58,232 nucleotides of DNA from positions 1 through 58,232 of the IMG/VR virus record IMGVR_UViG_3300032086_003837, one strand, 5' to 3'. Source of the DNA: a virus. The notes beneath the pieces are model-generated. The model saw only the letters and a list, made by a program, of their open reading frames with translations. It was not told the DNA's origin and made no database searches. Positions 1 through 58,232 of the stretch are shown one piece after another. Made by a program: the position numbers and the translations under genes. The first letter of the stretch is position 1. Each line of letters opens with the position of its first letter.

Positions 1-208
1 GATAAAGAAGCATTCCCCAAAGCGCAAACCAAGCCATCTTACGAATCTGGTCTTCCTTTGCGTCTTCGTTTCTTCTCATTTCAATAGTATGTTCAAATTC
101 CGCAATTTCTTTTGCTCTCGCCATTTCTTCATCCGTTATAATGCCGTCTCCGTCCACATCAAGTGCTGCGTACTTAGAATCGGCCGTGAGTGTTTTTGCT
201 GCTGCCAT
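1..208 (-). CDS. EF-hand small membrane protein, C-terminus cut by window edge
   Basis: The 69 visible codons begin at ATG 208 after a strong GGAGAGGAA ribosome binding site. Residues about 17-28 form a canonical EF-hand calcium loop (DVDGDGIITDEE), followed by a charged helix rich in Glu, Arg and Lys. The visible end turns hydrophobic (MAWFALWGMLLY), which looks like the start of a transmembrane segment. Small EF-hand plus membrane-helix proteins occur in marine T4-like phages, and some are labelled holin-like. That role is only a guess here. The gene lies downstream of the fibre genes and has a late-promoter-like GATAAATA about 55 bases upstream. Confidence 0.75.
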   Translation of the reverse strand, partial: MAAAKTLTADSKYAALDVDGDGIITDEEMARAKEIAEFEHTIEMRRNEDAKEDQIRKMAWFALWGMLLY

Positions 209-262
209 AATAGTTCCTCTCCATTTTTTATGACTTTCATGACAAACAGTTCAAAGTTATTT

Positions 263-270
263 TATTTATC
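263..270 (-). promoter_or_regulatory. Possible late promoter (GATAAATA)
   Basis: On the minus strand this reads GATAAATA, one base off the T4 late consensus TATAAATA. It lies about 55 bases upstream of the EF-hand gene start at 208. It overlaps the stop region of the 821-residue fibre gene, so it is only a candidate. Confidence 0.35.
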
Positions 271-2731
271 TCTCGGTTATAATCCATCCTTGAGTAGAAT
301 TATAGTATACTAGACCAAATCCTGCTCTATCCACATCTACTATAATATTATCAGCCGCACCCTCAATATTATGTCCGTTTCTATTTATAGTTATATTGTT
401 GGTTGAAGCGTTACCCGTTCCATCAATAATTCTGACTTCATCACCAATGTTTGCCAGGGCTGGTAAGTTTAATTGTATAGGACCTCCACTAGTATCAACT
501 ATTCTTCTTTCTTTTGCGACCAAAGTAGTCGGTGAAGTATTAACCTCTGTCCAAGCTTTAAATCTTTCAACAGAAGCATTTCCAATATTCATCACTGAAA
601 CTCGTAGCTCTGAATTCGTTGGGGCTGCTTGATCAAGAGTTATTGTGTTTGCGGTATCGTTAAGTGTGTAATCAGAAGGTGATAGCGCTATACCGTTTAA
701 AAATACTTGAGCATTATTGTGACTAAAGAACAACTGATTTCCATAACTATCAGCTCCACTAAATACTGTTTGACCAGAATCAGTAGTATACTCAAAGTGT
801 CTCATTCCATCAAAAGCTAATTGAGCTGGTATTCTTGCAGCGATGTAATCTGCATCAATAGTAGTAGTAATACGATCTCCGACGATAGTATTAATAACCA
901 CTTCATCATCTAAAGCTGCTGATGAATCAAGTGTAATAATATTAGAAGATGAATTAAACGTATAGTCAGTTTTTAGAAGTCTAATACCATTGATAAAGAC
1001 CGAGAAGTTGCTATCATCAATAGTAAGAGCATTATTATTAACATCATTTCCACTAAACGATGTTTGACCAGAATCAGCTACGAATACGTAATCTATAATA
1101 TTGGGTTCAGCATATGTAATCCCACTTCTAGCAGCAATGTATGCTGAGTCAATTAAGTTTAATATAGCGGCAGAATCAGTTCCAGCCGTTGTCCTAGCAG
1201 CAATGTACGCTGAGTCAATGAGTTGAATAACACCTGCTGAATCTAGACCACTGCCTCCTTGAGGTAGGATATTAACAAGAAGTTCATCTGCTGAATCTGC
1301 TCCGGCAGTAAGAGTAATATTGTTTGTAGAAGCACTAAAAGTATAGTCCTGTGGTGTGGAAAGCATAATACCATTTAGTGTTACGATAAGAGCGCTGTCA
1401 TTGATTAAAAGCGTATTGCCTCTTTCGTCATTTCCACTAAACGTTGTTTGACCAGAATCAGCTACGAATAAGAATTCTCTAAAAGTTGTTGAAGCTGAAG
1501 ATCCCCCGCCTCCACCTGAACTTAGGTCTGCAGGATTAAACGTTAGAACGCCTGTTGAGTTATCATAAGAAAGGGATCCACCGCTTGAAGCAGATCCAGT
1601 AATAACCGAAATTGAACCTCTTGCAAGTGAAATAGTCTGAGCAGAATCTACAGCACCGGATCCACCTCCTCCACTAATAACTAAATCACCAGACCCTAAG
1701 AGAGTGTTTCCATTAATGGTTTTAATATTTGTGCCTGAAACCAATGTGGCCTGAGCATCAGTGATACCATATCCAGAAATCGTAGTCGGTGTTCCGGTTA
1801 ATGAACTGAAAGCACCGTCAAACGCATCAGTGATACCATATCCAGAAATCGTAGTCGGTGTTCCGGTTAATGAACTGAAAGCACCGTCAAAATTTACAGA
1901 ATAATCTGGACCAGAACCACCCATACCACTATGATTTGTACAGTAATAATGTAATCTTGGAGTTGCGAAAGTAACAGCTATTTCTGTGTAAGCACCTGAG
2001 CTACCCGGTGTTCCAGCAACTGTAACGCCTGTTGAATAAGTTGCACTTGGACTGTTGTCTGCATTTGTAGAAAATCTTAAAGGATGACCAGAGTTACTCG
2101 AATCCGATTGATCAAACCTATAAGTTCTACCCGGCTGTAAATGAAGAACTGGGCTAACTGCACCGTTGAAATAATATTTATTACCGGTTCCATACTCATT
2201 AGTACCGCTTGCTACAGTAACAGTTACTTCCGTAACAGTAGGTAGTTTAGTGGCAATACTATTAGTTACCGTTGTACTAAAGTTAGCATCATCTCCAAGA
2301 GCTGCGGCAAGTTCGTTTAAGGTATCAAGTGTTCCGGGTGCTGCGTCTACTAATGCATCAATCTTAAGTTGAGCTCTCGCGTCAGCTCTTGCATCTGTGT
2401 AATATAGATTAGTTCCCTCAGTAATATGATCTGTTGTTCCCGGTATCGTTAAAACCCCGGTAGAATTGTCATATGCTTGAGTTCCCGCGGAACCTAAACT
2501 TATAGATGTTCTTATTAGAGGAATGCCTCTAGCAGAGTCTATTGAATTTGCTTGTACTATATCAAGTACACCAGCGGAATCAAATCCGGCTCCAGCTGCA
2601 GCTACTACACCATTCGTATCTACAATGGTAATTACACTGCCATCAGCTTTAACTGATTTTAATTCACCTCGTACGACAATATCTTGTCCTACCTCTAGGC
2701 CGTTTTTGACCTTAAAATCCTTACTTGGCAT
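266..2731 (-). CDS. Tail fibre/virion protein with cupredoxin-like domain and fibre repeats
   Basis: This is an 821-residue virion protein, probably a fibre or fibre-tip protein. Residues about 165-275 resemble a cupredoxin. H216 sits in SGHPLRFS, and C264, H267 and M270 sit in YYCTNHSGMGG, which is the ligand set of a type-1 copper site. Residues 281-326 hold two perfect 23-residue copies of a fibre repeat (FSSLTGTPTTISGYGITDA). The C-terminal half has at least three copies of a roughly 75-residue module with VADSGQTxFSGND and xxNGIxLxxxDYT motifs, separated by LIDSAYIAAR segments. It lies just downstream of the giant 3803-residue gene and shares its DSA-rich style. Structural role is likely; copper binding is inferred from motif only. 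Confidence 0.8.
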   Translation of the reverse strand: MPSKDFKVKNGLEVGQDIVVRGELKSVKADGSVITIVDTNGVVAAAGAGFDSAGVLDIVQANSIDSARGIPLIRTSISLGSAGTQAYDNSTGVLTIPGTTDHITEGTNLYYTDARADARAQLKIDALVDAAPGTLDTLNELAAALGDDANFSTTVTNSIATKLPTVTEVTVTVASGTNEYGTGNKYYFNGAVSPVLHLQPGRTYRFDQSDSSNSGHPLRFSTNADNSPSATYSTGVTVAGTPGSSGAYTEIAVTFATPRLHYYCTNHSGMGGSGPDYSVNFDGAFSSLTGTPTTISGYGITDAFDGAFSSLTGTPTTISGYGITDAQATLVSGTNIKTINGNTLLGSGDLVISGGGGSGAVDSAQTISLARGSISVITGSASSGGSLSYDNSTGVLTFNPADLSSGGGGGSSASTTFREFLFVADSGQTTFSGNDERGNTLLINDSALIVTLNGIMLSTPQDYTFSASTNNITLTAGADSADELLVNILPQGGSGLDSAGVIQLIDSAYIAARTTAGTDSAAILNLIDSAYIAARSGITYAEPNIIDYVFVADSGQTSFSGNDVNNNALTIDDSNFSVFINGIRLLKTDYTFNSSSNIITLDSSAALDDEVVINTIVGDRITTTIDADYIAARIPAQLAFDGMRHFEYTTDSGQTVFSGADSYGNQLFFSHNNAQVFLNGIALSPSDYTLNDTANTITLDQAAPTNSELRVSVMNIGNASVERFKAWTEVNTSPTTLVAKERRIVDTSGGPIQLNLPALANIGDEVRIIDGTGNASTNNITINRNGHNIEGAADNIIVDVDRAGFGLVYYNSTQGWIITER
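1755..1892 (-). repeat. Perfect tandem 69-nt repeat (two 23-aa fibre repeat units)
   Basis: Two adjacent 69-nt units, beginning at 1755 and 1824, are essentially identical. Each encodes DGAFSSLTGTPTTISGYG followed by ITDA. Near-identity at synonymous sites points to recent duplication or gene conversion. Similar units occur in the 192-residue fibre protein (22953-23531). Confidence 0.9.
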
Positions 2732-2749
2732 AGTTCACTTTCCCCGTGC

Positions 2750-5700
2750 CTAATTTATTACTGTTTTATTCGATACTACTCTAACTGTTCCTGTTCCATT
2801 CGCTTTCGTCAATGTTAGTTGAATCTGTCCACCAGTCTCCACCACATCAATTACACCGAGATCACTGTCACCGGCAAATGTACTTACTGTGCCGTACTGA
2901 GTACTAAACACTTGTGATTTATTGTATGTAGCAAGTAGCTTAGTTATTTGTGTATGACCTAAGCTGCTGTCTTCCATATGAACGGTGTATTCAATTGACT
3001 TAAAGTTATTACTGTGTATTGTTCTATCAAAGATTGTAGTAGATGAAGTAGATATTATCGTACTAGTTGTTCCACTAGATCCACTAGATCCAGCATCAGA
3101 AGCTTTCTTAGTCGTGAAGATAGTGATTTCATCACCTAAATCTCTTGCAACAGTAAAGCTTATCGATGAACTATCAACATGTGTATAATCAACTCCTCTG
3201 GTAAGTGTTATACCATTCGCACTTACGATAGTTGCTGTACTTGGATCATACGATAGTAAAGATCCGTCAGCATCAGATCCAGTAAACAAAGACTGATTGG
3301 CTGTGGCTATATAGTTAAAGTCTACCAGAGAGGTGCCGCCTCCGGATCCAGATCCACCAAGTCCTGAACCAGTGATTGATAGGATATAAGATGAATCAAC
3401 TATTGATAGAACTTGAGCAGAATCAACGGTTGAAACTCTTGCATTAATATAGGCTGAATCAATAAGAGAAATTGTAGCAGCCGAATCAAGAGTCGGATTA
3501 GAATTTATGATGGCTATAACAGCTTCAGAATCTGTTCCCGGAAGTTGTCTCGCTTGAACATATGCTGAGTCAATTAGAGTAATATAATCAAACTGTGGAC
3601 TTCTAGCAAGTACATACGCCGAGTCAATGAGAGCTATCGTTGCTTCTGAATCTACACCTGAAGTTGCAAGAGCCGTAATAGTGGCATAGAAGTTTGAATC
3701 ATTATTTATGGCTTCTGATAGTTCTTTCAGTGTATCAAGAGCTTCAGGCGCACCACCAATTATAGCATTTACATCAGAATCTATTTTAGATCTTAGAACA
3801 CTTATATCGGAATCAAGGTCAGTTTTAAGAGCGATTCTATTATATGAACCGTTAAATGAAACAAATGGTTTATTAGTAGTAGTATTGAGCGTAAAGTTAC
3901 CTGGTCTGCTACCGGCGTTTGGCATAGAGCCTTCAGTAGCATAAGCATTACTGAATATGATCGGGAACCCGCCAAAATCTACTGCCCTTGATCCGATACC
4001 AGTTACAGACGAGATATAAGCAGAATCAGCAATACTTGAAATATATTGGCTATCGGCTATATTAAGAACATATGCGGAATCAGCTATAGAAGTGATCCAA
4101 GCACTGTCAGCTATACCTCGTATATGTGCGGAATCAGCTATAGAAGTGATCCAAGCACTGTCAGCGTGAGATCTAATATACGTTTCATTAGTAATAGCAG
4201 TCACATAGCTTGAATCTACTAGTTGCTGCACATAGCTTGAATCAATAATTGTTTTTAAGTAGGTAGCGTTTGCTCGAGTTTGAACATAGTCAGAATCAAT
4301 GAATGCTATAGCAGCATCGGAATCAATTCCTCTAATCTTAGAAGGATTACCGGCGCTATCCGTGATTGAAACAGTATTATCTTCAAGAGTACTGAATACT
4401 GCTCCACCAATATTAATTGAAGTTCCGCTTAGATATAAGTCCCGCCATCTATTTGTTGGACTTCCTAGATCATATACTGGATCACCGTTGACATCAACGC
4501 CTGGAACTATTGAACCCGGTACTCCACTACCTAAGATATGGGTAATGTATGCGCTGTCAGCTACACTTAAGATATAATTTGAATCAGCTCTGAATCTTAT
4601 GTAGGCAGAATCTATCATATTTCCGGTAAGTTCAGAATCTATGAGCTTCTGTCTTTCGATAACATATGCAGAATCGAATATATCAAGTATATCATTACCT
4701 TGTATCTTTAGTTGATCAGCACTTATGTCACCAACAACTTCAAGAACATGAGATGGGATTAGTGTAGATGGCTGAGCACCCTTGCTAATCATAATGTTTT
4801 CGTTTTCTACGTAAACAGTGCCGCCTGCAGCCTGATTAAATAGTGTTTTAGAAACTATTGCTTCACCGTTAACAGTAAGTTCACCAGTAACATCAAGGTC
4901 ACCATCGATTACCTGATTACCAAGAATATCCAACGTAGGTCCAAGAACACTGGCTGTTTTACCGATAGCAACCTTGACGCCTAGTGGCATTTTTGTTAGA
5001 TCAGGTACAAGAGATACTGTGTTACTATTACTTGGATCATGCTTAAATGCTATTGTTTCACCGACAAGTAGTCCAGTATTTTCATTAATGAGTTGAAGTG
5101 CTTCAGCAGAGTCAAGGAATAGACTTCTATCAATAGTACCAGTAATATAAGTTTGATCGATTACTTGTTGTACTGTTTGTCCAACAGACATACCAAACAT
5201 TTGTTGACGTTGTGCAACATACGCAGAATCAAAATATTCTTCAGCACTGTCTGGGCCGATTTGATAGTATTGCTGATAATGATTAATATATACATCACCT
5301 ATTGAATCGGTTGATGGTATAATTTTATCACCGTTTAGATAAAGAGCACCAGTATAGTTTATGTTTCCAAGAACATCCAGCTTATATTTCGATGCGTTAC
5401 TGTTTGCTCTACCGATACCGACTGAACCAGATCCAGTGAACTCAACGTTGTTAGTATTTAAATTACTCGCAAAGAAGAATTGAGGTGGAAGAGCGGTTCT
5501 TAGATAAGGAGTATCAACGGCGCTGTGGATGTAATTTGAATCAGCATGGAATCTTACGTAAGATCTGGGTGTTACATCATTTTGAATATAATCATAGAGT
5601 CTTACACCTCTTCTATAATAATCACCGGTGACCGAGACGTTAAGGCCGGTTCCTCCGATTTCCATCTTATAAGCTGGTGGTACCGATGTTACTCCTACTC

Positions 5701-8700
5701 CTACTTGTCCACCCATTATGGAAAGAGTGTTGGATGTGGAGACTGTTCCTGAATTAACGTTTGATAAACCAATACCTACTGAGTTTTGACCAGTTACGTT
5801 AATTCCACTACCAAGTGCAAGAGCTCTAAAGGCTGTAGCCGTATTATTTCCACCTAGAGCCATACCTCCATTTGAAACAGTATTATTTTCACCATAAGCT
5901 ATACCCGAAAGAGTAGCCGTATTGTTATACCCGAATGCTAGAGTAGGTTCGCTTTGACCTAAGCCATCCACCCAGTTACTGTGACCAAAAGAAATACCGC
6001 CATTAGTTGCGCTGTCCAGCATACCAAATGATAGACCGCCGTAGCTACCCTTAGTTCCTACACCGAAAGCATATCCGTTGTTTAGAGCTTCATTCGAAGC
6101 ACCATATGTATATCCTCCGTTATTAACGGTATTTGCTCTACCGTACATGTAAGCATAAGAACCATTGTAGCGGTTACCGGCTATCGAAGAATTAGCATTT
6201 ATGTTACCGGATCCATATATGTATGCTCTCTTATTGCCAGTGTTGCTATTACCAAAGATGTGTGAAGCATCGTTGCTACTATTATATCTACCGATATAGG
6301 TGCCTTCACCGGAATAGTATAATTGAGGAGGAGTATTATTGCTGTTTCCTTCACCTATAGCAATAATATTTCCGTATCGAGGATCTAAGTTTTGGTTATT
6401 ATAACCTAATACTATCGATCTACCGTAACCAGTTCCATTACCTACGTTACGGTTAGTTGAACCAAATATGAAAGAGTTAGGACCAGCCGTGGTGTTGCTC
6501 ACACCAATTATAGTAGCTCCACCTCTTCCGTTTGCGGTGTTGGTACTTCCAATAATGATATTTGGTGAAGCGCCGGCACCATAAGTAGATGCGTATCCCT
6601 TGTTTGAAATACCGAGTATAACATGATTTTGTCTTGCTGAAGTTACGTTACTTAGACCAACAACCACACCACCAGAAACATTGTTGTTGTAGCCAACAGC
6701 CACGTTCTGCACTAATCTATCACCAGCTGTCTGGCTGTTACCGATGGCAACTGCATTTCCACCATGAGCTTGTACAGATTTACCAATTGCTACACCGCCA
6801 TATGAACCAGATGCGTATTCACCTATATACACCCCGCCTCGGGACCCACCGACGTTTTTACCAATAGCGATGTTAGTTCCTTGAGCAGAAGCACTGGCTG
6901 TTTTACCGATAGCTACACCACCGTAGCTAGCAGTAACATTATAACCTATTGCTGCACCATCTCTTTGAGCAGTAGACTTATACCCTATAGCGGTATTAAA
7001 CGATCCAATAGTACTCGTGCTTATATCTTTACCGATAGCAACGCCTCTGCTAGAGGTAATATCATCACCTATAGCAACAGTTCCATCTGAATACGTATTA
7101 ACTATATCTTTACCGATTGATACGTTGTTTGATCTTTGATAACTATGACCAATCGATCTACCGATAGCTACACCGTTTTCACTCTGTCCATCAATGGTAT
7201 GACCGATAGAAACAGCATTATTAGTTCTTCTAGATCTTCTTGGTGAACCAGGACCCATGTTACCAGCTTGAGCATTGTAACCTAAAGCAACACTGAAGTC
7301 AGTTGATAAAGTATTATAACCTATACCTACAGAGGCTCTACCAACTTCTTCATCACTCCATTGAACGGCTGCTCCATCTATAGCACCAGCTCTAAATGCT
7401 CCTCTTTGTGGTATCCACATCATCCTAGCGCCAGAGAATGTATTTCCATGTCTAGCAGAAGTACCAAAATCCGGAACTATGTCTTCGGTTTCAGTACCGA
7501 ATAGGCCATCCCAAGTTTGTTCGTTATTAAATACAACGTTACCTTTTTGTACGAAGAACTTCGTATCGCTATCACCTAGAACTGGAGCATCTTGATCACC
7601 TATTACAACTTGACCGTTAGTAGAGCCTCTCTTATAGTAGATGTACTGATTACCTACGGAATCATCAAAGAAGTTCCATACAGTCTGCAGTCTTGATCCA
7701 ATGTAGTTTGAATCAACAACTCTGGTAATATGGTCATCAACGTTTGATCTCAGGTTTCCTGCAGCATTAGGGAAAGTAAAGTCAACACTTGGATCAATAA
7801 TGAACGTTGATGCAGGTGAAGCAACATGAAGATTAGCTGAGATGGTAGACGTTTGTGTGCCAGTGATATTAAGAGTTGCATCATCCAGATGAACAATCCC
7901 GTTTGGACTAATAGTCAAATTATTATTTAAAGTTGTGCTATCGTCTACCAACAACGCATCTTTAATATAAGTCAGCCTGCTTCCGGTTGCTCCGGAAGGA
8001 TGAACTTCACCGAGTATAGTATCCCCAACAACTGTGAGAGAACTACTAATCTTAGAACTTCTGTCATAAATTTCAATTATATCATTTAAGTGTAAACTAT
8101 CAAAGGCCGGGAAACTAAATCCTCTAGCACTATCTAGAGTAACTCCACTGAGTACCGTGAAATCTTTTCTTACGGTCGTTCCATCTGATTCTAAAACGCG
8201 TACTTCAGAATAAGTCGTATTATAATCTAAAGACTTACCACCGTTTATATCAGTATTGTTATGAGTAAAGTTAAGAATTCCACCCTGAAGATCATAATCA
8301 TTGATAATAACATTATAGTCTGAAGAATCAAGTGATGAAGCTTTAATAAAGAGTATATTGTTTACACCACCATCATCGGTGTAGTAAGCATCATATGAAC
8401 CAAAATTAGTAGTACTACCAATAGAAGCGCCAGTACCACCTAACCTAAAGGTTAGATCATGAGAATCACCAAACTGATCAATTCTATATAAGCGAGCGAA
8501 CCGAGATACCGTCTTAACACCATCATCGAGAGAAGTTGTGACGGCTATTCCGTCACTCTGATCTTGAATTGCTTGATTTTTAGCATCGGCGACAGAAAAG
8601 AAGTCTCCTCCAGCATTTCTTCCAATTTTAAGTAGATCATCACTATCTGTTTTTACTAATGTTGAACCGGCGGCAGTTCCATCAAACTGATAACGATATA

Positions 8701-11700
8701 TCTCATCGACTGTGATCTTACGTCCTTGAACAGTTAATGGTCCTTCGAATAGAGCGGAGTCTTCAATCAGTAGGTCACCGTTGACATGGAACTTACGATG
8801 TGGATCTGCAGTTCCAATACCAACCTTAACATGTGAAACACTGGGGAATGTTCCAAAAAACAGAGTGTTTTCTCTTCTTTGCCATTCCGAACTATCATTA
8901 GCAGCTGAAAGAATATATGCGCTGTCTATTATGGCCTTCATAAATGCATCATCTACTACTTGTTGTAACTGAGCCGTAGTAAGAGCAATATTATCATTAA
9001 TATATTTTTTATCGATGTATCCGTCTTGTCTTAAGAAAGCCGGAGTTGGGAAAGGTTTACCATCAACATTTATGGGGCTCGGAAGACTTCCAGTGGTCGG
9101 AACGATATTATTGTTAACATCAACGTGATCAGGAAGAGGAAGACCCAAACCTACTATCGGAGATGGAGAGAATGTACCGATCTTATTACCGATAGCATCA
9201 GCTGTCGAACCACCAAATGAAGCGCTTGTTTTGACATCGATGGCACCATTATCTTCTCTTGCCATCATATTGATGGTATAGTTTGATCTATCCAATCTTC
9301 CTAACAGTCCAGTAAAGATGCTGTTATCCGGTGACATGCCTAAAAGAACTGGTCTATTAAACGGCGCACTTTCAGGATAGTAGTATAGAGCATCTTGATG
9401 ATGCCTGAAGAAAGAAGAAGCAAAGACTCTAGCCTGTACATAGTCTGTATCGAGGAATTCAGTTACCGCCCCGATGATTTTTCCGTCTGTTCTGACCGCA
9501 TAAGAATCAAATGATAGACCATCTATAAGGAAGTTATCATTTACGAGTTGTAGTCCGTTAGTAAATGTTGCGCTGTCTGCAACGATTCCAGATGTTAATT
9601 GTAACCCTGTACTATCAAACAAGAATGTTTGTCGTTTGTTAGTGGTTCTTCCACCAAGTCTAATATCACCACCTTCAGAAGGGTATCTTTCTCCAGCTGG
9701 TACAACAACCGGTGTTGTAAACTTCAAGTTTCCTGCAGCAAAAGTAAGACCTCTTGAATCTGCGCTGAGATCAATTGTTGGTCCAATTGCGTTTTCACCC
9801 TTAACGAAAAGATCACCAGCAGTAGTTAAAGACGGATCTATAATTCTTGGTGCTGATGCGGGAATATAGAATACTTTAGCCAGTACACCAGAATCGCCGT
9901 CTTGGAAACCTCCGCCTACACCAGCTACATTATTAAAATTACTGTCTCCGGTTCCAGCCTGTAATCCAGGTCCTTTATGAGAGTCCATCCTGACCATGAA
10001 GTTAAATTGATCTATAGGCTCAACAAACAATAAGACCTGTTTACCTACTCTACCTAAATCGGATAAACTATCATCACTTAATGTTATATGGTTTCCAACT
10101 ACATCTTCAACTAAATCAAATCCTTTTAATCTGATTGCAACAGAAGAATCTTGAGTAACATCAACTCCATTAAACTTAGCTAGTATATTAGTGGCGTTGT
10201 TATCGGTAAGAAGTATGCTTCTGTCTGAGTCTGCGTAAGGGAAGAATGTAGTAATTCTAGCAACATTTGTTCTAGTCCCAGCAATTTTAGGTGACTGCTC
10301 AGTCTGATCAAAAGTAATAGCAACTATGTTAGAAACTCTACCTTCAGGAGCAATCGGGTCTGTTTCAGATCCAATTATAGCATCTGATCCTGAACTTAGT
10401 GTTGGTTCACCGAATCCTAAGAATTCCTTGATGGTCTTGGATCCTACGAAGATTTGACCTCCACTGTCAATCTTTAAGCTACCTCTAACATCCAAAGCAT
10501 ATTGCGCGCTGTCTTTACCGATACCAACTTTAGTGTTGTCCATGGGGTTGGAATCAATGTTTATTTGTAGTGCACTTTTTCCAAGAACCGTTCCGCCATT
10601 ATTGAGTCTTTCAAATCCTGCCGTGATAGCAACTATACCGGATACATCTTCTAAGCGAGCGTTTTGACCTATAACATAAGAGTTATTGGTGTTACCCATA
10701 AACCTGTTTGTATTACCAAGAACATAGTTGTCTCCAGCGGGAGATCTCATAGCACTGTCTGCTTCGTTGCTATGTCCTATAAAGTAAGTATTTTTACTTA
10801 GTATTGAAGAAGCATTCTCAGAATCTGGTCCACGATAGATAATATTATTGTTACCGATGGCAACACTGTTTAAAGCATTCGCTCTATTATTTTGACCAAG
10901 TGAAATTGCTCTTACACCAAGAGCTCCATTGCTAAGATATTTTTCGAACCCGGCCTTTCCGGCTGGAAAATCTCCAGCAATTAAAGTTCCAAGCTGAGGT
11001 ATGAAACTAAATAGGCTGTTTCTACTGTTCCAGCTAGTATTAGTGGAATCAAATATATCCGAGTCACCCAAAGTATCTCTTGGATCAAATGGTTGAATTG
11101 ATCCCTCTACTATTATTCCTTGAGGTGCAGGATAGTTTGAAACTGATACCGTTAAAGCATGTCTTGGAGCAGAAGTGTTGATACCTACTGGACGACCAAC
11201 AGTGTTAGTAACAGAAAGTCCATCATCAACGAAAGGTGTACCGCTTGAAAGAACACCGGGCAAGCCCTCTGTCAACAACTGACCACCTAGTATAATATCA
11301 CCTTTTACGTATAAGTTTCCATCATAGTCACTAAACTTGTCGCTGTCTTCACCGATGATAACATTACCCCCTTGGATAGACATAATTCTTGGGGCTTTAA
11401 CTGAAACCGGCTGTGAACTTAAATTAAATCCAATTGATTGAGACATATCAGAATCAATTGTAATCTGACTACCAAAAGCTTTACCTTCATCGGCATTTAC
11501 TATGTTTTGGTTACCAAAAATTGAAACTTGGTCAGCGTTATTACCAACAGTATTAAGCTCACCAAACACATAATTACTTATTCCGGCATTACCAAATCTA
11601 GTTAATGCCTCACCTGTTGTAGCATCAGTTCCACCAAGAGTGTTTTGTCTACCAAAAACATAAGTGTTTCTATTTGGAACAACGTTATCATTACCAATAA

Positions 11701-14161
11701 TAACTGTGCCTGAGCCGCCATCAAAAGGACTAGTTGATTGGCCATCTTTTGAACTGTCACCTAAAACGTTATCGGCACCTACGATAACACTTCTAAAGCC
11801 TTGCATATTATTATCAGTACCAAGAATAAGACCATCAGCAGCTTTTATTTTATTCTCATGACCAATAGATGTCATTCTATCATAAGAACCAGGACCTGCT
11901 GCATAGTTAGCAATGTTACGACTACCTAAGAATAGATTGTCAGTGTTCTCAGTTCCACGATCAGAAACCGTAGTATTTTCTCTACCAATTGCTACGCTGT
12001 AGTTACCAGCAGCAGTACTTAACCAACCAGCAGCAAATTGTCCTTCACCAGCTTGGTTATTACCTACAGCACCAGCAATTGTTTTCTTACCGAGTGCAGT
12101 AGAGAATTGACCCATAACATTCACGTTATAATGACTATCACCAAATTCACCGGCTCTAAACATCGCCGCTTGTGGAATAAAGGTCATGCGACCTTTCGTA
12201 TCATCATCGTGTTTTTTCCCAGTAGCAGCTTGAGATGCATATGGGAAAAGTGCTCTGTTAAGAGCGTAGTTTACTAGATCAATGCTGTCAGCGACCTGAA
12301 AGGTACCTGCAACTTCAAGCTCATACCTCGGATTTCTGGTTTGAATACCAACAAATCCATAACCATTAATGGAGTTAGCGGCGCCTCCATATTTTTCTTC
12401 GTCTCTTACAAAATATATGTCACCGGGTTGTCCTGAATCATTTGCTTCTGTGACGGTTGTAAATGCACCACCGCCAATAAAATCAGCACCGTTCTGTTCA
12501 AGAGCACCACCAAAGTTAATTGTACCATCTCTTGCAACACTGAAGAGAGTACTATCATTGGCTGTTAAAATTTGAAATGCAAAGGCTGAATCTTTTCCTC
12601 TCATACTATCTGCACTGAACGAAGTTCTAATGATAGTATTTTGAGCATTTAATCTAATTAAATTTGAATCTGCGTTATATTCAATACCATAAAAATCTAA
12701 CTTGTTACTATCTTTCTGGTATGGATAGGATTGTACATACTGTCCTACTGGAAGATTTGAATATATTCCGGCTTTAAATCCACCGACTATCTTCACCATA
12801 TCCGAATCTTGATCAACTGTTAGTTTATAGTAACCAGAATCCTCAATGAGTTCCCTCATTGCTAAGAAACCGTTTCCTTTTAGATCAGGATGAAGGCTTG
12901 ACTTATACTGTTGTACTTTTATATCTTGTATAGTGGAAATAGAATCGTCATCACCTATAGTAAGAATACCACCTTGAATAACATTTGGACTAGTAATCCT
13001 GATATCTCTCGCGGTAATTACGTCACCAATTTCTATATGATTAGTTGTTAACTTGTAGAAATTACCGGAATCAAAGTAAATTCCTGCTCCAGGGCTTCCG
13101 TAGTTATTACCTTCAAGACTTCTATTTAATATCCATCTATCTTTATTTTGATCATATCTAATAGCTGCTCCAGAAATTCCTGGTGCTATAATGATACCAG
13201 CTCCATCCGTAAATGCTAAATCTGGTGCAGAATCCGCAAGTACGAGATTTTTATCATTCATAGTTACGGTAGTAGAATTAACAATTGTTTCAAGGCCCTC
13301 GACCATGAGGTCACCCTTGATGATTACTCTACCCGTGTTATCACCGATTGCTCTTGGATCAATAATAAGATTTTCTTGACCCTGAATTCTACCACCAACG
13401 GTAATATTTAAGATATTGATGTCTGCTGAGTCAATAGTTATATTTGTTATGGTTGCTGAGTCTGCAACAAGTCTATCGATAAATGCGGAGTCAATATCAG
13501 CAAATTTTAAGTATGCAGAGTCAGTAACAGTAAGATCCTTAACAGTTATTCCTAATGGAAACTGAGCATCAAGGATGGTCGCTCTTGCTATGTTTGCTGA
13601 ATCAACATTTAAGGTAGTAAAGTTATTTCCAGTCTTACCGATGTAAGCAGCACCAGAAACATATATTACATTTCCAGCAATACCACCGGGTAGATTATCA
13701 CCAATAAAATGTAAGACACCCGATTGATAATCAAAAAACCACTCGTCATTGTTTCCGGATCCGCTGGCAAATATCTGAGTTCCGGTTGACTGAGGAGCAG
13801 AAGCACCAGCAGAGTCGATGTAAACTTTTAATTGATAAGTTGATCCAAACTGTGGTGGAATCCAGTTTGAGATTCCGGTTTTCCATGTTCTATTGGGTGT
13901 AGCCGTAGTATCTTCAGTAGTTTCTAGTGTTGCTTCAGTTCCTACAGCATCACTGTATACTTTAATTACGTTACTGTTAGACGAAGGAATTATATTTGGA
14001 ATTAAATCTGCATCCGTCCAAAGATTGTCACCTCTTAAAAGAAGTGGACTTGCTATATCCTCATTCGTGGCATTCTTAATAGAATTCGTATCAGTTTTAG
14101 AAACACCGAAACCGAGTTTCTTAAATAGATAGTCTATCTTTTGATTATCGCTTATCGCCAT
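2750..14161 (-). CDS. Giant modular fibre/adhesin with YadA-head-like beta-roll regions (3803 aa)
   Basis: This 11.4-kb gene is the longest in the window. The protein has a short N-terminal region (MAISDNQKIDYLFKKLGF), then alternating fibre segments. Three beta-roll blocks resemble YadA/Hep_Hag head repeats (SVAIGxN, VAIGKxxxAS). They begin near residues 660, 1050 and 2250, each after an FIPQxxxFRAG-type lead-in. VGIGTxxPxxxLxVxGxI motifs, a known fibre motif, recur between them. The C-terminal third carries many copies of an 11-mer like DSAYIxSIA, ending in a glycine-rich segment and a small beta domain. There is no autotransporter barrel, signal peptide or S74 chaperone, so it is a phage fibre and not a bacterial adhesin. 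It starts two codons after a weakly spaced RBS, 9 bases below the 1015-residue gene. Host recognition is inferred. Confidence 0.82.
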   Translation of the reverse strand: MAISDNQKIDYLFKKLGFGVSKTDTNSIKNATNEDIASPLLLRGDNLWTDADLIPNIIPSSNSNVIKVYSDAVGTEATLETTEDTTATPNRTWKTGISNWIPPQFGSTYQLKVYIDSAGASAPQSTGTQIFASGSGNNDEWFFDYQSGVLHFIGDNLPGGIAGNVIYVSGAAYIGKTGNNFTTLNVDSANIARATILDAQFPLGITVKDLTVTDSAYLKFADIDSAFIDRLVADSATITNITIDSADINILNITVGGRIQGQENLIIDPRAIGDNTGRVIIKGDLMVEGLETIVNSTTVTMNDKNLVLADSAPDLAFTDGAGIIIAPGISGAAIRYDQNKDRWILNRSLEGNNYGSPGAGIYFDSGNFYKLTTNHIEIGDVITARDIRITSPNVIQGGILTIGDDDSISTIQDIKVQQYKSSLHPDLKGNGFLAMRELIEDSGYYKLTVDQDSDMVKIVGGFKAGIYSNLPVGQYVQSYPYQKDSNKLDFYGIEYNADSNLIRLNAQNTIIRTSFSADSMRGKDSAFAFQILTANDSTLFSVARDGTINFGGALEQNGADFIGGGAFTTVTEANDSGQPGDIYFVRDEEKYGGAANSINGYGFVGIQTRNPRYELEVAGTFQVADSIDLVNYALNRALFPYASQAATGKKHDDDTKGRMTFIPQAAMFRAGEFGDSHYNVNVMGQFSTALGKKTIAGAVGNNQAGEGQFAAGWLSTAAGNYSVAIGRENTTVSDRGTENTDNLFLGSRNIANYAAGPGSYDRMTSIGHENKIKAADGLILGTDNNMQGFRSVIVGADNVLGDSSKDGQSTSPFDGGSGTVIIGNDNVVPNRNTYVFGRQNTLGGTDATTGEALTRFGNAGISNYVFGELNTVGNNADQVSIFGNQNIVNADEGKAFGSQITIDSDMSQSIGFNLSSQPVSVKAPRIMSIQGGNVIIGEDSDKFSDYDGNLYVKGDIILGGQLLTEGLPGVLSSGTPFVDDGLSVTNTVGRPVGINTSAPRHALTVSVSNYPAPQGIIVEGSIQPFDPRDTLGDSDIFDSTNTSWNSRNSLFSFIPQLGTLIAGDFPAGKAGFEKYLSNGALGVRAISLGQNNRANALNSVAIGNNNIIYRGPDSENASSILSKNTYFIGHSNEADSAMRSPAGDNYVLGNTNRFMGNTNNSYVIGQNARLEDVSGIVAITAGFERLNNGGTVLGKSALQINIDSNPMDNTKVGIGKDSAQYALDVRGSLKIDSGGQIFVGSKTIKEFLGFGEPTLSSGSDAIIGSETDPIAPEGRVSNIVAITFDQTEQSPKIAGTRTNVARITTFFPYADSDRSILLTDNNATNILAKFNGVDVTQDSSVAIRLKGFDLVEDVVGNHITLSDDSLSDLGRVGKQVLLFVEPIDQFNFMVRMDSHKGPGLQAGTGDSNFNNVAGVGGGFQDGDSGVLAKVFYIPASAPRIIDPSLTTAGDLFVKGENAIGPTIDLSADSRGLTFAAGNLKFTTPVVVPAGERYPSEGGDIRLGGRTTNKRQTFLFDSTGLQLTSGIVADSATFTNGLQLVNDNFLIDGLSFDSYAVRTDGKIIGAVTEFLDTDYVQARVFASSFFRHHQDALYYYPESAPFNRPVLLGMSPDNSIFTGLLGRLDRSNYTINMMAREDNGAIDVKTSASFGGSTADAIGNKIGTFSPSPIVGLGLPLPDHVDVNNNIVPTTGSLPSPINVDGKPFPTPAFLRQDGYIDKKYINDNIALTTAQLQQVVDDAFMKAIIDSAYILSAANDSSEWQRRENTLFFGTFPSVSHVKVGIGTADPHRKFHVNGDLLIEDSALFEGPLTVQGRKITVDEIYRYQFDGTAAGSTLVKTDSDDLLKIGRNAGGDFFSVADAKNQAIQDQSDGIAVTTSLDDGVKTVSRFARLYRIDQFGDSHDLTFRLGGTGASIGSTTNFGSYDAYYTDDGGVNNILFIKASSLDSSDYNVIINDYDLQGGILNFTHNNTDINGGKSLDYNTTYSEVRVLESDGTTVRKDFTVLSGVTLDSARGFSFPAFDSLHLNDIIEIYDRSSKISSSLTVVGDTILGEVHPSGATGSRLTYIKDALLVDDSTTLNNNLTISPNGIVHLDDATLNITGTQTSTISANLHVASPASTFIIDPSVDFTFPNAAGNLRSNVDDHITRVVDSNYIGSRLQTVWNFFDDSVGNQYIYYKRGSTNGQVVIGDQDAPVLGDSDTKFFVQKGNVVFNNEQTWDGLFGTETEDIVPDFGTSARHGNTFSGARMMWIPQRGAFRAGAIDGAAVQWSDEEVGRASVGIGYNTLSTDFSVALGYNAQAGNMGPGSPRRSRRTNNAVSIGHTIDGQSENGVAIGRSIGHSYQRSNNVSIGKDIVNTYSDGTVAIGDDITSSRGVAIGKDISTSTIGSFNTAIGYKSTAQRDGAAIGYNVTASYGGVAIGKTASASAQGTNIAIGKNVGGSRGGVYIGEYASGSYGGVAIGKSVQAHGGNAVAIGNSQTAGDRLVQNVAVGYNNNVSGGVVVGLSNVTSARQNHVILGISNKGYASTYGAGASPNIIIGSTNTANGRGGATIIGVSNTTAGPNSFIFGSTNRNVGNGTGYGRSIVLGYNNQNLDPRYGNIIAIGEGNSNNTPPQLYYSGEGTYIGRYNSSNDASHIFGNSNTGNKRAYIYGSGNINANSSIAGNRYNGSYAYMYGRANTVNNGGYTYGASNEALNNGYAFGVGTKGSYGGLSFGMLDSATNGGISFGHSNWVDGLGQSEPTLAFGYNNTATLSGIAYGENNTVSNGGMALGGNNTATAFRALALGSGINVTGQNSVGIGLSNVNSGTVSTSNTLSIMGGQVGVGVTSVPPAYKMEIGGTGLNVSVTGDYYRRGVRLYDYIQNDVTPRSYVRFHADSNYIHSAVDTPYLRTALPPQFFFASNLNTNNVEFTGSGSVGIGRANSNASKYKLDVLGNINYTGALYLNGDKIIPSTDSIGDVYINHYQQYYQIGPDSAEEYFDSAYVAQRQQMFGMSVGQTVQQVIDQTYITGTIDRSLFLDSAEALQLINENTGLLVGETIAFKHDPSNSNTVSLVPDLTKMPLGVKVAIGKTASVLGPTLDILGNQVIDGDLDVTGELTVNGEAIVSKTLFNQAAGGTVYVENENIMISKGAQPSTLIPSHVLEVVGDISADQLKIQGNDILDIFDSAYVIERQKLIDSELTGNMIDSAYIRFRADSNYILSVADSAYITHILGSGVPGSIVPGVDVNGDPVYDLGSPTNRWRDLYLSGTSINIGGAVFSTLEDNTVSITDSAGNPSKIRGIDSDAAIAFIDSDYVQTRANATYLKTIIDSSYVQQLVDSSYVTAITNETYIRSHADSAWITSIADSAHIRGIADSAWITSIADSAYVLNIADSQYISSIADSAYISSVTGIGSRAVDFGGFPIIFSNAYATEGSMPNAGSRPGNFTLNTTTNKPFVSFNGSYNRIALKTDLDSDISVLRSKIDSDVNAIIGGAPEALDTLKELSEAINNDSNFYATITALATSGVDSEATIALIDSAYVLARSPQFDYITLIDSAYVQARQLPGTDSEAVIAIINSNPTLDSAATISLIDSAYINARVSTVDSAQVLSIVDSSYILSITGSGLGGSGSGGGTSLVDFNYIATANQSLFTGSDADGSLLSYDPSTATIVSANGITLTRGVDYTHVDSSSISFTVARDLGDEITIFTTKKASDAGSSGSSGTTSTIISTSSTTIFDRTIHSNNFKSIEYTVHMEDSSLGHTQITKLLATYNKSQVFSTQYGTVSTFAGDSDLGVIDVVETGGQIQLTLTKANGTGTVRVVSNKTVIN

Positions 14162-14170
14162 TCTCGATCC

Positions 14171-17100
14171 TTATGAAATATTCAAGGCTGTTATCTTTTG
14201 GTTTGCGTTCAATGCTATTCTAACAAGAACAACATTTCCTGTAGCATTAGTCATATTCTCTGAACCGAGAGTCATAGTGTAAGCACCGTTTAGCTGGGTG
14301 TTTGGTAGTATTAAGTCTGATCCTGTTTGTGCACATCCGTTTGATCCGTTTCCTCCTGATCCAGTGTTCACACCAGGAACACCTGAACCAGCATATTGTA
14401 TTGAACAGTCTAACCATCCATTAAGTGAACTTGTATTATCGATGGTTGATCCTGGTGCTGCTATGAATAGTCCTGCCACTCCGTTTGTGTCACTCGTAAT
14501 ATTAATAGTAAAATTAGCAACAACCGTTCTTCTAAATGCAAATGTAAAGTACTGAGTACCCGTGTCTCCAGATCGATCTGGACCTATTGGCAGATAACCC
14601 GTTGAGTAATCAGTTACGTCGTGTTTAATCTCTCCAAATCTTAAAGTTGCTTCCTTTGTTCCAGCTACACCAGGATCAGCAGCTTCTGTGTATATATTGT
14701 TAGTATAAAAGTTAGTAGATCCCGTGTAACTAGGAGTATTTATATTGAGACTAGCAAGGTCAAAAATCCTAACACCATTATCAGTGTATGTTTGGCCTAA
14801 AGCAGGACTTACTGATATTGCAATCTCACTAATTCCGTATTGAGATCTACTATGAACATTTAATTTGCCAGCTATAGGTGCAAAGTTTCCGTTACCGTTA
14901 ACATTAGTAGCTCTTATTTGCAATTCTTCAACAGTTCTCACGTTGCTTTGGTTTATATCAACCGAAAGATCTCCTAAAGCATACGGTATTGTTTTTCCGG
15001 TGTCTGCTATCGGTATACCACCATTTAAGAAAGTAGTAGCACCATCTATTTCAGCATAAGTAAAGTTATGATTCTGTATAGCATTTGAGCTGGTGCCCTC
15101 ATAGTTTGTTCCAGACTGAACACTTACAACATTAGTAGTATTATTATAAGCCTGACCTATAAAGTCTTGAACCTGTGCTCCACTTACTACTACACTACCA
15201 CCAGTATTAAAGTATGGTATACCGGAAATATATCTAAGTGTTCCATTATTAACAAGAGAAAGGGATGCGCCGGTTACAGTTGGAACATCGGTAAGATCAT
15301 CTTTTACAAACTCAATCTTATTTGTGCTACCGACTATAGAATGATTTAACTCAAAGCTATGAAGACCTGTTGTAAGTGCAGAAACGGATGTGGAAATCTT
15401 AGCTTTAAACCCTGAGTAAAGATCCGGATGATAGATGCTGTTTTGAAAGGTGACCGGATCTCCGGATTGATCAAATAATTGAAAATCAGAGTTTTGTGTA
15501 ATCACTAATGACTGATATATACCTGAGTTATCATCGGTCGTCATGATCTTAGAGCCATCAGTCACGTTGTCGATTAAAGCTCTTAAATTTCCGGTCTTTC
15601 CACCATTTGATAATTGAGATAGAACTGAAGATTCAGCCGTACCGGCGTTACCAGCAACTCTTGAAACTGGAGATCCAGCGGTTAAAACTGCTCCGGTAGT
15701 ATTATCTGTAAATGAATAAGCTAATGTTGGATTTAATCCACTTGTAGTATTCATGGATATTGTTTTAAAAGTAAGTCCTTCAGGAGGTGCGATATTTGGA
15801 TCATATACTTTAAGAGGTAGTTCTTTACTGTTCGGAATAACTGCTGGGTCGGCTGTGCTATGAGATGCCAATGTTAACCTCGTGACATCCATTCCAGTAC
15901 CAGAGTTTGTACCAACTGCCCATGTATGCTGAAGTCTTGCTCCTTGAACACCACCCGGAAGTGTATCACTATCAATATTTACCAAAGGAGTACCATCAGC
16001 CCAAAGCATGGTATAAGTTTCGACTGATTGACCTTCAGAGTTTGAAACAACTGTGTTTGTAGTGGTATTTTCAAGATATAAAGAGTTACCTTCAATAACA
16101 TAAGCTTGAGTACTATCTACTAGATCATTGCCTTCTAAACTCCTATAAAGTCTGAAGTTAGCAACCGGATCGACGGTGTAGATCGTAATATAATCTGGCA
16201 TAACACGAGTATTTTCACTACCGGTTCCATAAGCGGCCGTGTTGTAAGCTCTTACTTTAATGGTTGCTGGGCTAAAAGTAGTATCGTCATAAGTATGAGT
16301 CAATGTTCCAGTTACTGAAACATCACTATCGATAGCACCGTCACCCCAGTCAATATCATACCTATTAGGATTGCCGTCATTAGCAACTGTAAGAGTAGTT
16401 GTGAAACCAGAACCACCTGAAGTTGGATTTGCGGTAAATGTAAGATCTCTAACAAAGACGTTGTTTCTAACATTATTGATAGCTTCATTTAAACCATCTA
16501 GAACATCAACCACTTTATCTGAGTCTCTAAAACCTTTAAAGGCTCCATCCGCCCAACCATTACTGTCAGTTCTTCCATAAGAAGTTTGAGCATCAGAAAT
16601 ATAATCCGTTGGTCTACCGGCTTTGACGTTATCGACATAGTTTTTAGTTGTAAGAGACTGTGAGCTATCAGGTGTGTAAACTGGAGCGGCTACTATCTGT
16701 CCAGTTTCTGTGATCTGTAACCTAAATGATCCCGCCGTGAAGAAGTCAAGATCATTGTTGTCTACATTTGGTGCTATTTCTGCTCTGATAAAAGTATTTT
16801 GGTCGACATCTCTAACACCACCCAGGCTACTCCATACTGAACCGTCATAGCCTTCAAAAGATTGTTCTTGAGTGTTGTACCTAACAGATCCAAGTATATT
16901 AATTCTTGTATCATTTGCTCCAACGGGTAAGACAAGACCGGAGTCAAGCATCAAGAAGTCAGTATTTCTACTGTCTCCTAAACGAAGAAATTTATCGGCA
17001 AATGATATTCCCGGTGTCCCACTTAAAAGATCAGTGTAGAATTCTCCACCGATTACATGAATACTGTCAGCAACCTGAGTTTCAGGATTATAGTTTCCAA

Positions 17101-17218
17101 CACCAATGAAAAGTTTTCGTGAGCTGTCTGCAAAAGAATAAGCTAATTCACCTATTCTCAAAGATGGCGGTTCTAGAGTAACGCCGGATCTTTTGATCTG
17201 AATTAACGTACCTGACAT
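14171..17218 (-). CDS. Virion fibre protein with PKD domain (1015 aa)
   Basis: The N-terminus (MSGTLIQIKRSGVTLEPPSL) matches a leader seen on many marine phage fibre and structural proteins, which probably docks onto the virion. Residues about 257-345 form a PKD-like Ig-fold domain with the typical WGDG turn near 291-294 and a THTY strand. The rest is beta-rich, Thr/Asn/Ser-rich and lacks catalytic motifs. It is the first gene behind the late promoter at 17248-17255, and the 3803-residue fibre gene follows 9 bases downstream, so the two are probably co-transcribed. PKD domains often bind polysaccharide or protein surfaces. A cell-surface role is therefore plausible but unproven. Confidence 0.75.
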   Translation of the reverse strand: MSGTLIQIKRSGVTLEPPSLRIGELAYSFADSSRKLFIGVGNYNPETQVADSIHVIGGEFYTDLLSGTPGISFADKFLRLGDSRNTDFLMLDSGLVLPVGANDTRINILGSVRYNTQEQSFEGYDGSVWSSLGGVRDVDQNTFIRAEIAPNVDNNDLDFFTAGSFRLQITETGQIVAAPVYTPDSSQSLTTKNYVDNVKAGRPTDYISDAQTSYGRTDSNGWADGAFKGFRDSDKVVDVLDGLNEAINNVRNNVFVRDLTFTANPTSGGSGFTTTLTVANDGNPNRYDIDWGDGAIDSDVSVTGTLTHTYDDTTFSPATIKVRAYNTAAYGTGSENTRVMPDYITIYTVDPVANFRLYRSLEGNDLVDSTQAYVIEGNSLYLENTTTNTVVSNSEGQSVETYTMLWADGTPLVNIDSDTLPGGVQGARLQHTWAVGTNSGTGMDVTRLTLASHSTADPAVIPNSKELPLKVYDPNIAPPEGLTFKTISMNTTSGLNPTLAYSFTDNTTGAVLTAGSPVSRVAGNAGTAESSVLSQLSNGGKTGNLRALIDNVTDGSKIMTTDDNSGIYQSLVITQNSDFQLFDQSGDPVTFQNSIYHPDLYSGFKAKISTSVSALTTGLHSFELNHSIVGSTNKIEFVKDDLTDVPTVTGASLSLVNNGTLRYISGIPYFNTGGSVVVSGAQVQDFIGQAYNNTTNVVSVQSGTNYEGTSSNAIQNHNFTYAEIDGATTFLNGGIPIADTGKTIPYALGDLSVDINQSNVRTVEELQIRATNVNGNGNFAPIAGKLNVHSRSQYGISEIAISVSPALGQTYTDNGVRIFDLASLNINTPSYTGSTNFYTNNIYTEAADPGVAGTKEATLRFGEIKHDVTDYSTGYLPIGPDRSGDTGTQYFTFAFRRTVVANFTINITSDTNGVAGLFIAAPGSTIDNTSSLNGWLDCSIQYAGSGVPGVNTGSGGNGSNGCAQTGSDLILPNTQLNGAYTMTLGSENMTNATGNVVLVRIALNANQKITALNIS

Positions 17219-17247
17219 AAATAAACCTTTTTAAACAGAATTTTATC

Positions 17248-17255
17248 TATTTATA
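17248..17255 (-). promoter_or_regulatory. T4-type late promoter (TATAAATA)
   Basis: An exact TATAAATA on the minus strand, 30 bases above the start of the 1015-residue fibre gene, in the gap behind the preceding gene. It should drive the large fibre genes at 266-17218. Confidence 0.8.
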
Positions 17256-17258
17256 AGG

Positions 17259-17585
17259 TTAGAACGTTTCACCGTCTATTCTAAAACCACTTTGTCCATC
17301 TGAATCCAGTTCACCCGGCTGTAAGCCATCATCTTCGGCGGGCGTATCACCTCCACCATCGAGTCTATGCTTTATAAGAATATTCTTAACAATAAATTTA
17401 CCTAATGAAGCATCATAGACTAAAACACTTCCGTCTTTAAGACCATCTTCTAGACTGGCTCCAACATCCGTCAAAGAACCGATACTCGTATCAATGGTAA
17501 AACTTTTAACCGTAGGAATAGGTGTACCAATAGTAATCTTTCTTACAATGGTTCTGTTTGAAACAATTTTTATAGCTTCAGTCAT
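17259..17585 (-). CDS. Small virion-associated protein, unknown
   Basis: A 108-residue protein. ATG at 17585 is preferred over the upstream TTG because it has AGGTG seven bases ahead. A beta-rich N-terminus (IVSNRTIVRKITIGTPIP) is followed by the segment DGSVLVYDASLGKFIVKNIL, often seen in fibre-linked proteins, and an acidic Gly/Asp tail. It lies 7 bases below the 132-residue gene and shares its late promoter. No family is recognised; it is probably a minor structural or connector protein. Confidence 0.6.
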   Translation of the reverse strand: MTEAIKIVSNRTIVRKITIGTPIPTVKSFTIDTSIGSLTDVGASLEDGLKDGSVLVYDASLGKFIVKNILIKHRLDGGGDTPAEDDGLQPGELDSDGQSGFRIDGETF

Positions 17586-17592
17586 CAATCAC

Positions 17593-17991
17593 CTATATAG
17601 TTGTTACGTTTTGGTTAATAGTCAGTTTGCCTTCGAGTATTCTTTCAATAGAAATGATATTTTGATCACTATCTGTTGCATGAAGCTCAACATCATAGAC
17701 CCACCGACCTTTTTTCATACTCATTGTTTGCAGATTTGATAAACTAATCTGAGCTATATTTTCTTCATTTCCCGGTTGTAAAGTAGTCGTAGTAAAAGTT
17801 ATGATATCATCTGAATCTGTTGATGTGAAAGATTTTTTGGCCTGAGCTTTCACTAGGAACATTGGTACTATACCATTACCAGCCGAATCAGCCATGTTCA
17901 ATATCTTTCTACTACCGTCTGGATTAAACAGCTCGAGTCTAATAGTTACATCAGTTCCTGCATCTATTGAAAAGTCTTCGTATTGTGCCAT
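17593..17991 (-). CDS. Small beta-rich virion protein, BppU-like N-terminal style
   Basis: A 132-residue protein that opens MAQYEDFSIDAGTDVTIRLEL. This beta-sandwich opening is common in marine phage structural proteins and reminiscent of upper-baseplate proteins. It also contains KKGRWVYDVEL and a closing LEGKLTINQNVT strand. It is the first gene behind two tandem late promoters at 18014-18032. A role in linking fibres to the baseplate is inferred from position only. Confidence 0.6.
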   Translation of the reverse strand: MAQYEDFSIDAGTDVTIRLELFNPDGSRKILNMADSAGNGIVPMFLVKAQAKKSFTSTDSDDIITFTTTTLQPGNEENIAQISLSNLQTMSMKKGRWVYDVELHATDSDQNIISIERILEGKLTINQNVTTI

Positions 17992-18013
17992 ATGTCAACT
18001 CTACTTTTTAGTA

Positions 18014-18021
18014 TATTTATA
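18014..18021 (-). promoter_or_regulatory. T4-type late promoter (TATAAATA), proximal copy
   Basis: Exact TATAAATA on the minus strand, 23 bases above the 17991 start. It is the nearer of two copies spaced 11 bases apart. Confidence 0.75.
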
Positions 18022-18023
18022 AA

Positions 18024-18791
18024 CTATTTATACGACTTCCAAAATCTTCTTATGTCTGAGTAGGAACGTTTTGTAAAAGTATTGAACTCACTTAACATCT
18101 TAATGTTATACATGTCTTTATATTTTTTATTATCATTAAGTGAAATCATATCCATCTGAATTTTTTCTTCTTTTATTGGAATCAACTGAACCAATGGTGT
18201 TCCTGCTTCAATGTTAACCTCACCTCTTTTTGTGTGTAAAACAAAAGGAATATTGATACTATTTAATCCTAAGTCATACTCATATAAGCCGGGTAAAGGC
18301 GTAAATCTATTTTCATCAACATATGGGACCGGCAGCTGTAGTAACCTATATCCTTTTGGAAGATGAACATACCAAGGAGTATTAAATTTTAAAACATGTG
18401 GAAAAGAATTTTTAGGCAAGTTTTCCATGTGTGAAAACATATTTTCGTCATAATGAGAAGTAACTAGTTCTCCAGCCGAATTATCAATCATTAGAGGTAC
18501 GGTTGATTGCCAACTCCAATCTTTGTTACTTTCAATCGTGATTTTTACATCACAAAAGGATTTAACCACCCAGCCTTCCTGTATTACTTTTACGATACCA
18601 GGACATCTGGACGCTGAACGCGCTCTGCCATTTCCATCGATAATATCTTTTTGTGAAGCAAGTTTTTTTAACCAGTCTCTTTGTATCTGAGAAGTTTTAA
18701 CGATAGGCATCCACTCCATAACTTCTTTCATAGCACAAACAAACTTAACTTTATCACTTTTTAATTGAAAGATGCGTGAGCCTAACTTCAT
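18024..18791 (-). CDS. Conserved phage protein of unknown function (DUF6065-like style)
   Basis: A 255-residue protein. ATG 18791 is chosen over an upstream TTG because GGAAG lies eight bases ahead. It overlaps the end of the 2OG oxygenase gene by 38 bases, so translation is probably coupled. The layout recalls a family of marine phage proteins: a CPG motif (about residues 65-67), a TPWYVHLPKGYRLL segment, a PGLYEYDLGLNSINIPF segment and GTPLVQLIPI near the C-terminus. I associate this layout with DUF6065 from memory. The family function is unknown. Pairing with an Fe(II)/2OG oxygenase inside a fibre operon suggests a shared task, possibly modification of a virion or host molecule, which is inference. 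Confidence 0.6.
   Translation of the reverse strand: MKLGSRIFQLKSDKVKFVCAMKEVMEWMPIVKTSQIQRDWLKKLASQKDIIDGNGRARSASRCPGIVKVIQEGWVVKSFCDVKITIESNKDWSWQSTVPLMIDNSAGELVTSHYDENMFSHMENLPKNSFPHVLKFNTPWYVHLPKGYRLLQLPVPYVDENRFTPLPGLYEYDLGLNSINIPFVLHTKRGEVNIEAGTPLVQLIPIKEEKIQMDMISLNDNKKYKDMYNIKMLSEFNTFTKRSYSDIRRFWKSYK
18025..18032 (-). promoter_or_regulatory. T4-type late promoter (TATAAATA), distal copy
   Basis: A second exact TATAAATA on the minus strand. It overlaps the last codons of the 255-residue gene and sits 11 bases from the proximal copy. Confidence 0.65.
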
Positions 18792-19401
18792 CACCAAGAC
18801 TTCCTTCTATAAATGTATTAAATGCCAAACTTATTCGTGTTTCATTATGCTCAACTGAATTGAACCAATGCTCTAAATTTGAAGGAAACATTATTAAATC
18901 TCCGGTACCAACCGTACATTTAATAGTCTGTGAATTAAATTCGTTTTCTTGCTGAGTTAAAAAATCTAGAGTAGGGAAAACATAAGGCTTTGATATGAAT
19001 AAATGATCTAGATCTTCATTTGCTCTGATATAAACGACTCCGCTCATTAAGCTATTAGGATGGTTATGTCTGTGTAAACTTTTACTTGATTCGGTTTTTG
19101 TAAACCAGCTTTGAGTAATATAGGGAGTAGCAGTTTTAACTATACCCCATTTGTCATAAGCGTTTATTACTTGTACATCTAACCAAACCTTTAAGTCTTC
19201 AAGAAAATCATAATCTTCTAACACTCTATTACTGGAACTTAAAAGACCATTGTTGTTACTTGGTTCTTTTCCAAGATGCTCAACCCATTCAATGTCTAAA
19301 ATCTTATCAAAAAGATCATCGTTTACTATAGATGACGGAGCTCGTGATCTAGTTAACATTGTTGGAAAAATAGGAATATACTGTGTTTCATGTTCAATCA
19401 T
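18754..19401 (-). CDS. 2OG-Fe(II) oxygenase superfamily protein (TIGR02466-like)
   Basis: A 215-residue putative iron- and 2-oxoglutarate-dependent dioxygenase. Residues 110-125 carry the HRHNHPNS segment followed by LMSGVVYI, the N-terminal metal-binding strand of this family (H112 or H114). The C-terminal part has MFPSNLEHWFNSV, with metal ligand H178, and ETRISLAFN, with R189 for the 2OG carboxylate. Length and motif order match the TIGR02466 / 2OG-FeII_Oxy_5 group, which is frequent in marine myoviruses. The substrate is unknown. The gene has its own late promoter (19427-19434) and couples to the next gene, so it is expressed with virion proteins. That favours a late role such as protein or surface hydroxylation. 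Confidence 0.82.
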   Translation of the reverse strand: MIEHETQYIPIFPTMLTRSRAPSSIVNDDLFDKILDIEWVEHLGKEPSNNNGLLSSSNRVLEDYDFLEDLKVWLDVQVINAYDKWGIVKTATPYITQSWFTKTESSKSLHRHNHPNSLMSGVVYIRANEDLDHLFISKPYVFPTLDFLTQQENEFNSQTIKCTVGTGDLIMFPSNLEHWFNSVEHNETRISLAFNTFIEGSLGDEVRLTHLSIKK

Positions 19402-19426
19402 AATAATCTCACTTAATTTAAAATAA

Positions 19427-19434
19427 TATTTATA
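19427..19434 (-). promoter_or_regulatory. T4-type late promoter (TATAAATA)
   Basis: Exact TATAAATA on the minus strand, 26 bases above the 2OG oxygenase start, within the 72-base gap after the vestigial chaperone fragment. Confidence 0.75.
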
Positions 19435-19453
19435 CCGAAGTACTCTATTGACT

Positions 19454-19516
19454 TTAGGGCGGTGGCGTTGGCCAAGTTACATCAGGCCATCCTAAAGAAG
19501 TCGGTAAGTCCCTTAG
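19454..19516 (-). pseudogene. Vestigial C-terminus of a tail-assembly chaperone gene
   Basis: Between the 120-residue gene and the oxygenase promoter, one minus-strand frame reads LRDLPTSLGWPDVTWPTPPP then stop. This matches the C-terminus of the intact chaperone-like gene at 22580-22930 (SLRDVPAQAGFP then NVVWPTKPT). A stop codon lies immediately before the Leu, and there is no start or upstream homology. It is therefore a leftover 3-prime end of a deleted or displaced copy, too short for ordinary ORF calling. Confidence 0.75.
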
Positions 19517-19526
19517 TTATTGCCAT

Positions 19527-19889
19527 TTAAGCTAGCCTCCAGGGATCATTTAAAGAGTCTCTTACTTCTATCACATCCCATGATAAAGTACTTTCGTTCC
19601 ATTCTACAATCTGCATTCTATTACCATCCGAGTCATGTGTCTGAGACCTGTCTGGATCTACCGGTGCTTTCCAGTTCCAGTTCTCATCCAGAACCCAAGA
19701 AGTAATTAGATTAGCCAGATAGTCATATCTATCTTCGTTATCATAACATGCTTGATTTTCAGAATCATAGAGGTATCCAATCTGTGGGTTGCCTTGAACA
19801 AAGAATCTTTCATTTATGGCAGGAACCCAGTCACTATCTACTACTATAATGTTTGAGATTATATTATCATCTAAGACTAGGAGTTTCAT
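19527..19889 (-). CDS. Small fibre-region protein of unknown function
   Basis: A 120-residue acidic protein starting at ATG 19889, whose start overlaps the stop of the glycine-rich adhesin gene by one base. Recognisable points are a hydrophobic N-terminal beta hairpin (MKLLVLDDNIISNIIVV), a GYLYDSE segment and SWVLDENWNWKAPVDPD, a Trp/Pro motif common in small proteins next to phage fibre genes. It may be a fibre-assembly accessory. A stray C-terminus of a chaperone family follows it directly, so it may have replaced such a gene. Confidence 0.6.
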   Translation of the reverse strand: MKLLVLDDNIISNIIVVDSDWVPAINERFFVQGNPQIGYLYDSENQACYDNEDRYDYLANLITSWVLDENWNWKAPVDPDRSQTHDSDGNRMQIVEWNESTLSWDVIEVRDSLNDPWRLA

Positions 19890-21778
19890 TATGTTGCTCC
19901 ATAGATTGTTCCGTTATTCGTAAGACTAACAGAAGTTCCTGAAATTGCTGCGCCAGCCGCACCTCCAGCTCTACTATTTTTACCAACACCACCGGCAGCA
20001 CCCCAGCCACCACCGCCGCCACCTTGACCCGTAATAGTTGCGTTAGTCCCAGCTTGTCCGGCGCCGCCACCGCCAACCCATTGATAACTTCTTTGATTGC
20101 CTGATCCGGTTTCAAATACATGACTACCTCCAGAACTGGCGGTTCCGGGCAGAACTCTACCGCCTGTTTGAGAAGGATAGCTACCTTCGTCATACCTATG
20201 AGGCCCGCCGATCCCACCGGCTTGTGCTCCAGGGATAGTAGTATCTGGCTGTTGTCCACCATCAAGAGTGTAACTAGATGAAGCTTGCCCCGGTAAAGGA
20301 CTTGCACCAGACCCACCTAGTCCACCACCTGCTCCACCGCCGCCTCGTGATTGTGGTTCTCCGCCGTTACCTCCTCCTCCGCCACCGCCGCCACCAGCGA
20401 TGTAAGCTCCGTTGTGATTTATAATAGTAACATTAGATGATGAGTTTGATACAGCCGGTGATCCGTTTCCGCCGACTTGTTCTCCTAGACCACCGTCTCC
20501 TCCACGTCCCATTATATAGCCGTAGTTATTTATTGTAAGTCCGTTGGGATAAGACCCCGCAATAGTTAATGCCGCGGCACCAACAGTATCTGACCAGAGA
20601 TAAACACCAGAATTAATATTCACCGTTAGTGCATCATTACCATTCCAACCATTTGCAGTTGCTATGTAATATAATTCTGCTTCTAAGCGATCCGCAGTAA
20701 ATGTATAAGTATTTACACTTGCAGGAGTAGTCGGCGCGCCTCCTTTATAAACAATTACAACGCAACCGGCAGATCCGACGCCCGGTCTATAAGATGATTG
20801 GTATCCAGCTGGTCCAGTCCAAGATACTGCCCCACCTCCAGCTCCTCTAGGAGCACCGGCTGAAGGAAGCTGATACTGTTGACTGCCCATTCCCCTACCA
20901 CCTTGGAAACCATTAGATAAGTTAATATAAGAGTTTATAACTCCGGCTGATGAAAGACTGCCGTTAAGATAATACGTTTGAGAAGTATTAGTAAAGTCTA
21001 ACGGCTTGGAAGGAATTGGAGCAGCATGCGCTGCAGCGAAAGTATGTTCACCCTGATTCGGGTAACTGTAACTAGTTAATTGACCGGTCAAACTCACTGA
21101 AGTTCCGGAACCAGCAACTGTTGTACTGTTAGGACCCGGTATTCCTCCCGAAGCTTGGCCACTATAGTTTGTAGAACCTCCGGATGCACTCCCTCCAGGC
21201 CTAGATGGAGCTGTCGCACCCTTCCTGCTTCCATGCTCGGCAGAGCCTCCATATCCACCGCCACCCGTGAGAGTTGTGGTATTACTGCTACCCGCATCTT
21301 TCGCGGTTGAACCACTAAATGGAGTAAATGTGCTATTGCCTCCATTATAACCGTATTTTGAGTCTCCGTTATAACCTCCAGACGGAACTTGAACACCACC
21401 ACCAGCACCTACCGCTATGCTAGCACCGGTTAAATTTGTATAATGTCTTATAGCAGTTCCGCCAGCAGTTCCTCCACCAGCGGCAGAAGCATCATTATCG
21501 TTGCTACCTCCCCCGCCACCACCGCCGCCTATTACGTACACGGTTGCTGAATCCCAGCCATCAACCGCAGGAGTAAAGTTGCTGATAGATGTAGTAATAA
21601 GTTGTGTTACTGGTCCGGTAAACGCAGATTTTCCATAAAAATCTTTTATAGAGATCTCACCGCTTGATGGTATAGTTGAAGTCGCACCATAGTATTCCTT
21701 TAAGGAGTGAGGAGCCGTTCCTCCAAACTCACCTTGAATATCTTCTAATGTTATTTGACCAGAAGATTGAAGTACCAT
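19889..21778 (-). CDS. Glycine-rich tail-fibre adhesin (gp38-like), 629 aa
   Basis: The N-terminus (MVLQSSGQITLEDIQGEFGG, then a KDFYGKSAF-type end) is the conserved attachment leader of marine phage glycine-rich fibres. Several poly-glycine blocks follow, near residues 84-92, 290-315, 465-500 and 585-610. They match the glycine-rich-motif architecture of T-even gp38 adhesins, where Gly sandwiches carry variable loops that bind the receptor. A beta-rich segment (WNGNDALTVNINSGVYLWSD) and the final NNGTIYGAT are shared with the 346-residue paralogue at 24996. Receptor binding is inferred from this architecture. The gene starts one base below the end of the 262-residue fibre gene. Confidence 0.8.
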   Translation of the reverse strand: MVLQSSGQITLEDIQGEFGGTAPHSLKEYYGATSTIPSSGEISIKDFYGKSAFTGPVTQLITTSISNFTPAVDGWDSATVYVIGGGGGGGGSNDNDASAAGGGTAGGTAIRHYTNLTGASIAVGAGGGVQVPSGGYNGDSKYGYNGGNSTFTPFSGSTAKDAGSSNTTTLTGGGGYGGSAEHGSRKGATAPSRPGGSASGGSTNYSGQASGGIPGPNSTTVAGSGTSVSLTGQLTSYSYPNQGEHTFAAAHAAPIPSKPLDFTNTSQTYYLNGSLSSAGVINSYINLSNGFQGGRGMGSQQYQLPSAGAPRGAGGGAVSWTGPAGYQSSYRPGVGSAGCVVIVYKGGAPTTPASVNTYTFTADRLEAELYYIATANGWNGNDALTVNINSGVYLWSDTVGAAALTIAGSYPNGLTINNYGYIMGRGGDGGLGEQVGGNGSPAVSNSSSNVTIINHNGAYIAGGGGGGGGGNGGEPQSRGGGGAGGGLGGSGASPLPGQASSSYTLDGGQQPDTTIPGAQAGGIGGPHRYDEGSYPSQTGGRVLPGTASSGGSHVFETGSGNQRSYQWVGGGGAGQAGTNATITGQGGGGGGWGAAGGVGKNSRAGGAAGAAISGTSVSLTNNGTIYGAT

Positions 21779-21779
21779 G

Positions 21780-22568
21780 TTATACTGTTCCTACCGCTAC
21801 TATATCATCAACTGCGGTGAAGCTACCATTAGCATCCATCTTAAAGCGCCTGCTTGTTCCATGCCTGAATATTAAATCTTGCCCACTTGCTTCTATAGTC
21901 CAATATGTACCAATCTTCACGCTACCAAATGTAACATTAGATGTGGTTGCCACATCTTGACCGATCGCAACATCGTTAGCGTTTACGGTAACACCAGTTC
22001 CAGCTCCTACCGCGAATGATCTGTTAGCCGCAATATTCCCGCCACCGGTTAATCCAGCACCTGCCGTTAAATTAACATTGGTGTGATCTATGAAAGCATT
22101 CGCGTTGTATCCATTTAAGTTCGTAATATTAATATTTGCCTGATCAGCGGAAATCTGTCCGCTTGTGATTGTAATACCCGTTCCTGCAGTAAAGTGTGCT
22201 CTTACTTCGGTAGCACTCGGTCCAATATATGTTACAACACCGGTTTCTTCATCGTAAGCTAAAGATCCATCTCCGCCCTGATCATCCACCGAAAACATGC
22301 TTCTGATCCAACCCGAGTCGGCGGCTGATCTAACATAGTTAGAATCAGCCCTAAGTCTTACGTAGTCTGAATCAACGAACTTAGTGGTTTGACCAGAATC
22401 AAAACCTTTAATTCTAGCAAGGGTGCTGTTCACGGCCGCAACCATTGTTGTACTGTTTAACTCAGAGTTTAGACTGTCTAAGTCACCAAGATACTCAGCC
22501 GTGAGATTGGTTTTAACTCTCCAACCCTGTATTGTATCACTTAGATCTGTGTATACTTTCCTTGCCAT
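21780..22568 (-). CDS. Small tail-fibre protein (262 aa)
   Basis: The protein begins MARKVYTDLSDTIQGWRVKTN. It carries the window's DSDYVRLRADSNYVRSAADSGWI repeat style (residues about 65-88) and fibre beta motifs such as LAYDEETGVVTYIGPS, AGTGITITSG and LTAGAGLTGGG. These are typical of trimeric phage fibre shafts. It has AAAGGA directly ahead of the start and lies 11 bases below the chaperone gene. It is probably a shaft or connector for the following glycine-rich adhesin. Confidence 0.72.
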   Translation of the reverse strand: MARKVYTDLSDTIQGWRVKTNLTAEYLGDLDSLNSELNSTTMVAAVNSTLARIKGFDSGQTTKFVDSDYVRLRADSNYVRSAADSGWIRSMFSVDDQGGDGSLAYDEETGVVTYIGPSATEVRAHFTAGTGITITSGQISADQANINITNLNGYNANAFIDHTNVNLTAGAGLTGGGNIAANRSFAVGAGTGVTVNANDVAIGQDVATTSNVTFGSVKIGTYWTIEASGQDLIFRHGTSRRFKMDANGSFTAVDDIVAVGTV

Positions 22569-22579
22569 TTATTTATCCT

Positions 22580-22930
22580 TTAAGTTGGTTTTGTAGGCCA
22601 TACTACATTACCGGGAAAACCAGCTTGTGCTGGTACGTCTCTTAGAGATTGCCTATACACCGCCCAGTCGGAATCAAGAGTAAGATCACTAGATGCTCTC
22701 CAGTCAGTTTGAGCTAATAAATTATTTCTTTGTCTTCTAGCATCTTCAGCTGTTAAACTAAATTCTCCAGTTTGTGGATCATATATATAACCAAGCTTTT
22801 CACTGGGGTCTTCCATAACTTCATAACAGTCTGAATCCAATGGTATTGGTTCATTTGACATCGCCGTAGTTGTTCCTACAACTTTATTTGTTTCATCTAC
22901 CTTCACTTGGTATTGATAATATATGGCCAT
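22580..22930 (-). CDS. Phage tail assembly chaperone-like protein (Phage_tail_APC)
   Basis: A 116-residue protein whose C-terminal half matches the family known as Phage_tail_APC (PF16778, from memory). It has RRQRNNLLAQTDWRASSDL, then WAVYRQSLRDVPAQAGFP, ending VVWPTKPT. These small proteins sit beside fibre genes in many marine phages and are thought to help fibre or tail assembly. The N-terminal half is a small beta region. A remnant of a second copy's C-terminus lies at 19454-19516. Placed among fibre genes in the same operon, it probably serves one of the neighbouring fibres. Confidence 0.78.
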   Translation of the reverse strand: MAIYYQYQVKVDETNKVVGTTTAMSNEPIPLDSDCYEVMEDPSEKLGYIYDPQTGEFSLTAEDARRQRNNLLAQTDWRASSDLTLDSDWAVYRQSLRDVPAQAGFPGNVVWPTKPT

Positions 22931-22952
22931 TTTGAATTTTCCTTGCTATTAG

Positions 22953-23531
22953 TTATGGGTTAAATGCATAAAATATTATACTCTTAAATGCACCCGAGCT
23001 ACCATTTGTGCAACGTCCTCGGACAGTAACATTTCCTGCAGTAGTGTTGATATATGCGTAGTTTTGACCTACACCATTGACTTCAACACCTACACTACCT
23101 TCTGAGGTACCTTTTTCACTTACAAAACAAATTCCACCCGGGTTGAGTGTAAAATCAGGTGTCCTGGTAGTAGCATTAGTACCTGCAGAAGTAGACGCAG
23201 ATGTCCATGAACCATTAAATCCACCACCACCACCATCAGTAATACCATAACCAGCAAGAGTAGTTGGTTTTCCTGTCAAAGAACTAAAGGCTCCATTGAA
23301 GGCATCAGTGATACCATATCCAGAAATAGTAGTCGGTTTTCCTGTTAAAGAACTAAAGACTCCATCAAAAAGTGAGTTTGTAGTATCAGTTAAATCACTT
23401 ACGTCTTCTGGAATAGTAGGAACAGAAAACTGTCCTTTCCAGTAACCTGGAGACGCATCCCATGTATAAGTAACACCGCCGTGGGAGTAAGTATCACCGT
23501 CAGCTGGATTGCTTGGAAATGAAATTGCCAT
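22953..23531 (-). CDS. Small tail-fibre protein with FSSLTGKPTT repeats
   Basis: A 192-residue protein. Its N-terminal domain (MAISFPSNPADGDTYSHGG, YTWDASPGYWKG) is shared with the 239-residue neighbour and probably forms the docking part. It then has two 23-residue repeats (FSSLTGKPTTISGYGITDA and FSSLTGKPTTLAGYG), the same family as those in the 821-residue protein. The C-terminal beta domain contains two cysteines (GICFV and RGRCTNG). It is likely a minor fibre or its tip. Confidence 0.72.
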   Translation of the reverse strand: MAISFPSNPADGDTYSHGGVTYTWDASPGYWKGQFSVPTIPEDVSDLTDTTNSLFDGVFSSLTGKPTTISGYGITDAFNGAFSSLTGKPTTLAGYGITDGGGGGFNGSWTSASTSAGTNATTRTPDFTLNPGGICFVSEKGTSEGSVGVEVNGVGQNYAYINTTAGNVTVRGRCTNGSSGAFKSIIFYAFNP

Positions 23532-23567
23532 TTATTTAACTCCGTTTGTTCTACTTATATCCATGAT

Positions 23568-24287
23568 TTAATTTATCCAAAAATGCATTATAACTGAATA
23601 ATTAGCAGCTGATGAACCGTCTTCTATAGTTGCGTGTATTGTCTGTGCTGAACCAGTATTATTAGTGTAGTTACCGACTAAAGTTCGTAGACCAGTAAAA
23701 CCGATCACACTATCTATTGCGGATCCACCAACTTTAACTCTACCAGCAACTCCTGAAGAATTATAATTAAAAGATGCATAATAAGCTAAAGTTGCTCCAT
23801 CAGGTAAAGTCAACGGACCAGCATCTGGAGCAAAATCTGTATTAGTATTACCACCCGTTGTGCTTCCAAGAATAACTCCGCCTCCACCACCCGTTTGGGC
23901 AGCGGGGGCAGCGGCCCACGTTAATCCGCCAGTATTACCAGATTGAGCCGTAAGCATATAACCATCCACTGGAGAATTACTCACCTGTAATTTTACTTCG
24001 CTAACTGAATCATCAGCTATAGGCGGGGCATCAGCCGCGGGGGAAGCATCCACCCAAACCCCACCGTTGTATACATATAATCTAGCAGGATCTCCTGAAG
24101 CGGCTCCCTCATAATAGAAAAGCTCACCCTCTAACCCGTTATTAGGAAAAGTGGTACCATAAAGAATGACCGGATCTGATCCACCAGCACCAACCCAAGC
24201 ACCGGGAGTCGAATCAAAAGTATATCTTACTCCACCCCACGTAAAGGTATCACCGTCTGATGGATTGCTTGGAAACGTAATTGCCAT
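23568..24287 (-). CDS. Small tail-fibre protein (239 aa)
   Basis: The N-terminus (MAITFPSNPSDGDTFTWGG, YTFDSTPGAWVG) is paralogous to that of the 192-residue protein. Residues about 47-82 share a module with the 545-residue S74 fibre: a GELFYYEG segment, then ARLYVYNGGVWVDASP. The C-terminus is a small beta domain (HATIEDGSSAANYSVIMHFWIN). It is first behind the late promoter at 24309-24316, which suggests it heads the fibre unit running down to about 19527. It is probably a modular fibre built by domain shuffling. Confidence 0.72.
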   Translation of the reverse strand: MAITFPSNPSDGDTFTWGGVRYTFDSTPGAWVGAGGSDPVILYGTTFPNNGLEGELFYYEGAASGDPARLYVYNGGVWVDASPAADAPPIADDSVSEVKLQVSNSPVDGYMLTAQSGNTGGLTWAAAPAAQTGGGGGVILGSTTGGNTNTDFAPDAGPLTLPDGATLAYYASFNYNSSGVAGRVKVGGSAIDSVIGFTGLRTLVGNYTNNTGSAQTIHATIEDGSSAANYSVIMHFWIN

Positions 24288-24308
24288 TTTCTATCTATCC
24301 TTTTTTTC

Positions 24309-24316
24309 TATTTATA
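24309..24316 (-). promoter_or_regulatory. T4-type late promoter (TATAAATA)
   Basis: Exact TATAAATA on the minus strand, 22 bases above the start of the 239-residue fibre gene. Confidence 0.78.
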
Positions 24317-24322
24317 CAGGAG

Positions 24323-24523
24323 TTACTCTACTTCTGGCCACTTATGTAGAGGACATGATTTACCTTTGTATGTTATCATACTTTCAATAAAACACCCACA
24401 TTCATTGCATGAGGGTATTCCTACAATATTTTTCTGCATTTTTTCACAGCTTTCACATATTGATCGTCTTTCATCTCTTACTCTTTTTGAAGCCACAAAT
24501 TTTATTAACTCTTTTAATTCCAT
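24323..24523 (-). CDS. Small zinc-binding protein (Cys-rich)
   Basis: A 66-residue protein from ATG 24523, preferred over an adjacent in-frame GTG. It has metal-type cysteines: ICESCEK, CNECGC and CPLHKW, which suggest one zinc ribbon. The arrangement recalls small marine-phage proteins ending in a CP-x-x-KW motif. The N-terminal helix (LKELIKFVASKRVRDE) is basic. It sits between structural genes, so it could assist assembly or be regulatory. No specific role can be assigned. Confidence 0.65.
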   Translation of the reverse strand: MELKELIKFVASKRVRDERRSICESCEKMQKNIVGIPSCNECGCFIESMITYKGKSCPLHKWPEVE

Positions 24524-24540
24524 CACGATTACCTATTATT

Positions 24541-24993
24541 TTATATTGAATCCACGTCGTGAATAAAGTATTCATCATAAATGGCTATTCTATCTTCCGG
24601 TTGCAACGTAGGATCTCCGCTATTAGTGATTGTAGTTCTCGTTTCTAATATTTTATTACATCCTGCTATTTTATAATTTTTAGAAGCTTCAACTTTTTCT
24701 TGCAAGTCTTCGGTCTTAACAAGTTTTCCGGTTTCGGGATCTGTAACTAAAAATGTTCCACTTGTACTTGATAAAATATCACTATCACTTAGATTAGGAG
24801 ATATGATATAAGAACCATTTTCATTCATATCGGCAGTTTTAACCGTTATATGAGCTGTTGGATGCGTATTCAACCAAACGTAATAATCTTGGGCAGCTTG
24901 TCTAGCCGAATCAAGAGTATCATAGTCTTCATTAAAAAAATAAGTAGAAGATATGGCTTGATAAGGAGCAGCACTGGAATCATAATAAGACAT
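24541..24993 (-). CDS. Unknown protein in the fibre operon (150 aa)
   Basis: It starts MSYYDSSAAPYQAISSTYFF, 2 bases below the end of the 346-residue adhesin. It contains DSARQAAQDYYVWLNTHPTAH, a likely helix and strand, and a polar middle (FLVTDPETGKLVKTEDLQEK). No membrane segment or known motif is visible. Placement directly behind a glycine-rich adhesin, where T-even phages often encode an accessory, makes a fibre-related job plausible but unproven. Confidence 0.55.
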   Translation of the reverse strand: MSYYDSSAAPYQAISSTYFFNEDYDTLDSARQAAQDYYVWLNTHPTAHITVKTADMNENGSYIISPNLSDSDILSSTSGTFLVTDPETGKLVKTEDLQEKVEASKNYKIAGCNKILETRTTITNSGDPTLQPEDRIAIYDEYFIHDVDSI

Positions 24994-24995
24994 TA

Positions 24996-26036
24996 TTATA
25001 CTCCTCCATAGATGGTGCCGTTATCAGTAAGAACATATGAAACCGTGGAGTTTATCGCGGCGCCGGCGGCTCCCGCCCCGCTTCCTAGACCACTTCTACC
25101 CCAGCCTCCACCGCCAAAACTACCAGAACCATCAAGATTTGTGCTGGCAAGTCTTCTAGATCCACCACCTCCACCAACACTTGTAGAAACATTAAAGTTA
25201 TTACCTCCGCTTGCTGGCCCACCACCGGCACACGCTGGTGCATAGCATTGCGTAGAAACAGGTACGTTTACGGTCTGACCGGTTGCACCTCCAGGTCTTG
25301 TATCAGTTCCTCCTGAGGTAGGTGTGATGGATACGCTGCCAGTACCGGTACAGGATCCGGTTGGACAGTTGCTTTCATTATTATCACATTCCCCGCCGCA
25401 ATACGTTTGGCTGGTCGGATGAGATACAAAGGCGCTTGCAGTACTCACGCTGTTATTGCCGTTTGACCCAGGTTGTCCACCAGCACCGCTTCCAGCACCA
25501 CCTCCCGCTCCTCCACCGCCAATGGCAGAACCACCGCCTCCGCCACCTCCAGCTATGTAGCCGCTGTTTGTTATAGTAACATTTGAAACAGAATTAGATA
25601 TAGCTGATCCACCGGTAGCGCCATTTAAATTACCTCCACGACCAATGATGAAACCCGAATTATTTACTTCCACACCGTTAGGAAATGATCCAGAAATAGT
25701 CATAGCAGCAGTTGATATATCATCAGACCAAACATACACACCTGCACCGACAGTTACATTTACTTTATCACTACCGTTCCATCCAGCATTTGTTGCCAAT
25801 GTGTGTATGTCGGCTTCTTGTACGTTTGATGCCAGGTTTAAAGCAAATGCCCGGGCTGCTCCATACCACTCACTAAAAGCCATTTGAATGGCTCCTCCAG
25901 CAGCTCCTTGACCCTTACCGATTAATTCTCTTGTATCAAGTTCATTGATACTAACTTCAGTACCAGAAACTTGACTGCCTCTGGCCTCTATATTAATTTG
26001 ATTTAAACTAATCTGTCCACTAGTTTGAAGAACCAT
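24996..26036 (-). CDS. Glycine-rich tail-fibre adhesin (gp38-like), 346 aa
   Basis: A shorter paralogue of the 629-residue adhesin. It shares the leader MVLQTSGQISLNQINIEARG, the NAGWNGSDKVNVTVGAGVYVW beta segment (split here as NAGWNGSDK and VNVTVGAGVYVW) and the closing DNGTIYGGV. Glycine blocks lie near residues 165-185 and 270-335. Between them is a Cys-containing variable region (YCGGECDNNESNCPTGSC, and later QCYAPAC) absent from the other copy. Disulfides or metal binding could shape the receptor loop. It overlaps the end of the S74 fibre gene by 17 bases. Receptor binding is inferred from architecture. Confidence 0.78.
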   Translation of the reverse strand: MVLQTSGQISLNQINIEARGSQVSGTEVSINELDTRELIGKGQGAAGGAIQMAFSEWYGAARAFALNLASNVQEADIHTLATNAGWNGSDKVNVTVGAGVYVWSDDISTAAMTISGSFPNGVEVNNSGFIIGRGGNLNGATGGSAISNSVSNVTITNSGYIAGGGGGGGSAIGGGGAGGGAGSGAGGQPGSNGNNSVSTASAFVSHPTSQTYCGGECDNNESNCPTGSCTGTGSVSITPTSGGTDTRPGGATGQTVNVPVSTQCYAPACAGGGPASGGNNFNVSTSVGGGGGSRRLASTNLDGSGSFGGGGWGRSGLGSGAGAAGAAINSTVSYVLTDNGTIYGGV

Positions 26037-27651
26037 TTTCCAAAATCCTTACTCTTTCTGAAAGCTCTTTAACAGCCTCTATTAAAAGAGCGTGAAGTTG
26101 ATCATACTGTACCACATCGTATTCTTCTTCATCATCAGTTTTAAGAGGCAAGGTTGATTTCTTTACTGCTGAAGGTAAAACTTTAGCAACTTCTGTTGAA
26201 ATTACACCTGCACTTTTTTGACCGTCATTTTTATAATTAAAGGTGTAACCAGTTAAGCTTTCAAGCTTTTCCAAAGCGCTTGATATAGGTTCAATGTTTT
26301 CTTTAAGTCTTGGATCCGAGATGGTTGTAGAAAAGGCTACAACATCACCATCGACATGAAGATTACCATTATTAAATAGTCTCATGTCTTCATTACCATC
26401 CAAGAAGAAACTTTGTTGAGTTGATTGAACTTCTATATAATCGTTTGTATCTAGACCAATTTTAGAAATTATACCTCTGGCATCTAGACTGGCGAAGGAT
26501 CTATTTGGTGATGCGTCTATCCAGTTACTATTAGTGTAGATATAAAGTCTGGCACCATCGCCATTTGATTCTCCTTCATAGAAGAATAACTCTCCTTCAG
26601 TCCCTGGAGAAGGTAGAATAGTGTCTACTTCAACTGTTACACCGGTACTTAAACCGTCAAGCTTGGTTTTATCACTAGCTGACATTAATCCGTCTGAGCT
26701 CGGTGTAGCTAAAGCGGTGTTGCCAGCAGCCGGCGCTTGCCAGCTCAGGTTTCCAGATGCATCAGTAGTTAGAACGTTTCCGTTAACATAACCGGTTACA
26801 TTGGGCCATGTTGCTCCATGAAGAACAATGTTTCCGGTGGTATCTGGAGTAACGTTAATATTACCAGCATTGGATGAAACAATATTTACGGTAGCACCAG
26901 TGATATTGTTACCATTAACATCCAAGTCACCGCCAAGCTGTGGCGTTAAATCAAACTCTATATCGGTAAGTCCACCTCCGGCTGCTAGCTGACTCGTTAG
27001 TGCTATAGTCCCAGGCCCGGCTGGAATAGTAAGACCATTTAGATCTCCAACAGTGATTCCAGAAGTAGTTGTACTTCCACGATTTACGACAGCATCAAGA
27101 TCATCTGTTAAATTTACTGATGTAACATAAGAAGATAGATCAGGAGGTGTAAAAGTAAATACGCCAGTTCCAACATCATAAGAAAGGGAACCACCACCAG
27201 ATGGAGTAGCTTGATTTACGGATGATGTTGGGGCAGGTATGAAAGTAAATACACCATTTGTGTTATTATAAGAAAGTGCACCACCGCCAAAAGCACCATT
27301 AGGTGTACCAGTTGTAACGCTTAGATCCGTAAGCTGAGCTCCAGCAGGTTCCGCGTTTAAAGTAAGAGTATTTGATGCGTCATCATACACTTTAGTCAAA
27401 CTTGTTCCAGCGACTATTAATGCGTTTACTCTGTCATCGACTCTTTCGTTTGAAAAATATAGATTAGTAAGACCCTCATTTAAGGAATCAGTATTGATTA
27501 ATGCTGGTGCTAAGTTTCCAACATTTTCGCTAAAGGTTAAACCCGTGTATAACTCTTGAAAGTTTTCATTTATCTTCTGGCTGGCAACACGAAGAGTATC
27601 ACCCTTACCATCATTTGCAATACCACCTATATTTAGAATTCTTCTAGGCAT
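26020..27651 (-). CDS. Tail fibre with C-terminal S74 intramolecular chaperone
   Basis: A 543-residue fibre from ATG 27651, with AAAGGA nine bases ahead; an upstream TTG is unlikely. The N-terminus (RRILNIGGIANDGKGDTLR, then INENFQELY) is a widespread phage-fibre docking leader. The shaft has SYNNTNGVFTF-type repeats and the GELFFYEG / ARLYIYTNSNWIDASP module also seen in the 239-residue protein. The last ~99 residues form a Peptidase_S74 chaperone with SDPRLKENIEP, LTGYTFNYK, AGVISTEVAKVLP and a terminal coiled coil (ALLIEAVKELSERVRILE). Such domains trimerise the fibre and cut themselves off at the Ser of the SDxRLKEN motif. Late expression and fibre identity are well supported. Confidence 0.88.
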   Translation of the reverse strand: MPRRILNIGGIANDGKGDTLRVASQKINENFQELYTGLTFSENVGNLAPALINTDSLNEGLTNLYFSNERVDDRVNALIVAGTSLTKVYDDASNTLTLNAEPAGAQLTDLSVTTGTPNGAFGGGALSYNNTNGVFTFIPAPTSSVNQATPSGGGSLSYDVGTGVFTFTPPDLSSYVTSVNLTDDLDAVVNRGSTTTSGITVGDLNGLTIPAGPGTIALTSQLAAGGGLTDIEFDLTPQLGGDLDVNGNNITGATVNIVSSNAGNINVTPDTTGNIVLHGATWPNVTGYVNGNVLTTDASGNLSWQAPAAGNTALATPSSDGLMSASDKTKLDGLSTGVTVEVDTILPSPGTEGELFFYEGESNGDGARLYIYTNSNWIDASPNRSFASLDARGIISKIGLDTNDYIEVQSTQQSFFLDGNEDMRLFNNGNLHVDGDVVAFSTTISDPRLKENIEPISSALEKLESLTGYTFNYKNDGQKSAGVISTEVAKVLPSAVKKSTLPLKTDDEEEYDVVQYDQLHALLIEAVKELSERVRILENGSSN

Positions 27652-27850
27652 TGTCAATCCTTTCGATTAAACCTTTCATCATCATCTTCAATTCTGATAT
27701 ATCGTTTTTAATTGAAGCTAATTCGTCTTCTTTTTCTTTCCATTGTTTTTTCCTGAACCTAGCTTGAGCAATCTGTGCTCTATCAATATTTAAAACAGCG
27801 CCGCTGCTTTCATCTTTTACTAAATCGCCGTGTCCTTCTACTTTTATCAT
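27644..27850 (-). CDS. Small coiled-coil virion-associated protein
   Basis: A 68-residue protein (MIKVEGHGDLVKDESSGAVL). The front half resembles small proteins coded beside baseplate/fibre genes in marine T4-like phages. The rear half is a heptad coiled coil (WKEKEDELASIKNDISEL and further). It overlaps the S74 fibre start by 8 bases (ATGCCTAG) and begins 1 base below the DUF4815 gene. Function unknown; a small connector or oligomerisation piece is plausible. Confidence 0.65.
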   Translation of the reverse strand: MIKVEGHGDLVKDESSGAVLNIDRAQIAQARFRKKQWKEKEDELASIKNDISELKMMMKGLIERIDNA

Positions 27851-27851
27851 A

Positions 27852-30800
27852 CTACACCGCCAATGCTATAGCTCTAAGATCCTTGATAGTAGGTACCTTA
27901 GATGAATTAGTTGAAGTCATTACTACTTTTACCACAAAAGAGGTAAACGGATCAAGACCTCCATGCAGTCCTCCTACAAGATAGTTATATTCTCTGAATA
28001 TGGTCTTATCATCATCGGCTGGAATAGCACCTTCTAGTTCGGCCTTTATGTAGGGTGAATTATCTAGTAGCTCACTGCCCAGAGATGTCTTATAGTAAAC
28101 TTCTATTGAAGATTCAGTCGGCCTATTTGCTTGAAGAATTATTTTCAGCCCCACTGCATCCGTAAGAAGATTTACTGGATTAGTAATGTGTTTTGAAAGT
28201 ACAGAGCCGTTACTCTTATCAGTTTCATCGACGAATCCAGTTATAACCGAATTTGTTCCTAGAGCAATATTACTGTAGTTACTGCTGTTAGAAGGTTTAT
28301 CAATTCTATTAGAAATAGTTATCAGAGAACATCTTTGAAGGTCTATGACTGGAGAGACTCTATCATCATCTGAAGTTAAAGAAGCTTTAATAGTTGCTGA
28401 TTTCCTATTAAGTCTTGTTTCTTTAATGGGCTGAGCTATTACTTTAGGTGAAGTAAAGTAGTTTGTCTGAAGATTGATGAGAGGGTTAGCATCGAAGGTA
28501 GTATCTTTAACATAGTTATGAGGAGTTGTGACATCAACTATTGTTTTACCGGCCGTAAACTTACCACTGAAATCTATCGAGGTTCCAACGGGTACTAGGG
28601 TTTCGATATATGGTGTAACGGCATCAAACTGAATATTCTTAGATGCGACGATGGAGCTACCACCACCAGGAGTTGCTCCAGTTCCATTAATACTCAAGTC
28701 ATTATCACTTATTACGTAATGATCAAGATCTCTAGCTATGATGCCGTGTGAATCATTCATGTAGTTTGTTGTAATTCCATTCCAAGCTGTTACTCCCGAA
28801 AGAGTGACTCCGTCTCCAACCGCAAACCCATGATTAGGATGATATACCCTTATATAGTCAGAATCGCTGTATGAAGTTAAAGAATTTATTCCTAATCTTT
28901 CATTGGCTATAGGAGCATTATTAAATATCGCTACAGCTGGAGCATCACTGGTAAAAGTACTAAATGACGCTCTTTGTACTTTAAACTTCAAGTTTTCGTT
29001 TAGAGTTTCTTCCCACAAGTAAGTATTTTGAGGTTTAAATAAACTTCCAATAGAAGGACTGTTTGTCACTCTAGTCTCACTGGAGTTTAATATAAACTCT
29101 CCGGTTTTTGCTGTCCATAGTACATACTTCTTACTGTCTGAAAATATACATATAGCATATTCCCGATAAGAATCTAGATAGATTGGTTCATCAAATGTAA
29201 ACAGTGTAGGAACTGAAGCATCCGTAGAAGTAGCAACGCGGGATGATCCGAGATACTTCCTTGATCCTGGAATTATTATGTCCTTAGAAGGTGTTCCATT
29301 AATAACTGGTCTTATTTCAATCCAGACTGGAAGTGAAGTATCTTTTGATTTGAAGTAGAGAGATACGTTTGTTATGAATATTCCTGTTGAATCATTAACT
29401 AGGAATGTCTGAGCAATCGGATCAACTCTACCGCGTGCCGGCGCCGCAGAAGTTGACCTTCCCGTACTTACGTTTGATTGATTGTTTATGATATGCGTGG
29501 ATCTAGTCGATATGATTCTATCTTTAGATCTAACCAAAGCACCAGCCGCCGTGTATATAGCAGAGGCTTTAGTTGTTGCTACTGATTCGTCATCCACAGT
29601 AACATCAAGCAGTTTAAATTCCAATGATCCACATCTAAAACTTTTGGAGGCAGTGTTTGGAATAAAGAACGATCCGCTAACTCTCCCCTCAGTATCAGTT
29701 TGAATGTATGTAGTCTGAGCCGTAGTTAAATCCGCAAAGTCCGGATGGAAAGTAGAAAACTGATTTAAGTTGTTATATTCTGTTCTATGACTGTTTATTC
29801 TTTTAAATGATTCTTGTTTAACAAACTCGTTTACGTTGACACCATCAAAGTATGGCACCAATTTTGTAAGAGGTCTTAAACCAACAGCATTAAAATATAT
29901 TTTTCTGGATCTCATAAACGGAGTTATCGCAACATCTATGATTCTACCACTAGCGAAAGTTCGTATGGTTTCAGAAGTGATTACTCGATTAACTATAGTT
30001 TTTTCAGAAGATCCCATTCCTTCGGTTATGTTAGAATATGTCTTAGCACTGAAAGATCTGGAGTTTACGGTATCTTCGGTGACTGATTTGTCCTCCGTCG
30101 TTTCAGATCCATCGATATCACTACCGATCCAGTTCCATTTCCAGCTGTTCCAGAGTTGATCTGGTTTGTTAGATAATCTATTTGTACCTTTAATAACTTT
30201 CTTACCGGCATCTCTGTTATCAAACCACTCATCAGAAGATGGTGATAAAGTTATACTGCCGTTATTTTGAAAAGCATTGAATGAGTTTACTGTATGTTCA
30301 GATGAAGCTTGATCTTGTACGACATAATCTAAATCGGTATAACTCAAGTATATGTTGTCTCCTCTTAAAACAACGTCAGATGTATCAGCGTCCGTTGAGT
30401 CAAAAATTAGACCGACATTGTCTTGATAAAATGGCGGATGAAGAGTAAAGGTACTAGGATCTATTGAAGCTCTATACTCATCATTGTTATACCTAGAATT
30501 AGACTGATCAATGAAGTTATCTACTATAAATCCTGATTTAATCCTATCTGTACCTGATGAATCAGCTATAACCATTTTGTTGGTATCGAGTTCAAGCATA
30601 CTTAAATTTTGAATCTCTTCTAGTTTTTCAATCCTTTTTTCTATCTTACCGATCTCTTTCATGGTGTATCCCTTAGTTTCTATCATATCAAAGGATACGT
30701 CTTCTCCATCATCGGTATAAGGATTTAATTTTGTTTTGTATAGCAATAGGGTACCGTTTGGTGTATCTGGAAACTTGGGAGTCAGAGCTGGAACACCTTT

Positions 30801-33062
30801 AACTACCTTTATGATTCCATCTTGATCTATAACTATCTTATCGTTTCTTGATTGGTAATATGTTATATCAGCATTTATTACTTCTGAGTTTGGAGGAAGA
30901 AGAAATCTTCTGCCATTCGTGAAAGCGGCATCGTCGTTATCACTATCTATGTCTGATTTTAACGGCCTGAAATCAAGAACATTTCTTAGATCAACTTCTT
31001 TTCCAGTAGAAGTAATATATTTCGGAACTTTATTGTAGGGAACATTTACGTATGACTGTGAAGAGAAGTAATGACCAGTTCCCTGCCCTTCATACTGGAA
31101 ATAATTAAAGGCTACTTGTATATTTTGAGGATTTGTATAACCACTTTTTAAAATAAGACGGCTTTGTTCATAGAAACCATCCCTTTGACCATTATCAAAA
31201 ATAAAGTAGTCTGAGATATCATTTTTATCTGAAGTAGCATCCGTAATTTCAAGCATTTCATACACATCAGATTTATTAAGCATAAAGACAACATTTCCTT
31301 CATCATCCGTAGACTGAGATATATCTTGTCTGCCAGAAACTGGATATCTTGTCAATGTTTTAGATGCGTGAAGAACATTGGTTTTTTGAACTACGACTAA
31401 TGCATCAATATTTACACCTGAAGTTGAGATTCCAGAAAAGGTTATCGAGGTACTCGTTCCACCAACCGATGGAGTTCCTATAACAGTTAACGGTGTACCG
31501 TCATCTGATCTAAAGAATAGCCATTCCGTTGAATTTGCGAAAGTATCGTTTCCAGATCCGGTAGCAAGATTAAGTATACCGCTACCGCCCGTGGCTTGTG
31601 AGCTGTAGTACCTTTGTACTTGATATGCGACACTGCTTAATGACTGAGGTCTTATTTTTGGAAGATCAAAAAGTAATGCGTTATTACTTGCTTCTTTCAA
31701 GATAGCAACCTGAGTTCCTCCAACATCTTCGGTTTTAATCTTTGCGAAAAAGTTTGATCCTACTCCAATACTTTTTGCTGATCTGAAACTTTGACCTGCA
31801 GTCATAACGATATCAAAGATGTAAACTCTTTTTTCAACCGGATTTGTGTTTGCTATAGTATCGATAGATCTTACTCTACAAGTTCCTATCGGAGAACTAA
31901 TGTTTAAGTTATTACTTGAAATAGTTACTTTACTAAAATTAGCAAGATCAGGAAGACCCTTATATCCATCATCTTGAACTATTATATAGTTTCCGAATGA
32001 AACAGGAACATTTTCTCCACTAAAACTTTTAGTTGACTGAGATCTTTCTACAGCAATTTTTGATGGAACTGGTCTATCGGCTCTATATCCGTTAACATAG
32101 GCCGTACCATCACTTACACTCATAGTTAAGTTTGATGCATCTGTTGAGTCGAAAGAAATAAGAAACGGCTGTGTTATATAGTTTCCGGCTTCTTCTTTAG
32201 TTCTTTCCGCCAATACGTCATTTATCTTATTGTAATCACTATGACCCTCTGCTCTATGAACAACTACCGAGTTTTTAACATCGGCTATAAAGACAAACGG
32301 TGAGTTATCAGTAACTTTGTCTTTAGTAGTTAGCTCAAGATTTATTTTTAATCTATCAGCACCTGGAGCAGAAATGTTGGGTGTGGCTCCCTGATTATCA
32401 AATAAGTTAATATCATCATCAGGAGTAATTAATTCTTGAGAAATTTTAAACCCAACAGTTGTGGTTTTGGATGAATCATAGTTTGAGATAATTAAAGACT
32501 GAGCTGGAGCATGAACAAACAGACCACCGATAAAGAAGTCTCCTTCACCAATACTTATCTTACATCCTGATCCAGTCGCGTTTATAGACTTTGAGTTAAA
32601 TACGTTATTGGTACCTTGAAGCTGTTCTCCGTCTAATACTCTTGCGGGAGTTGCTGAAGGTATATGATTTGAGCTATTGATGTATCTGACATAAAGTGTA
32701 GCATCAAGACCCAGGTCCGTATTCTGATTAACCGATTCAACAATCTGAAACTTTAAGCCTGAAGTTTGAGCCGTAAAGATCTCATCGCCAACAGCGGTTC
32801 CAGGTACTGAAACTTCATCAATTTTAATATATTCATATTTCTCATCGATTACTATACCAGATGGTGATACAGATGCTCCTTCCTTAAATATATTTTTCCC
32901 AAATCTTTCTATTTCTTTTTGGATAATAGTTTGAAGCTGAGTAAGCTCTCTAGCTTGTAAAGCTTTACGAGGATTGAACAATATACGATGATAGTTATCG
33001 TCCTCGTTAAAATCATCCTTGTAGCGAGTTTTTAATATATCTTTTGAAAACTTAATTGGCAT
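27852..33062 (-). CDS. Large baseplate/fibre protein with DUF4815 domain
   Basis: A 1736-residue protein whose N-terminus (YKDDFNEDDNYHRILFNPRK, ALQARELTQLQTIIQKEIER) matches DUF4815, a domain found in marine T4-like structural proteins. The middle holds a helical segment near residues 795-830 (MKEIGKIEKRIEKLEEIQNL), beyond which the protein is beta-rich (for example PVWIEIRPVINGTPSKDIIIPGS). It follows gp6-gp7-gp8, the position that T4 gives to gp9-gp10, so it is probably the peripheral baseplate or proximal fibre attachment protein. No enzymatic motif is seen. It starts 9 bases below gp8 and should share its late promoter. Confidence 0.75.
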   Translation of the reverse strand: MPIKFSKDILKTRYKDDFNEDDNYHRILFNPRKALQARELTQLQTIIQKEIERFGKNIFKEGASVSPSGIVIDEKYEYIKIDEVSVPGTAVGDEIFTAQTSGLKFQIVESVNQNTDLGLDATLYVRYINSSNHIPSATPARVLDGEQLQGTNNVFNSKSINATGSGCKISIGEGDFFIGGLFVHAPAQSLIISNYDSSKTTTVGFKISQELITPDDDINLFDNQGATPNISAPGADRLKINLELTTKDKVTDNSPFVFIADVKNSVVVHRAEGHSDYNKINDVLAERTKEEAGNYITQPFLISFDSTDASNLTMSVSDGTAYVNGYRADRPVPSKIAVERSQSTKSFSGENVPVSFGNYIIVQDDGYKGLPDLANFSKVTISSNNLNISSPIGTCRVRSIDTIANTNPVEKRVYIFDIVMTAGQSFRSAKSIGVGSNFFAKIKTEDVGGTQVAILKEASNNALLFDLPKIRPQSLSSVAYQVQRYYSSQATGGSGILNLATGSGNDTFANSTEWLFFRSDDGTPLTVIGTPSVGGTSTSITFSGISTSGVNIDALVVVQKTNVLHASKTLTRYPVSGRQDISQSTDDEGNVVFMLNKSDVYEMLEITDATSDKNDISDYFIFDNGQRDGFYEQSRLILKSGYTNPQNIQVAFNYFQYEGQGTGHYFSSQSYVNVPYNKVPKYITSTGKEVDLRNVLDFRPLKSDIDSDNDDAAFTNGRRFLLPPNSEVINADITYYQSRNDKIVIDQDGIIKVVKGVPALTPKFPDTPNGTLLLYKTKLNPYTDDGEDVSFDMIETKGYTMKEIGKIEKRIEKLEEIQNLSMLELDTNKMVIADSSGTDRIKSGFIVDNFIDQSNSRYNNDEYRASIDPSTFTLHPPFYQDNVGLIFDSTDADTSDVVLRGDNIYLSYTDLDYVVQDQASSEHTVNSFNAFQNNGSITLSPSSDEWFDNRDAGKKVIKGTNRLSNKPDQLWNSWKWNWIGSDIDGSETTEDKSVTEDTVNSRSFSAKTYSNITEGMGSSEKTIVNRVITSETIRTFASGRIIDVAITPFMRSRKIYFNAVGLRPLTKLVPYFDGVNVNEFVKQESFKRINSHRTEYNNLNQFSTFHPDFADLTTAQTTYIQTDTEGRVSGSFFIPNTASKSFRCGSLEFKLLDVTVDDESVATTKASAIYTAAGALVRSKDRIISTRSTHIINNQSNVSTGRSTSAAPARGRVDPIAQTFLVNDSTGIFITNVSLYFKSKDTSLPVWIEIRPVINGTPSKDIIIPGSRKYLGSSRVATSTDASVPTLFTFDEPIYLDSYREYAICIFSDSKKYVLWTAKTGEFILNSSETRVTNSPSIGSLFKPQNTYLWEETLNENLKFKVQRASFSTFTSDAPAVAIFNNAPIANERLGINSLTSYSDSDYIRVYHPNHGFAVGDGVTLSGVTAWNGITTNYMNDSHGIIARDLDHYVISDNDLSINGTGATPGGGSSIVASKNIQFDAVTPYIETLVPVGTSIDFSGKFTAGKTIVDVTTPHNYVKDTTFDANPLINLQTNYFTSPKVIAQPIKETRLNRKSATIKASLTSDDDRVSPVIDLQRCSLITISNRIDKPSNSSNYSNIALGTNSVITGFVDETDKSNGSVLSKHITNPVNLLTDAVGLKIILQANRPTESSIEVYYKTSLGSELLDNSPYIKAELEGAIPADDDKTIFREYNYLVGGLHGGLDPFTSFVVKVVMTSTNSSKVPTIKDLRAIALAV

Positions 33063-33071
33063 GTAACACTC

Positions 33072-34439
33072 TTATAGTTGAAGGATTATTTTAACGTCTT
33101 CTGTTTGAGTAGAGGACCTTATAATCGAAGCTCTATTGTTTATGTATAATACATCACCCGTGAAAGGTTTAACCTCAGGTATGATGTGATTTTCAAAGTT
33201 ACCAAGACCGTTTCCATCTACTTCATCAATCACGTCATTTGAATCAAAGTTTATGAATCCAGTTGCAGGTGTTTGGTGGTAGTAAAGTATTTTATCTGAA
33301 TCATTATATCTATCAACAAACGCTTCTGCTTGAGTTCCAGTAACAGCTTTTATTCTATTATCAGTTGTAAAGACGTATGAAACATTGTTCAACTTCATGG
33401 CTCTTAGAAGTGTTCCAGTTTGATCAGTAAAGTCTGAATCTATAGCCTGATTCTTCTTTGGATTAGCGATGATTCCAATTTGTCTAAAATCATTCCCAAC
33501 GATAAAATCTTGATCACCACCCTCTATTTTAACATGCATAGCAAATGCGTCTGTTTTTAGATCGGCCATAGCGTTGTAGCCAATACCTTGAGCAGGAGAG
33601 ATCACCGCTCTTGCGATTGCTCCGGATCCTACTCCACCAGTAATTACAACATCTACACCTTCTTCATAACCATCACCGTAAGCCAGAGTACTTGAATCAG
33701 CATCCATTTCTAGTTTCGTGATTCTTCCTGATTCAATAAAGACTGATACTACATGTGATGAATCACCATTACCTTTTACAAGAAGAACTGTAGGCGGATC
33801 ATTTGAATCGTAGCCGATTCCTCCTGATTCCATCACGAATGAAGTAATCCTACCCGGTCTAGCAGTTCTTTGAATCTCATGCTGCTTAAGTTCCACTCCA
33901 CTTGAATTTGAATCGACTGAAGTGATATATCTTGTTGGCATAAAGCTAGCAGTTAGAAACTGGTCTGCCTCAAGAGCACTAATAGTGTACAAAAACTTCC
34001 ATACGTATCCATCAGCAGTTTCAAAAGGATCATTGTTTGAGTTAGTAGGCATAACGGTAGAAACTACTGTTTCACCCTTTTTATTTCTTCCGGTTCTCAA
34101 ACACATATAGACATGATGATTGGTATTCATCACGTAATTAGGAGGAGATGGTCTACCAATTTGAGTATCATCATACTGGCTATAGACCGTTCCACTTGTC
34201 CAGTTTACTCTTGGAATAACTCCTGAAACAGCAAAAACTTTTTTAATGGATTGAAGACCATTTCTAAAATTTCTGATTTCTTTCTCATTATTCAATGGAA
34301 CAGGTGCCGCATCACTAGAATCATTCCAGGGCTCGGATTTACCCACACCAATATAAATGTTATTGTCTACATTATTAAAATGAGACACTAAACTTTTCAC
34401 CATTTCTAATTTAAAATTATCGGTTATAATTGTTCCCAT
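33072..34439 (-). CDS. 8: Baseplate wedge subunit gp8
   Basis: A 455-residue homologue of T4 gp8 (334 residues). Matching landmarks in order are IYIGVGKSEPW, VIPRVNW, a YMCL-type strand, DGYVWKFLYTI, FRQIGIIANP and the C-terminal VLYINNRASIIRSSTQTEDV. The extra ~120 residues, rich in Gly/Asp, lie in the centre (about 190-285). In T4, gp8 is a dimer bridging wedge proteins gp7 and gp10. The gene follows gp7 and precedes the DUF4815 protein, the expected order. A late promoter sits 27 bases above the start, so it can be transcribed separately from gp6/gp7. Confidence 0.93.
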   Translation of the reverse strand: MGTIITDNFKLEMVKSLVSHFNNVDNNIYIGVGKSEPWNDSSDAAPVPLNNEKEIRNFRNGLQSIKKVFAVSGVIPRVNWTSGTVYSQYDDTQIGRPSPPNYVMNTNHHVYMCLRTGRNKKGETVVSTVMPTNSNNDPFETADGYVWKFLYTISALEADQFLTASFMPTRYITSVDSNSSGVELKQHEIQRTARPGRITSFVMESGGIGYDSNDPPTVLLVKGNGDSSHVVSVFIESGRITKLEMDADSSTLAYGDGYEEGVDVVITGGVGSGAIARAVISPAQGIGYNAMADLKTDAFAMHVKIEGGDQDFIVGNDFRQIGIIANPKKNQAIDSDFTDQTGTLLRAMKLNNVSYVFTTDNRIKAVTGTQAEAFVDRYNDSDKILYYHQTPATGFINFDSNDVIDEVDGNGLGNFENHIIPEVKPFTGDVLYINNRASIIRSSTQTEDVKIILQL

Positions 34440-34465
34440 GACGGAGTCCTATTGTTTTGTTGTAT

Positions 34466-34473
34466 TATTTATA
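34466..34473 (-). promoter_or_regulatory. T4-type late promoter (TATAAATA)
   Basis: Exact TATAAATA on the minus strand in the 43-base gap between gp7-like and gp8. Confidence 0.78.
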
Positions 34474-34482
34474 TAGTTTTTA

Positions 34483-35571
34483 CTAAGATCCAAAAGCACC
34501 GGTGAAATTTGAATCATATAAATCTTGTGAGATCTCTTCAAGAGTACTTGACAAGTCGATAGAGTGGAAGTCTCCGGAAGATGGGTTTCTACGTTCAATC
34601 ATAGTATTATCAAGAGTATGTGATGTTTCTTGTATCCAGTTGTAGATGCTTGAATATTTTGTCTCAAGATAAGGTATACTGAAATCTTTGTATATTCTTA
34701 CAGTTTGATCGGGATCTAAACGAGCAACGAAAACCTGATTACTTCCAGCATCTAAATCAGTGTAGCTAGTATCACTTTCTTGAAACCTAAAGTAGCCATA
34801 AGAATCATTGTAAGTTATATAGTTTCCTTCTATATCTCTTCTGTATGCTACTGATCCCATGTTAGCAAGAATAGTTGGATCCGTATAAATCGTAGTAACC
34901 AGATTAGTAAATTGATCAGTAATAAGAATATGACCGTCTGATTCATTTATGGTAGTTGGACCCGCTGATATAGGGTTACTTTGAGATGCGACTATCACTA
35001 CTTCATTAGATAAAAAGAAACCTGTTGGGTGAACAAACTTTCTATATAGTTCCTCCCAAGTTTGAAAGGATAGAGGTGCTTTAATTAATACTGACAATAC
35101 TTGATAAGCAGCACCGTCTTGTAAAATTTTTCTAGAATCTACTCCGATTTCTGATTCGTTTAGAATAAACAGACTATTTTTTGGGTATTCTACTTCGACT
35201 TCTTCATCAAAGAAAGCTCTAAAAAAACCCTCGGCCGAATACTTTGTACCCTTTACTCTAAAGAATCTAGCAAAATTTCTTATGCTTTCTCTTGGATTAG
35301 TAAAAAAAGATTGAGATAAACCGAAAGCATATTCCTTAAACATATTATCTAAAAATTTTAAGTTATTTGTTTCGATATCTCTTATTTGATAAAGATCATG
35401 AATTAAAGCTCCAAACTCATCTTCGCTTTCTAGAAACTCATAGTATCCTTCTAAAAAAGTTATAAGATTGGGGTAGTCGGTCCTGAAGTAATACGGAAGA
35501 ACCTCTTTAACGAGGTTACGTTCAAGTCCTATCTGTAAGTCTAATCTATCAAAATTATTATTTACCGGCAT
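34483..35571 (-). CDS. 7: Baseplate wedge protein, gp7-like
   Basis: A 362-residue protein between gp6 and gp8, exactly where T4 encodes gp7 (1032 residues). It has a helical N-terminus (FEGYYEFLESEDE-like: FLEGYYEFLESEDEFG), then IRNFARFFRVKGTKYSAEGF and FFDEEVEVEYPKNSLF, a layout recalling P2 gpI/tail-protein-I proteins, the compact form of gp7. gp7 binds the gp6 dimer to form the wedge core. It overlaps gp6 by one base (35571). The call rests on position and that general layout more than on clear identity. Confidence 0.7.
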   Translation of the reverse strand: MPVNNNFDRLDLQIGLERNLVKEVLPYYFRTDYPNLITFLEGYYEFLESEDEFGALIHDLYQIRDIETNNLKFLDNMFKEYAFGLSQSFFTNPRESIRNFARFFRVKGTKYSAEGFFRAFFDEEVEVEYPKNSLFILNESEIGVDSRKILQDGAAYQVLSVLIKAPLSFQTWEELYRKFVHPTGFFLSNEVVIVASQSNPISAGPTTINESDGHILITDQFTNLVTTIYTDPTILANMGSVAYRRDIEGNYITYNDSYGYFRFQESDTSYTDLDAGSNQVFVARLDPDQTVRIYKDFSIPYLETKYSSIYNWIQETSHTLDNTMIERRNPSSGDFHSIDLSSTLEEISQDLYDSNFTGAFGS

Positions 35572-37463
35572 TATAAGGATACTCTTAACGTTTCTCTATC
35601 TACACTTCCGCTTATGAAAGATTTGTTTGTATTATATCTGATAACATAATTTCTTAATGTTCTAATGATTGATTCATCTCTAGGTTTAGCCATGAATGTT
35701 ATGTAGTTAACTGGACTAATAATGTTTACTGGATAAAAGTTATTCAATGAAACTGTTCCAGTTGATTCGTTATAAGAACCTATGTTATCAATCTCAACTT
35801 TATTGTTGTTATCTATATTGATTACCTCAAGGATGTTTGATCTTGATCTGTTTATTATCTTACATTTTCCTGAAATTCCATCATGAGTAAAAGTGCTGCT
35901 TTCTATGCGTGCGATGTCTTGCTTCAATAGATCTTCAGAACTAAATGATTCCAGTCTTACTAGCTCTCCAGCAGCTGATTGTATGGCGGCCGGGTAGTAA
36001 AGTATGTATGATTGAGCAGTATTTAAAGTAGGTGTTAATCTTAGTTCCATCTCAACCGTAGTCTTAGATGAAAGTATGGAATCATCGAATGCATCCACAT
36101 CTGAAAGAAGTTGAGATCTTCTAAAGACTTCACCAAATGAACCGATCTCTTCAGAAAAATGTCTTAGTACTTCAGTAGTTAATCTTGATTCTAAAGCATT
36201 TAATGTGTAACCCGTTAGATCTGGGTTGTAGTTGAATTCTATACCAAGATTCAAGTATAGCTCAACTGGATCTACGAACACCGGAGTGATCGACATTATA
36301 GAAAGCTGATCAGTAAAGTTTGATCTAATCTGAGTTTTAATAGCTTCTTTACTATTCTGACTTATTCCATCATTAAACAGAAGAGATATGAAAACTTTTC
36401 CGTATTCTACGGGTGTATTCTGCTCACCTCCCCACACCGCTACATCACTTACTGTACTAAACTTACTCAGTATCATGGACTTATAATCTTCAGTAGTAAC
36501 CAATCTCTGTTGAGTAGCGAAGGCTTGAGGTGCGAGTTGTCTTATTCTTTCAATGGAATCAGGTTCAGCTCCTCCAACCGCAGCTGATCTGGCCTGAACG
36601 ATTAAGGGTTTCGTTCCAGGCATAGCGAAACTAGCGCTAGTAGTAAAAGAAGTTGCTCCGTTACCAAGACTTGCTTCGGTTGACAAATAATCAACTTCTA
36701 CTCTTGAACCTGTCGGCGGAGTTTGACCAAAAGTTACTCCGTCTCCAAAATTAAGTTCATAGTTTCCGTTTGGAACTTCCCTTAAAGTATAATACATAGA
36801 AGTTGAAGATACTTTAATAGCTTTATTAAGAGGCGTATATTCTATGAAGCTAGTAGACTCCGGAGAAGGGAAGACCTTTACTACTGCTGTTGAAGTATCT
36901 ATGGTCTTATCAGTAATTATAAAGACTTGACTTTCTGATACTTGACCAACATAAAATGTTTTTGTTTTTATCTTTCCTTGATGAATGATAATATCTTCAT
37001 TAGAATCTTCATCCATAAACTTATAAATTCCAGTTCCATCATCCGAAGCAGTATACTTCTTCAACGTTAAAAAGCTATGAGTAGATTCGCTATTACTTCC
37101 AGTAAAAACAGTATATTGAGGAAGAACTATGCTAGCTGGTCTATTAACCTGTTCCTGAGCATTGACTTGTAACCTGACCGTTGCTTGAGCTGCGGTCTTT
37201 GATCTAATATCAAGACCTAAGTTTTCGGCATGACCTATCATGGAGGATCTTAACTGAGCCGTATGCAAGAAAGATTCGTTAGTAGCAAAGTTACTTACCA
37301 ACCCATTAATGTGAGTATTATATGCCAAAACATCTAGTATGTTGCTCAATCCAGACCCTTCAAAATCATAGTCGTTAAACTCATCTTTATTTTTAAAATA
37401 AGCTTTAAGTCTATTTTTTATGTTATTAAAGTCCAGTTTTGTAGACTGTATATTTGTTGCCAT
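35571..37463 (-). CDS. 6: Baseplate wedge subunit gp6 (baseplate J-like)
   Basis: A 630-residue protein near T4 gp6 length (660). The N-terminus has LDFNNIKNRLKAYFKNKDEF and ILDVLAYNTHINGLVSNFATN, hallmark gp6 segments, then the baseplate-J core with NFGDGVTFGQTPPTGSRVEVDY and the ERIRQLAPQAFATQQRLVTTED segment. gp6 forms the continuous iris ring of the baseplate and triggers sheath contraction. It lies 1 base below gp25 and directly above gp7, forming the conserved wedge cluster. Confidence 0.95.
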   Translation of the reverse strand: MATNIQSTKLDFNNIKNRLKAYFKNKDEFNDYDFEGSGLSNILDVLAYNTHINGLVSNFATNESFLHTAQLRSSMIGHAENLGLDIRSKTAAQATVRLQVNAQEQVNRPASIVLPQYTVFTGSNSESTHSFLTLKKYTASDDGTGIYKFMDEDSNEDIIIHQGKIKTKTFYVGQVSESQVFIITDKTIDTSTAVVKVFPSPESTSFIEYTPLNKAIKVSSTSMYYTLREVPNGNYELNFGDGVTFGQTPPTGSRVEVDYLSTEASLGNGATSFTTSASFAMPGTKPLIVQARSAAVGGAEPDSIERIRQLAPQAFATQQRLVTTEDYKSMILSKFSTVSDVAVWGGEQNTPVEYGKVFISLLFNDGISQNSKEAIKTQIRSNFTDQLSIMSITPVFVDPVELYLNLGIEFNYNPDLTGYTLNALESRLTTEVLRHFSEEIGSFGEVFRRSQLLSDVDAFDDSILSSKTTVEMELRLTPTLNTAQSYILYYPAAIQSAAGELVRLESFSSEDLLKQDIARIESSTFTHDGISGKCKIINRSRSNILEVINIDNNNKVEIDNIGSYNESTGTVSLNNFYPVNIISPVNYITFMAKPRDESIIRTLRNYVIRYNTNKSFISGSVDRETLRVSL

Positions 37464-37937
37464 CTATCTTAACCTTGCTATCTGTGTTTCAAGAACTACT
37501 ACTTCTAAAGAATTAACTATTTTAAACTTTATAGTAACAGTTATTGAGTTTTGATCGGGGACTACTCTACACTGTATGTCTAAAATTTCCGCTCTTGGTT
37601 CATAAATCTCAATCGCTTCTTCAATCGATACCTTTATATCGTTTTCAGTCTCATCATCTGTTAGTTCAAATAAGTATGCGACTATGTCGGCACCAAAGCC
37701 AAAATTGAATGGTTTCTCACCAAAATTTGTCATAATTATATTTTTTACGGACTGCTTTACTGCCGCCGCATCAAAAGTCTTATATATGTCCCCACGCCAC
37801 TCTGATTCGGATGTACCGCTGGCAATTCTTTTTGATTTAAAAAGAAGATTAATGTCACTGCTCTTATGTATTCGAGAAGTAACAAGAGACGAAGCTAAGT
37901 TTCCGTCTTCTTCTGAAAATGTTCTTGTTAAAGCCAT
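37464..37937 (-). CDS. 25: Baseplate wedge protein gp25 (lysozyme-like fold)
   Basis: A 157-residue protein, against 132 in T4. The C-terminal half carries the diagnostic EPR motif (residues 113-115 in IYEPRAEIL) and the sequence IKVSIEEAIE. The N-terminus has DINLLFKSKRIASGT, the typical short linker ahead of the fold. gp25 links the sheath to gp6 and gp53 and is the most conserved baseplate protein in contractile systems. Its own late promoter is 26 bases above the start. Confidence 0.93.
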   Translation of the reverse strand: MALTRTFSEEDGNLASSLVTSRIHKSSDINLLFKSKRIASGTSESEWRGDIYKTFDAAAVKQSVKNIIMTNFGEKPFNFGFGADIVAYLFELTDDETENDIKVSIEEAIEIYEPRAEILDIQCRVVPDQNSITVTIKFKIVNSLEVVVLETQIARLR

Positions 37938-37962
37938 TGGTTACCTTCTAAATATATGTTAG

Positions 37963-37970
37963 TATTTATA
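37963..37970 (-). promoter_or_regulatory. T4-type late promoter (TATAAATA)
   Basis: Exact TATAAATA on the minus strand between the needle protein and gp25. It should drive gp25, gp6 and gp7. Confidence 0.8.
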
Positions 37971-37975
37971 AAGAA

Positions 37976-40036
37976 CTACTGAGGTCCTGTTACTGGAAGT
38001 GTTATTTCAATAAGATCTGACTCACTTTGAGATTTTCCATTAAACTTTGTTGAAAGCTGCATCTTAAAGTTAGCACTAAAACTTTTAGGAATAGCTGGTA
38101 TCTCAACAATGATTTGACAGTGTAGACTTTGATTTGGGTGAAACTGATCATATGAAAGTTCTAGCTTATCGTAATGGAAGTTATCTTTCAAGAATTCTGC
38201 ATAATCAAACATTGCTGTCGGAGATAACGTTCCACTCGAGTTATAGATCTCATAGGCTACAGCTCTACCCGTAGTAGCCAGATCATTAAAGCTGTCTTTA
38301 GTAGGTGTTTCATTGGGTCCCTTAACGTATAAGCCCTCGGCTACCATTATACTAAAGTTTTTAAACTGATCCAGGTTCCTAAACATTGAGATTACTTGAG
38401 CATGAACATAGAAGTTTCTAGCAATCTGAAACTTTTCCGCTTCAGTTCTTATATGGTTAAGAGTGACTTTATCTCCAGTAGCACCAGTAAATCTTGATAA
38501 AGGTATATTCTTATCAAGTAGAGTCTTAAGAGTTATTGACTGCCTGTTGTTTGGGTTAAACTTAGCATCAAGAGGAGTCGTAAACTGAGTCGATCTGGAT
38601 GATACATCGGCTGGCTTATACTTATCATTGTTTCTAGTTGGGCTCTTAGGTCCTATAATTTCTCTACCTATCCTGGAGGTCGTAGATGAGTTTCTCAGTC
38701 TACCAATATTTGGAGGAGATTGATTTGCAAAATTAGCACTTAGTATTCCTTCACTTATACTTGTCGCTATAAAGTTTGAGTTTTGTAAGTTTGCCTCGTC
38801 TTTAAGTATAGATCTACATTCTCCAACAGCACTTAACTTTCTTTCAGTTAAGCCTCCTGAAGCTTCACTTCTATTATACTGATTAAATATGCCACCATCT
38901 TCATCAATCTTTACTAGTTTAACTCCTAACTCAGAATTTTTTAAGATGTCATCCATCAGTGCTACGGTTGGTTTGGCTGTGGCAGTAGTATCTGCTTTGG
39001 TGTTGTTTACAGTGACATTTTGACTCTGCCCACCTCCTCCTTTTCTTGGAGCTGAGTTTGCGGTCAGAGCGCCTTTAGCAACTCCGTTAACATCACCCAC
39101 TAAATCACCATGAAACGTAGTTGCTCTAGCAACGGTGGTTTGAACCGTTTCCGAATGAACAGTTTTTCCTATGTAAGCGTTCTTAGCGTATGCTATTACG
39201 TTCTCACCGCCTATAGTTCCTGTATGACCAGCAAAAGTAACATCATTGCCGACTACGTTTATGTTATTAGATGCAATATCAAATTCTGTCTCCGCAGTTA
39301 TTGAAACAGTACCGCCATGACTATAAGATGCTGTACCTTTCACAACTGAAGTATAAAGCCCTTTAACATAGTTTGAAACATTCCCATTACTGAATAAAGT
39401 AGAACCACCTAGTGTAATGACCGATTTAGACTTTGATACGACTTCTTTCAAAATACCGTTTACTGTCGTAAATAAACTCCCAACTATGTTTTGAACGTAG
39501 TTGCCGGATACCTTTAAGGTGTAGTTACCACCCACAGTAACATTATAGTCACCGGAAACATTTAAGTTTAAGTTGCCAAAGTATGAAACATTACCGTTAC
39601 CCTCAACGACTAAACGATGATCACCATTTGATACATCGACTCTATTCCCTCTAGAATTTATGATAACGCTTCCGTCTGGTCTTATATCAATCCCGGCTCC
39701 ATCTTTGTGAAGCAAAAGAATTCTCTCACCAGCTGGAGTATCGTTTAATTCAAAGACGTGTCCCCTTGGAGTTTTAATCATCGTGTTAAGTGGATATTGT
39801 GAAGAGACTTTTTGCTGAGATGCTACGTTAATCCCAGGAATACCGGCATTAACTCTTAAGTTGTTTATCTCACTACCGACGACTGATTTGTTTATACTTG
39901 ATTGAAAGTAGTAGCCGGGATCTGGATAAGTACCGGATGGATCTCCAAATCCATCTTGAGTAATTCCCTCGTTATCGACCGCGGTCGTACCATCTATTTT
40001 CTTTCTATCAATTAGATCATCATTTTCACTGGTCAT
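37976..40036 (-). CDS. Tail needle / gp5 beta-helix-like hub protein
   Basis: A 686-residue protein. Residues about 85-135 (PLNTMIKTPRGHVFELNDTP, HKDGAGIDIRPDGSV) lead into VxGN-type short repeats at about 140-270: LVVEGNGNV, LNVSGDYNVTVGGNYTLKVS, SGNYVQNIVGS. These resemble the triple beta-helix needle of T4 gp5. A C-terminal domain of about 330 residues follows, with DAKFNPNNRQSITLKTLLD and LHCQIIVEIPAIPKSF. No lysozyme residues are present, since the enzymatic part is a separate upstream gene. The gene ends 38 bases above gp25 and starts directly at the amidase gene's stop. It is probably the membrane-piercing hub spike; the C-terminal domain is not recognised. Confidence 0.78.
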   Translation of the reverse strand: MTSENDDLIDRKKIDGTTAVDNEGITQDGFGDPSGTYPDPGYYFQSSINKSVVGSEINNLRVNAGIPGINVASQQKVSSQYPLNTMIKTPRGHVFELNDTPAGERILLLHKDGAGIDIRPDGSVIINSRGNRVDVSNGDHRLVVEGNGNVSYFGNLNLNVSGDYNVTVGGNYTLKVSGNYVQNIVGSLFTTVNGILKEVVSKSKSVITLGGSTLFSNGNVSNYVKGLYTSVVKGTASYSHGGTVSITAETEFDIASNNINVVGNDVTFAGHTGTIGGENVIAYAKNAYIGKTVHSETVQTTVARATTFHGDLVGDVNGVAKGALTANSAPRKGGGGQSQNVTVNNTKADTTATAKPTVALMDDILKNSELGVKLVKIDEDGGIFNQYNRSEASGGLTERKLSAVGECRSILKDEANLQNSNFIATSISEGILSANFANQSPPNIGRLRNSSTTSRIGREIIGPKSPTRNNDKYKPADVSSRSTQFTTPLDAKFNPNNRQSITLKTLLDKNIPLSRFTGATGDKVTLNHIRTEAEKFQIARNFYVHAQVISMFRNLDQFKNFSIMVAEGLYVKGPNETPTKDSFNDLATTGRAVAYEIYNSSGTLSPTAMFDYAEFLKDNFHYDKLELSYDQFHPNQSLHCQIIVEIPAIPKSFSANFKMQLSTKFNGKSQSESDLIEITLPVTGPQ

Positions 40037-41617
40037 TTAGATATCCTCCAGTAGCGCTACTGTGGTCGGATCATATGCTTCAATATTCTCTCCTTCGGTC
40101 TGTTCTCCTCTCAGAGTAGCGATTTCTGATAGAGTAGCTGGACCTTCAGTAGGACTCTTTACGTTAGTCTTATTAAATTTAGTCTCAATGTATCCGCTTA
40201 CGTCGAAACCGGGATCCACTTTATTTAGATCAAAATCTCTATGGCCAAAAGCCTGAGCTCCAGGAAACACCGTAAAGAAAGCTCTGAAATATTTATCAAG
40301 TGAATCAAACTGAGCTTGATTTAAACTTTCACTGCTTATGTATCTATCCGGTTGAGCCGTTCCTACTGGACAGTTATAACCTCCAACCATCGATACTCCT
40401 ATACTAAAGTTGTTATGACCAGCGGCTTTTGCATGGGCGCCAATAATATTTACTGGTCTTCCTCTTTCAATTATTCCATTCTGTTTAATTATATAATGAT
40501 AAGAACATCCTCTAGAAAATCCTCTACTTAATGCTATTTCGTGAAGCTCTCTAGCTCCAACGTATGGTTGATTATTATAGTGTGCAGTCCAGTGAACTAC
40601 GGTCTCAGTTATAGGCCTGTTTACACCCTTAAGCTCAGCTATGAGTTCTTCTACACTTCCAACTTCATCAAAAGTATACCCAGAAAAATCTCCGGTTCCA
40701 GTGTCTTCAAATGAAGTTCTTGTATTAGATAAATCTCTTTCATCACGACTTGATCTAAATCCGGTTTCTAAAGATCCAATGTCAATGTTTGATGATACCG
40801 AAGAATTTACTTGACTTATGATAGTATCAAGATCGGCCGGTCCATATGCAGTTGATGGACTCGATGCTACTAGATCAAGAACTTGACTGTTTTTATTTTG
40901 AAGAATCAGATCAACTCCGAGATCTAAATCTTCTTCACTTAAACCACCCTTAGTAACCTCCGTTAAGAATTCTTTGAAGATGTTGCTTTTACTTAGTAAA
41001 GACTTACCTATAATCCCGTTACCTACGCTGCCTATTAAAGAGTTGATTGCTGTACTTATCTCACCTACAGCCGATGGAATATTTAAATTTAAAGATGATA
41101 GTTGTTGAGAAAAATTTGATGCAGTGTTTAAATTATCAAGAGCTTCACCAGCAACATCTTGAAGATTAGAAGGAACAAAGGGAAGCAGGCTACCAGCTGG
41201 TAAATCCACACCCGATGATTTTGAGACAGCGTTTTTAATTGATTGAGGTGAGCCCAATAGTAATGTTGCTTCCAGAAAACCGTTAGTAGCATTTGAAGAA
41301 TTAGTTAATTTACTCGCATCAGAACTATTAGACAAAGTTTTTGTTAGAGTACTTTGTGCTGCAGCCGTAAGTGTTGCCATTGGTGCTACCGAAGATTGAA
41401 TGTTATCAGTCGCTGGAAACTCATCTTCCTGAGTTAGGCTCTGAACACCGCCGATAACTTCTCCAAACTCTCTGCCCAAAACCGTACTCTGGGTAGACGA
41501 AAATTTTTTAACTGATTGAGAAATTTTTATTATGCTTGATGAGATATTTGTGTTACTAGCAACACTAGTAAGTTGATCTCTCAAATCATTTATTGGAAGT
41601 TTATTAACACTCGTCAT
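40037..41617 (-). CDS. Tail hub protein with N-acetylmuramoyl-L-alanine amidase domain
   Basis: A 526-residue protein. The first ~330 residues are Ser/Asn/Leu-rich and low-complexity, with no known fold, and may form a structural arm. Residues ~335-480 form an Amidase_2/PGRP domain. Zinc ligands are H342 (TVVHWTAHY), H459 (FGHRDFD) and D468 (KVDPGFD, Asp replacing the usual Cys). Conserved Tyr residues lie near 373-375 (SYHYII), and a Lys just before the DPG completes the T7-lysozyme-like pattern. It would cleave the amide bond between N-acetylmuramate and L-Ala during DNA entry. It lies among hub genes, so it is tail-borne and not a free endolysin. Confidence 0.87.
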   Translation of the reverse strand: MTSVNKLPINDLRDQLTSVASNTNISSSIIKISQSVKKFSSTQSTVLGREFGEVIGGVQSLTQEDEFPATDNIQSSVAPMATLTAAAQSTLTKTLSNSSDASKLTNSSNATNGFLEATLLLGSPQSIKNAVSKSSGVDLPAGSLLPFVPSNLQDVAGEALDNLNTASNFSQQLSSLNLNIPSAVGEISTAINSLIGSVGNGIIGKSLLSKSNIFKEFLTEVTKGGLSEEDLDLGVDLILQNKNSQVLDLVASSPSTAYGPADLDTIISQVNSSVSSNIDIGSLETGFRSSRDERDLSNTRTSFEDTGTGDFSGYTFDEVGSVEELIAELKGVNRPITETVVHWTAHYNNQPYVGARELHEIALSRGFSRGCSYHYIIKQNGIIERGRPVNIIGAHAKAAGHNNFSIGVSMVGGYNCPVGTAQPDRYISSESLNQAQFDSLDKYFRAFFTVFPGAQAFGHRDFDLNKVDPGFDVSGYIETKFNKTNVKSPTEGPATLSEIATLRGEQTEGENIEAYDPTTVALLEDI

Positions 41618-41628
41618 TATATACCTTT

Positions 41629-42546
41629 CTATCTAACAGTCGGACCAGTAGCAGCTGCTCTTCCAAAATTTTCCAACGCCTCTTCGGCGACTTGAATTCT
41701 CAGATCTAAAGAGGGGCTAGTGTAAACACCATTTACTATCTTATTCTCTGGTCTTTCATACCTTCTGCATATTGCGATGGCTGCTTCTCTCGCTGTAGTC
41801 GCGGCTCTTATATGTCCAGCCGCAACTTTTTCTGTACTTGATAATTCCCATAAAACGAATGGAAGCTGAACATCTGCTGTTAGATACCACTCGTCTTGAG
41901 ATGATACTTGAGAATTTTCTGGAATCTTTATCTCTCTAGCGAAAGCTTTAAGCTGTCTTAGCCTATCTCCTCTCCATTGAGCTAGACCTTGTGCGGGTAG
42001 ACCCTTATCATTAGGATTCTTAGCAGCCGGGTTATTCTTTGATTCAGCATGAAAGTTACCTACGAATCCAGCAGCCTGTTCAAGACTGAACCCATTGAGT
42101 GCAAAGAAGTCAAATACTGTTTCTGGAACACTTCCTTTTTCTTGAACACTTAACGAGCTGGATGGTAGACCCCCAAAAGATTGATCTCTTATATACTGAC
42201 TTTCGTTTCTTGGATCATCGCTTTGAGTCAAGCTTGGTGTTACTTTATACGGTACAGCTCCAAATATAATTGGTATCTGAGCAGAAGCACCGTCTATGAA
42301 GGTACCAAAGACGAAACTATCTGGAGTTGTACTCATAAATAGACCGTTACCAGATGAAGAAGTAGCTCCGATAACCTGGGCCCAAGGAAGATCTTTTTCA
42401 GGTAAAAGAACTATATCGGAAGAATGCATACCTATGATTCGAATTTTAAGTCTACCGAGACCGAGAGGATCTCTGTTGGAAATAACTCTTGCGAAGAACC
42501 ATTTTGAATTTTCTTCTGGAGTATCGAAATTAAGAGACTTCACCAT
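41629..42546 (-). CDS. 5: gp5-like hub OB-fold plus tail lysozyme
   Basis: A 305-residue protein. Residues ~13-100 form a gp5 OB-fold (WFFARVISNRDPLGLGRLKI, IFGAVPY). Residues ~140-260 match the phage tail lysozyme family (Phage_lysozyme2, PF18013, from memory): VFDFFALNGFSLEQAAGFVG, NFHAESKNNPAAKN with likely catalytic E168, and GLAQWRGDRL. It would hydrolyse glycan strands at the tail tip. In T4 the OB-fold, lysozyme and needle are one gene; here the needle is separate. It starts with one-base overlap (ATGA-type) to the gp27-like gene, as T4 gp5 and gp27 interact. Confidence 0.88.
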   Translation of the reverse strand: MVKSLNFDTPEENSKWFFARVISNRDPLGLGRLKIRIIGMHSSDIVLLPEKDLPWAQVIGATSSSGNGLFMSTTPDSFVFGTFIDGASAQIPIIFGAVPYKVTPSLTQSDDPRNESQYIRDQSFGGLPSSSLSVQEKGSVPETVFDFFALNGFSLEQAAGFVGNFHAESKNNPAAKNPNDKGLPAQGLAQWRGDRLRQLKAFAREIKIPENSQVSSQDEWYLTADVQLPFVLWELSSTEKVAAGHIRAATTAREAAIAICRRYERPENKIVNGVYTSPSLDLRIQVAEEALENFGRAAATGPTVR

Positions 42547-43964
42547 TATATAGCCCCTCCTAGTCTAACTAAGTTTAATGTCACCGTATAGCTTTGGTTT
42601 GTAGTTTGTCCTATAAAAGTGTGTTTGGCTGAATTAATTATGTAGCTGCCGGTTTTCTTCAAATCTAGTATATCTCTTACTGATCCAGTTCTTTCTGAAG
42701 CAGAGATAAACATTACTCTAATCTTATTTCCAAGAGTCATGTTATTATTTCTTTTTAAAAAATTTCTTCCGGGGACAACGATAGTCAACGGGCTTTTGTG
42801 TAACCAATGTCTTAGACTCTTGGCGACAACTTTATTTCTACATAGTTCAGGTGTCACGGCTTCATGGTAGCTTCCGTAGTCATTGAAATCTTGATACTGA
42901 CCAGACGTTATATACGTAGTAATTTCTCTAGACGCAAACTCATCCATTCGGGAATCATCAAAAAGAGCTCTATAGTCATAAAGCGGAGTATCGCTTAGAC
43001 CATCCAGTAGTTTTCTTTCAACTAAGTCTTTATACACATCAAGAATATGAAAATCCACTTTTTCTTGTCTTCCAGTTGTTGTATCGACAAAGTTGTATCT
43101 TGCTCCGGTAAATCCTCTTTTCGAAAGTTCTATTGAGTTATCGGATCTTGATAGATGGAACTCTATTATATTGTAAGCTTCTCTTTGGTCGGAAATTGCA
43201 CCGGGAGGAGTAGACGTTAGTGATGATCCAAAAGTATAGGCGGGTAAAGGTTCATCGTTGATCGCGTTTAATTCAAGCATCGATTCTAGATCAAGGAACC
43301 TTAACTTGTCATCACCAATGCTGCTATACAGATAAAATGGGTATCCTTTTTCCGTGGTCACTCTATCCTTTAACCAGTTCACGGCCTTCAAGGGATTAAG
43401 GTTTGGGATTATAACACGAGTCAACTTATCTTGAAAGGGTTCATACTGAACTTCAGGTCTAGAGATCAATTCTCTATCCAGTTCTTCTTTTAGTATCTGA
43501 GTAATTATTTCTTTAACGGTTCCGTTATATGATCTATTTAAGTTAATAAGTGCGGATAAGTATGCGTGATCTTCCACAAAACTTATAATAAAACCTTCGG
43601 ACCTATCAGAACTTTTATTTTGCGCTATGATTTCTGTTACAACGAATCTTTTTTCTATTTCTAATGGATCACCGTTAACACTAACGTTGTTTGATGCAGT
43701 TCTAAGCTTAATTAAAATATTCTCGGTACCCATTATATTCAAGCTATTAGTAATACTTAATCCACCTGGAGCATCCGCTATAAACATGTTTCCAGTTATG
43801 TAAGGTTTATCGATGTGCTCATATAGATTTATTTCTGAAACCATATTTCTGATATTGAATCCCCTGGAGTCAATATTAGCGTATCTTGGTGTGTTGACTT
43901 GAATATCAACCACTTGATAAGACTGAGGAGTGGTAAACTGTCTATCAGATTTATCAGAACTCAT
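42546..43964 (-). CDS. 27: Baseplate hub subunit gp27-like
   Basis: A 472-residue protein (T4 gp27 is 391). The opening has VDIQVNTPRYANIDSRGFN and VSEINLYEHIDKPYITGNMF, with a beta-barrel-type middle (EIEKRFVVTEIIAQN, YNGTVKEIITQILKEEL) and a C-terminal barrel (SPLTIVVPGRNF, MTLGNKIRVMF, GSYIINSAKHTFIGQTTNQS). This order is the gp27 pattern of four barrels that form the central hub trimer under the needle. It lies between gp53 and gp5, matching T4 synteny, and overlaps gp53 by one base. Confidence 0.88.
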   Translation of the reverse strand: MSSDKSDRQFTTPQSYQVVDIQVNTPRYANIDSRGFNIRNMVSEINLYEHIDKPYITGNMFIADAPGGLSITNSLNIMGTENILIKLRTASNNVSVNGDPLEIEKRFVVTEIIAQNKSSDRSEGFIISFVEDHAYLSALINLNRSYNGTVKEIITQILKEELDRELISRPEVQYEPFQDKLTRVIIPNLNPLKAVNWLKDRVTTEKGYPFYLYSSIGDDKLRFLDLESMLELNAINDEPLPAYTFGSSLTSTPPGAISDQREAYNIIEFHLSRSDNSIELSKRGFTGARYNFVDTTTGRQEKVDFHILDVYKDLVERKLLDGLSDTPLYDYRALFDDSRMDEFASREITTYITSGQYQDFNDYGSYHEAVTPELCRNKVVAKSLRHWLHKSPLTIVVPGRNFLKRNNNMTLGNKIRVMFISASERTGSVRDILDLKKTGSYIINSAKHTFIGQTTNQSYTVTLNLVRLGGAI

Positions 43965-44698
43965 TATAAGCTAGTCCTCAATTCCGTTCTAAATTTGTCT
44001 ACTATATCATCAATGACATCTGGTCTAAAGGCTTTAATTTTTTTAAGTTTTTGGTTTTCTTCCATACATATGTCAAACCAAGTCTTAGCCGATAACTCAG
44101 AACCAGGGCCAAGTGCTGGGTTGAAGTCTGCTATTTCTTGATTCCCATCCTCGTAGTGATGAACAGACAAGTATTCCAAAGTTGATGCTACGGTAGTTGC
44201 GGAAGTAGTAACTCCGTTTATTAAACTATATACGGATTCATTCGCTGAAAAGGTATAGCTGTTTGTAGGTTTAACTACTATTTGACCAAGATTCAGATTT
44301 CTTGATACAACAGTACCGGTGGCTGCGCTCTGAGTTCCAGTTAAAACTTCTCCAATCTGAAACTTATCGTATAGGTGTTCTCTAAAAGTAAGTGTTCTGT
44401 TTGGAAAGTTTTTCTTTGCGAAGTCTACGACTTCATTATCCGATATAGGCCATCCTTGTCTTCTTATATGATCATTAAGTAAGTAAAAGGTCCAGTAATG
44501 TTGTGTAGTTTCATACAAACCATATGAGACGTGGTCCGGTCTGTCTCCATCTTTAACATCAACGTATAAGTAAAAGCTATTGGCGTCTTTTACTTGATCT
44601 ATCAAATCGACATAGGCGTTCAATTGTGGAAATAAGTTATATGATAACTCGTTTCCAAACCTATAGTTTACACTGGGAAAAAATCTAAAATATGACAT
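43964..44698 (-). CDS. 53: Baseplate wedge subunit gp53
   Basis: A 244-residue homologue of T4 gp53 (196). The core motif is clear: DGDRPDHVSYGLYETTQHYW then TFYLLNDHIRRQGWP. The N-terminus (SYFRFFPSVNY) also fits. An added segment of about 50 residues follows (NPGxGSEL-type C-terminus with KTWFDICMEENQKLKKIK). gp53 clamps gp25 onto the wedge. The ATG overlaps the gp48-like stop by one base. Confidence 0.93.
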   Translation of the reverse strand: MSYFRFFPSVNYRFGNELSYNLFPQLNAYVDLIDQVKDANSFYLYVDVKDGDRPDHVSYGLYETTQHYWTFYLLNDHIRRQGWPISDNEVVDFAKKNFPNRTLTFREHLYDKFQIGEVLTGTQSAATGTVVSRNLNLGQIVVKPTNSYTFSANESVYSLINGVTTSATTVASTLEYLSVHHYEDGNQEIADFNPALGPGSELSAKTWFDICMEENQKLKKIKAFRPDVIDDIVDKFRTELRTSL

Positions 44699-45789
44699 TA
44701 GAAGCCTTCCTCCACTTGTTGCCTATCAACTGTTCTTTCCTCGATGAATGTAAGAGATAAATCAATTTCTTGAAAATGACCTCCCTCATAAAAGGACATA
44801 GATTGAGGATTATATGTAGTTTGAATATCAGTAAGATAAGACAGATGTGTTTTAGTTGCCACTTCTTTTTCGCCGTACTGAAAGTGTATCTTAAATTTAT
44901 TTGGAAAGTAATATCCAGCTGGAAGTCCGGCAACCAAGAATGTTTCAGGGTATGCGTTTGTCCTAAAGAACTTTATTATTCTTCCAATTGTCATAGCTTC
45001 TTTGTATGATCTCGGTGTAAGTTTAAATGATAAATTAAAAGATCTTAAACCTACTGATCTAAACACGGCTCTTATATTTGGATTGGGTGTCACGCCAAGA
45101 GCAGTTCTCACGACACCGCTTGCGTTATTGCTTAAAACACCTGCTGCTTTTGATAGACCCAACCTAACTAGTTCTGGGCTTAAACCCTGTCCTCCTAGGG
45201 CTGCTACTATCGACTCAGTGGATGCTGAAGTAGCATTCATTAAAGCACTTGAAAGCCCACCTCCTGATCCCAGTGATCGATCAAGAGCTTCTCCAAACGT
45301 TCCAAAAGAAACCGTGTTATCTATGTCAATCCTATCTCCTATTTGTATGGCCGGAGGCATGTACAAAGAAACACTTCTTCCAGTAAACTTTGCTCTACCG
45401 CTATAATAAGATTCAGTATCAGTAGGATAGCTCTGAGAGACATTAGCTCTTACAGTTCCTGTCCCAGGAGGACTGTAGTTAGGAGGAGATTTAAAGCCAA
45501 AAAAACTGCGGAATGCCTCCCCTGTAGCTTCGGCCGCCTCAGTTAATAAATTATCAGTAAGGTTTTTTGCACCTTGTAAAAAATCAGATCCAATATTACC
45601 GGGATCAGGGGGTTCGGTAGCGAAGGAGCGAAAAGTAATTTTTCCAGAATATCCTCCTGGCGTATCATCGCTGCCGTGCTCTCCCAGATCACTAGGAAAT
45701 TTTAAGTTACTACCATAGTCGATAGCTTCGTTTTGACTCGTAAGCTGTAGGTACTTTTTTTGAAGAGCACTTCCCTTAATTCCAGGCAT
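44698..45789 (-). CDS. 48: Baseplate tail-tube cap protein gp48-like
   Basis: A 363-residue protein, essentially the T4 gp48 length (364). Key segments are FRSVGLRSFNLSFKLTPRSY, KFKIHFQYG and the C-terminal YNPQSMSFYEGGHFQEIDL, which form the tube-like domain that starts the tail tube on the hub. The middle is low-complexity Ser/Ala/Gly (about 170-230). GGAGAAA lies before ATG 45789 and a late promoter lies 36 bases above. T4 also has gp54; no clear second gp48/gp54 copy is seen here, so this protein may do both jobs or the tube-fold gene at 47012 may help. Confidence 0.85.
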   Translation of the reverse strand: MPGIKGSALQKKYLQLTSQNEAIDYGSNLKFPSDLGEHGSDDTPGGYSGKITFRSFATEPPDPGNIGSDFLQGAKNLTDNLLTEAAEATGEAFRSFFGFKSPPNYSPPGTGTVRANVSQSYPTDTESYYSGRAKFTGRSVSLYMPPAIQIGDRIDIDNTVSFGTFGEALDRSLGSGGGLSSALMNATSASTESIVAALGGQGLSPELVRLGLSKAAGVLSNNASGVVRTALGVTPNPNIRAVFRSVGLRSFNLSFKLTPRSYKEAMTIGRIIKFFRTNAYPETFLVAGLPAGYYFPNKFKIHFQYGEKEVATKTHLSYLTDIQTTYNPQSMSFYEGGHFQEIDLSLTFIEERTVDRQQVEEGF

Positions 45790-45798
45790 ATTTTCTCC

Positions 45799-45806
45799 GA
45801 TAAATA
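45799..45806 (+). promoter_or_regulatory. Likely late promoter for gp4 (GATAAATA)
   Basis: On the plus strand GATAAATA differs from TATAAATA by one base and sits 31 bases above gp4 ATG 45838. It faces the opposed late promoter at 45825-45832. Confidence 0.55.
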
Positions 45807-45824
45807 TCTAAAAACACTTAATGG

Positions 45825-45832
45825 TATTTATA
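45825..45832 (-). promoter_or_regulatory. T4-type late promoter for gp48 block (TATAAATA)
   Basis: Exact TATAAATA on the minus strand, 36 bases above gp48 ATG 45789. It overlaps the ribosome binding region of the divergent gp4 gene. Confidence 0.8.
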
Positions 45833-45837
45833 CAGGC

Positions 45838-46314
45838 ATGAAGACATATAAAGGATTCTATAGAGTAAAGCATAGGAGTAAGTATAAGGGTGACCCAGAC
45901 AACGTAGTGTATAGATCTATGTGGGAAGCTCGATGCTTCAGCTGGTGTGACAACAACTCATCGGTAAAGAACTGGAGTTCAGAAGAGATTGTTATACCAT
46001 ACTTATATGAAGTAGATAAGAAATATCATAGATATTTTGTTGATTTAAAAATAACTTTCAAAGATGGTAAAACACTTCTAGTCGAGATAAAACCAGAGAA
46101 AGAAACCATGCCTCCAAAAAATCCGGGTCGTAAAACAAAGAGATACTTGAATGAAGGAATGACATACGTTAAGAACATGAATAAGTGGAAAGCTGCTAAC
46201 ACATTTGCAAAAGATAGAGGTTGGCAGTTTCAAGTCTGGACCGAAAAGACTCTTCAATCAATGGGGATACTTCCTAAACAAATGAAATCTCTACCTCCTC
46301 TTAAAAAAATCTGA
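45838..46314 (+). CDS. 4: Head completion protein gp4
   Basis: A 158-residue homologue of T4 gp4 (gp50 in older naming). ATG 45838 is preferred because the frame reads MKTYKGFYRV, aligned with the T4 start. Matching segments are NVVYRSMWEARCFSW, EEIVIPYLYEVD, HRYFVDLKI, TLLVEIKP and KTKRYLNEGMTY. E30, D69, E83 and K85 (EIK) lie in the order expected of the TnsA/PD-(D/E)XK nuclease fold. gp4 finishes filled heads before tail joining. The Shine-Dalgarno is weak (ACAGG), so expression may be modest. This gene begins the rightward late block. Confidence 0.93.
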   Translation: MKTYKGFYRVKHRSKYKGDPDNVVYRSMWEARCFSWCDNNSSVKNWSSEEIVIPYLYEVDKKYHRYFVDLKITFKDGKTLLVEIKPEKETMPPKNPGRKTKRYLNEGMTYVKNMNKWKAANTFAKDRGWQFQVWTEKTLQSMGILPKQMKSLPPLKKI

Positions 46315-46321
46315 TCTAGTA

Positions 46322-46329
46322 TATAAATA
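46322..46329 (+). promoter_or_regulatory. T4-type late promoter (TATAAATA)
   Basis: Exact TATAAATA on the plus strand, 8 bases after the gp4 stop and 25 bases above ATG 46354. It should drive the tube, gp26 and tape-measure genes. Confidence 0.82.
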
Positions 46330-46353
46330 GAAGTTAGAAGAGGAAATGATTTA

Positions 46354-47022
46354 ATGGCCATAGAAAATACATTTACGCAATTAACTGACCAAAACGAAGC
46401 GACTAATTTTCTACTTGAAAATAGAGGTAACAGTAACTTATTTCAAAGATTAGAGATAGAAGCTTTTAGAGCAGGGATAACTCCAAGGACCAAGGAGTCA
46501 AGAGAGTGGTTTCAGAATAAAGCGTCTTCTTTAAGAAGAGTAAATAGAACTCAGATAATGAGGGATGAGAGTCTACAGCTTACAAGTCGTCAAGTTATTG
46601 GGTCTATGGTTATGTTCTTTTATGATCCAAAACACAAAGAGACGCTACCTTACTATGACGTGTTCCCGCTAGTAATCATTATCGGTCAGGCCCAAGGTGG
46701 GTTTCTTGGTTTGAACCTTCACTACCTGGCGCCTGCTCTCAGAGCTAAGTTCTTGGACGGGCTCATGGATCTAACAAGCGATGATAGATATGATGATAGA
46801 ACTAAATTTAGACTTAGGTATGAGATGCTTCAAAGATCGGCTAAACTAAAGTATTTTAAACCCTGCGTCAAACACTACTTAGTTGCTCACGTAAGAAGTC
46901 GATTTGCAAGAGTAATGGCTCCTGAATGGGAGATAGCTACTTTCCTTCCAACGGCTCAGTTTAGAAAAGCCAGAACAAGTCAAATATACAGAGAGTCAAG
47001 GAGGGCTATATATGACAATTAA
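46354..47022 (+). CDS. Conserved virion-assembly protein of unknown function
   Basis: A 222-residue basic protein. Landmarks are SREWFQNKASSLRRVNRTQI, MVMFFYDPKHKETLPYYDVF, GGFLGLNLHYLAPALRAKFL, KYFKPCVKHYLVAHVRSRFA and EWEIATFLPTAQFRKA. The sequence feels conserved in marine T4-like phages, but I cannot name a T4 counterpart. It is located between gp4 (head completion) and a tube-fold gene, under a late promoter. It is probably a neck, tail or assembly protein. The stop overlaps the next start by 11 bases, with GGAGG for that start inside its coding end. Confidence 0.7.
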   Translation: MAIENTFTQLTDQNEATNFLLENRGNSNLFQRLEIEAFRAGITPRTKESREWFQNKASSLRRVNRTQIMRDESLQLTSRQVIGSMVMFFYDPKHKETLPYYDVFPLVIIIGQAQGGFLGLNLHYLAPALRAKFLDGLMDLTSDDRYDDRTKFRLRYEMLQRSAKLKYFKPCVKHYLVAHVRSRFARVMAPEWEIATFLPTAQFRKARTSQIYRESRRAIYDN

Positions 47023-47632
47023 TGTCAATGAGTTCATATCACTTGTTAACAGTAAAGGTGCAGCTAATCCAAATAGATTTTTGGCTGAGCTTCCTCCTAT
47101 TCCTGGGTCTGGTATAGATATGAGAGAAATGCAACTATTATGTAACGCCGTGAATCTGCCAGGAAAACAGATTTTATCCTCAGACTTTCAGGTCGGAATG
47201 AAGTTTGAAAAAATAGCTTACGGATACGCAGTTGATGATATAAGACTAAGCTTCTATGTTTTGAATGATTTTAAAGTAAAAGAATATTTCGAAAGATGGG
47301 CTGATCTATCAATAAACTTTTCTCGTAATGAATTGAAATTTAAGAACACCTATCAGAAAGATATGTCGGTCTTTCATCTTGACAGGATGGGAAATAAGAT
47401 AAGTGGATGTAAGTTGTTCGAAGCATTTCCAACTACTCTACAACCTATCGAGATGGGAAATCAGATAAACGATACTGTTACTGAGTATTCCGTTGAGCTC
47501 TCATATACGAGCTGGATGCCGATTTATTTAGATAATAAAACAGGAAAACAAAAACCCTCACCTGTAAACGCAGCGAAGGAGCAATTTAGACGAAACGAAG
47601 CGGAAGGGATACCAAATTTCCCACAATTTTAA
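47012..47632 (+). CDS. Tail-tube-fold protein (gp19-like)
   Basis: A 206-residue protein with the tail-tube pattern: NRFLAELPPIPGSGIDMREM, LCNAVNLPGKQILSSDF, YAVDDIRLSFYVLNDFKVKE, then a KLFEAFPTTLQPIEMGNQIN and TEYSVELSYTSW C-terminus. This is the gp19 family fold, about 40 residues longer than T4 gp19. The main tube and sheath genes (gp19, gp18) are not in the window. This paralogue lies next to the gp26/tape-measure genes, so it may be the tube initiator in place of gp54, or a second tube protein. It has strong GGAGG ahead of its ATG. Confidence 0.75.
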   Translation: MTINVNEFISLVNSKGAANPNRFLAELPPIPGSGIDMREMQLLCNAVNLPGKQILSSDFQVGMKFEKIAYGYAVDDIRLSFYVLNDFKVKEYFERWADLSINFSRNELKFKNTYQKDMSVFHLDRMGNKISGCKLFEAFPTTLQPIEMGNQINDTVTEYSVELSYTSWMPIYLDNKTGKQKPSPVNAAKEQFRRNEAEGIPNFPQF

Positions 47633-47650
47633 ACATGAAAAGAGAACATT

Positions 47651-48361
47651 ATGATTCCTATATTAAACGACAAACCAAAGTATGAAATGAACATACCATC
47701 TACTGGAGAAACGGTTAGGTTTAGACCGTATCTAGTAAAAGAAGAAAAGATCTTAATGATGGCTCTCGAATCAAAAGATGAGAAAGCATCTTTAAGAGCA
47801 GTGATTGATACCATCAAGAGCTGCGTACATGATGAAGTAAATTATGATAAGCTACATTTATTTGATGTTGAGTATATGTTTACTAAGATCAGAGGAAAGT
47901 CAACCGGCGAGATTATCGAGCTTACTTCTTCTTGTAAAAGTTGTGACCAATCAAATGATATATCGGTAAACATTGATGAAGTTAAAGTTATTGGTGATAT
48001 AAAGACTGACTCAAAGATCATCTTAGATGAAGAGTACAGCGTTGATATGCAGTGGCCTTTATATAATAAGATGTCTAACAACGAGAATATAAACAAAGAT
48101 TCTACTGATGTAGAGCAACTTATTGAACTGATAGGAGAATGTATTGTTTCGATAAACACTCCTGAAGAAGTTATACTGGTGAAGGATGAACCAAAGGAAC
48201 AGTTGATTAGATTCATAGAGTCTATGTCTAGTGACCAGTTTATAAAGATGAAAGAATTTTTAGATAAGATGCCAGTGTGTGAAGTAAAACATAATTTTAA
48301 ATGCTCCAGCTGTGGAGAAGAAAACGAAATCAATATAAGGAATATCTCTGATTTTTTTTAA
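47651..48361 (+). CDS. 26: Baseplate hub assembly protein gp26
   Basis: A 236-residue protein. The N-terminus (YEMNIPSTGETVRFRPYLVK then EEKILMMALES) is the T4_baseplate/gp26 signature (PF12322, from memory). Two CxxC pairs (CKSCDQ near 97-100 and CSSCGEEN near 217-220) could bind zinc. T4 gp26 helps build the hub. The frame ends GAT TTT TTT TAA in an 8-T run, and a -1 shift here continues into the overlapping frame for 57 codons to the tape-measure start. That arrangement mirrors G/GT tail-assembly chaperones. Both a short and a long product are likely. Confidence 0.85.
   Translation: MIPILNDKPKYEMNIPSTGETVRFRPYLVKEEKILMMALESKDEKASLRAVIDTIKSCVHDEVNYDKLHLFDVEYMFTKIRGKSTGEIIELTSSCKSCDQSNDISVNIDEVKVIGDIKTDSKIILDEEYSVDMQWPLYNKMSNNENINKDSTDVEQLIELIGECIVSINTPEEVILVKDEPKEQLIRFIESMSSDQFIKMKEFLDKMPVCEVKHNFKCSSCGEENEINIRNISDFF
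48352..48358 (+). promoter_or_regulatory. Putative -1 ribosomal frameshift slip site (TTTTTTT)
   Basis: The last T of GAT plus TTT TTT form a perfect X-XXX-XXX heptamer directly before the frame-0 stop TAA. A slip here enters the -1 frame at 48358, which is open to 48528. Confidence 0.6.
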
Positions 48362-48531
48362 TATGGTCTTCTAATGACACTTTACTGAACCATTATAAAA
48401 CTAATTTTTCGCTTATGCAGCATCACGGATATTCTTTACACGAACTTGAAAATATGATCCCATGGGAAAGGGAAGTTTATCTTACTATGTTAATTGAACA
48501 CTTAAAGGAACAGGCGGATAGGAATCGGTAA
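48358..48531 (+). CDS. 51: gp51-like C-terminal extension reached by -1 frameshift
   Basis: A 57-codon open frame beginning at the slip. It reads LIWSSNDTLLNHYKTNFSL, MQHHGYSLHELENMIPWERE and VYLTMLIEHLKEQADRNR. The NxYKTNFSLM / SLxELExMxPWEREVY pattern is characteristic of the small gene that follows gp26 in marine T4-like phages. Apart from an internal ATG that would remove the conserved front, it has no start codon with a Shine-Dalgarno. Expression by frameshift from gp26 is therefore the simplest explanation. Its TAA overlaps the next ATG (TAATG), so translation is coupled to the tape measure. It was too short to be called as an independent ORF. Confidence 0.65.
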   Translation, partial: LIWSSNDTLLNHYKTNFSLMQHHGYSLHELENMIPWEREVYLTMLIEHLKEQADRNR

Positions 48532-50639
48532 TGTCAATAGAAGACGCCATTTTAAAGTTAGCAGAGTCACAGAATAGAACTAATCAGTTGATTGAGTCTA
48601 GAATGAATAGACCCGGTGTGGTTGCGAGAGGTGCCGCTGCAGTTGGACGAGGTGTAACTTCAGTAGCTACTGCTCCAGCTAGATTAGCTTCTGCGACTGT
48701 TAGGGGTGTGACTGCTCCTTTTAGAATAGCAGCGGCGGGAGCTGCGAACGTTGCGACTGCTCCTTATAGGCTTGCGGCGGGAGTAACTAGAGCAGCTGGA
48801 TCAGCGGCAACTGCTCCGTTTAGAGCTATGGGAGGATTGTTTGGGGGAGGAACTACTAAAGCTTTAAATAACCTCTCTGATGTAGTCGCCAAAGAAAAAA
48901 CACAGAAGCTTTTACTAGAGCAGGTTGAGCTCTTTAGGTCTGAATTCTTATCTGAAATGAAGAGAATGAGGGAAAAAAACCTAGACGCTCTTGAAGATAG
49001 AAGAGAAAGAGGAAAAGAGAGTTCCATAGGTAGTAGACCAGGAGCTGGGCAAGTATCTACTGATGAAACGAAAGATAAAAAAGGTTTTAATATTCCGTGG
49101 AAAAAATTACTGGGAGGGATAGCTGGATTAGCTACAAGTGTAATTGTTGCTAAAAAAGCATTTGATCTATTTAAAGCAGATATTGACACAAAAACAGACA
49201 CAAAAACAACAACAGGAGAGACTCCAGAAGAAGAAGCTAAAAGGCTGAGGGAGGAGAGAGCTAGAGCTGCGGCAGCAGAAAGGGAAAGGTTGTCTAAAGC
49301 TTCCCAAAACCTCGATGAATCTTTTTTCGATCAGGCTGCTAAAAAGAATTCGGCGGCAGCAGCAGCACAAAGGGCAAAGCTGGTTAACGCTTATACTCGA
49401 ATGGGTGCTGGTAGGGCTGAAAGTGCTAGAATTGCGATTGCTGAAGGAAGAGTTCCAGCTAACCTTAATGAAATAGTAAAGGATACAAATACCTCTGCTG
49501 GAAATGCCTATAGAACTACAAAAGCCGCTACTTTAGCCTCTGATCAACTTGATGAATCTCTTTTCGATCAGGCTGCTAAAAAGAATTCGGCGGCAGCACA
49601 AAGGGCAAAGCTGGTTAACGCTTATACTCGAATGGGTGCTGACAGAGCCATACAAGAAAGAATTACGATTGCTGAAGGAAGAGTTCCAGCTAACTTTAAT
49701 GAAATACCAGAGCCAGAAGTCAAACCTAGTAAAGCTAAGGCTTTAACTAAAGGTGCTGGAAAAGTTATTGGTAAAGGAGCAAAAGTACTAGGACCAGCTG
49801 GAGCATTTGTTGAACTTGCTGCAGCTGTTGGAGATAAAAAGAATACAGAGTTAGGAAGCACCGTCGGGGAAAAGGGAATTGTAGGTCTTTTAGCTACTAT
49901 ACCATTTGTTGCTGATTTAGTATCAAAGGGAGTTAACTACTCTGCTGGAACTAATCTTCCAACAGATATGACTTCTAGATTTACAGATTTTAGCCTAGAG
50001 AGATTAAGAAACTTGAAAGAAGTGACAACAGGCAGTGCTTATTTCGGTCAAACGGAAGGAGCACTAGAACGTGCTATCAGAGCTGATAAACTTCCGTTAA
50101 TTGGTGATGGATCTCAGGCCGGTGCTAATGAACGACTAAAACGTCAAAAAGAGCAAGAAGCGAGAGAACTAGAAAATGCTATTGAGGATGCACGAAGAAC
50201 ATCTTATTTAACAGGTTTGTCTCAACTTGGAATAAACAGAAGAAAGACATCCCTATCAAATACAGTTGAAAGCTTAAGATTTGCAACAGCAGGCGGAAGT
50301 GGTCAACTTAGAAAACTAAGAAGAGAACTTGGTCTAAAAGAAGGTACTGATTTTACCACTGATTTTGTCGGTAAAAAGGATGCTAGTGGAAAATTAACTG
50401 GTGAAGGTGCTAGTAGAATTGTTCTTACTGAAGCCGGTGTAGAAAAATTAAGAAGCGCGCAAGGTGATAAATTACAAGAATTACAACAATTTATAACTCA
50501 AATGGTTGCTAATAAAAGCGTTAGTCAAAATCCAATTGTAGATGCTTCATCTAGACAAAATGTTTCTAATACTTCAAACACAACGGTACTCAGTGGAAGT
50601 GCACCGAGTACCGTCAATGTTTATGATAATATGTTTTAG
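48531..50639 (+). CDS. Tape-measure / baseplate hub protein, gp29-like position
   Basis: A 702-residue protein that follows the chaperone frameshift pair, where tape measures are coded. The N-terminus (IEDAILKLAESQNRTNQLIE) is helical. Residues ~25-115 are an Ala/Gly/Arg-rich block with hydrophobic stretches, then come charged helices (EEEAKRLREERARAAAAERE) and an internal duplication (about residues 260-315 and 340-395). A hydrophobic segment (VGLLATIPFVADLVSKGV) lies near 460-475. The C-terminus is Ser/Asn-rich and ends VNVYDNMF. T4 gp29 is 590 residues. The tape-measure call rests on position, length and helicity. The stop overlaps the convergent gp32 stop. Confidence 0.6.
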   Translation: MSIEDAILKLAESQNRTNQLIESRMNRPGVVARGAAAVGRGVTSVATAPARLASATVRGVTAPFRIAAAGAANVATAPYRLAAGVTRAAGSAATAPFRAMGGLFGGGTTKALNNLSDVVAKEKTQKLLLEQVELFRSEFLSEMKRMREKNLDALEDRRERGKESSIGSRPGAGQVSTDETKDKKGFNIPWKKLLGGIAGLATSVIVAKKAFDLFKADIDTKTDTKTTTGETPEEEAKRLREERARAAAAERERLSKASQNLDESFFDQAAKKNSAAAAAQRAKLVNAYTRMGAGRAESARIAIAEGRVPANLNEIVKDTNTSAGNAYRTTKAATLASDQLDESLFDQAAKKNSAAAQRAKLVNAYTRMGADRAIQERITIAEGRVPANFNEIPEPEVKPSKAKALTKGAGKVIGKGAKVLGPAGAFVELAAAVGDKKNTELGSTVGEKGIVGLLATIPFVADLVSKGVNYSAGTNLPTDMTSRFTDFSLERLRNLKEVTTGSAYFGQTEGALERAIRADKLPLIGDGSQAGANERLKRQKEQEARELENAIEDARRTSYLTGLSQLGINRRKTSLSNTVESLRFATAGGSGQLRKLRRELGLKEGTDFTTDFVGKKDASGKLTGEGASRIVLTEAGVEKLRSAQGDKLQELQQFITQMVANKSVSQNPIVDASSRQNVSNTSNTTVLSGSAPSTVNVYDNMF
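49312..49725 (+). repeat. Internal duplication in the tape-measure-like gene
   Basis: Units at about 49312-49483 and 49552-49717 are nearly identical over most of their length, both coding FDQAAKKNSAAA, QRAKLVNAYTRMGA and IAEGRVPAN. The second copy lacks two of the Ala codons and differs around one short stretch. High synonymous identity suggests a recent duplication. Confidence 0.85.
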
Positions 50640-51556
50640 TCTTCGTTAACTAGGTTAGCAAAGTGTGCCATGATGTCATCATCTGCGTCTGTTGAAGCGG
50701 ATGATGCTGCCGCTGCGGTAGGAGGCTCAGACGGAGACATCGACTTTTCTTCAAAAGCCGGAATCTCATCTTCTAATGTAGCCATTTCTTTTACTCTTGG
50801 AGCACCAGCTTCAGCTTGTTCTCCAAGGACAGCCATGAGTTTTGCTTTTAACTCATCATAGGTCTTGTAGTTCTTTGGATCAGTAAACTCTTGCAAATCA
50901 TGCATTTTATTATAGATCTCTTCAAGATAGCCGTCATCCTGAGATAACGCAGATTGACCAGCAAACTCAGACTTATCATAGTTACGATAACCTTCAACAT
51001 CACGAATTTTTAATTTAAAGTTAGCACCCTCCCAAAAGTCGAATGGGTTGACTGGTGTTTCATCTTCAAAGTCTGGTTGCATAGAGTCCATAAGCTTATC
51101 AAAGATCTTCTTACCATACTGAAAAAGAAACACTTTACCTTCATTTTCTGGATTACCCGGATCATTGATCACAAGGACGTTTGAAACATAATGTAACCGA
51201 CGTTTTTGACGACGAGCAACTTCTTTATCGGCTTCAATACCTGAGTTCCAAAGACGACTGTTAAGTTCACCGACTGGATCGTTTTGTCCAATAGATGTCA
51301 ATGACCGTTCGATATACCAACGACCAGTTGGGCCCTTAAACCCATGATCCCAATACTTTGTCCAAGGGAGGTCTGACCCTTCACTTGCTGGAAGGAATCT
51401 AATTACAGCATAACCATTGTTGGCTTTATCTACTGTAGGTTTCCACATACGATTATCTTCGTATCTGTTTTGAGTTTGACCACCGCCGGTGGCCTCCGCC
51501 GCTTTAACTAATTGTTCAATTGCGTTGCGGTTGCGTTTAAGATTTGCAAAAGACAT
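50636..51556 (-). CDS. 32: Single-stranded DNA-binding protein gp32
   Basis: A 306-residue gp32. The N-terminus (MSFANLKRNRNAIEQLVKAA) matches the T4 self-association arm. The OB-core has GYAVIRFLPASEGSDLPW, a WYIERSLTSIGQNDPVGE segment and HYVSNVLVINDPGNPENEGK. T4 gp32 has a zinc site (one His, three Cys). Here HGFKGPTGRW keeps a His but there is no cysteine anywhere in the protein, so zinc cannot bind in the T4 manner. The C-terminus is acidic (DADDDIMAHFANLVNED), the part that recruits replication partners. It sits under its own host-like promoter and its 3-prime end overlaps the tape-measure stop. Confidence 0.93.
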   Translation of the reverse strand: MSFANLKRNRNAIEQLVKAAEATGGGQTQNRYEDNRMWKPTVDKANNGYAVIRFLPASEGSDLPWTKYWDHGFKGPTGRWYIERSLTSIGQNDPVGELNSRLWNSGIEADKEVARRQKRRLHYVSNVLVINDPGNPENEGKVFLFQYGKKIFDKLMDSMQPDFEDETPVNPFDFWEGANFKLKIRDVEGYRNYDKSEFAGQSALSQDDGYLEEIYNKMHDLQEFTDPKNYKTYDELKAKLMAVLGEQAEAGAPRVKEMATLEDEIPAFEEKSMSPSEPPTAAAASSASTDADDDIMAHFANLVNED

Positions 51557-51602
51557 ATGTATTCTCCTTATATGCTGAATTATTTGCTGTATTATGTTTT
51601 AT

Positions 51603-51635
51603 ATTATACACTATTTTGACTGTAATGTACATTTA
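51603..51635 (-). promoter_or_regulatory. Host-like promoter for gp32
   Basis: On the minus strand a TATAAT hexamer (inside GTGTATAATAT) lies 17 bases after TGTACA, four of six matches to TTGACA. It is about 45-80 bases above the gp32 start. There is no TATAAATA here, consistent with early/middle expression. Confidence 0.5.
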
Positions 51636-51636
51636 T

Positions 51637-51870
51637 TTATTCGAAAAGTAGTTCATTTTGTTTAGGCAAAAAATTTAATTTTCTGGCCTCGGCTTCGATC
51701 TTCTCCTTAATTACTGGTGATATGAATTTCTTTACGTCTTGCGGATCAATATTAGTAATCTCACATGCTTCAACGACTGCATCTATATACCCAAGTTTTT
51801 TCTCGAGTACTTGTGCTTCAATTAGTTTACTGAATTTTAATCTGCTCATGAAGTTTTCTTGTTCTATCAT
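51637..51870 (-). CDS. 33: Late transcription co-activator gp33
   Basis: A 77-residue helical acidic protein. Motifs are LKFSKLIEAQVLEKKLGYID, VVEACEITNIDPQDVKKFIS and IKEKIEAEARKLNFLPKQNE. This matches gp33 of T4-like phages, which bridges RNA polymerase and the gp45 clamp and works with sigma gp55 at TATAAATA promoters. T4 gp33 is 112 residues; this is shorter, with a compact N-terminus. Its start overlaps the upstream stop (ATGA). Its presence matches the many late promoters here. MSRLKFS at 51849 is an alternative start. Confidence 0.82.
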   Translation of the reverse strand: MIEQENFMSRLKFSKLIEAQVLEKKLGYIDAVVEACEITNIDPQDVKKFISPVIKEKIEAEARKLNFLPKQNELLFE

Positions 51871-52946
51871 TTATCTAAAGCCCTTAGTATAATAGTTTCT
51901 TTATTAACCCTGCCATTGGCTGGCGAAGATTTAGTTGTGAGTTGACTCCATTCTTTATTAATCTGAGTAGGAGACTTTTTCAATACAACTGAAAGGAACT
52001 CTTCTGGCTTACGCAGTTTGACTTGACGTGAAGCTTCAAGATCTATACCCTTGATCGTACTACCACTGACTTCAAAACCAGAAGGAGACATGTTAACTAG
52101 TTCAGTGATAGTACGATACTTGGCATTAAAGAGGTAGACTCGTTGTGCACCAACGATAGACGATGGATTGATTGACACGAGTTTGTGCTCTTTAGATTCC
52201 TTTAAGTAGTTCATCTTCTTAACTTGAACATCTGCGCTCTTAACCTTTGGAGCACGAGACTTACGTTGTGCTTTCTTTGAGGCCATGTAGCGTTCAGCAT
52301 CAGTTAATATATTATCAAGGTATTTTAGATAAGCTTTCTGTTCTGGTCTGGACATATGGTTATATGCCTCAACTAGGTCAGAAGTTTTCTTCTCTACAAG
52401 TTCCTTGATCTCATCACGCTGAGGAAGATAGTAGTCATACACTGCTTTAGCAGTGTTGTTAGGAGCATCAATCTTCTTCAGTTCATCATATACAGATACT
52501 TCTTCATTAGCATCAACGAATTCTTCGATCATGCCAATAAAATCAGAAGTACGTTCCTTAACGATATCAGCTATCGTTCTTTTATTCGTATCAGTGTTTT
52601 CTTCTTTCTTATCCTGCTTTTGGATACCACGTTCGATAATCTCAGCACATTTTTCTTGAATGACTCGTGCTGAATCCCAATTGCTGGGGAATACTTTATC
52701 TAGTGCTTTCCATGCTATCGTGGATGCAAGAGTTGCGGTGAAAGACCAGTCCGGCGCAGCCTGTGCGTTGCGATAGTCTTGTCTTGAAAAGTTTGCTTTA
52801 ATGAAAGCTTTAATGGTTGAAGCAATTTCTTTCTTATCAACTTCAAGACGGATGTAATCATTGAAGTGAGTAAAGCTTGAAGTAGGAGCAGCGGCAATAC
52901 CAGTATTTGTTCTGCGTGAATAAACTTTCTTTGCTTTCTTAGCCAT
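51867..52946 (-). CDS. Conserved early protein of unknown function (359 aa)
   Basis: The protein has a basic N-terminus (MAKKAKKVYSRRTNTG), a charged helical region (about 70-230 with KQDKKEENTDTNKR, EEFVDANEEVSVYDELKK) and a basic linker (KKAQRKSRAPKVKSADVQVKK). The C-terminal beta/alpha part has QRVYLFNAKYRTITELVNM and FEVSGSTIKGIDLEASRQVK. I recall similar genes beside gp33 in marine T4-like phages but know no function. The charge pattern suggests nucleic-acid or RNA-polymerase contact. It overlaps gp33 (ATGA) and its ATG overlaps the stop of the upstream mini-gene (TGATG). Confidence 0.6.
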   Translation of the reverse strand: MAKKAKKVYSRRTNTGIAAAPTSSFTHFNDYIRLEVDKKEIASTIKAFIKANFSRQDYRNAQAAPDWSFTATLASTIAWKALDKVFPSNWDSARVIQEKCAEIIERGIQKQDKKEENTDTNKRTIADIVKERTSDFIGMIEEFVDANEEVSVYDELKKIDAPNNTAKAVYDYYLPQRDEIKELVEKKTSDLVEAYNHMSRPEQKAYLKYLDNILTDAERYMASKKAQRKSRAPKVKSADVQVKKMNYLKESKEHKLVSINPSSIVGAQRVYLFNAKYRTITELVNMSPSGFEVSGSTIKGIDLEASRQVKLRKPEEFLSVVLKKSPTQINKEWSQLTTKSSPANGRVNKETIILRALDK

Positions 52947-53035
52947 CAGTACATACCTCCTGGGATAAAGTAGACATCAATCAGAATCATTCCTAACCCT
53001 AGCCATAATGCAAATAATACTTGATTAAAAGTCAT
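52946..53035 (-). CDS. 29-residue membrane mini-protein
   Basis: The frame codes MTFNQVLFALWLGLGMILID followed by VYFIPGGMY, a single hydrophobic segment. Both ends are translationally coupled. Its ATG overlaps the upstream stop (TAATG at 53033-53037) and its TGA overlaps the next ATG (TGATG at 52944-52948). It was missed by length-limited ORF calling. It could be a small membrane-active or host-takeover peptide, which is inference. Confidence 0.65.
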   Translation of the reverse strand: MTFNQVLFALWLGLGMILIDVYFIPGGMY

Positions 53036-53208
53036 TACGCTGCCTCCTCTAATACAGTAGTACGAACTGTACCCCACTTAAGATCACCGTTATCATCAAG
53101 TTCATTCCATAATTTTTTATGCATGACGTGAGCTGCTTGACTCAATTCAAACTTCAAAGATACTGAATCACCTTTCGCGTTTGAAGCTGTTACCAAAAAA
53201 TACTGCAT
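53035..53208 (-). CDS. Small early protein, unknown
   Basis: A 57-residue protein from ATG 53208. That start has GGAGAA ahead; a more upstream in-frame ATG has no such site. It reads MQYFLVTASNAKGDSVSLKF, a beta-like front, then a helix (LSQAAHVMHKKLWNELDDNG). No family recognised. It is first behind the promoter at 53235-53263 and couples to the 29-residue membrane gene. Confidence 0.6.
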   Translation of the reverse strand: MQYFLVTASNAKGDSVSLKFELSQAAHVMHKKLWNELDDNGDLKWGTVRTTVLEEAA

Positions 53209-53234
53209 AGTGTTCTCCTTCAACATTTGATACT

Positions 53235-53263
53235 AATCTACCATACATTGAAGGCAATGTAAA
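53235..53263 (-). promoter_or_regulatory. Host-like early promoter
   Basis: On the minus strand TTTACA (5 of 6 to TTGACA), a 17-base spacer, then TAGATT. The -35 lies inside AACTGTTTAC, the same word as in the promoter at 54476-54504. Confidence 0.6.
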
Positions 53264-53285
53264 CAGTTATTTTACTTTTCATGAA

Positions 53286-53522
53286 TTATTTTTCTAACTG
53301 TGATAATTTTGTTACCGTGACGTCATCTATCGAATGTATCTCGATTTCTCCGTCTTCGTCTCTAGTAAATTTTACAAAGTTATTATGAACCATGTAGAGG
53401 ATAGTATTTTCTATGGCGTCCTCTATATCTTTTTTTCTTTCACCTCTACCGATCTCATAAGCGCAGTAGAAAGTAACCGCAAAAGCTATCATTGATATAA
53501 TGAATGGATCAATACCTAGCAT
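53286..53522 (-). CDS. Small membrane-anchored protein
   Basis: A 78-residue protein with one N-terminal transmembrane helix (about residues 6-24, FIISMIAFAVTFYCAYEIG), then a basic patch (RGERKKD) and an acidic cytoplasmic part (YMVHNNFVKFTRDEDGEIEI). The positive-inside rule puts the C-terminus in the cytoplasm. It has a strong AAAGGAG RBS. A perfect TATAAATA lies 17 bases above the start even though it is in the early region, so it may be late-expressed, for example in host lysis or envelope handling. That is speculative. Confidence 0.68.
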   Translation of the reverse strand: MLGIDPFIISMIAFAVTFYCAYEIGRGERKKDIEDAIENTILYMVHNNFVKFTRDEDGEIEIHSIDDVTVTKLSQLEK

Positions 53523-53539
53523 GAAAACTCCTTTAATGC

Positions 53540-53547
53540 TATTTATA
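53540..53547 (-). promoter_or_regulatory. T4-type late promoter inside the early region
   Basis: Exact TATAAATA on the minus strand, spanning the stop of the WYL_2 gene and directly above the membrane-anchored gene at 53286-53522. Confidence 0.65.
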
Positions 53548-53881
53548 ATATTTCTTCCATTTGATACTCAATAGAAACAACATTTTCTATTCTAAATGAA
53601 CGCCAACCTTCCTTTTCGATATCCCATACCGCAAGAACTTCTTCATTTAAGTTTCTAATTTTCTTTTGGGAAAGCTCATCGGTTTTAGTAGCCGGAGGAA
53701 TTATATCCTTGATAAGGGTACAATTCATTTCTCTCATATCCCCGTTAACTTTTTTGAATTTAACTAAGGCTGTATATTTTTCCAGTAATGCTATTACTTC
53801 TTCTCTTTTAAAAGGAATTATAGCTGTATCAACAATCTTCATTTCTCTGTAGTCCTCCAAATCATAAAACATTCCAGTCAT
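53543..53881 (-). CDS. WYL_2/Sm-like SH3-barrel protein
   Basis: A 112-residue protein. Residues ~38-85 (LVKFKKVNGDMREMNCTLIK, DIIPPATKT) followed by VLAVWDIEKEGWRSFRIENV match the WYL_2 (formerly DUF2693) style of small phage Sm-like domains: a K-x-dGxxRxMxxTL strand pair and the WDxxxxGWRSF strand. These barrels are thought to bind nucleic acid or proteins. It overlaps the next upstream gene's stop (ATGA). Family membership is likely; role unknown. Confidence 0.7.
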   Translation of the reverse strand: MTGMFYDLEDYREMKIVDTAIIPFKREEVIALLEKYTALVKFKKVNGDMREMNCTLIKDIIPPATKTDELSQKKIRNLNEEVLAVWDIEKEGWRSFRIENVVSIEYQMEEIL

Positions 53882-54114
53882 TTATTTACATACTCCGTAA
53901 GGTATACACCATCAGTTTTTTTCATGGCTAATCCCATCTCATTGAACATCGCAGCTGACATTTCGATAACTTCAAAAGCGTCATGTTCTTCATTAAACTG
54001 TCTAATATAGACTTTATCATCGCTCAATATGTACTGAACATCCTCATACTTATTTTTATTATCTAATATTGTAATAATAGTATAATCAAACTCGGTTTCT
54101 ACTGAAAACATCAT
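53878..54114 (-). CDS. Conserved small phage protein, unknown
   Basis: A 78-residue acidic protein (MMFSVETEFDYTIITILDNK, IYxRQF-type middle, MSAAMFNEMGLAMKKTDGVY). Its general look fits small proteins of marine T4-likes. It couples on both sides: AGATGATG with the upstream stop and TAAATGA with the next start. No role assigned. Confidence 0.6.
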   Translation of the reverse strand: MMFSVETEFDYTIITILDNKNKYEDVQYILSDDKVYIRQFNEEHDAFEVIEMSAAMFNEMGLAMKKTDGVYLTEYVNK

Positions 54115-54443
54115 CTCCTCATTTGTGATGCTGCTACTGCATCTCTTTTGTTAGATACTGGCATAATGTTAGATTTATGGGTTGTTACGATACCCATAAT
54201 CTCTTCACCTGAGTATTTATTTGATTGTTTTCTGCAACCGTTTCCTGGGATCTTATCACTTGTTACTCTTGGACCAGTTGAAAGATCTGGAAGTTCTGAC
54301 CTGTAATTAGATTTACCTTTGACACCCATTCTTTTTAGAAATTCTTCATGCTCAGAAACTGCCGCTTTCCAGCCTGGTTTCCTGTTCATTTTTCTTTTCT
54401 TAGTGCTTGTGGTAGACATACCACGTACAAGATGCATAGTCAT
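54111..54443 (-). CDS. Small basic phage protein, unknown
   Basis: A 110-residue strongly basic protein. The N-terminus has STTSTKKRKMNRKPGWKAAV, then EHEEFLKRMGVKGK. A serine/threonine-rich middle leads to a C-terminal SNKRDAVAASQMRR. Basic charge suggests nucleic-acid contact. It lies first behind the promoter at 54476-54504 with AAAGG eight bases ahead of the ATG. No family known to me is clear. Confidence 0.58.
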   Translation of the reverse strand: MTMHLVRGMSTTSTKKRKMNRKPGWKAAVSEHEEFLKRMGVKGKSNYRSELPDLSTGPRVTSDKIPGNGCRKQSNKYSGEEIMGIVTTHKSNIMPVSNKRDAVAASQMRR

Positions 54444-54475
54444 ATCAAAACCTTTTCACTTTATTATTAGTCATT

Positions 54476-54504
54476 ATTCTATCATAAAATGAGTAATAAG
54501 TAAA
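54476..54504 (-). promoter_or_regulatory. Host-like early promoter
   Basis: On the minus strand TTTACT, a 17-base spacer and TAGAAT (5 of 6). It shares AACTGTTTAC with the promoter at 53235-53263, suggesting a phage early-promoter word. Confidence 0.6.
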
Positions 54505-54511
54505 CAGTTTT

Positions 54512-54709
54512 TTAAAAATTTGCCTCCACTTGTTTTATATGCTTACATTTACGAAACGCTGGACAGTCACAAGTGAATCCACTGTCCAGCATCTCAATGT
54601 CATATACATCTTTTCCGTTGGATGATCTTACGTTCCAAACAGTACCCACCGCCCAGTGCTTACGTGTTTTTATTGTTTCAGACTTCCATACTTTAGAACC
54701 CTTAGACAT
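54512..54709 (-). CDS. Small SWIM-like zinc-finger protein
   Basis: A 65-residue protein from ATG 54709 (MSKGSKVWKSETIKTRKHWA), which overlaps the upstream stop by 8 bases. The longer in-frame upstream start would run through that gene. The C-terminus has CDCPAFRKCKHIKQVEANF, a compact CxC-x5-CxH like a SWIM finger, which binds DNA or proteins. Residues 20-42 form a beta hairpin (VGTVWNVRSSNGKDVYDIEM). It is probably a regulatory or replication accessory. Confidence 0.65.
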   Translation of the reverse strand: MSKGSKVWKSETIKTRKHWAVGTVWNVRSSNGKDVYDIEMLDSGFTCDCPAFRKCKHIKQVEANF

Positions 54710-54959
54710 TTTTCCATACTCTCTCATAGATGTATTGAATACCATGCAGATCAGGATGTTTTCTGATCCACATACCAGTATCCGGTTCAAAATGTTCTCT
54801 GAAGAACTTATCTAGTTTTTTGTGGCCGGTTGATACTGAGGTATCAATCGACTTTGATAAGGTGTCAAACTCATCATCAGACATGATAGGATCGTCTTTA
54901 AACTCATAAGCATAAGCTGCTACCGAAAGACGAATCCTATTACGTATTTCTTTATTCAT
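54702..54959 (-). CDS. Small phage protein resembling a DNA-ligase-Ia-type helical segment
   Basis: An 85-residue protein from ATG 54959, with GGAGAAGA ahead. The segment VAAYAYEFKDDPIMSDDEFD resembles the YYxxDDPxISDxEYD motif of NAD-dependent ligase Ia domains, but no ligase active site exists. The rest is STGHKKLDKFFREHFEPDTG and IRKHPDLHGIQYIY. It is a widespread phage small protein. Function unknown; the similarity may be no more than shape. Confidence 0.6.
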   Translation of the reverse strand: MNKEIRNRIRLSVAAYAYEFKDDPIMSDDEFDTLSKSIDTSVSTGHKKLDKFFREHFEPDTGMWIRKHPDLHGIQYIYERVWKNV

Positions 54960-54999
54960 CATTCTTCTCCTTATCGTCATCGATTTGATATTTCATTTT

Positions 55000-55377
55000 T
55001 TAATTCCTTCTATAAGTTATCATCTCAATTAATTCTTCAACTATCTCATTTGGTCTTTTATTATAAGAACCACTTCTTCGTAACTCAATAGAAAGTTCAT
55101 ATAATCTTTCTCTTAACTCACCATACACATGTTCACTAATAGCACGACCAATTATTTCCTTACTCTCTTCAATCATCATATCACCAGTAGCAGTATTAAT
55201 ATACTTTTCAGGAATAATTTGAGAACTACCTATTCGCATTTCAACTCTTAATTCTCTACCAATGTCGCTAAACACCTCGATAGGTTCATCATCAAAACGT
55301 ATATACTCTAAAGGACTAGGAATATAATCTCTCCTATTAGTCATCTTTGCTTCTATATTCTTTAATAATCTTGTCAT
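55000..55377 (-). CDS. Unknown early protein (125 aa)
   Basis: A 125-residue acidic/basic mixed protein (MTRLLKNIEAKMTNRRDYIP, RVEMRIGSSQIIPEKYIN, GELRERLYELSIELRRSGSY). Its start overlaps the stop of the 32-residue mini-gene (TAATG). The middle is beta-like and the end is helical. Not recognised. Downstream are tiny overlapping frames up to the next gene. Confidence 0.55.
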   Translation of the reverse strand: MTRLLKNIEAKMTNRRDYIPSPLEYIRFDDEPIEVFSDIGRELRVEMRIGSSQIIPEKYINTATGDMMIEESKEIIGRAISEHVYGELRERLYELSIELRRSGSYNKRPNEIVEELIEMITYRRN

Positions 55378-55475
55378 TATTCATTCTCCAATATTTCGAA
55401 CCCTTCATATCCAGCATCAAGTGCCCACTCAACAGCCTCATGGGTGCTGTCAAACGGTCCAGCATGACATATCAT
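55377..55475 (-). CDS. 32-residue conserved-style mini-protein
   Basis: The frame codes MICHAGPFDSTHEAVEWALD then AGYEGFEILENE. It is fully coupled: ATG overlaps the methyltransferase stop (ATGA at 55472-55475) and its TAA overlaps the next ATG (TAATG at 55375-55379). The DSTHEAVEWALDAGYEGFEI face looks like a short two-element fold. It was missed because of its length. Confidence 0.62.
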   Translation of the reverse strand: MICHAGPFDSTHEAVEWALDAGYEGFEILENE

Positions 55476-55963
55476 TCTTCCTCGTAAAATGACGTATATG
55501 TCGGGCCGGAATAATTTCGTTTCCAGTATATAGCACTGATACCGTTACCCATTGGAAACCCTAATTTAGATCCAGTGCCATAATGGCGCATTTCTTTAAT
55601 TCCACCATATCTATTAGTTTCTTTCACCAAACCGTAGGCATTAAAAGCCTTCCAGGTGGGGATCAGGTATACTATATTATCACTGATTTTAAAAGAATGT
55701 AAAACGAATAATCGGATTAATGAATATGGCGGGTTACTAATAATCCAGTCTACGTTGTTCTCATAATCAAAAAAATCTTTACCTTCGTTAATTTCACACC
55801 AATCAGCAGTAGGGAGAAGATCGGTAAAAACCCCACCGCCCCTACATGGTTCTAAAATCTTGCCAGAGGGATTGAAATAATTGATCATATCCTTTGCGCA
55901 CCACTCTGGGGTATAAATTTCATTATTACCGGATTTTCGAAGAGCTGGGTTCATTTTCGACAT
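55472..55963 (-). CDS. Small DNA adenine-N6 methyltransferase-like protein
   Basis: A 163-residue class-I SAM-dependent methyltransferase. Motif I is EPCRGGGVFTD (residues 38-48), an acidic SAM-contact segment follows (CEINEGKDFFDY), and the catalytic NPPY is at 77-80 (IISNPPYSL). These mark amino-methyltransferases of adenine. The protein is shorter than typical phage Dam and has no target-recognition domain evident, so it may be a minimal form or act with partners. No restriction partner is beside it, so it is solitary and could protect phage DNA or regulate. AGGAG lies before ATG 55963. Confidence 0.82.
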   Translation of the reverse strand: MSKMNPALRKSGNNEIYTPEWCAKDMINYFNPSGKILEPCRGGGVFTDLLPTADWCEINEGKDFFDYENNVDWIISNPPYSLIRLFVLHSFKISDNIVYLIPTWKAFNAYGLVKETNRYGGIKEMRHYGTGSKLGFPMGNGISAIYWKRNYSGPTYTSFYEEE

Positions 55964-55964
55964 A

Positions 55965-56198
55965 TTATTCTCCTATTAGCTGGCCAAGTGCCCAGCGATC
56001 ATTCTCAAAGCAATGTAAGCTAGTTGAGCTGAAATGTAAATACCCAACTTGTGCATCAATGCCACTTTTATCAATCATCCACTGTGTAAGCCTATTTGCG
56101 AAGTAAAGGTCGTTGTCAGTTATAGTATAGTGAACAAATCTTCCATAGGGGTTGAAGTCTGAGGATTCAAAGCTCGATGTTTTGACATAGACTTTCAT
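55965..56198 (-). CDS. Small unknown protein (77 aa)
   Basis: It starts at ATG 56198 (MKVYVKTSSFESSDFNPYGR), overlapping the upstream stop (ATGA). The more upstream in-frame ATG would run into the neighbour's coding end. It has a beta front and a middle helix (ANRLTQWMIDKSGIDAQVGY). No family recognised; it is separated by 1 base from the methyltransferase start. Confidence 0.58.
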   Translation of the reverse strand: MKVYVKTSSFESSDFNPYGRFVHYTITDNDLYFANRLTQWMIDKSGIDAQVGYLHFSSTSLHCFENDRWALGQLIGE

Positions 56199-56524
56199 TT
56201 TATAATCCAATCCATATTCATCCAGTCAGTATCTTCTGGCATCAACTCTACTTTATCACCATGCAGTTCTTGCAGTTGTGTCCAAATGTGCGCATTGTTC
56301 ATTCTCAGCATATAGGACTCTTTATTACACCGATAATCAGAACCGCTAGAGCCTTTGAAATAGTAGTAATCGTCAGTTTCATTTACCTTTATAATACCAC
56401 TATTCATTTTCCAAGAACTGCCAGTTGTATAACCACCTGACCAACCAGCAAGAACACGATAATGTGGATTATCTCCTTTGATTTTGATAATGACCCAGTT
56501 GTCAGGTTTATAGTCGCTCATCAT
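56195..56524 (-). CDS. Conserved-style small beta protein
   Basis: A 109-residue protein with a small beta barrel look: DNWVIIKIKGDNPHYRVLAG, WSGGYTTGSSWKMNSGI, KVNETDDYYYFKGSSG. Similar proteins are common in T4-like phages of aquatic hosts but have no known function. The C-terminal part (WTQLQELHGDKVELMPED) is helical. GGAGAAG precedes two adjacent ATGs. Confidence 0.58.
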   Translation of the reverse strand: MMSDYKPDNWVIIKIKGDNPHYRVLAGWSGGYTTGSSWKMNSGIIKVNETDDYYYFKGSSGSDYRCNKESYMLRMNNAHIWTQLQELHGDKVELMPEDTDWMNMDWIIK

Positions 56525-56533
56525 TCTTCTCCT

Positions 56534-56662
56534 TTAGACATCAAAATAACCTAAAAATATCAGAGGACCGAGAACTAGCAGTATAATTATAATGTGTGTG
56601 TAAATTTCACGCCGTACTCTGGCCCTCACCTCACGTTTTAGATTTTCATAGTCCCGCATCAT
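56534..56662 (-). CDS. Small single-span membrane protein (42 aa)
   Basis: The frame codes MMRDYENLKREVRARVRREI then YTHIIIILLVLGPLIFLGYF and DV. A basic N-terminal helix and a C-terminal transmembrane segment suggest an N-in tail-anchored peptide. It has AGGAGAAG before two adjacent ATGs and overlaps the stop of the repeat protein upstream by about 16 bases. It was too short for routine ORF calling. Confidence 0.6.
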   Translation of the reverse strand: MMRDYENLKREVRARVRREIYTHIIIILLVLGPLIFLGYFDV

Positions 56663-56984
56663 TCTTCTCCTGTTTCACCTTAGAGTTCCGGCCCGATCTT
56701 GCCAAAGACGGTGCCCCTAACACTCGAGCATGGACAGTACCGCTGACATAACCGCAGACATCACCCCAGACATTACCTTCGATATCACCGCCGACATTAC
56801 CTTCGATATTATCCCAGACACTACCGCCGATCTTGCCAAAGACACTACCGCCGATCTTGCCAAAGACATCACCGCCGACATTACCTCTGACATTTGAAAT
56901 ATATGGAAGCCCCTCTTCGTCCTTACCTAATTCGATGACTTCCTGTAAAAATATCAACTGTTCTTTTGTAAACTTACTCATCAT
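56646..56984 (-). CDS. Tetrapeptide-repeat protein (GxVx / GxIx)
   Basis: A 112-residue protein. A helical front (FTKEQLIFLQEVIELGKDEE) precedes about 13 tandem four-residue units of form G-x-[VI]-x at residues ~33-85 (for example GNVGGDVFGKIGGSVFGKIG), then a basic tail (RSGRNSKVKQEK). The DNA is a near-perfect 24-base tandem array. Such short G-V repeats may form a narrow beta solenoid. Similar repeat proteins occur in phages and bacteria, without a known role. A single Cys (WGDVCGYV) lies near the end of the array. Confidence 0.6.
   Translation of the reverse strand: MMSKFTKEQLIFLQEVIELGKDEEGLPYISNVRGNVGGDVFGKIGGSVFGKIGGSVWDNIEGNVGGDIEGNVWGDVCGYVSGTVHARVLGAPSLARSGRNSKVKQEKNDAGL
56735..56890 (-). 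repeat. Tandem coding repeats of about 24 bases (8 aa)
   Basis: The plus strand shows repeated words such as CCGCCGATCTTGCCAAAGAC and CCGACATTACCTTCGATATC. Two units of 24 bases (GKIGGSVF twice) are exact. This array could expand or contract by slippage and so change repeat number between isolates. Confidence 0.75.
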
Positions 56985-57346
56985 TCTTCCTCAGTTAGTT
57001 CTCTGATTATGTCTTTTACATATACTTTTAGAACACCTTGAGCAGACATATGTTCTAATTGTCTATCCGAGGTCGACAGTATTTCTTTTAAGCTCTCTTT
57101 CACCTTCTCCAGCTTCTCTTCCAATTCTTCAAAGAGGTCAGCGCGGACGTATTCAACAGTGTTAGAATTATAAAGATTAGAGTAGATATGCCAAGTACCC
57201 TTCGTCCATTCAAATTCGCGTTGCCCATAATACTCTGCGTGGCAATAAACCCGTTCCGGTCTATTATTCATCAGGCTCTCATAGTGCTCTAACATTTCGT
57301 CTAATTCTTCGTCTGTATAATATTTGTCCAAATATTTGTCCATCAT
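56981..57346 (-). CDS. Unknown acidic coiled-coil protein (121 aa)
   Basis: It starts near ATG 57346 (MMDKYLDKYYTDEELDEML), with AGGAAAAGA ahead; a farther ATG at 57358 is possible. An acidic helical opening, a short beta part (EREYGQ-type: YYGQREFEWTKGTWHIYSN) and a long coiled coil (LFEELEEKLEKVKESLKEIL) follow. No family recognised. It is the first gene after the tRNA on this strand. Confidence 0.55.
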   Translation of the reverse strand: MMDKYLDKYYTDEELDEMLEHYESLMNNRPERVYCHAEYYGQREFEWTKGTWHIYSNLYNSNTVEYVRADLFEELEEKLEKVKESLKEILSTSDRQLEHMSAQGVLKVYVKDIIRELTEEE

Positions 57347-57404
57347 TCTTTTCCTCATGTTTTGTCGGGCATGCAGACGGTCCCCGCTACCGTTTCGCGA
57401 AAAT

Positions 57405-57478
57405 TGGCGCAGATGCAGGGAATTGAACCCTGTCTTTCGGTTTTGGAGACCGACGTGCTACCGTAACACTTCATCCGC
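57405..57478 (-). tRNA. tRNA-Trp (anticodon CCA)
   Basis: A 74-base tRNA with encoded CCA. The acceptor GCGGATG pairs with CATCTGC (one G-U), then G73-CCA. The D stem GTGT pairs with GCAC. The anticodon stem TCGGT/ACCGA holds loop CTCCAAA, anticodon CCA (reads UGG, Trp). The T stem CAGGG/CCCTG holds loop TTCAATT. It starts 5 bases after the stop of the 66-residue gene and would be processed from the same transcript. It may support Trp codons in phage proteins. Confidence 0.95.
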
Positions 57479-57483
57479 AATCC

Positions 57484-57684
57484 TCATAAAAACCTAGTCT
57501 CCACTACTTCTTTTTCTTTTGTCAAGGTAACAACTCTAGCTTTGCTATGCCTTCCCCTGACATGAACTTGAAACCATTCCCTGGCTTCTTTTTCAGTCTC
57601 GCAGACAACAGCACACCACTCAGGCAATTCACTCTCGACTGCTTGGCACATAGTGCTGAATTGTGTTGTAACTGTCCAAGTCAT
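57484..57684 (-). CDS. Small protein behind the structured leader (66 aa)
   Basis: A 66-residue protein from ATG 57684 (MTWTVTTQFSTMCQAVESEL), with AAAGGAG eight bases ahead. It contains LPEWCAVVCETEKEAREWFQ and VRGRHSKARVVTLTKEKEVV. The longer in-frame ORF upstream would run through the candidate RNA leader and is rejected. No family recognised. A mix of Cys, Trp and charged helices suggests a small soluble regulator. tRNA-Trp follows, so both are on one transcript. Confidence 0.58.
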   Translation of the reverse strand: MTWTVTTQFSTMCQAVESELPEWCAVVCETEKEAREWFQVHVRGRHSKARVVTLTKEKEVVETRFL

Positions 57685-57691
57685 TTCTAAA

Positions 57692-57875
57692 CTCCTTTCC
57701 TCATACGCCCAGCTAGTATCTCCAATCTCCCCGCACGGTCTTATTGACGTTGCCGCTCTAGTTTGATTGAAACTAACATCTCTGGGTTTCACGTCACCGA
57801 TATTTCACGGGCGAATATATTCACCAGAGATCGTGTTTTCAGGTGGCCTGCCCTCCGCACGGACGTATGAGGAAA
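57692..57875 (-). ncRNA. Candidate structured RNA leader / riboswitch-like element
   Basis: This is the one stretch of about 200 bases without a convincing gene. A perfect 12-bp inverted repeat (57696-57707 with 57864-57875) encloses it, and the helix's inner strand abuts the GGAG (57692-57695) of the 66-residue gene. Inside are: two copies of the self-complementary CCGTGCGG (57855-57862 and 57731-57738) able to pair with each other; an 8-bp helix ATCTCTGG/CCAGAGAT (57824-57831 with 57778-57785); and a 6-bp hairpin TAGTTT-loop-AAACTA (57759-57775). All can form at once without crossing. Such a fold could gate ribosome access. It matches no RNA class I know. Confidence 0.45.
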
Positions 57876-57890
57876 AGAGTCATAAGACTC
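57873..57890 (-). terminator. Possible intrinsic terminator after the 89-residue gene
   Basis: On the minus strand GAGTC-TTAT-GACTC is followed by TTTT, right at the stop of the 89-residue gene. Its T run overlaps the 5-prime strand of the leader helix, so termination and leader folding may compete. The 5-bp stem is short. Confidence 0.45.
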
Positions 57891-58158
57891 AATCCCATTC
57901 GTTATCATACCTTGTTGTTTCAAACAACGTTTCACCATAGTATTCTTTGGCGTATTTAGACCCATCAGTCCAATGGTTTGGATTTTCACCTTCTTTAACG
58001 TTAAGGTATTCCAACGGATCCTTACGATTTTTACGAGCCTCCAACATTACTTTTCTAGCTTTCCTAGACCCAAGCTTGATTTTTTCCATTTTCTTACGAC
58101 GCTCAGCTATCCGTTTGATTAGAGCTATACGTTCATCGTACGTAGTTGCAACAGTCAT
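57889..58158 (-). CDS. Small basic protein, unknown (89 aa)
   Basis: It starts ATG 58158 (MTVATTYDERIALIKRIAER), with GGAGTGG ahead. The N-terminal 50 residues are very basic (RRKKMEKIKLGSRKARKVML, EARKNRKD), and the end is acidic (YAKEYYGETLFETTRYDNEW). Basic helical proteins of this type in phages often bind DNA or RNA. A farther ATG (58167) is possible. It couples to the truncated ORF upstream (TAAGAATG). Confidence 0.58.
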   Translation of the reverse strand: MTVATTYDERIALIKRIAERRKKMEKIKLGSRKARKVMLEARKNRKDPLEYLNVKEGENPNHWTDGSKYAKEYYGETLFETTRYDNEWD

Positions 58159-58160
58159 TC

Positions 58161-58232
58161 TTACCACTCCTTCTTGTAACCCATTTCTTCATTATAAGCG
58201 TAGCCGGCTGCGTATTGTTCCAGCTCCATAGG
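58161..58232 (-). CDS. Partial ORF at window edge
   Basis: The frame runs in from the right edge and reads MELEQYAAGYAYNEEMGYKK then EW-stop (58161-58163). It may be a 22-residue mini-gene or the tail of a larger one. The next gene starts 2 bases later, so the two are likely coupled. Confidence 0.4.
   Translation of the reverse strand, partial: PMELEQYAAGYAYNEEMGYKKEW

Follow-up and report, generated by a model that had tools for sequence, protein, structure and literature searches.

Several structured RNAs are known from phages. GOLLD and ROOL, which are often located near tRNA genes, measure about 600-900 nt, adopt elaborate folds and assemble into homo-oligomers through kissing loops (PMC12286853). 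The manA, wcaG and PhotoRC-II motifs are structured RNAs of marine T4-like phages, all with Rfam accessions (PMC2864571). In the 5' leader of the MS2 maturation gene, a transient structure permits translation before a cloverleaf closes (van Meerten 2001, as related in PMC6733600). Here we describe an RNA element which shares some traits with each of these.

The window, by which we mean the whole stretch of 58,232 bases analysed here, encodes gp32 and gp6-like and gp5-like baseplate proteins, and its virus is therefore assigned to the T4-like myoviruses. By gp6 the nearest isolates are phage C48C1 and Methylophilales phages (32-37% identity), both filed under Kyanoviridae; from these relatives and from the IMG sample numbers the virus is probably marine. 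The features of the locus are collected in Table 1. A tRNA-Trp adjoins the side of the 66-aa gene, for which Pfam and PHROG searches returned no match, and the stop codon of the upstream small gene overlaps the competing hairpin. Elsewhere on the minus strand of the window we noticed a small ORF with GGDVFGKIGGSV-like repeats (56646-56984), possibly a repeat protein of the beta-helix type; a small ORF (RNRIRLSVAAYAYEFKDDPIMSDDEFD; 54702-54980), a relative of which stands directly behind the element in L242; and an ORF with an NPPYS motif (55472-55963), which resembles a DNA methyltransferase fragment or a small methylase.

Table 1. Positions of the RNA element, its helices and its neighbours in the window
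Feature	Position	Strand	Details
Whole structured RNA element, 194 nt	57689..57882	minus	Covariance model R1; 91 distinct elements in relatives
P1, 5' strand	57861..57882	minus	Outer 19 nt 57882-57864 and TCC 57863-57861; massive compensatory change
P1, 3' strand	57689..57710	minus	Holds the Shine-Dalgarno sequence (SD) AAAGGAG, 57698-57692, of the 66-aa gene
P2 arm	57833..57860	minus	GTG 57860-57858 / CAC 57835-57833, A-rich internal loop, AGG/CCT hairpin
P2 apical loop	57845..57848	minus	Self-complementary GGCC; candidate intermolecular kissing loop, from relatives' loops
P3 arm and extra domain	57778..57831	minus	ATCTCTGG 57831-57824 / CCAGAGAT 57785-57778; optional in relatives
P4 arm	57712..57777	minus	GTTAGT 57777-57772 / ACTAGC 57717-57712; CAATC 57769-57765 / GATTG 57727-57723
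P5 hairpin	57735..57756	minus	GCGG 57756-57753 / CCGT 57738-57735
Upstream competing hairpin	57877..57890	minus	GAGTC 57890-57886, TTAT loop, GACTC 57881-57877, then TTTT; captures the outer P1 5' strand
66-aa gene downstream of the element	57484..57684	minus	ATG at 57684, 7 nt past GGAG
Upstream small gene, ~90 codons, candidate start	57889..58158	minus	Stop TGA 57891-57889

The initial annotation, made from the sequence of the window, had started from a perfect 12-bp inverted repeat about 180 bases apart. The repeat is indeed present (57864-57875 / 57696-57707), with 156 nt separating its arms and an overall span of about 180 nt. On the minus strand, the 3' arm abuts the GGAG at 57695-57692 that belongs to the 66-residue gene; as described, the region is flanked by that gene, next to tRNA-Trp, and by a small GAGTC-TTAT-GACTC-TTTT hairpin. 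The closing helix of 12 bp which was built on it exists but was understated, as it gains three inner pairs (57861-57863 / 57708-57710) and the pairing reaches outward to 57881/57690 through the SD. Two self-complementary CCGTGCGG copies had also been counted as helices; the family alignment instead pairs them elsewhere, the 5' copy giving GTG to P2, where it pairs with CAC at 57833-57835, and the 3' copy giving CCG to P5. The 5' copy varies in relatives (CCGTGTGG, CTGTGTAG, CCATGTAG, CCTTGCTG). By itself the repeat is not beyond chance, since about 1.15 inverted repeats of 12 bp at such spacing are expected per window of the same composition. The single-sequence fold of the region is 4.7 standard deviations better than dinucleotide shuffles, none of 200 shuffles equalling it, and we regard the structure in the window as real because its relatives covary. 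A coding explanation was rejected: a GTG frame (57484-57792) crosses part of the element, but the lengths of relatives differ by non-multiples of three. The conserved open frame which the initial annotation had named as a counter-indication is not found, the elements ranging from about 80 to 225 nt.

When the product of the 66-aa gene was used as a protein query, 14 IMG/VR loci were recovered, of which 10 show the element wholly or partly in the alignment, and pattern searches with two core stretches and the P2 arm added many more; the collections covered were IMG/VR, one genome per GTDB species and isolate phages. After removal of two false matches the family comprises 91 distinct elements, all on IMG/VR contigs, among which 68 different P1 arm pairs occur. 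Because members were fetched with fixed patterns, part of the core seems more conserved than it really is, and the kinship of the sequences in this pattern-based sample inflates the cell counts given below. Model R1 scored the window copy, which is among its own sequences, at 146 bits. Exactly one model-scored copy is held by 17 of the 20 virus records searched whole, and a second, divergent copy lies directly beside the first in a few loci (L030, L034 and L107). The tandem second copies of L030 (419-531) and L034 (5900-5995), a few bases from the first, have the same P1/P2 plan and different inner arms. No relative was found among isolate phages by DNA similarity, and a model scan of eight isolate T4-like genomes, T4 included, found no copy; 89 pattern matches in bacterial genomes were discarded as chance, the model giving two weak hits only. 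With Rfam 15 at the gathering threshold, the window and 11 sources with relatives yielded tRNA only, plus a tmRNA elsewhere in L099, and relaxed searches yielded nothing on the element beyond chance-level matches. The earlier statement that the region fits no known riboswitch class is thus upheld for Rfam classes in the window and relatives scanned, and by sequence comparison the element belongs to a previously uncatalogued phage RNA family.

The consensus fold is a four-way junction of P1 (~21 bp), the P2 arm, an optional P3 arm and the P4/P5 arm. On 42 sequences this fold pairs 97.9% of 1813 cells, with two-sided changes at 21 pairs; when slid by 1-3 columns it pairs 34-44%, and none of 500 shuffles reached the observed values. 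RNAalifold independently recovered the nested fold and added the three inner P1 pairs. The initial annotation had let its structure depend on compensatory changes in relatives, and when looked for these proved abundant. In P1, an arm pairs with its own partner at 18.3 of the 19 positions and with one swapped in from another copy at 13.0, each of the 53 distinct 5' arms being matched by its own 3' arm. The GTGY/RCAC pairing of P2 varies compensatorily (for example GAAC/GTTC in L065), and in P4, for which RNAalifold picks the nested pairing, AGTC/GACT and GATA/TATT covary. A local P4 hairpin (TTAGTTT/AAACTAG) was rejected as it fits worse than the nested form, shows no two-sided change and leaves 8 mismatched sequences at one pair, and because truncated relatives retain GTTAGT/ACTAGC. 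The invariance of P5 in alignment A1 arises partly from the search pattern which fixed it; L247, obtained with another pattern, carries a compensatory P5 change (GCAGC/GCTG). G-U cells number 337 against 12 A-C cells, which argues that the transcribed RNA is the selected entity and fixes its strand.

P1 and P2 are constant across the family, and P3 and P4 are swapped or missing. P3 is missing or substituted in L020, L065 and L236, and P4 is lost or replaced with P1 and P2 retained in L236, L237, L238, L239, L242 and L243, so that L236 has neither arm and L238 a bare P4 stem; truncated GTTAGT-TTAT-ACTAGC hairpins are seen in L238 and L251. L242 and L099 have common flanks and a different P4, and whole versions are exchanged at one locus in L124/L235 and in L016/L026.

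The apical tetranucleotide of P2 is of the GGCC, GATC, GTAC, CCGG or GCGC type. A Watson-Crick palindrome is found in 22 of 24 distinct P2 loops, compared with a shuffled mean of 11.1 (0 of 5000 shuffles as high), and the two exceptional loops, GGCU and UCGG, self-pair using G-U; one of the search patterns had fixed CCGG, the remaining ones leaving the loop free. The first, divergent tandem copy of L107 falls outside this rule. Because the tetranucleotide changes while remaining self-complementary, pairing between two molecules is its best account, and the loop sequences suggest a loop-loop homodimer. We would go further only tentatively: it is possible, though we doubt it, that the RNA recognises its own kind, the P2 palindrome setting dimer specificity and arms and whole versions being swapped among co-circulating phages. 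Were this so, it would be a modular assembly system built of RNA alone, perhaps deployed by phages against one another or against the host.

The GGAG SD lies inside the 3' strand of outer P1 in 38 of the 91 copies, that of the window included, and is followed by an ATG within 12 nt in 35 of these (counts taken from 93 elements, two non-SD false matches being dropped later). In the remaining 53, P1 contains no SD, and what follows the element is a tRNA, a terminator, a promoter or a gene that brings its own SD. It could be argued from the 38 copies with their nearby start codons, and from several downstream genes being small accessory ones, that the element is a cis-regulatory leader or riboswitch which responds to a ligand or protein and, by governing access to the SD in P1, regulates the gene behind it. 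We consider this unlikely, as the other 53 copies, many of them ahead of tRNAs, terminators or promoters, are at odds with a riboswitch, which always precedes the gene it regulates and has an expression platform, the downstream genes are of more than 12 unrelated types, and the distal arms are dispensable and swappable, unlike a ligand-binding core. Of the alternatives in the initial annotation, a regulatory leader would hold for those 38 copies at most, and a stand-alone ncRNA suits the family better. Its suggestion of a sensor for a ligand or host state is not borne out by this diversity of downstream genes, nor by the most constant part of the element being P1 with the P2 arm and its self-complementary loop. 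At the level of sequence, comparison among relatives shows the predicted helices and the strand they belong to, and also that the element is modular and tied to no particular downstream gene.

In the SD-type copies the 5' strand of P1 tracks the SD by compensation, so that P1 is maintained over it. The upstream hairpin is present in 29 of the 38 SD-type copies (17% in shuffles) versus 10 of 54 others, the latter denominator still containing both false matches; nine SD-type copies are without it. It covaries (GAGTC/GACTC, GAGTTA/TAACTC, GAGCC/GGCTC) and is found in several unrelated upstream contexts, but it may be no more than a weak terminator serving the upstream gene. In equilibrium folds of prefixes of the window RNA, this hairpin forms in nascent prefixes and is displaced when the 3' strand is complete, and in the equilibrium fold of the full window RNA the probability of the SD being unpaired is ~0.001, with ~7 kcal/mol needed to open it.

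We propose that the element represents a family of phage-encoded structured RNAs in which the RNA itself would be the functional product. Long P1 and the P2 arm with its self-complementary loop would form the constant part and P3/P4 exchangeable arms; the P2 loops of two molecules, as their sequences predict, may pair into a homodimer, and P1 would allow the RNA to fold as one unit and to come free of the polycistronic transcript of the phage. In the window copy P1 would additionally have taken the 66-aa gene's ribosome-binding site into its own pairing. During synthesis the upstream hairpin would keep the outer 5' strand of P1, so that the SD stays accessible; on completion of the 3' strand P1 would zip and hide the SD, the nascent RNA being on and the folded RNA off. 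As the equilibrium prefix folds would have it, translation of the small gene may thereby be limited to newly made RNA, a folding timer. As a whole, that is, RNA as product, dimer and SD timer at the window, this is our best explanation, and we hold it with moderate confidence.

Several neighbours of the element deserve mention. Ten loci (L107, at ~260-460, L028, L030, L057, L068, L099, L131, L242, L243 and L254) carry another conserved structured RNA, with GGGGAGGGGCACTGCAGAAAGTCCCTCCC at its end and a CTGGTACCGnnAAACCCAG core upstream of that, which either immediately precedes the element or follows tRNAs; Rfam gave no match to it in the loci scanned. The tmRNA on the element-bearing contig L099 (6549-6949, minus strand; Rfam E 2.8e-27, ARAGORN tag ANNNFAPSGYALAA) is permuted and of alphaproteobacterial type, which hints at an alphaproteobacterial host. 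In the subfamily of L262, L264, L265 and L266, P2 is GGAGA/TCTCC and the element has the end of a gene on one side and a strong terminator on the other, after which comes a T4-late-promoter-like TATAAATA.

That P1 stays long whatever its sequence, and that the element is located between genes and tRNAs and ahead of terminators, would also agree with a processing or punctuation element, in which P1 serves as a double-stranded, RNase III-like cleavage site separating upstream and downstream transcripts. We rate this somewhat less likely than a leader; it leaves the P2 arm with its palindromic loop, the covariation of P4/P5 and the swapping of arms unaccounted for.

The movement of the element raises a further alternative. 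There are 56 pairs of elements whose interiors agree to at least 95%; in 25 of these neither flank is related, and hence the unit changes its location, be it by recombination or by another route. Such near-identical elements in unrelated surroundings, together with borders that are sharp at the P1 ends and one extra tandem copy missing from related loci, could point to a small MITE-like mobile DNA element whose terminal inverted repeats merely resemble an RNA helix. Among the matches listed, clean empty sites were seen for extra tandem copies and none for single copies. We find this alternative more improbable again, because the terminal repeats are not conserved but change compensatorily, the G-U excess is one-stranded, the internal helices covary and there is usually a single copy per genome; a DNA cruciform or plain transposon ends are ruled out by the strand-specific G-U pairs and the covarying repeats. 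Mobility of the element is compatible with an RNA function. A retron-type RNA, in which a1/a2 repeats close msr-msd and the msd arm varies, has a similar layout of long end repeats, constant first arm and highly variable second arm, but is extremely improbable, as the reverse transcriptase PF00078 was found in 0 of 14 phage records (49-275 kb, 13 of them shown whole to carry the element), control genomes being positive.

Taking the element as a functional RNA, a compact and unusually strongly covarying family is added to the small set of tRNA-adjacent phage RNAs of unknown function. Since it is far smaller than GOLLD and ROOL, its dimerisation, structure and knock-outs are directly testable, and in the SD-type copies nature provides a means of asking whether delayed RNA folding times translation in a DNA phage.

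Among known systems, the packaging RNA of phi29 likewise combines a sequence-tolerant long end helix with four-base intermolecular loop-loop contacts; its contacts, however, join two loops that differ from and complement each other, and its carriers are small podoviruses, whereas our element has one self-complementary loop and belongs to T4-like phages. With manA, wcaG and PhotoRC-II it shares being a structured RNA of marine T4-like phages, but Rfam scans of the element matched none of them. The MS2 leader, as summarised in the source cited above, resembles it in having the SD within the closing helix of a cloverleaf-like fold, which holds for the window copy and 37 others; it is, however, the leader of one gene of an RNA phage, while the fold of the element occurs in many copies without any SD. 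For the SD-type copies we propose a delayed folding like that of MS2. Rfam scans with the GOLLD and ROOL models gave no match in the window and the relatives tested; phage origin and tRNA neighbourhood are common to both, and oligomerisation of the element would follow from its loop palindromes, but at ~80-225 nt it is a junction under one long helix. The T4 rnaC and rnaD (species 1 and 2 RNA) are likewise small stable RNAs (119-139 nt) annotated beside the T4 tRNAs; homology to them was rejected, as model R1 gives no T4 match and the folds differ. Being unlike GOLLD/ROOL and rnaC/rnaD in both sequence and fold, the element constitutes a new family of structured phage RNA, to which modular arms and SD capture are the proper features.
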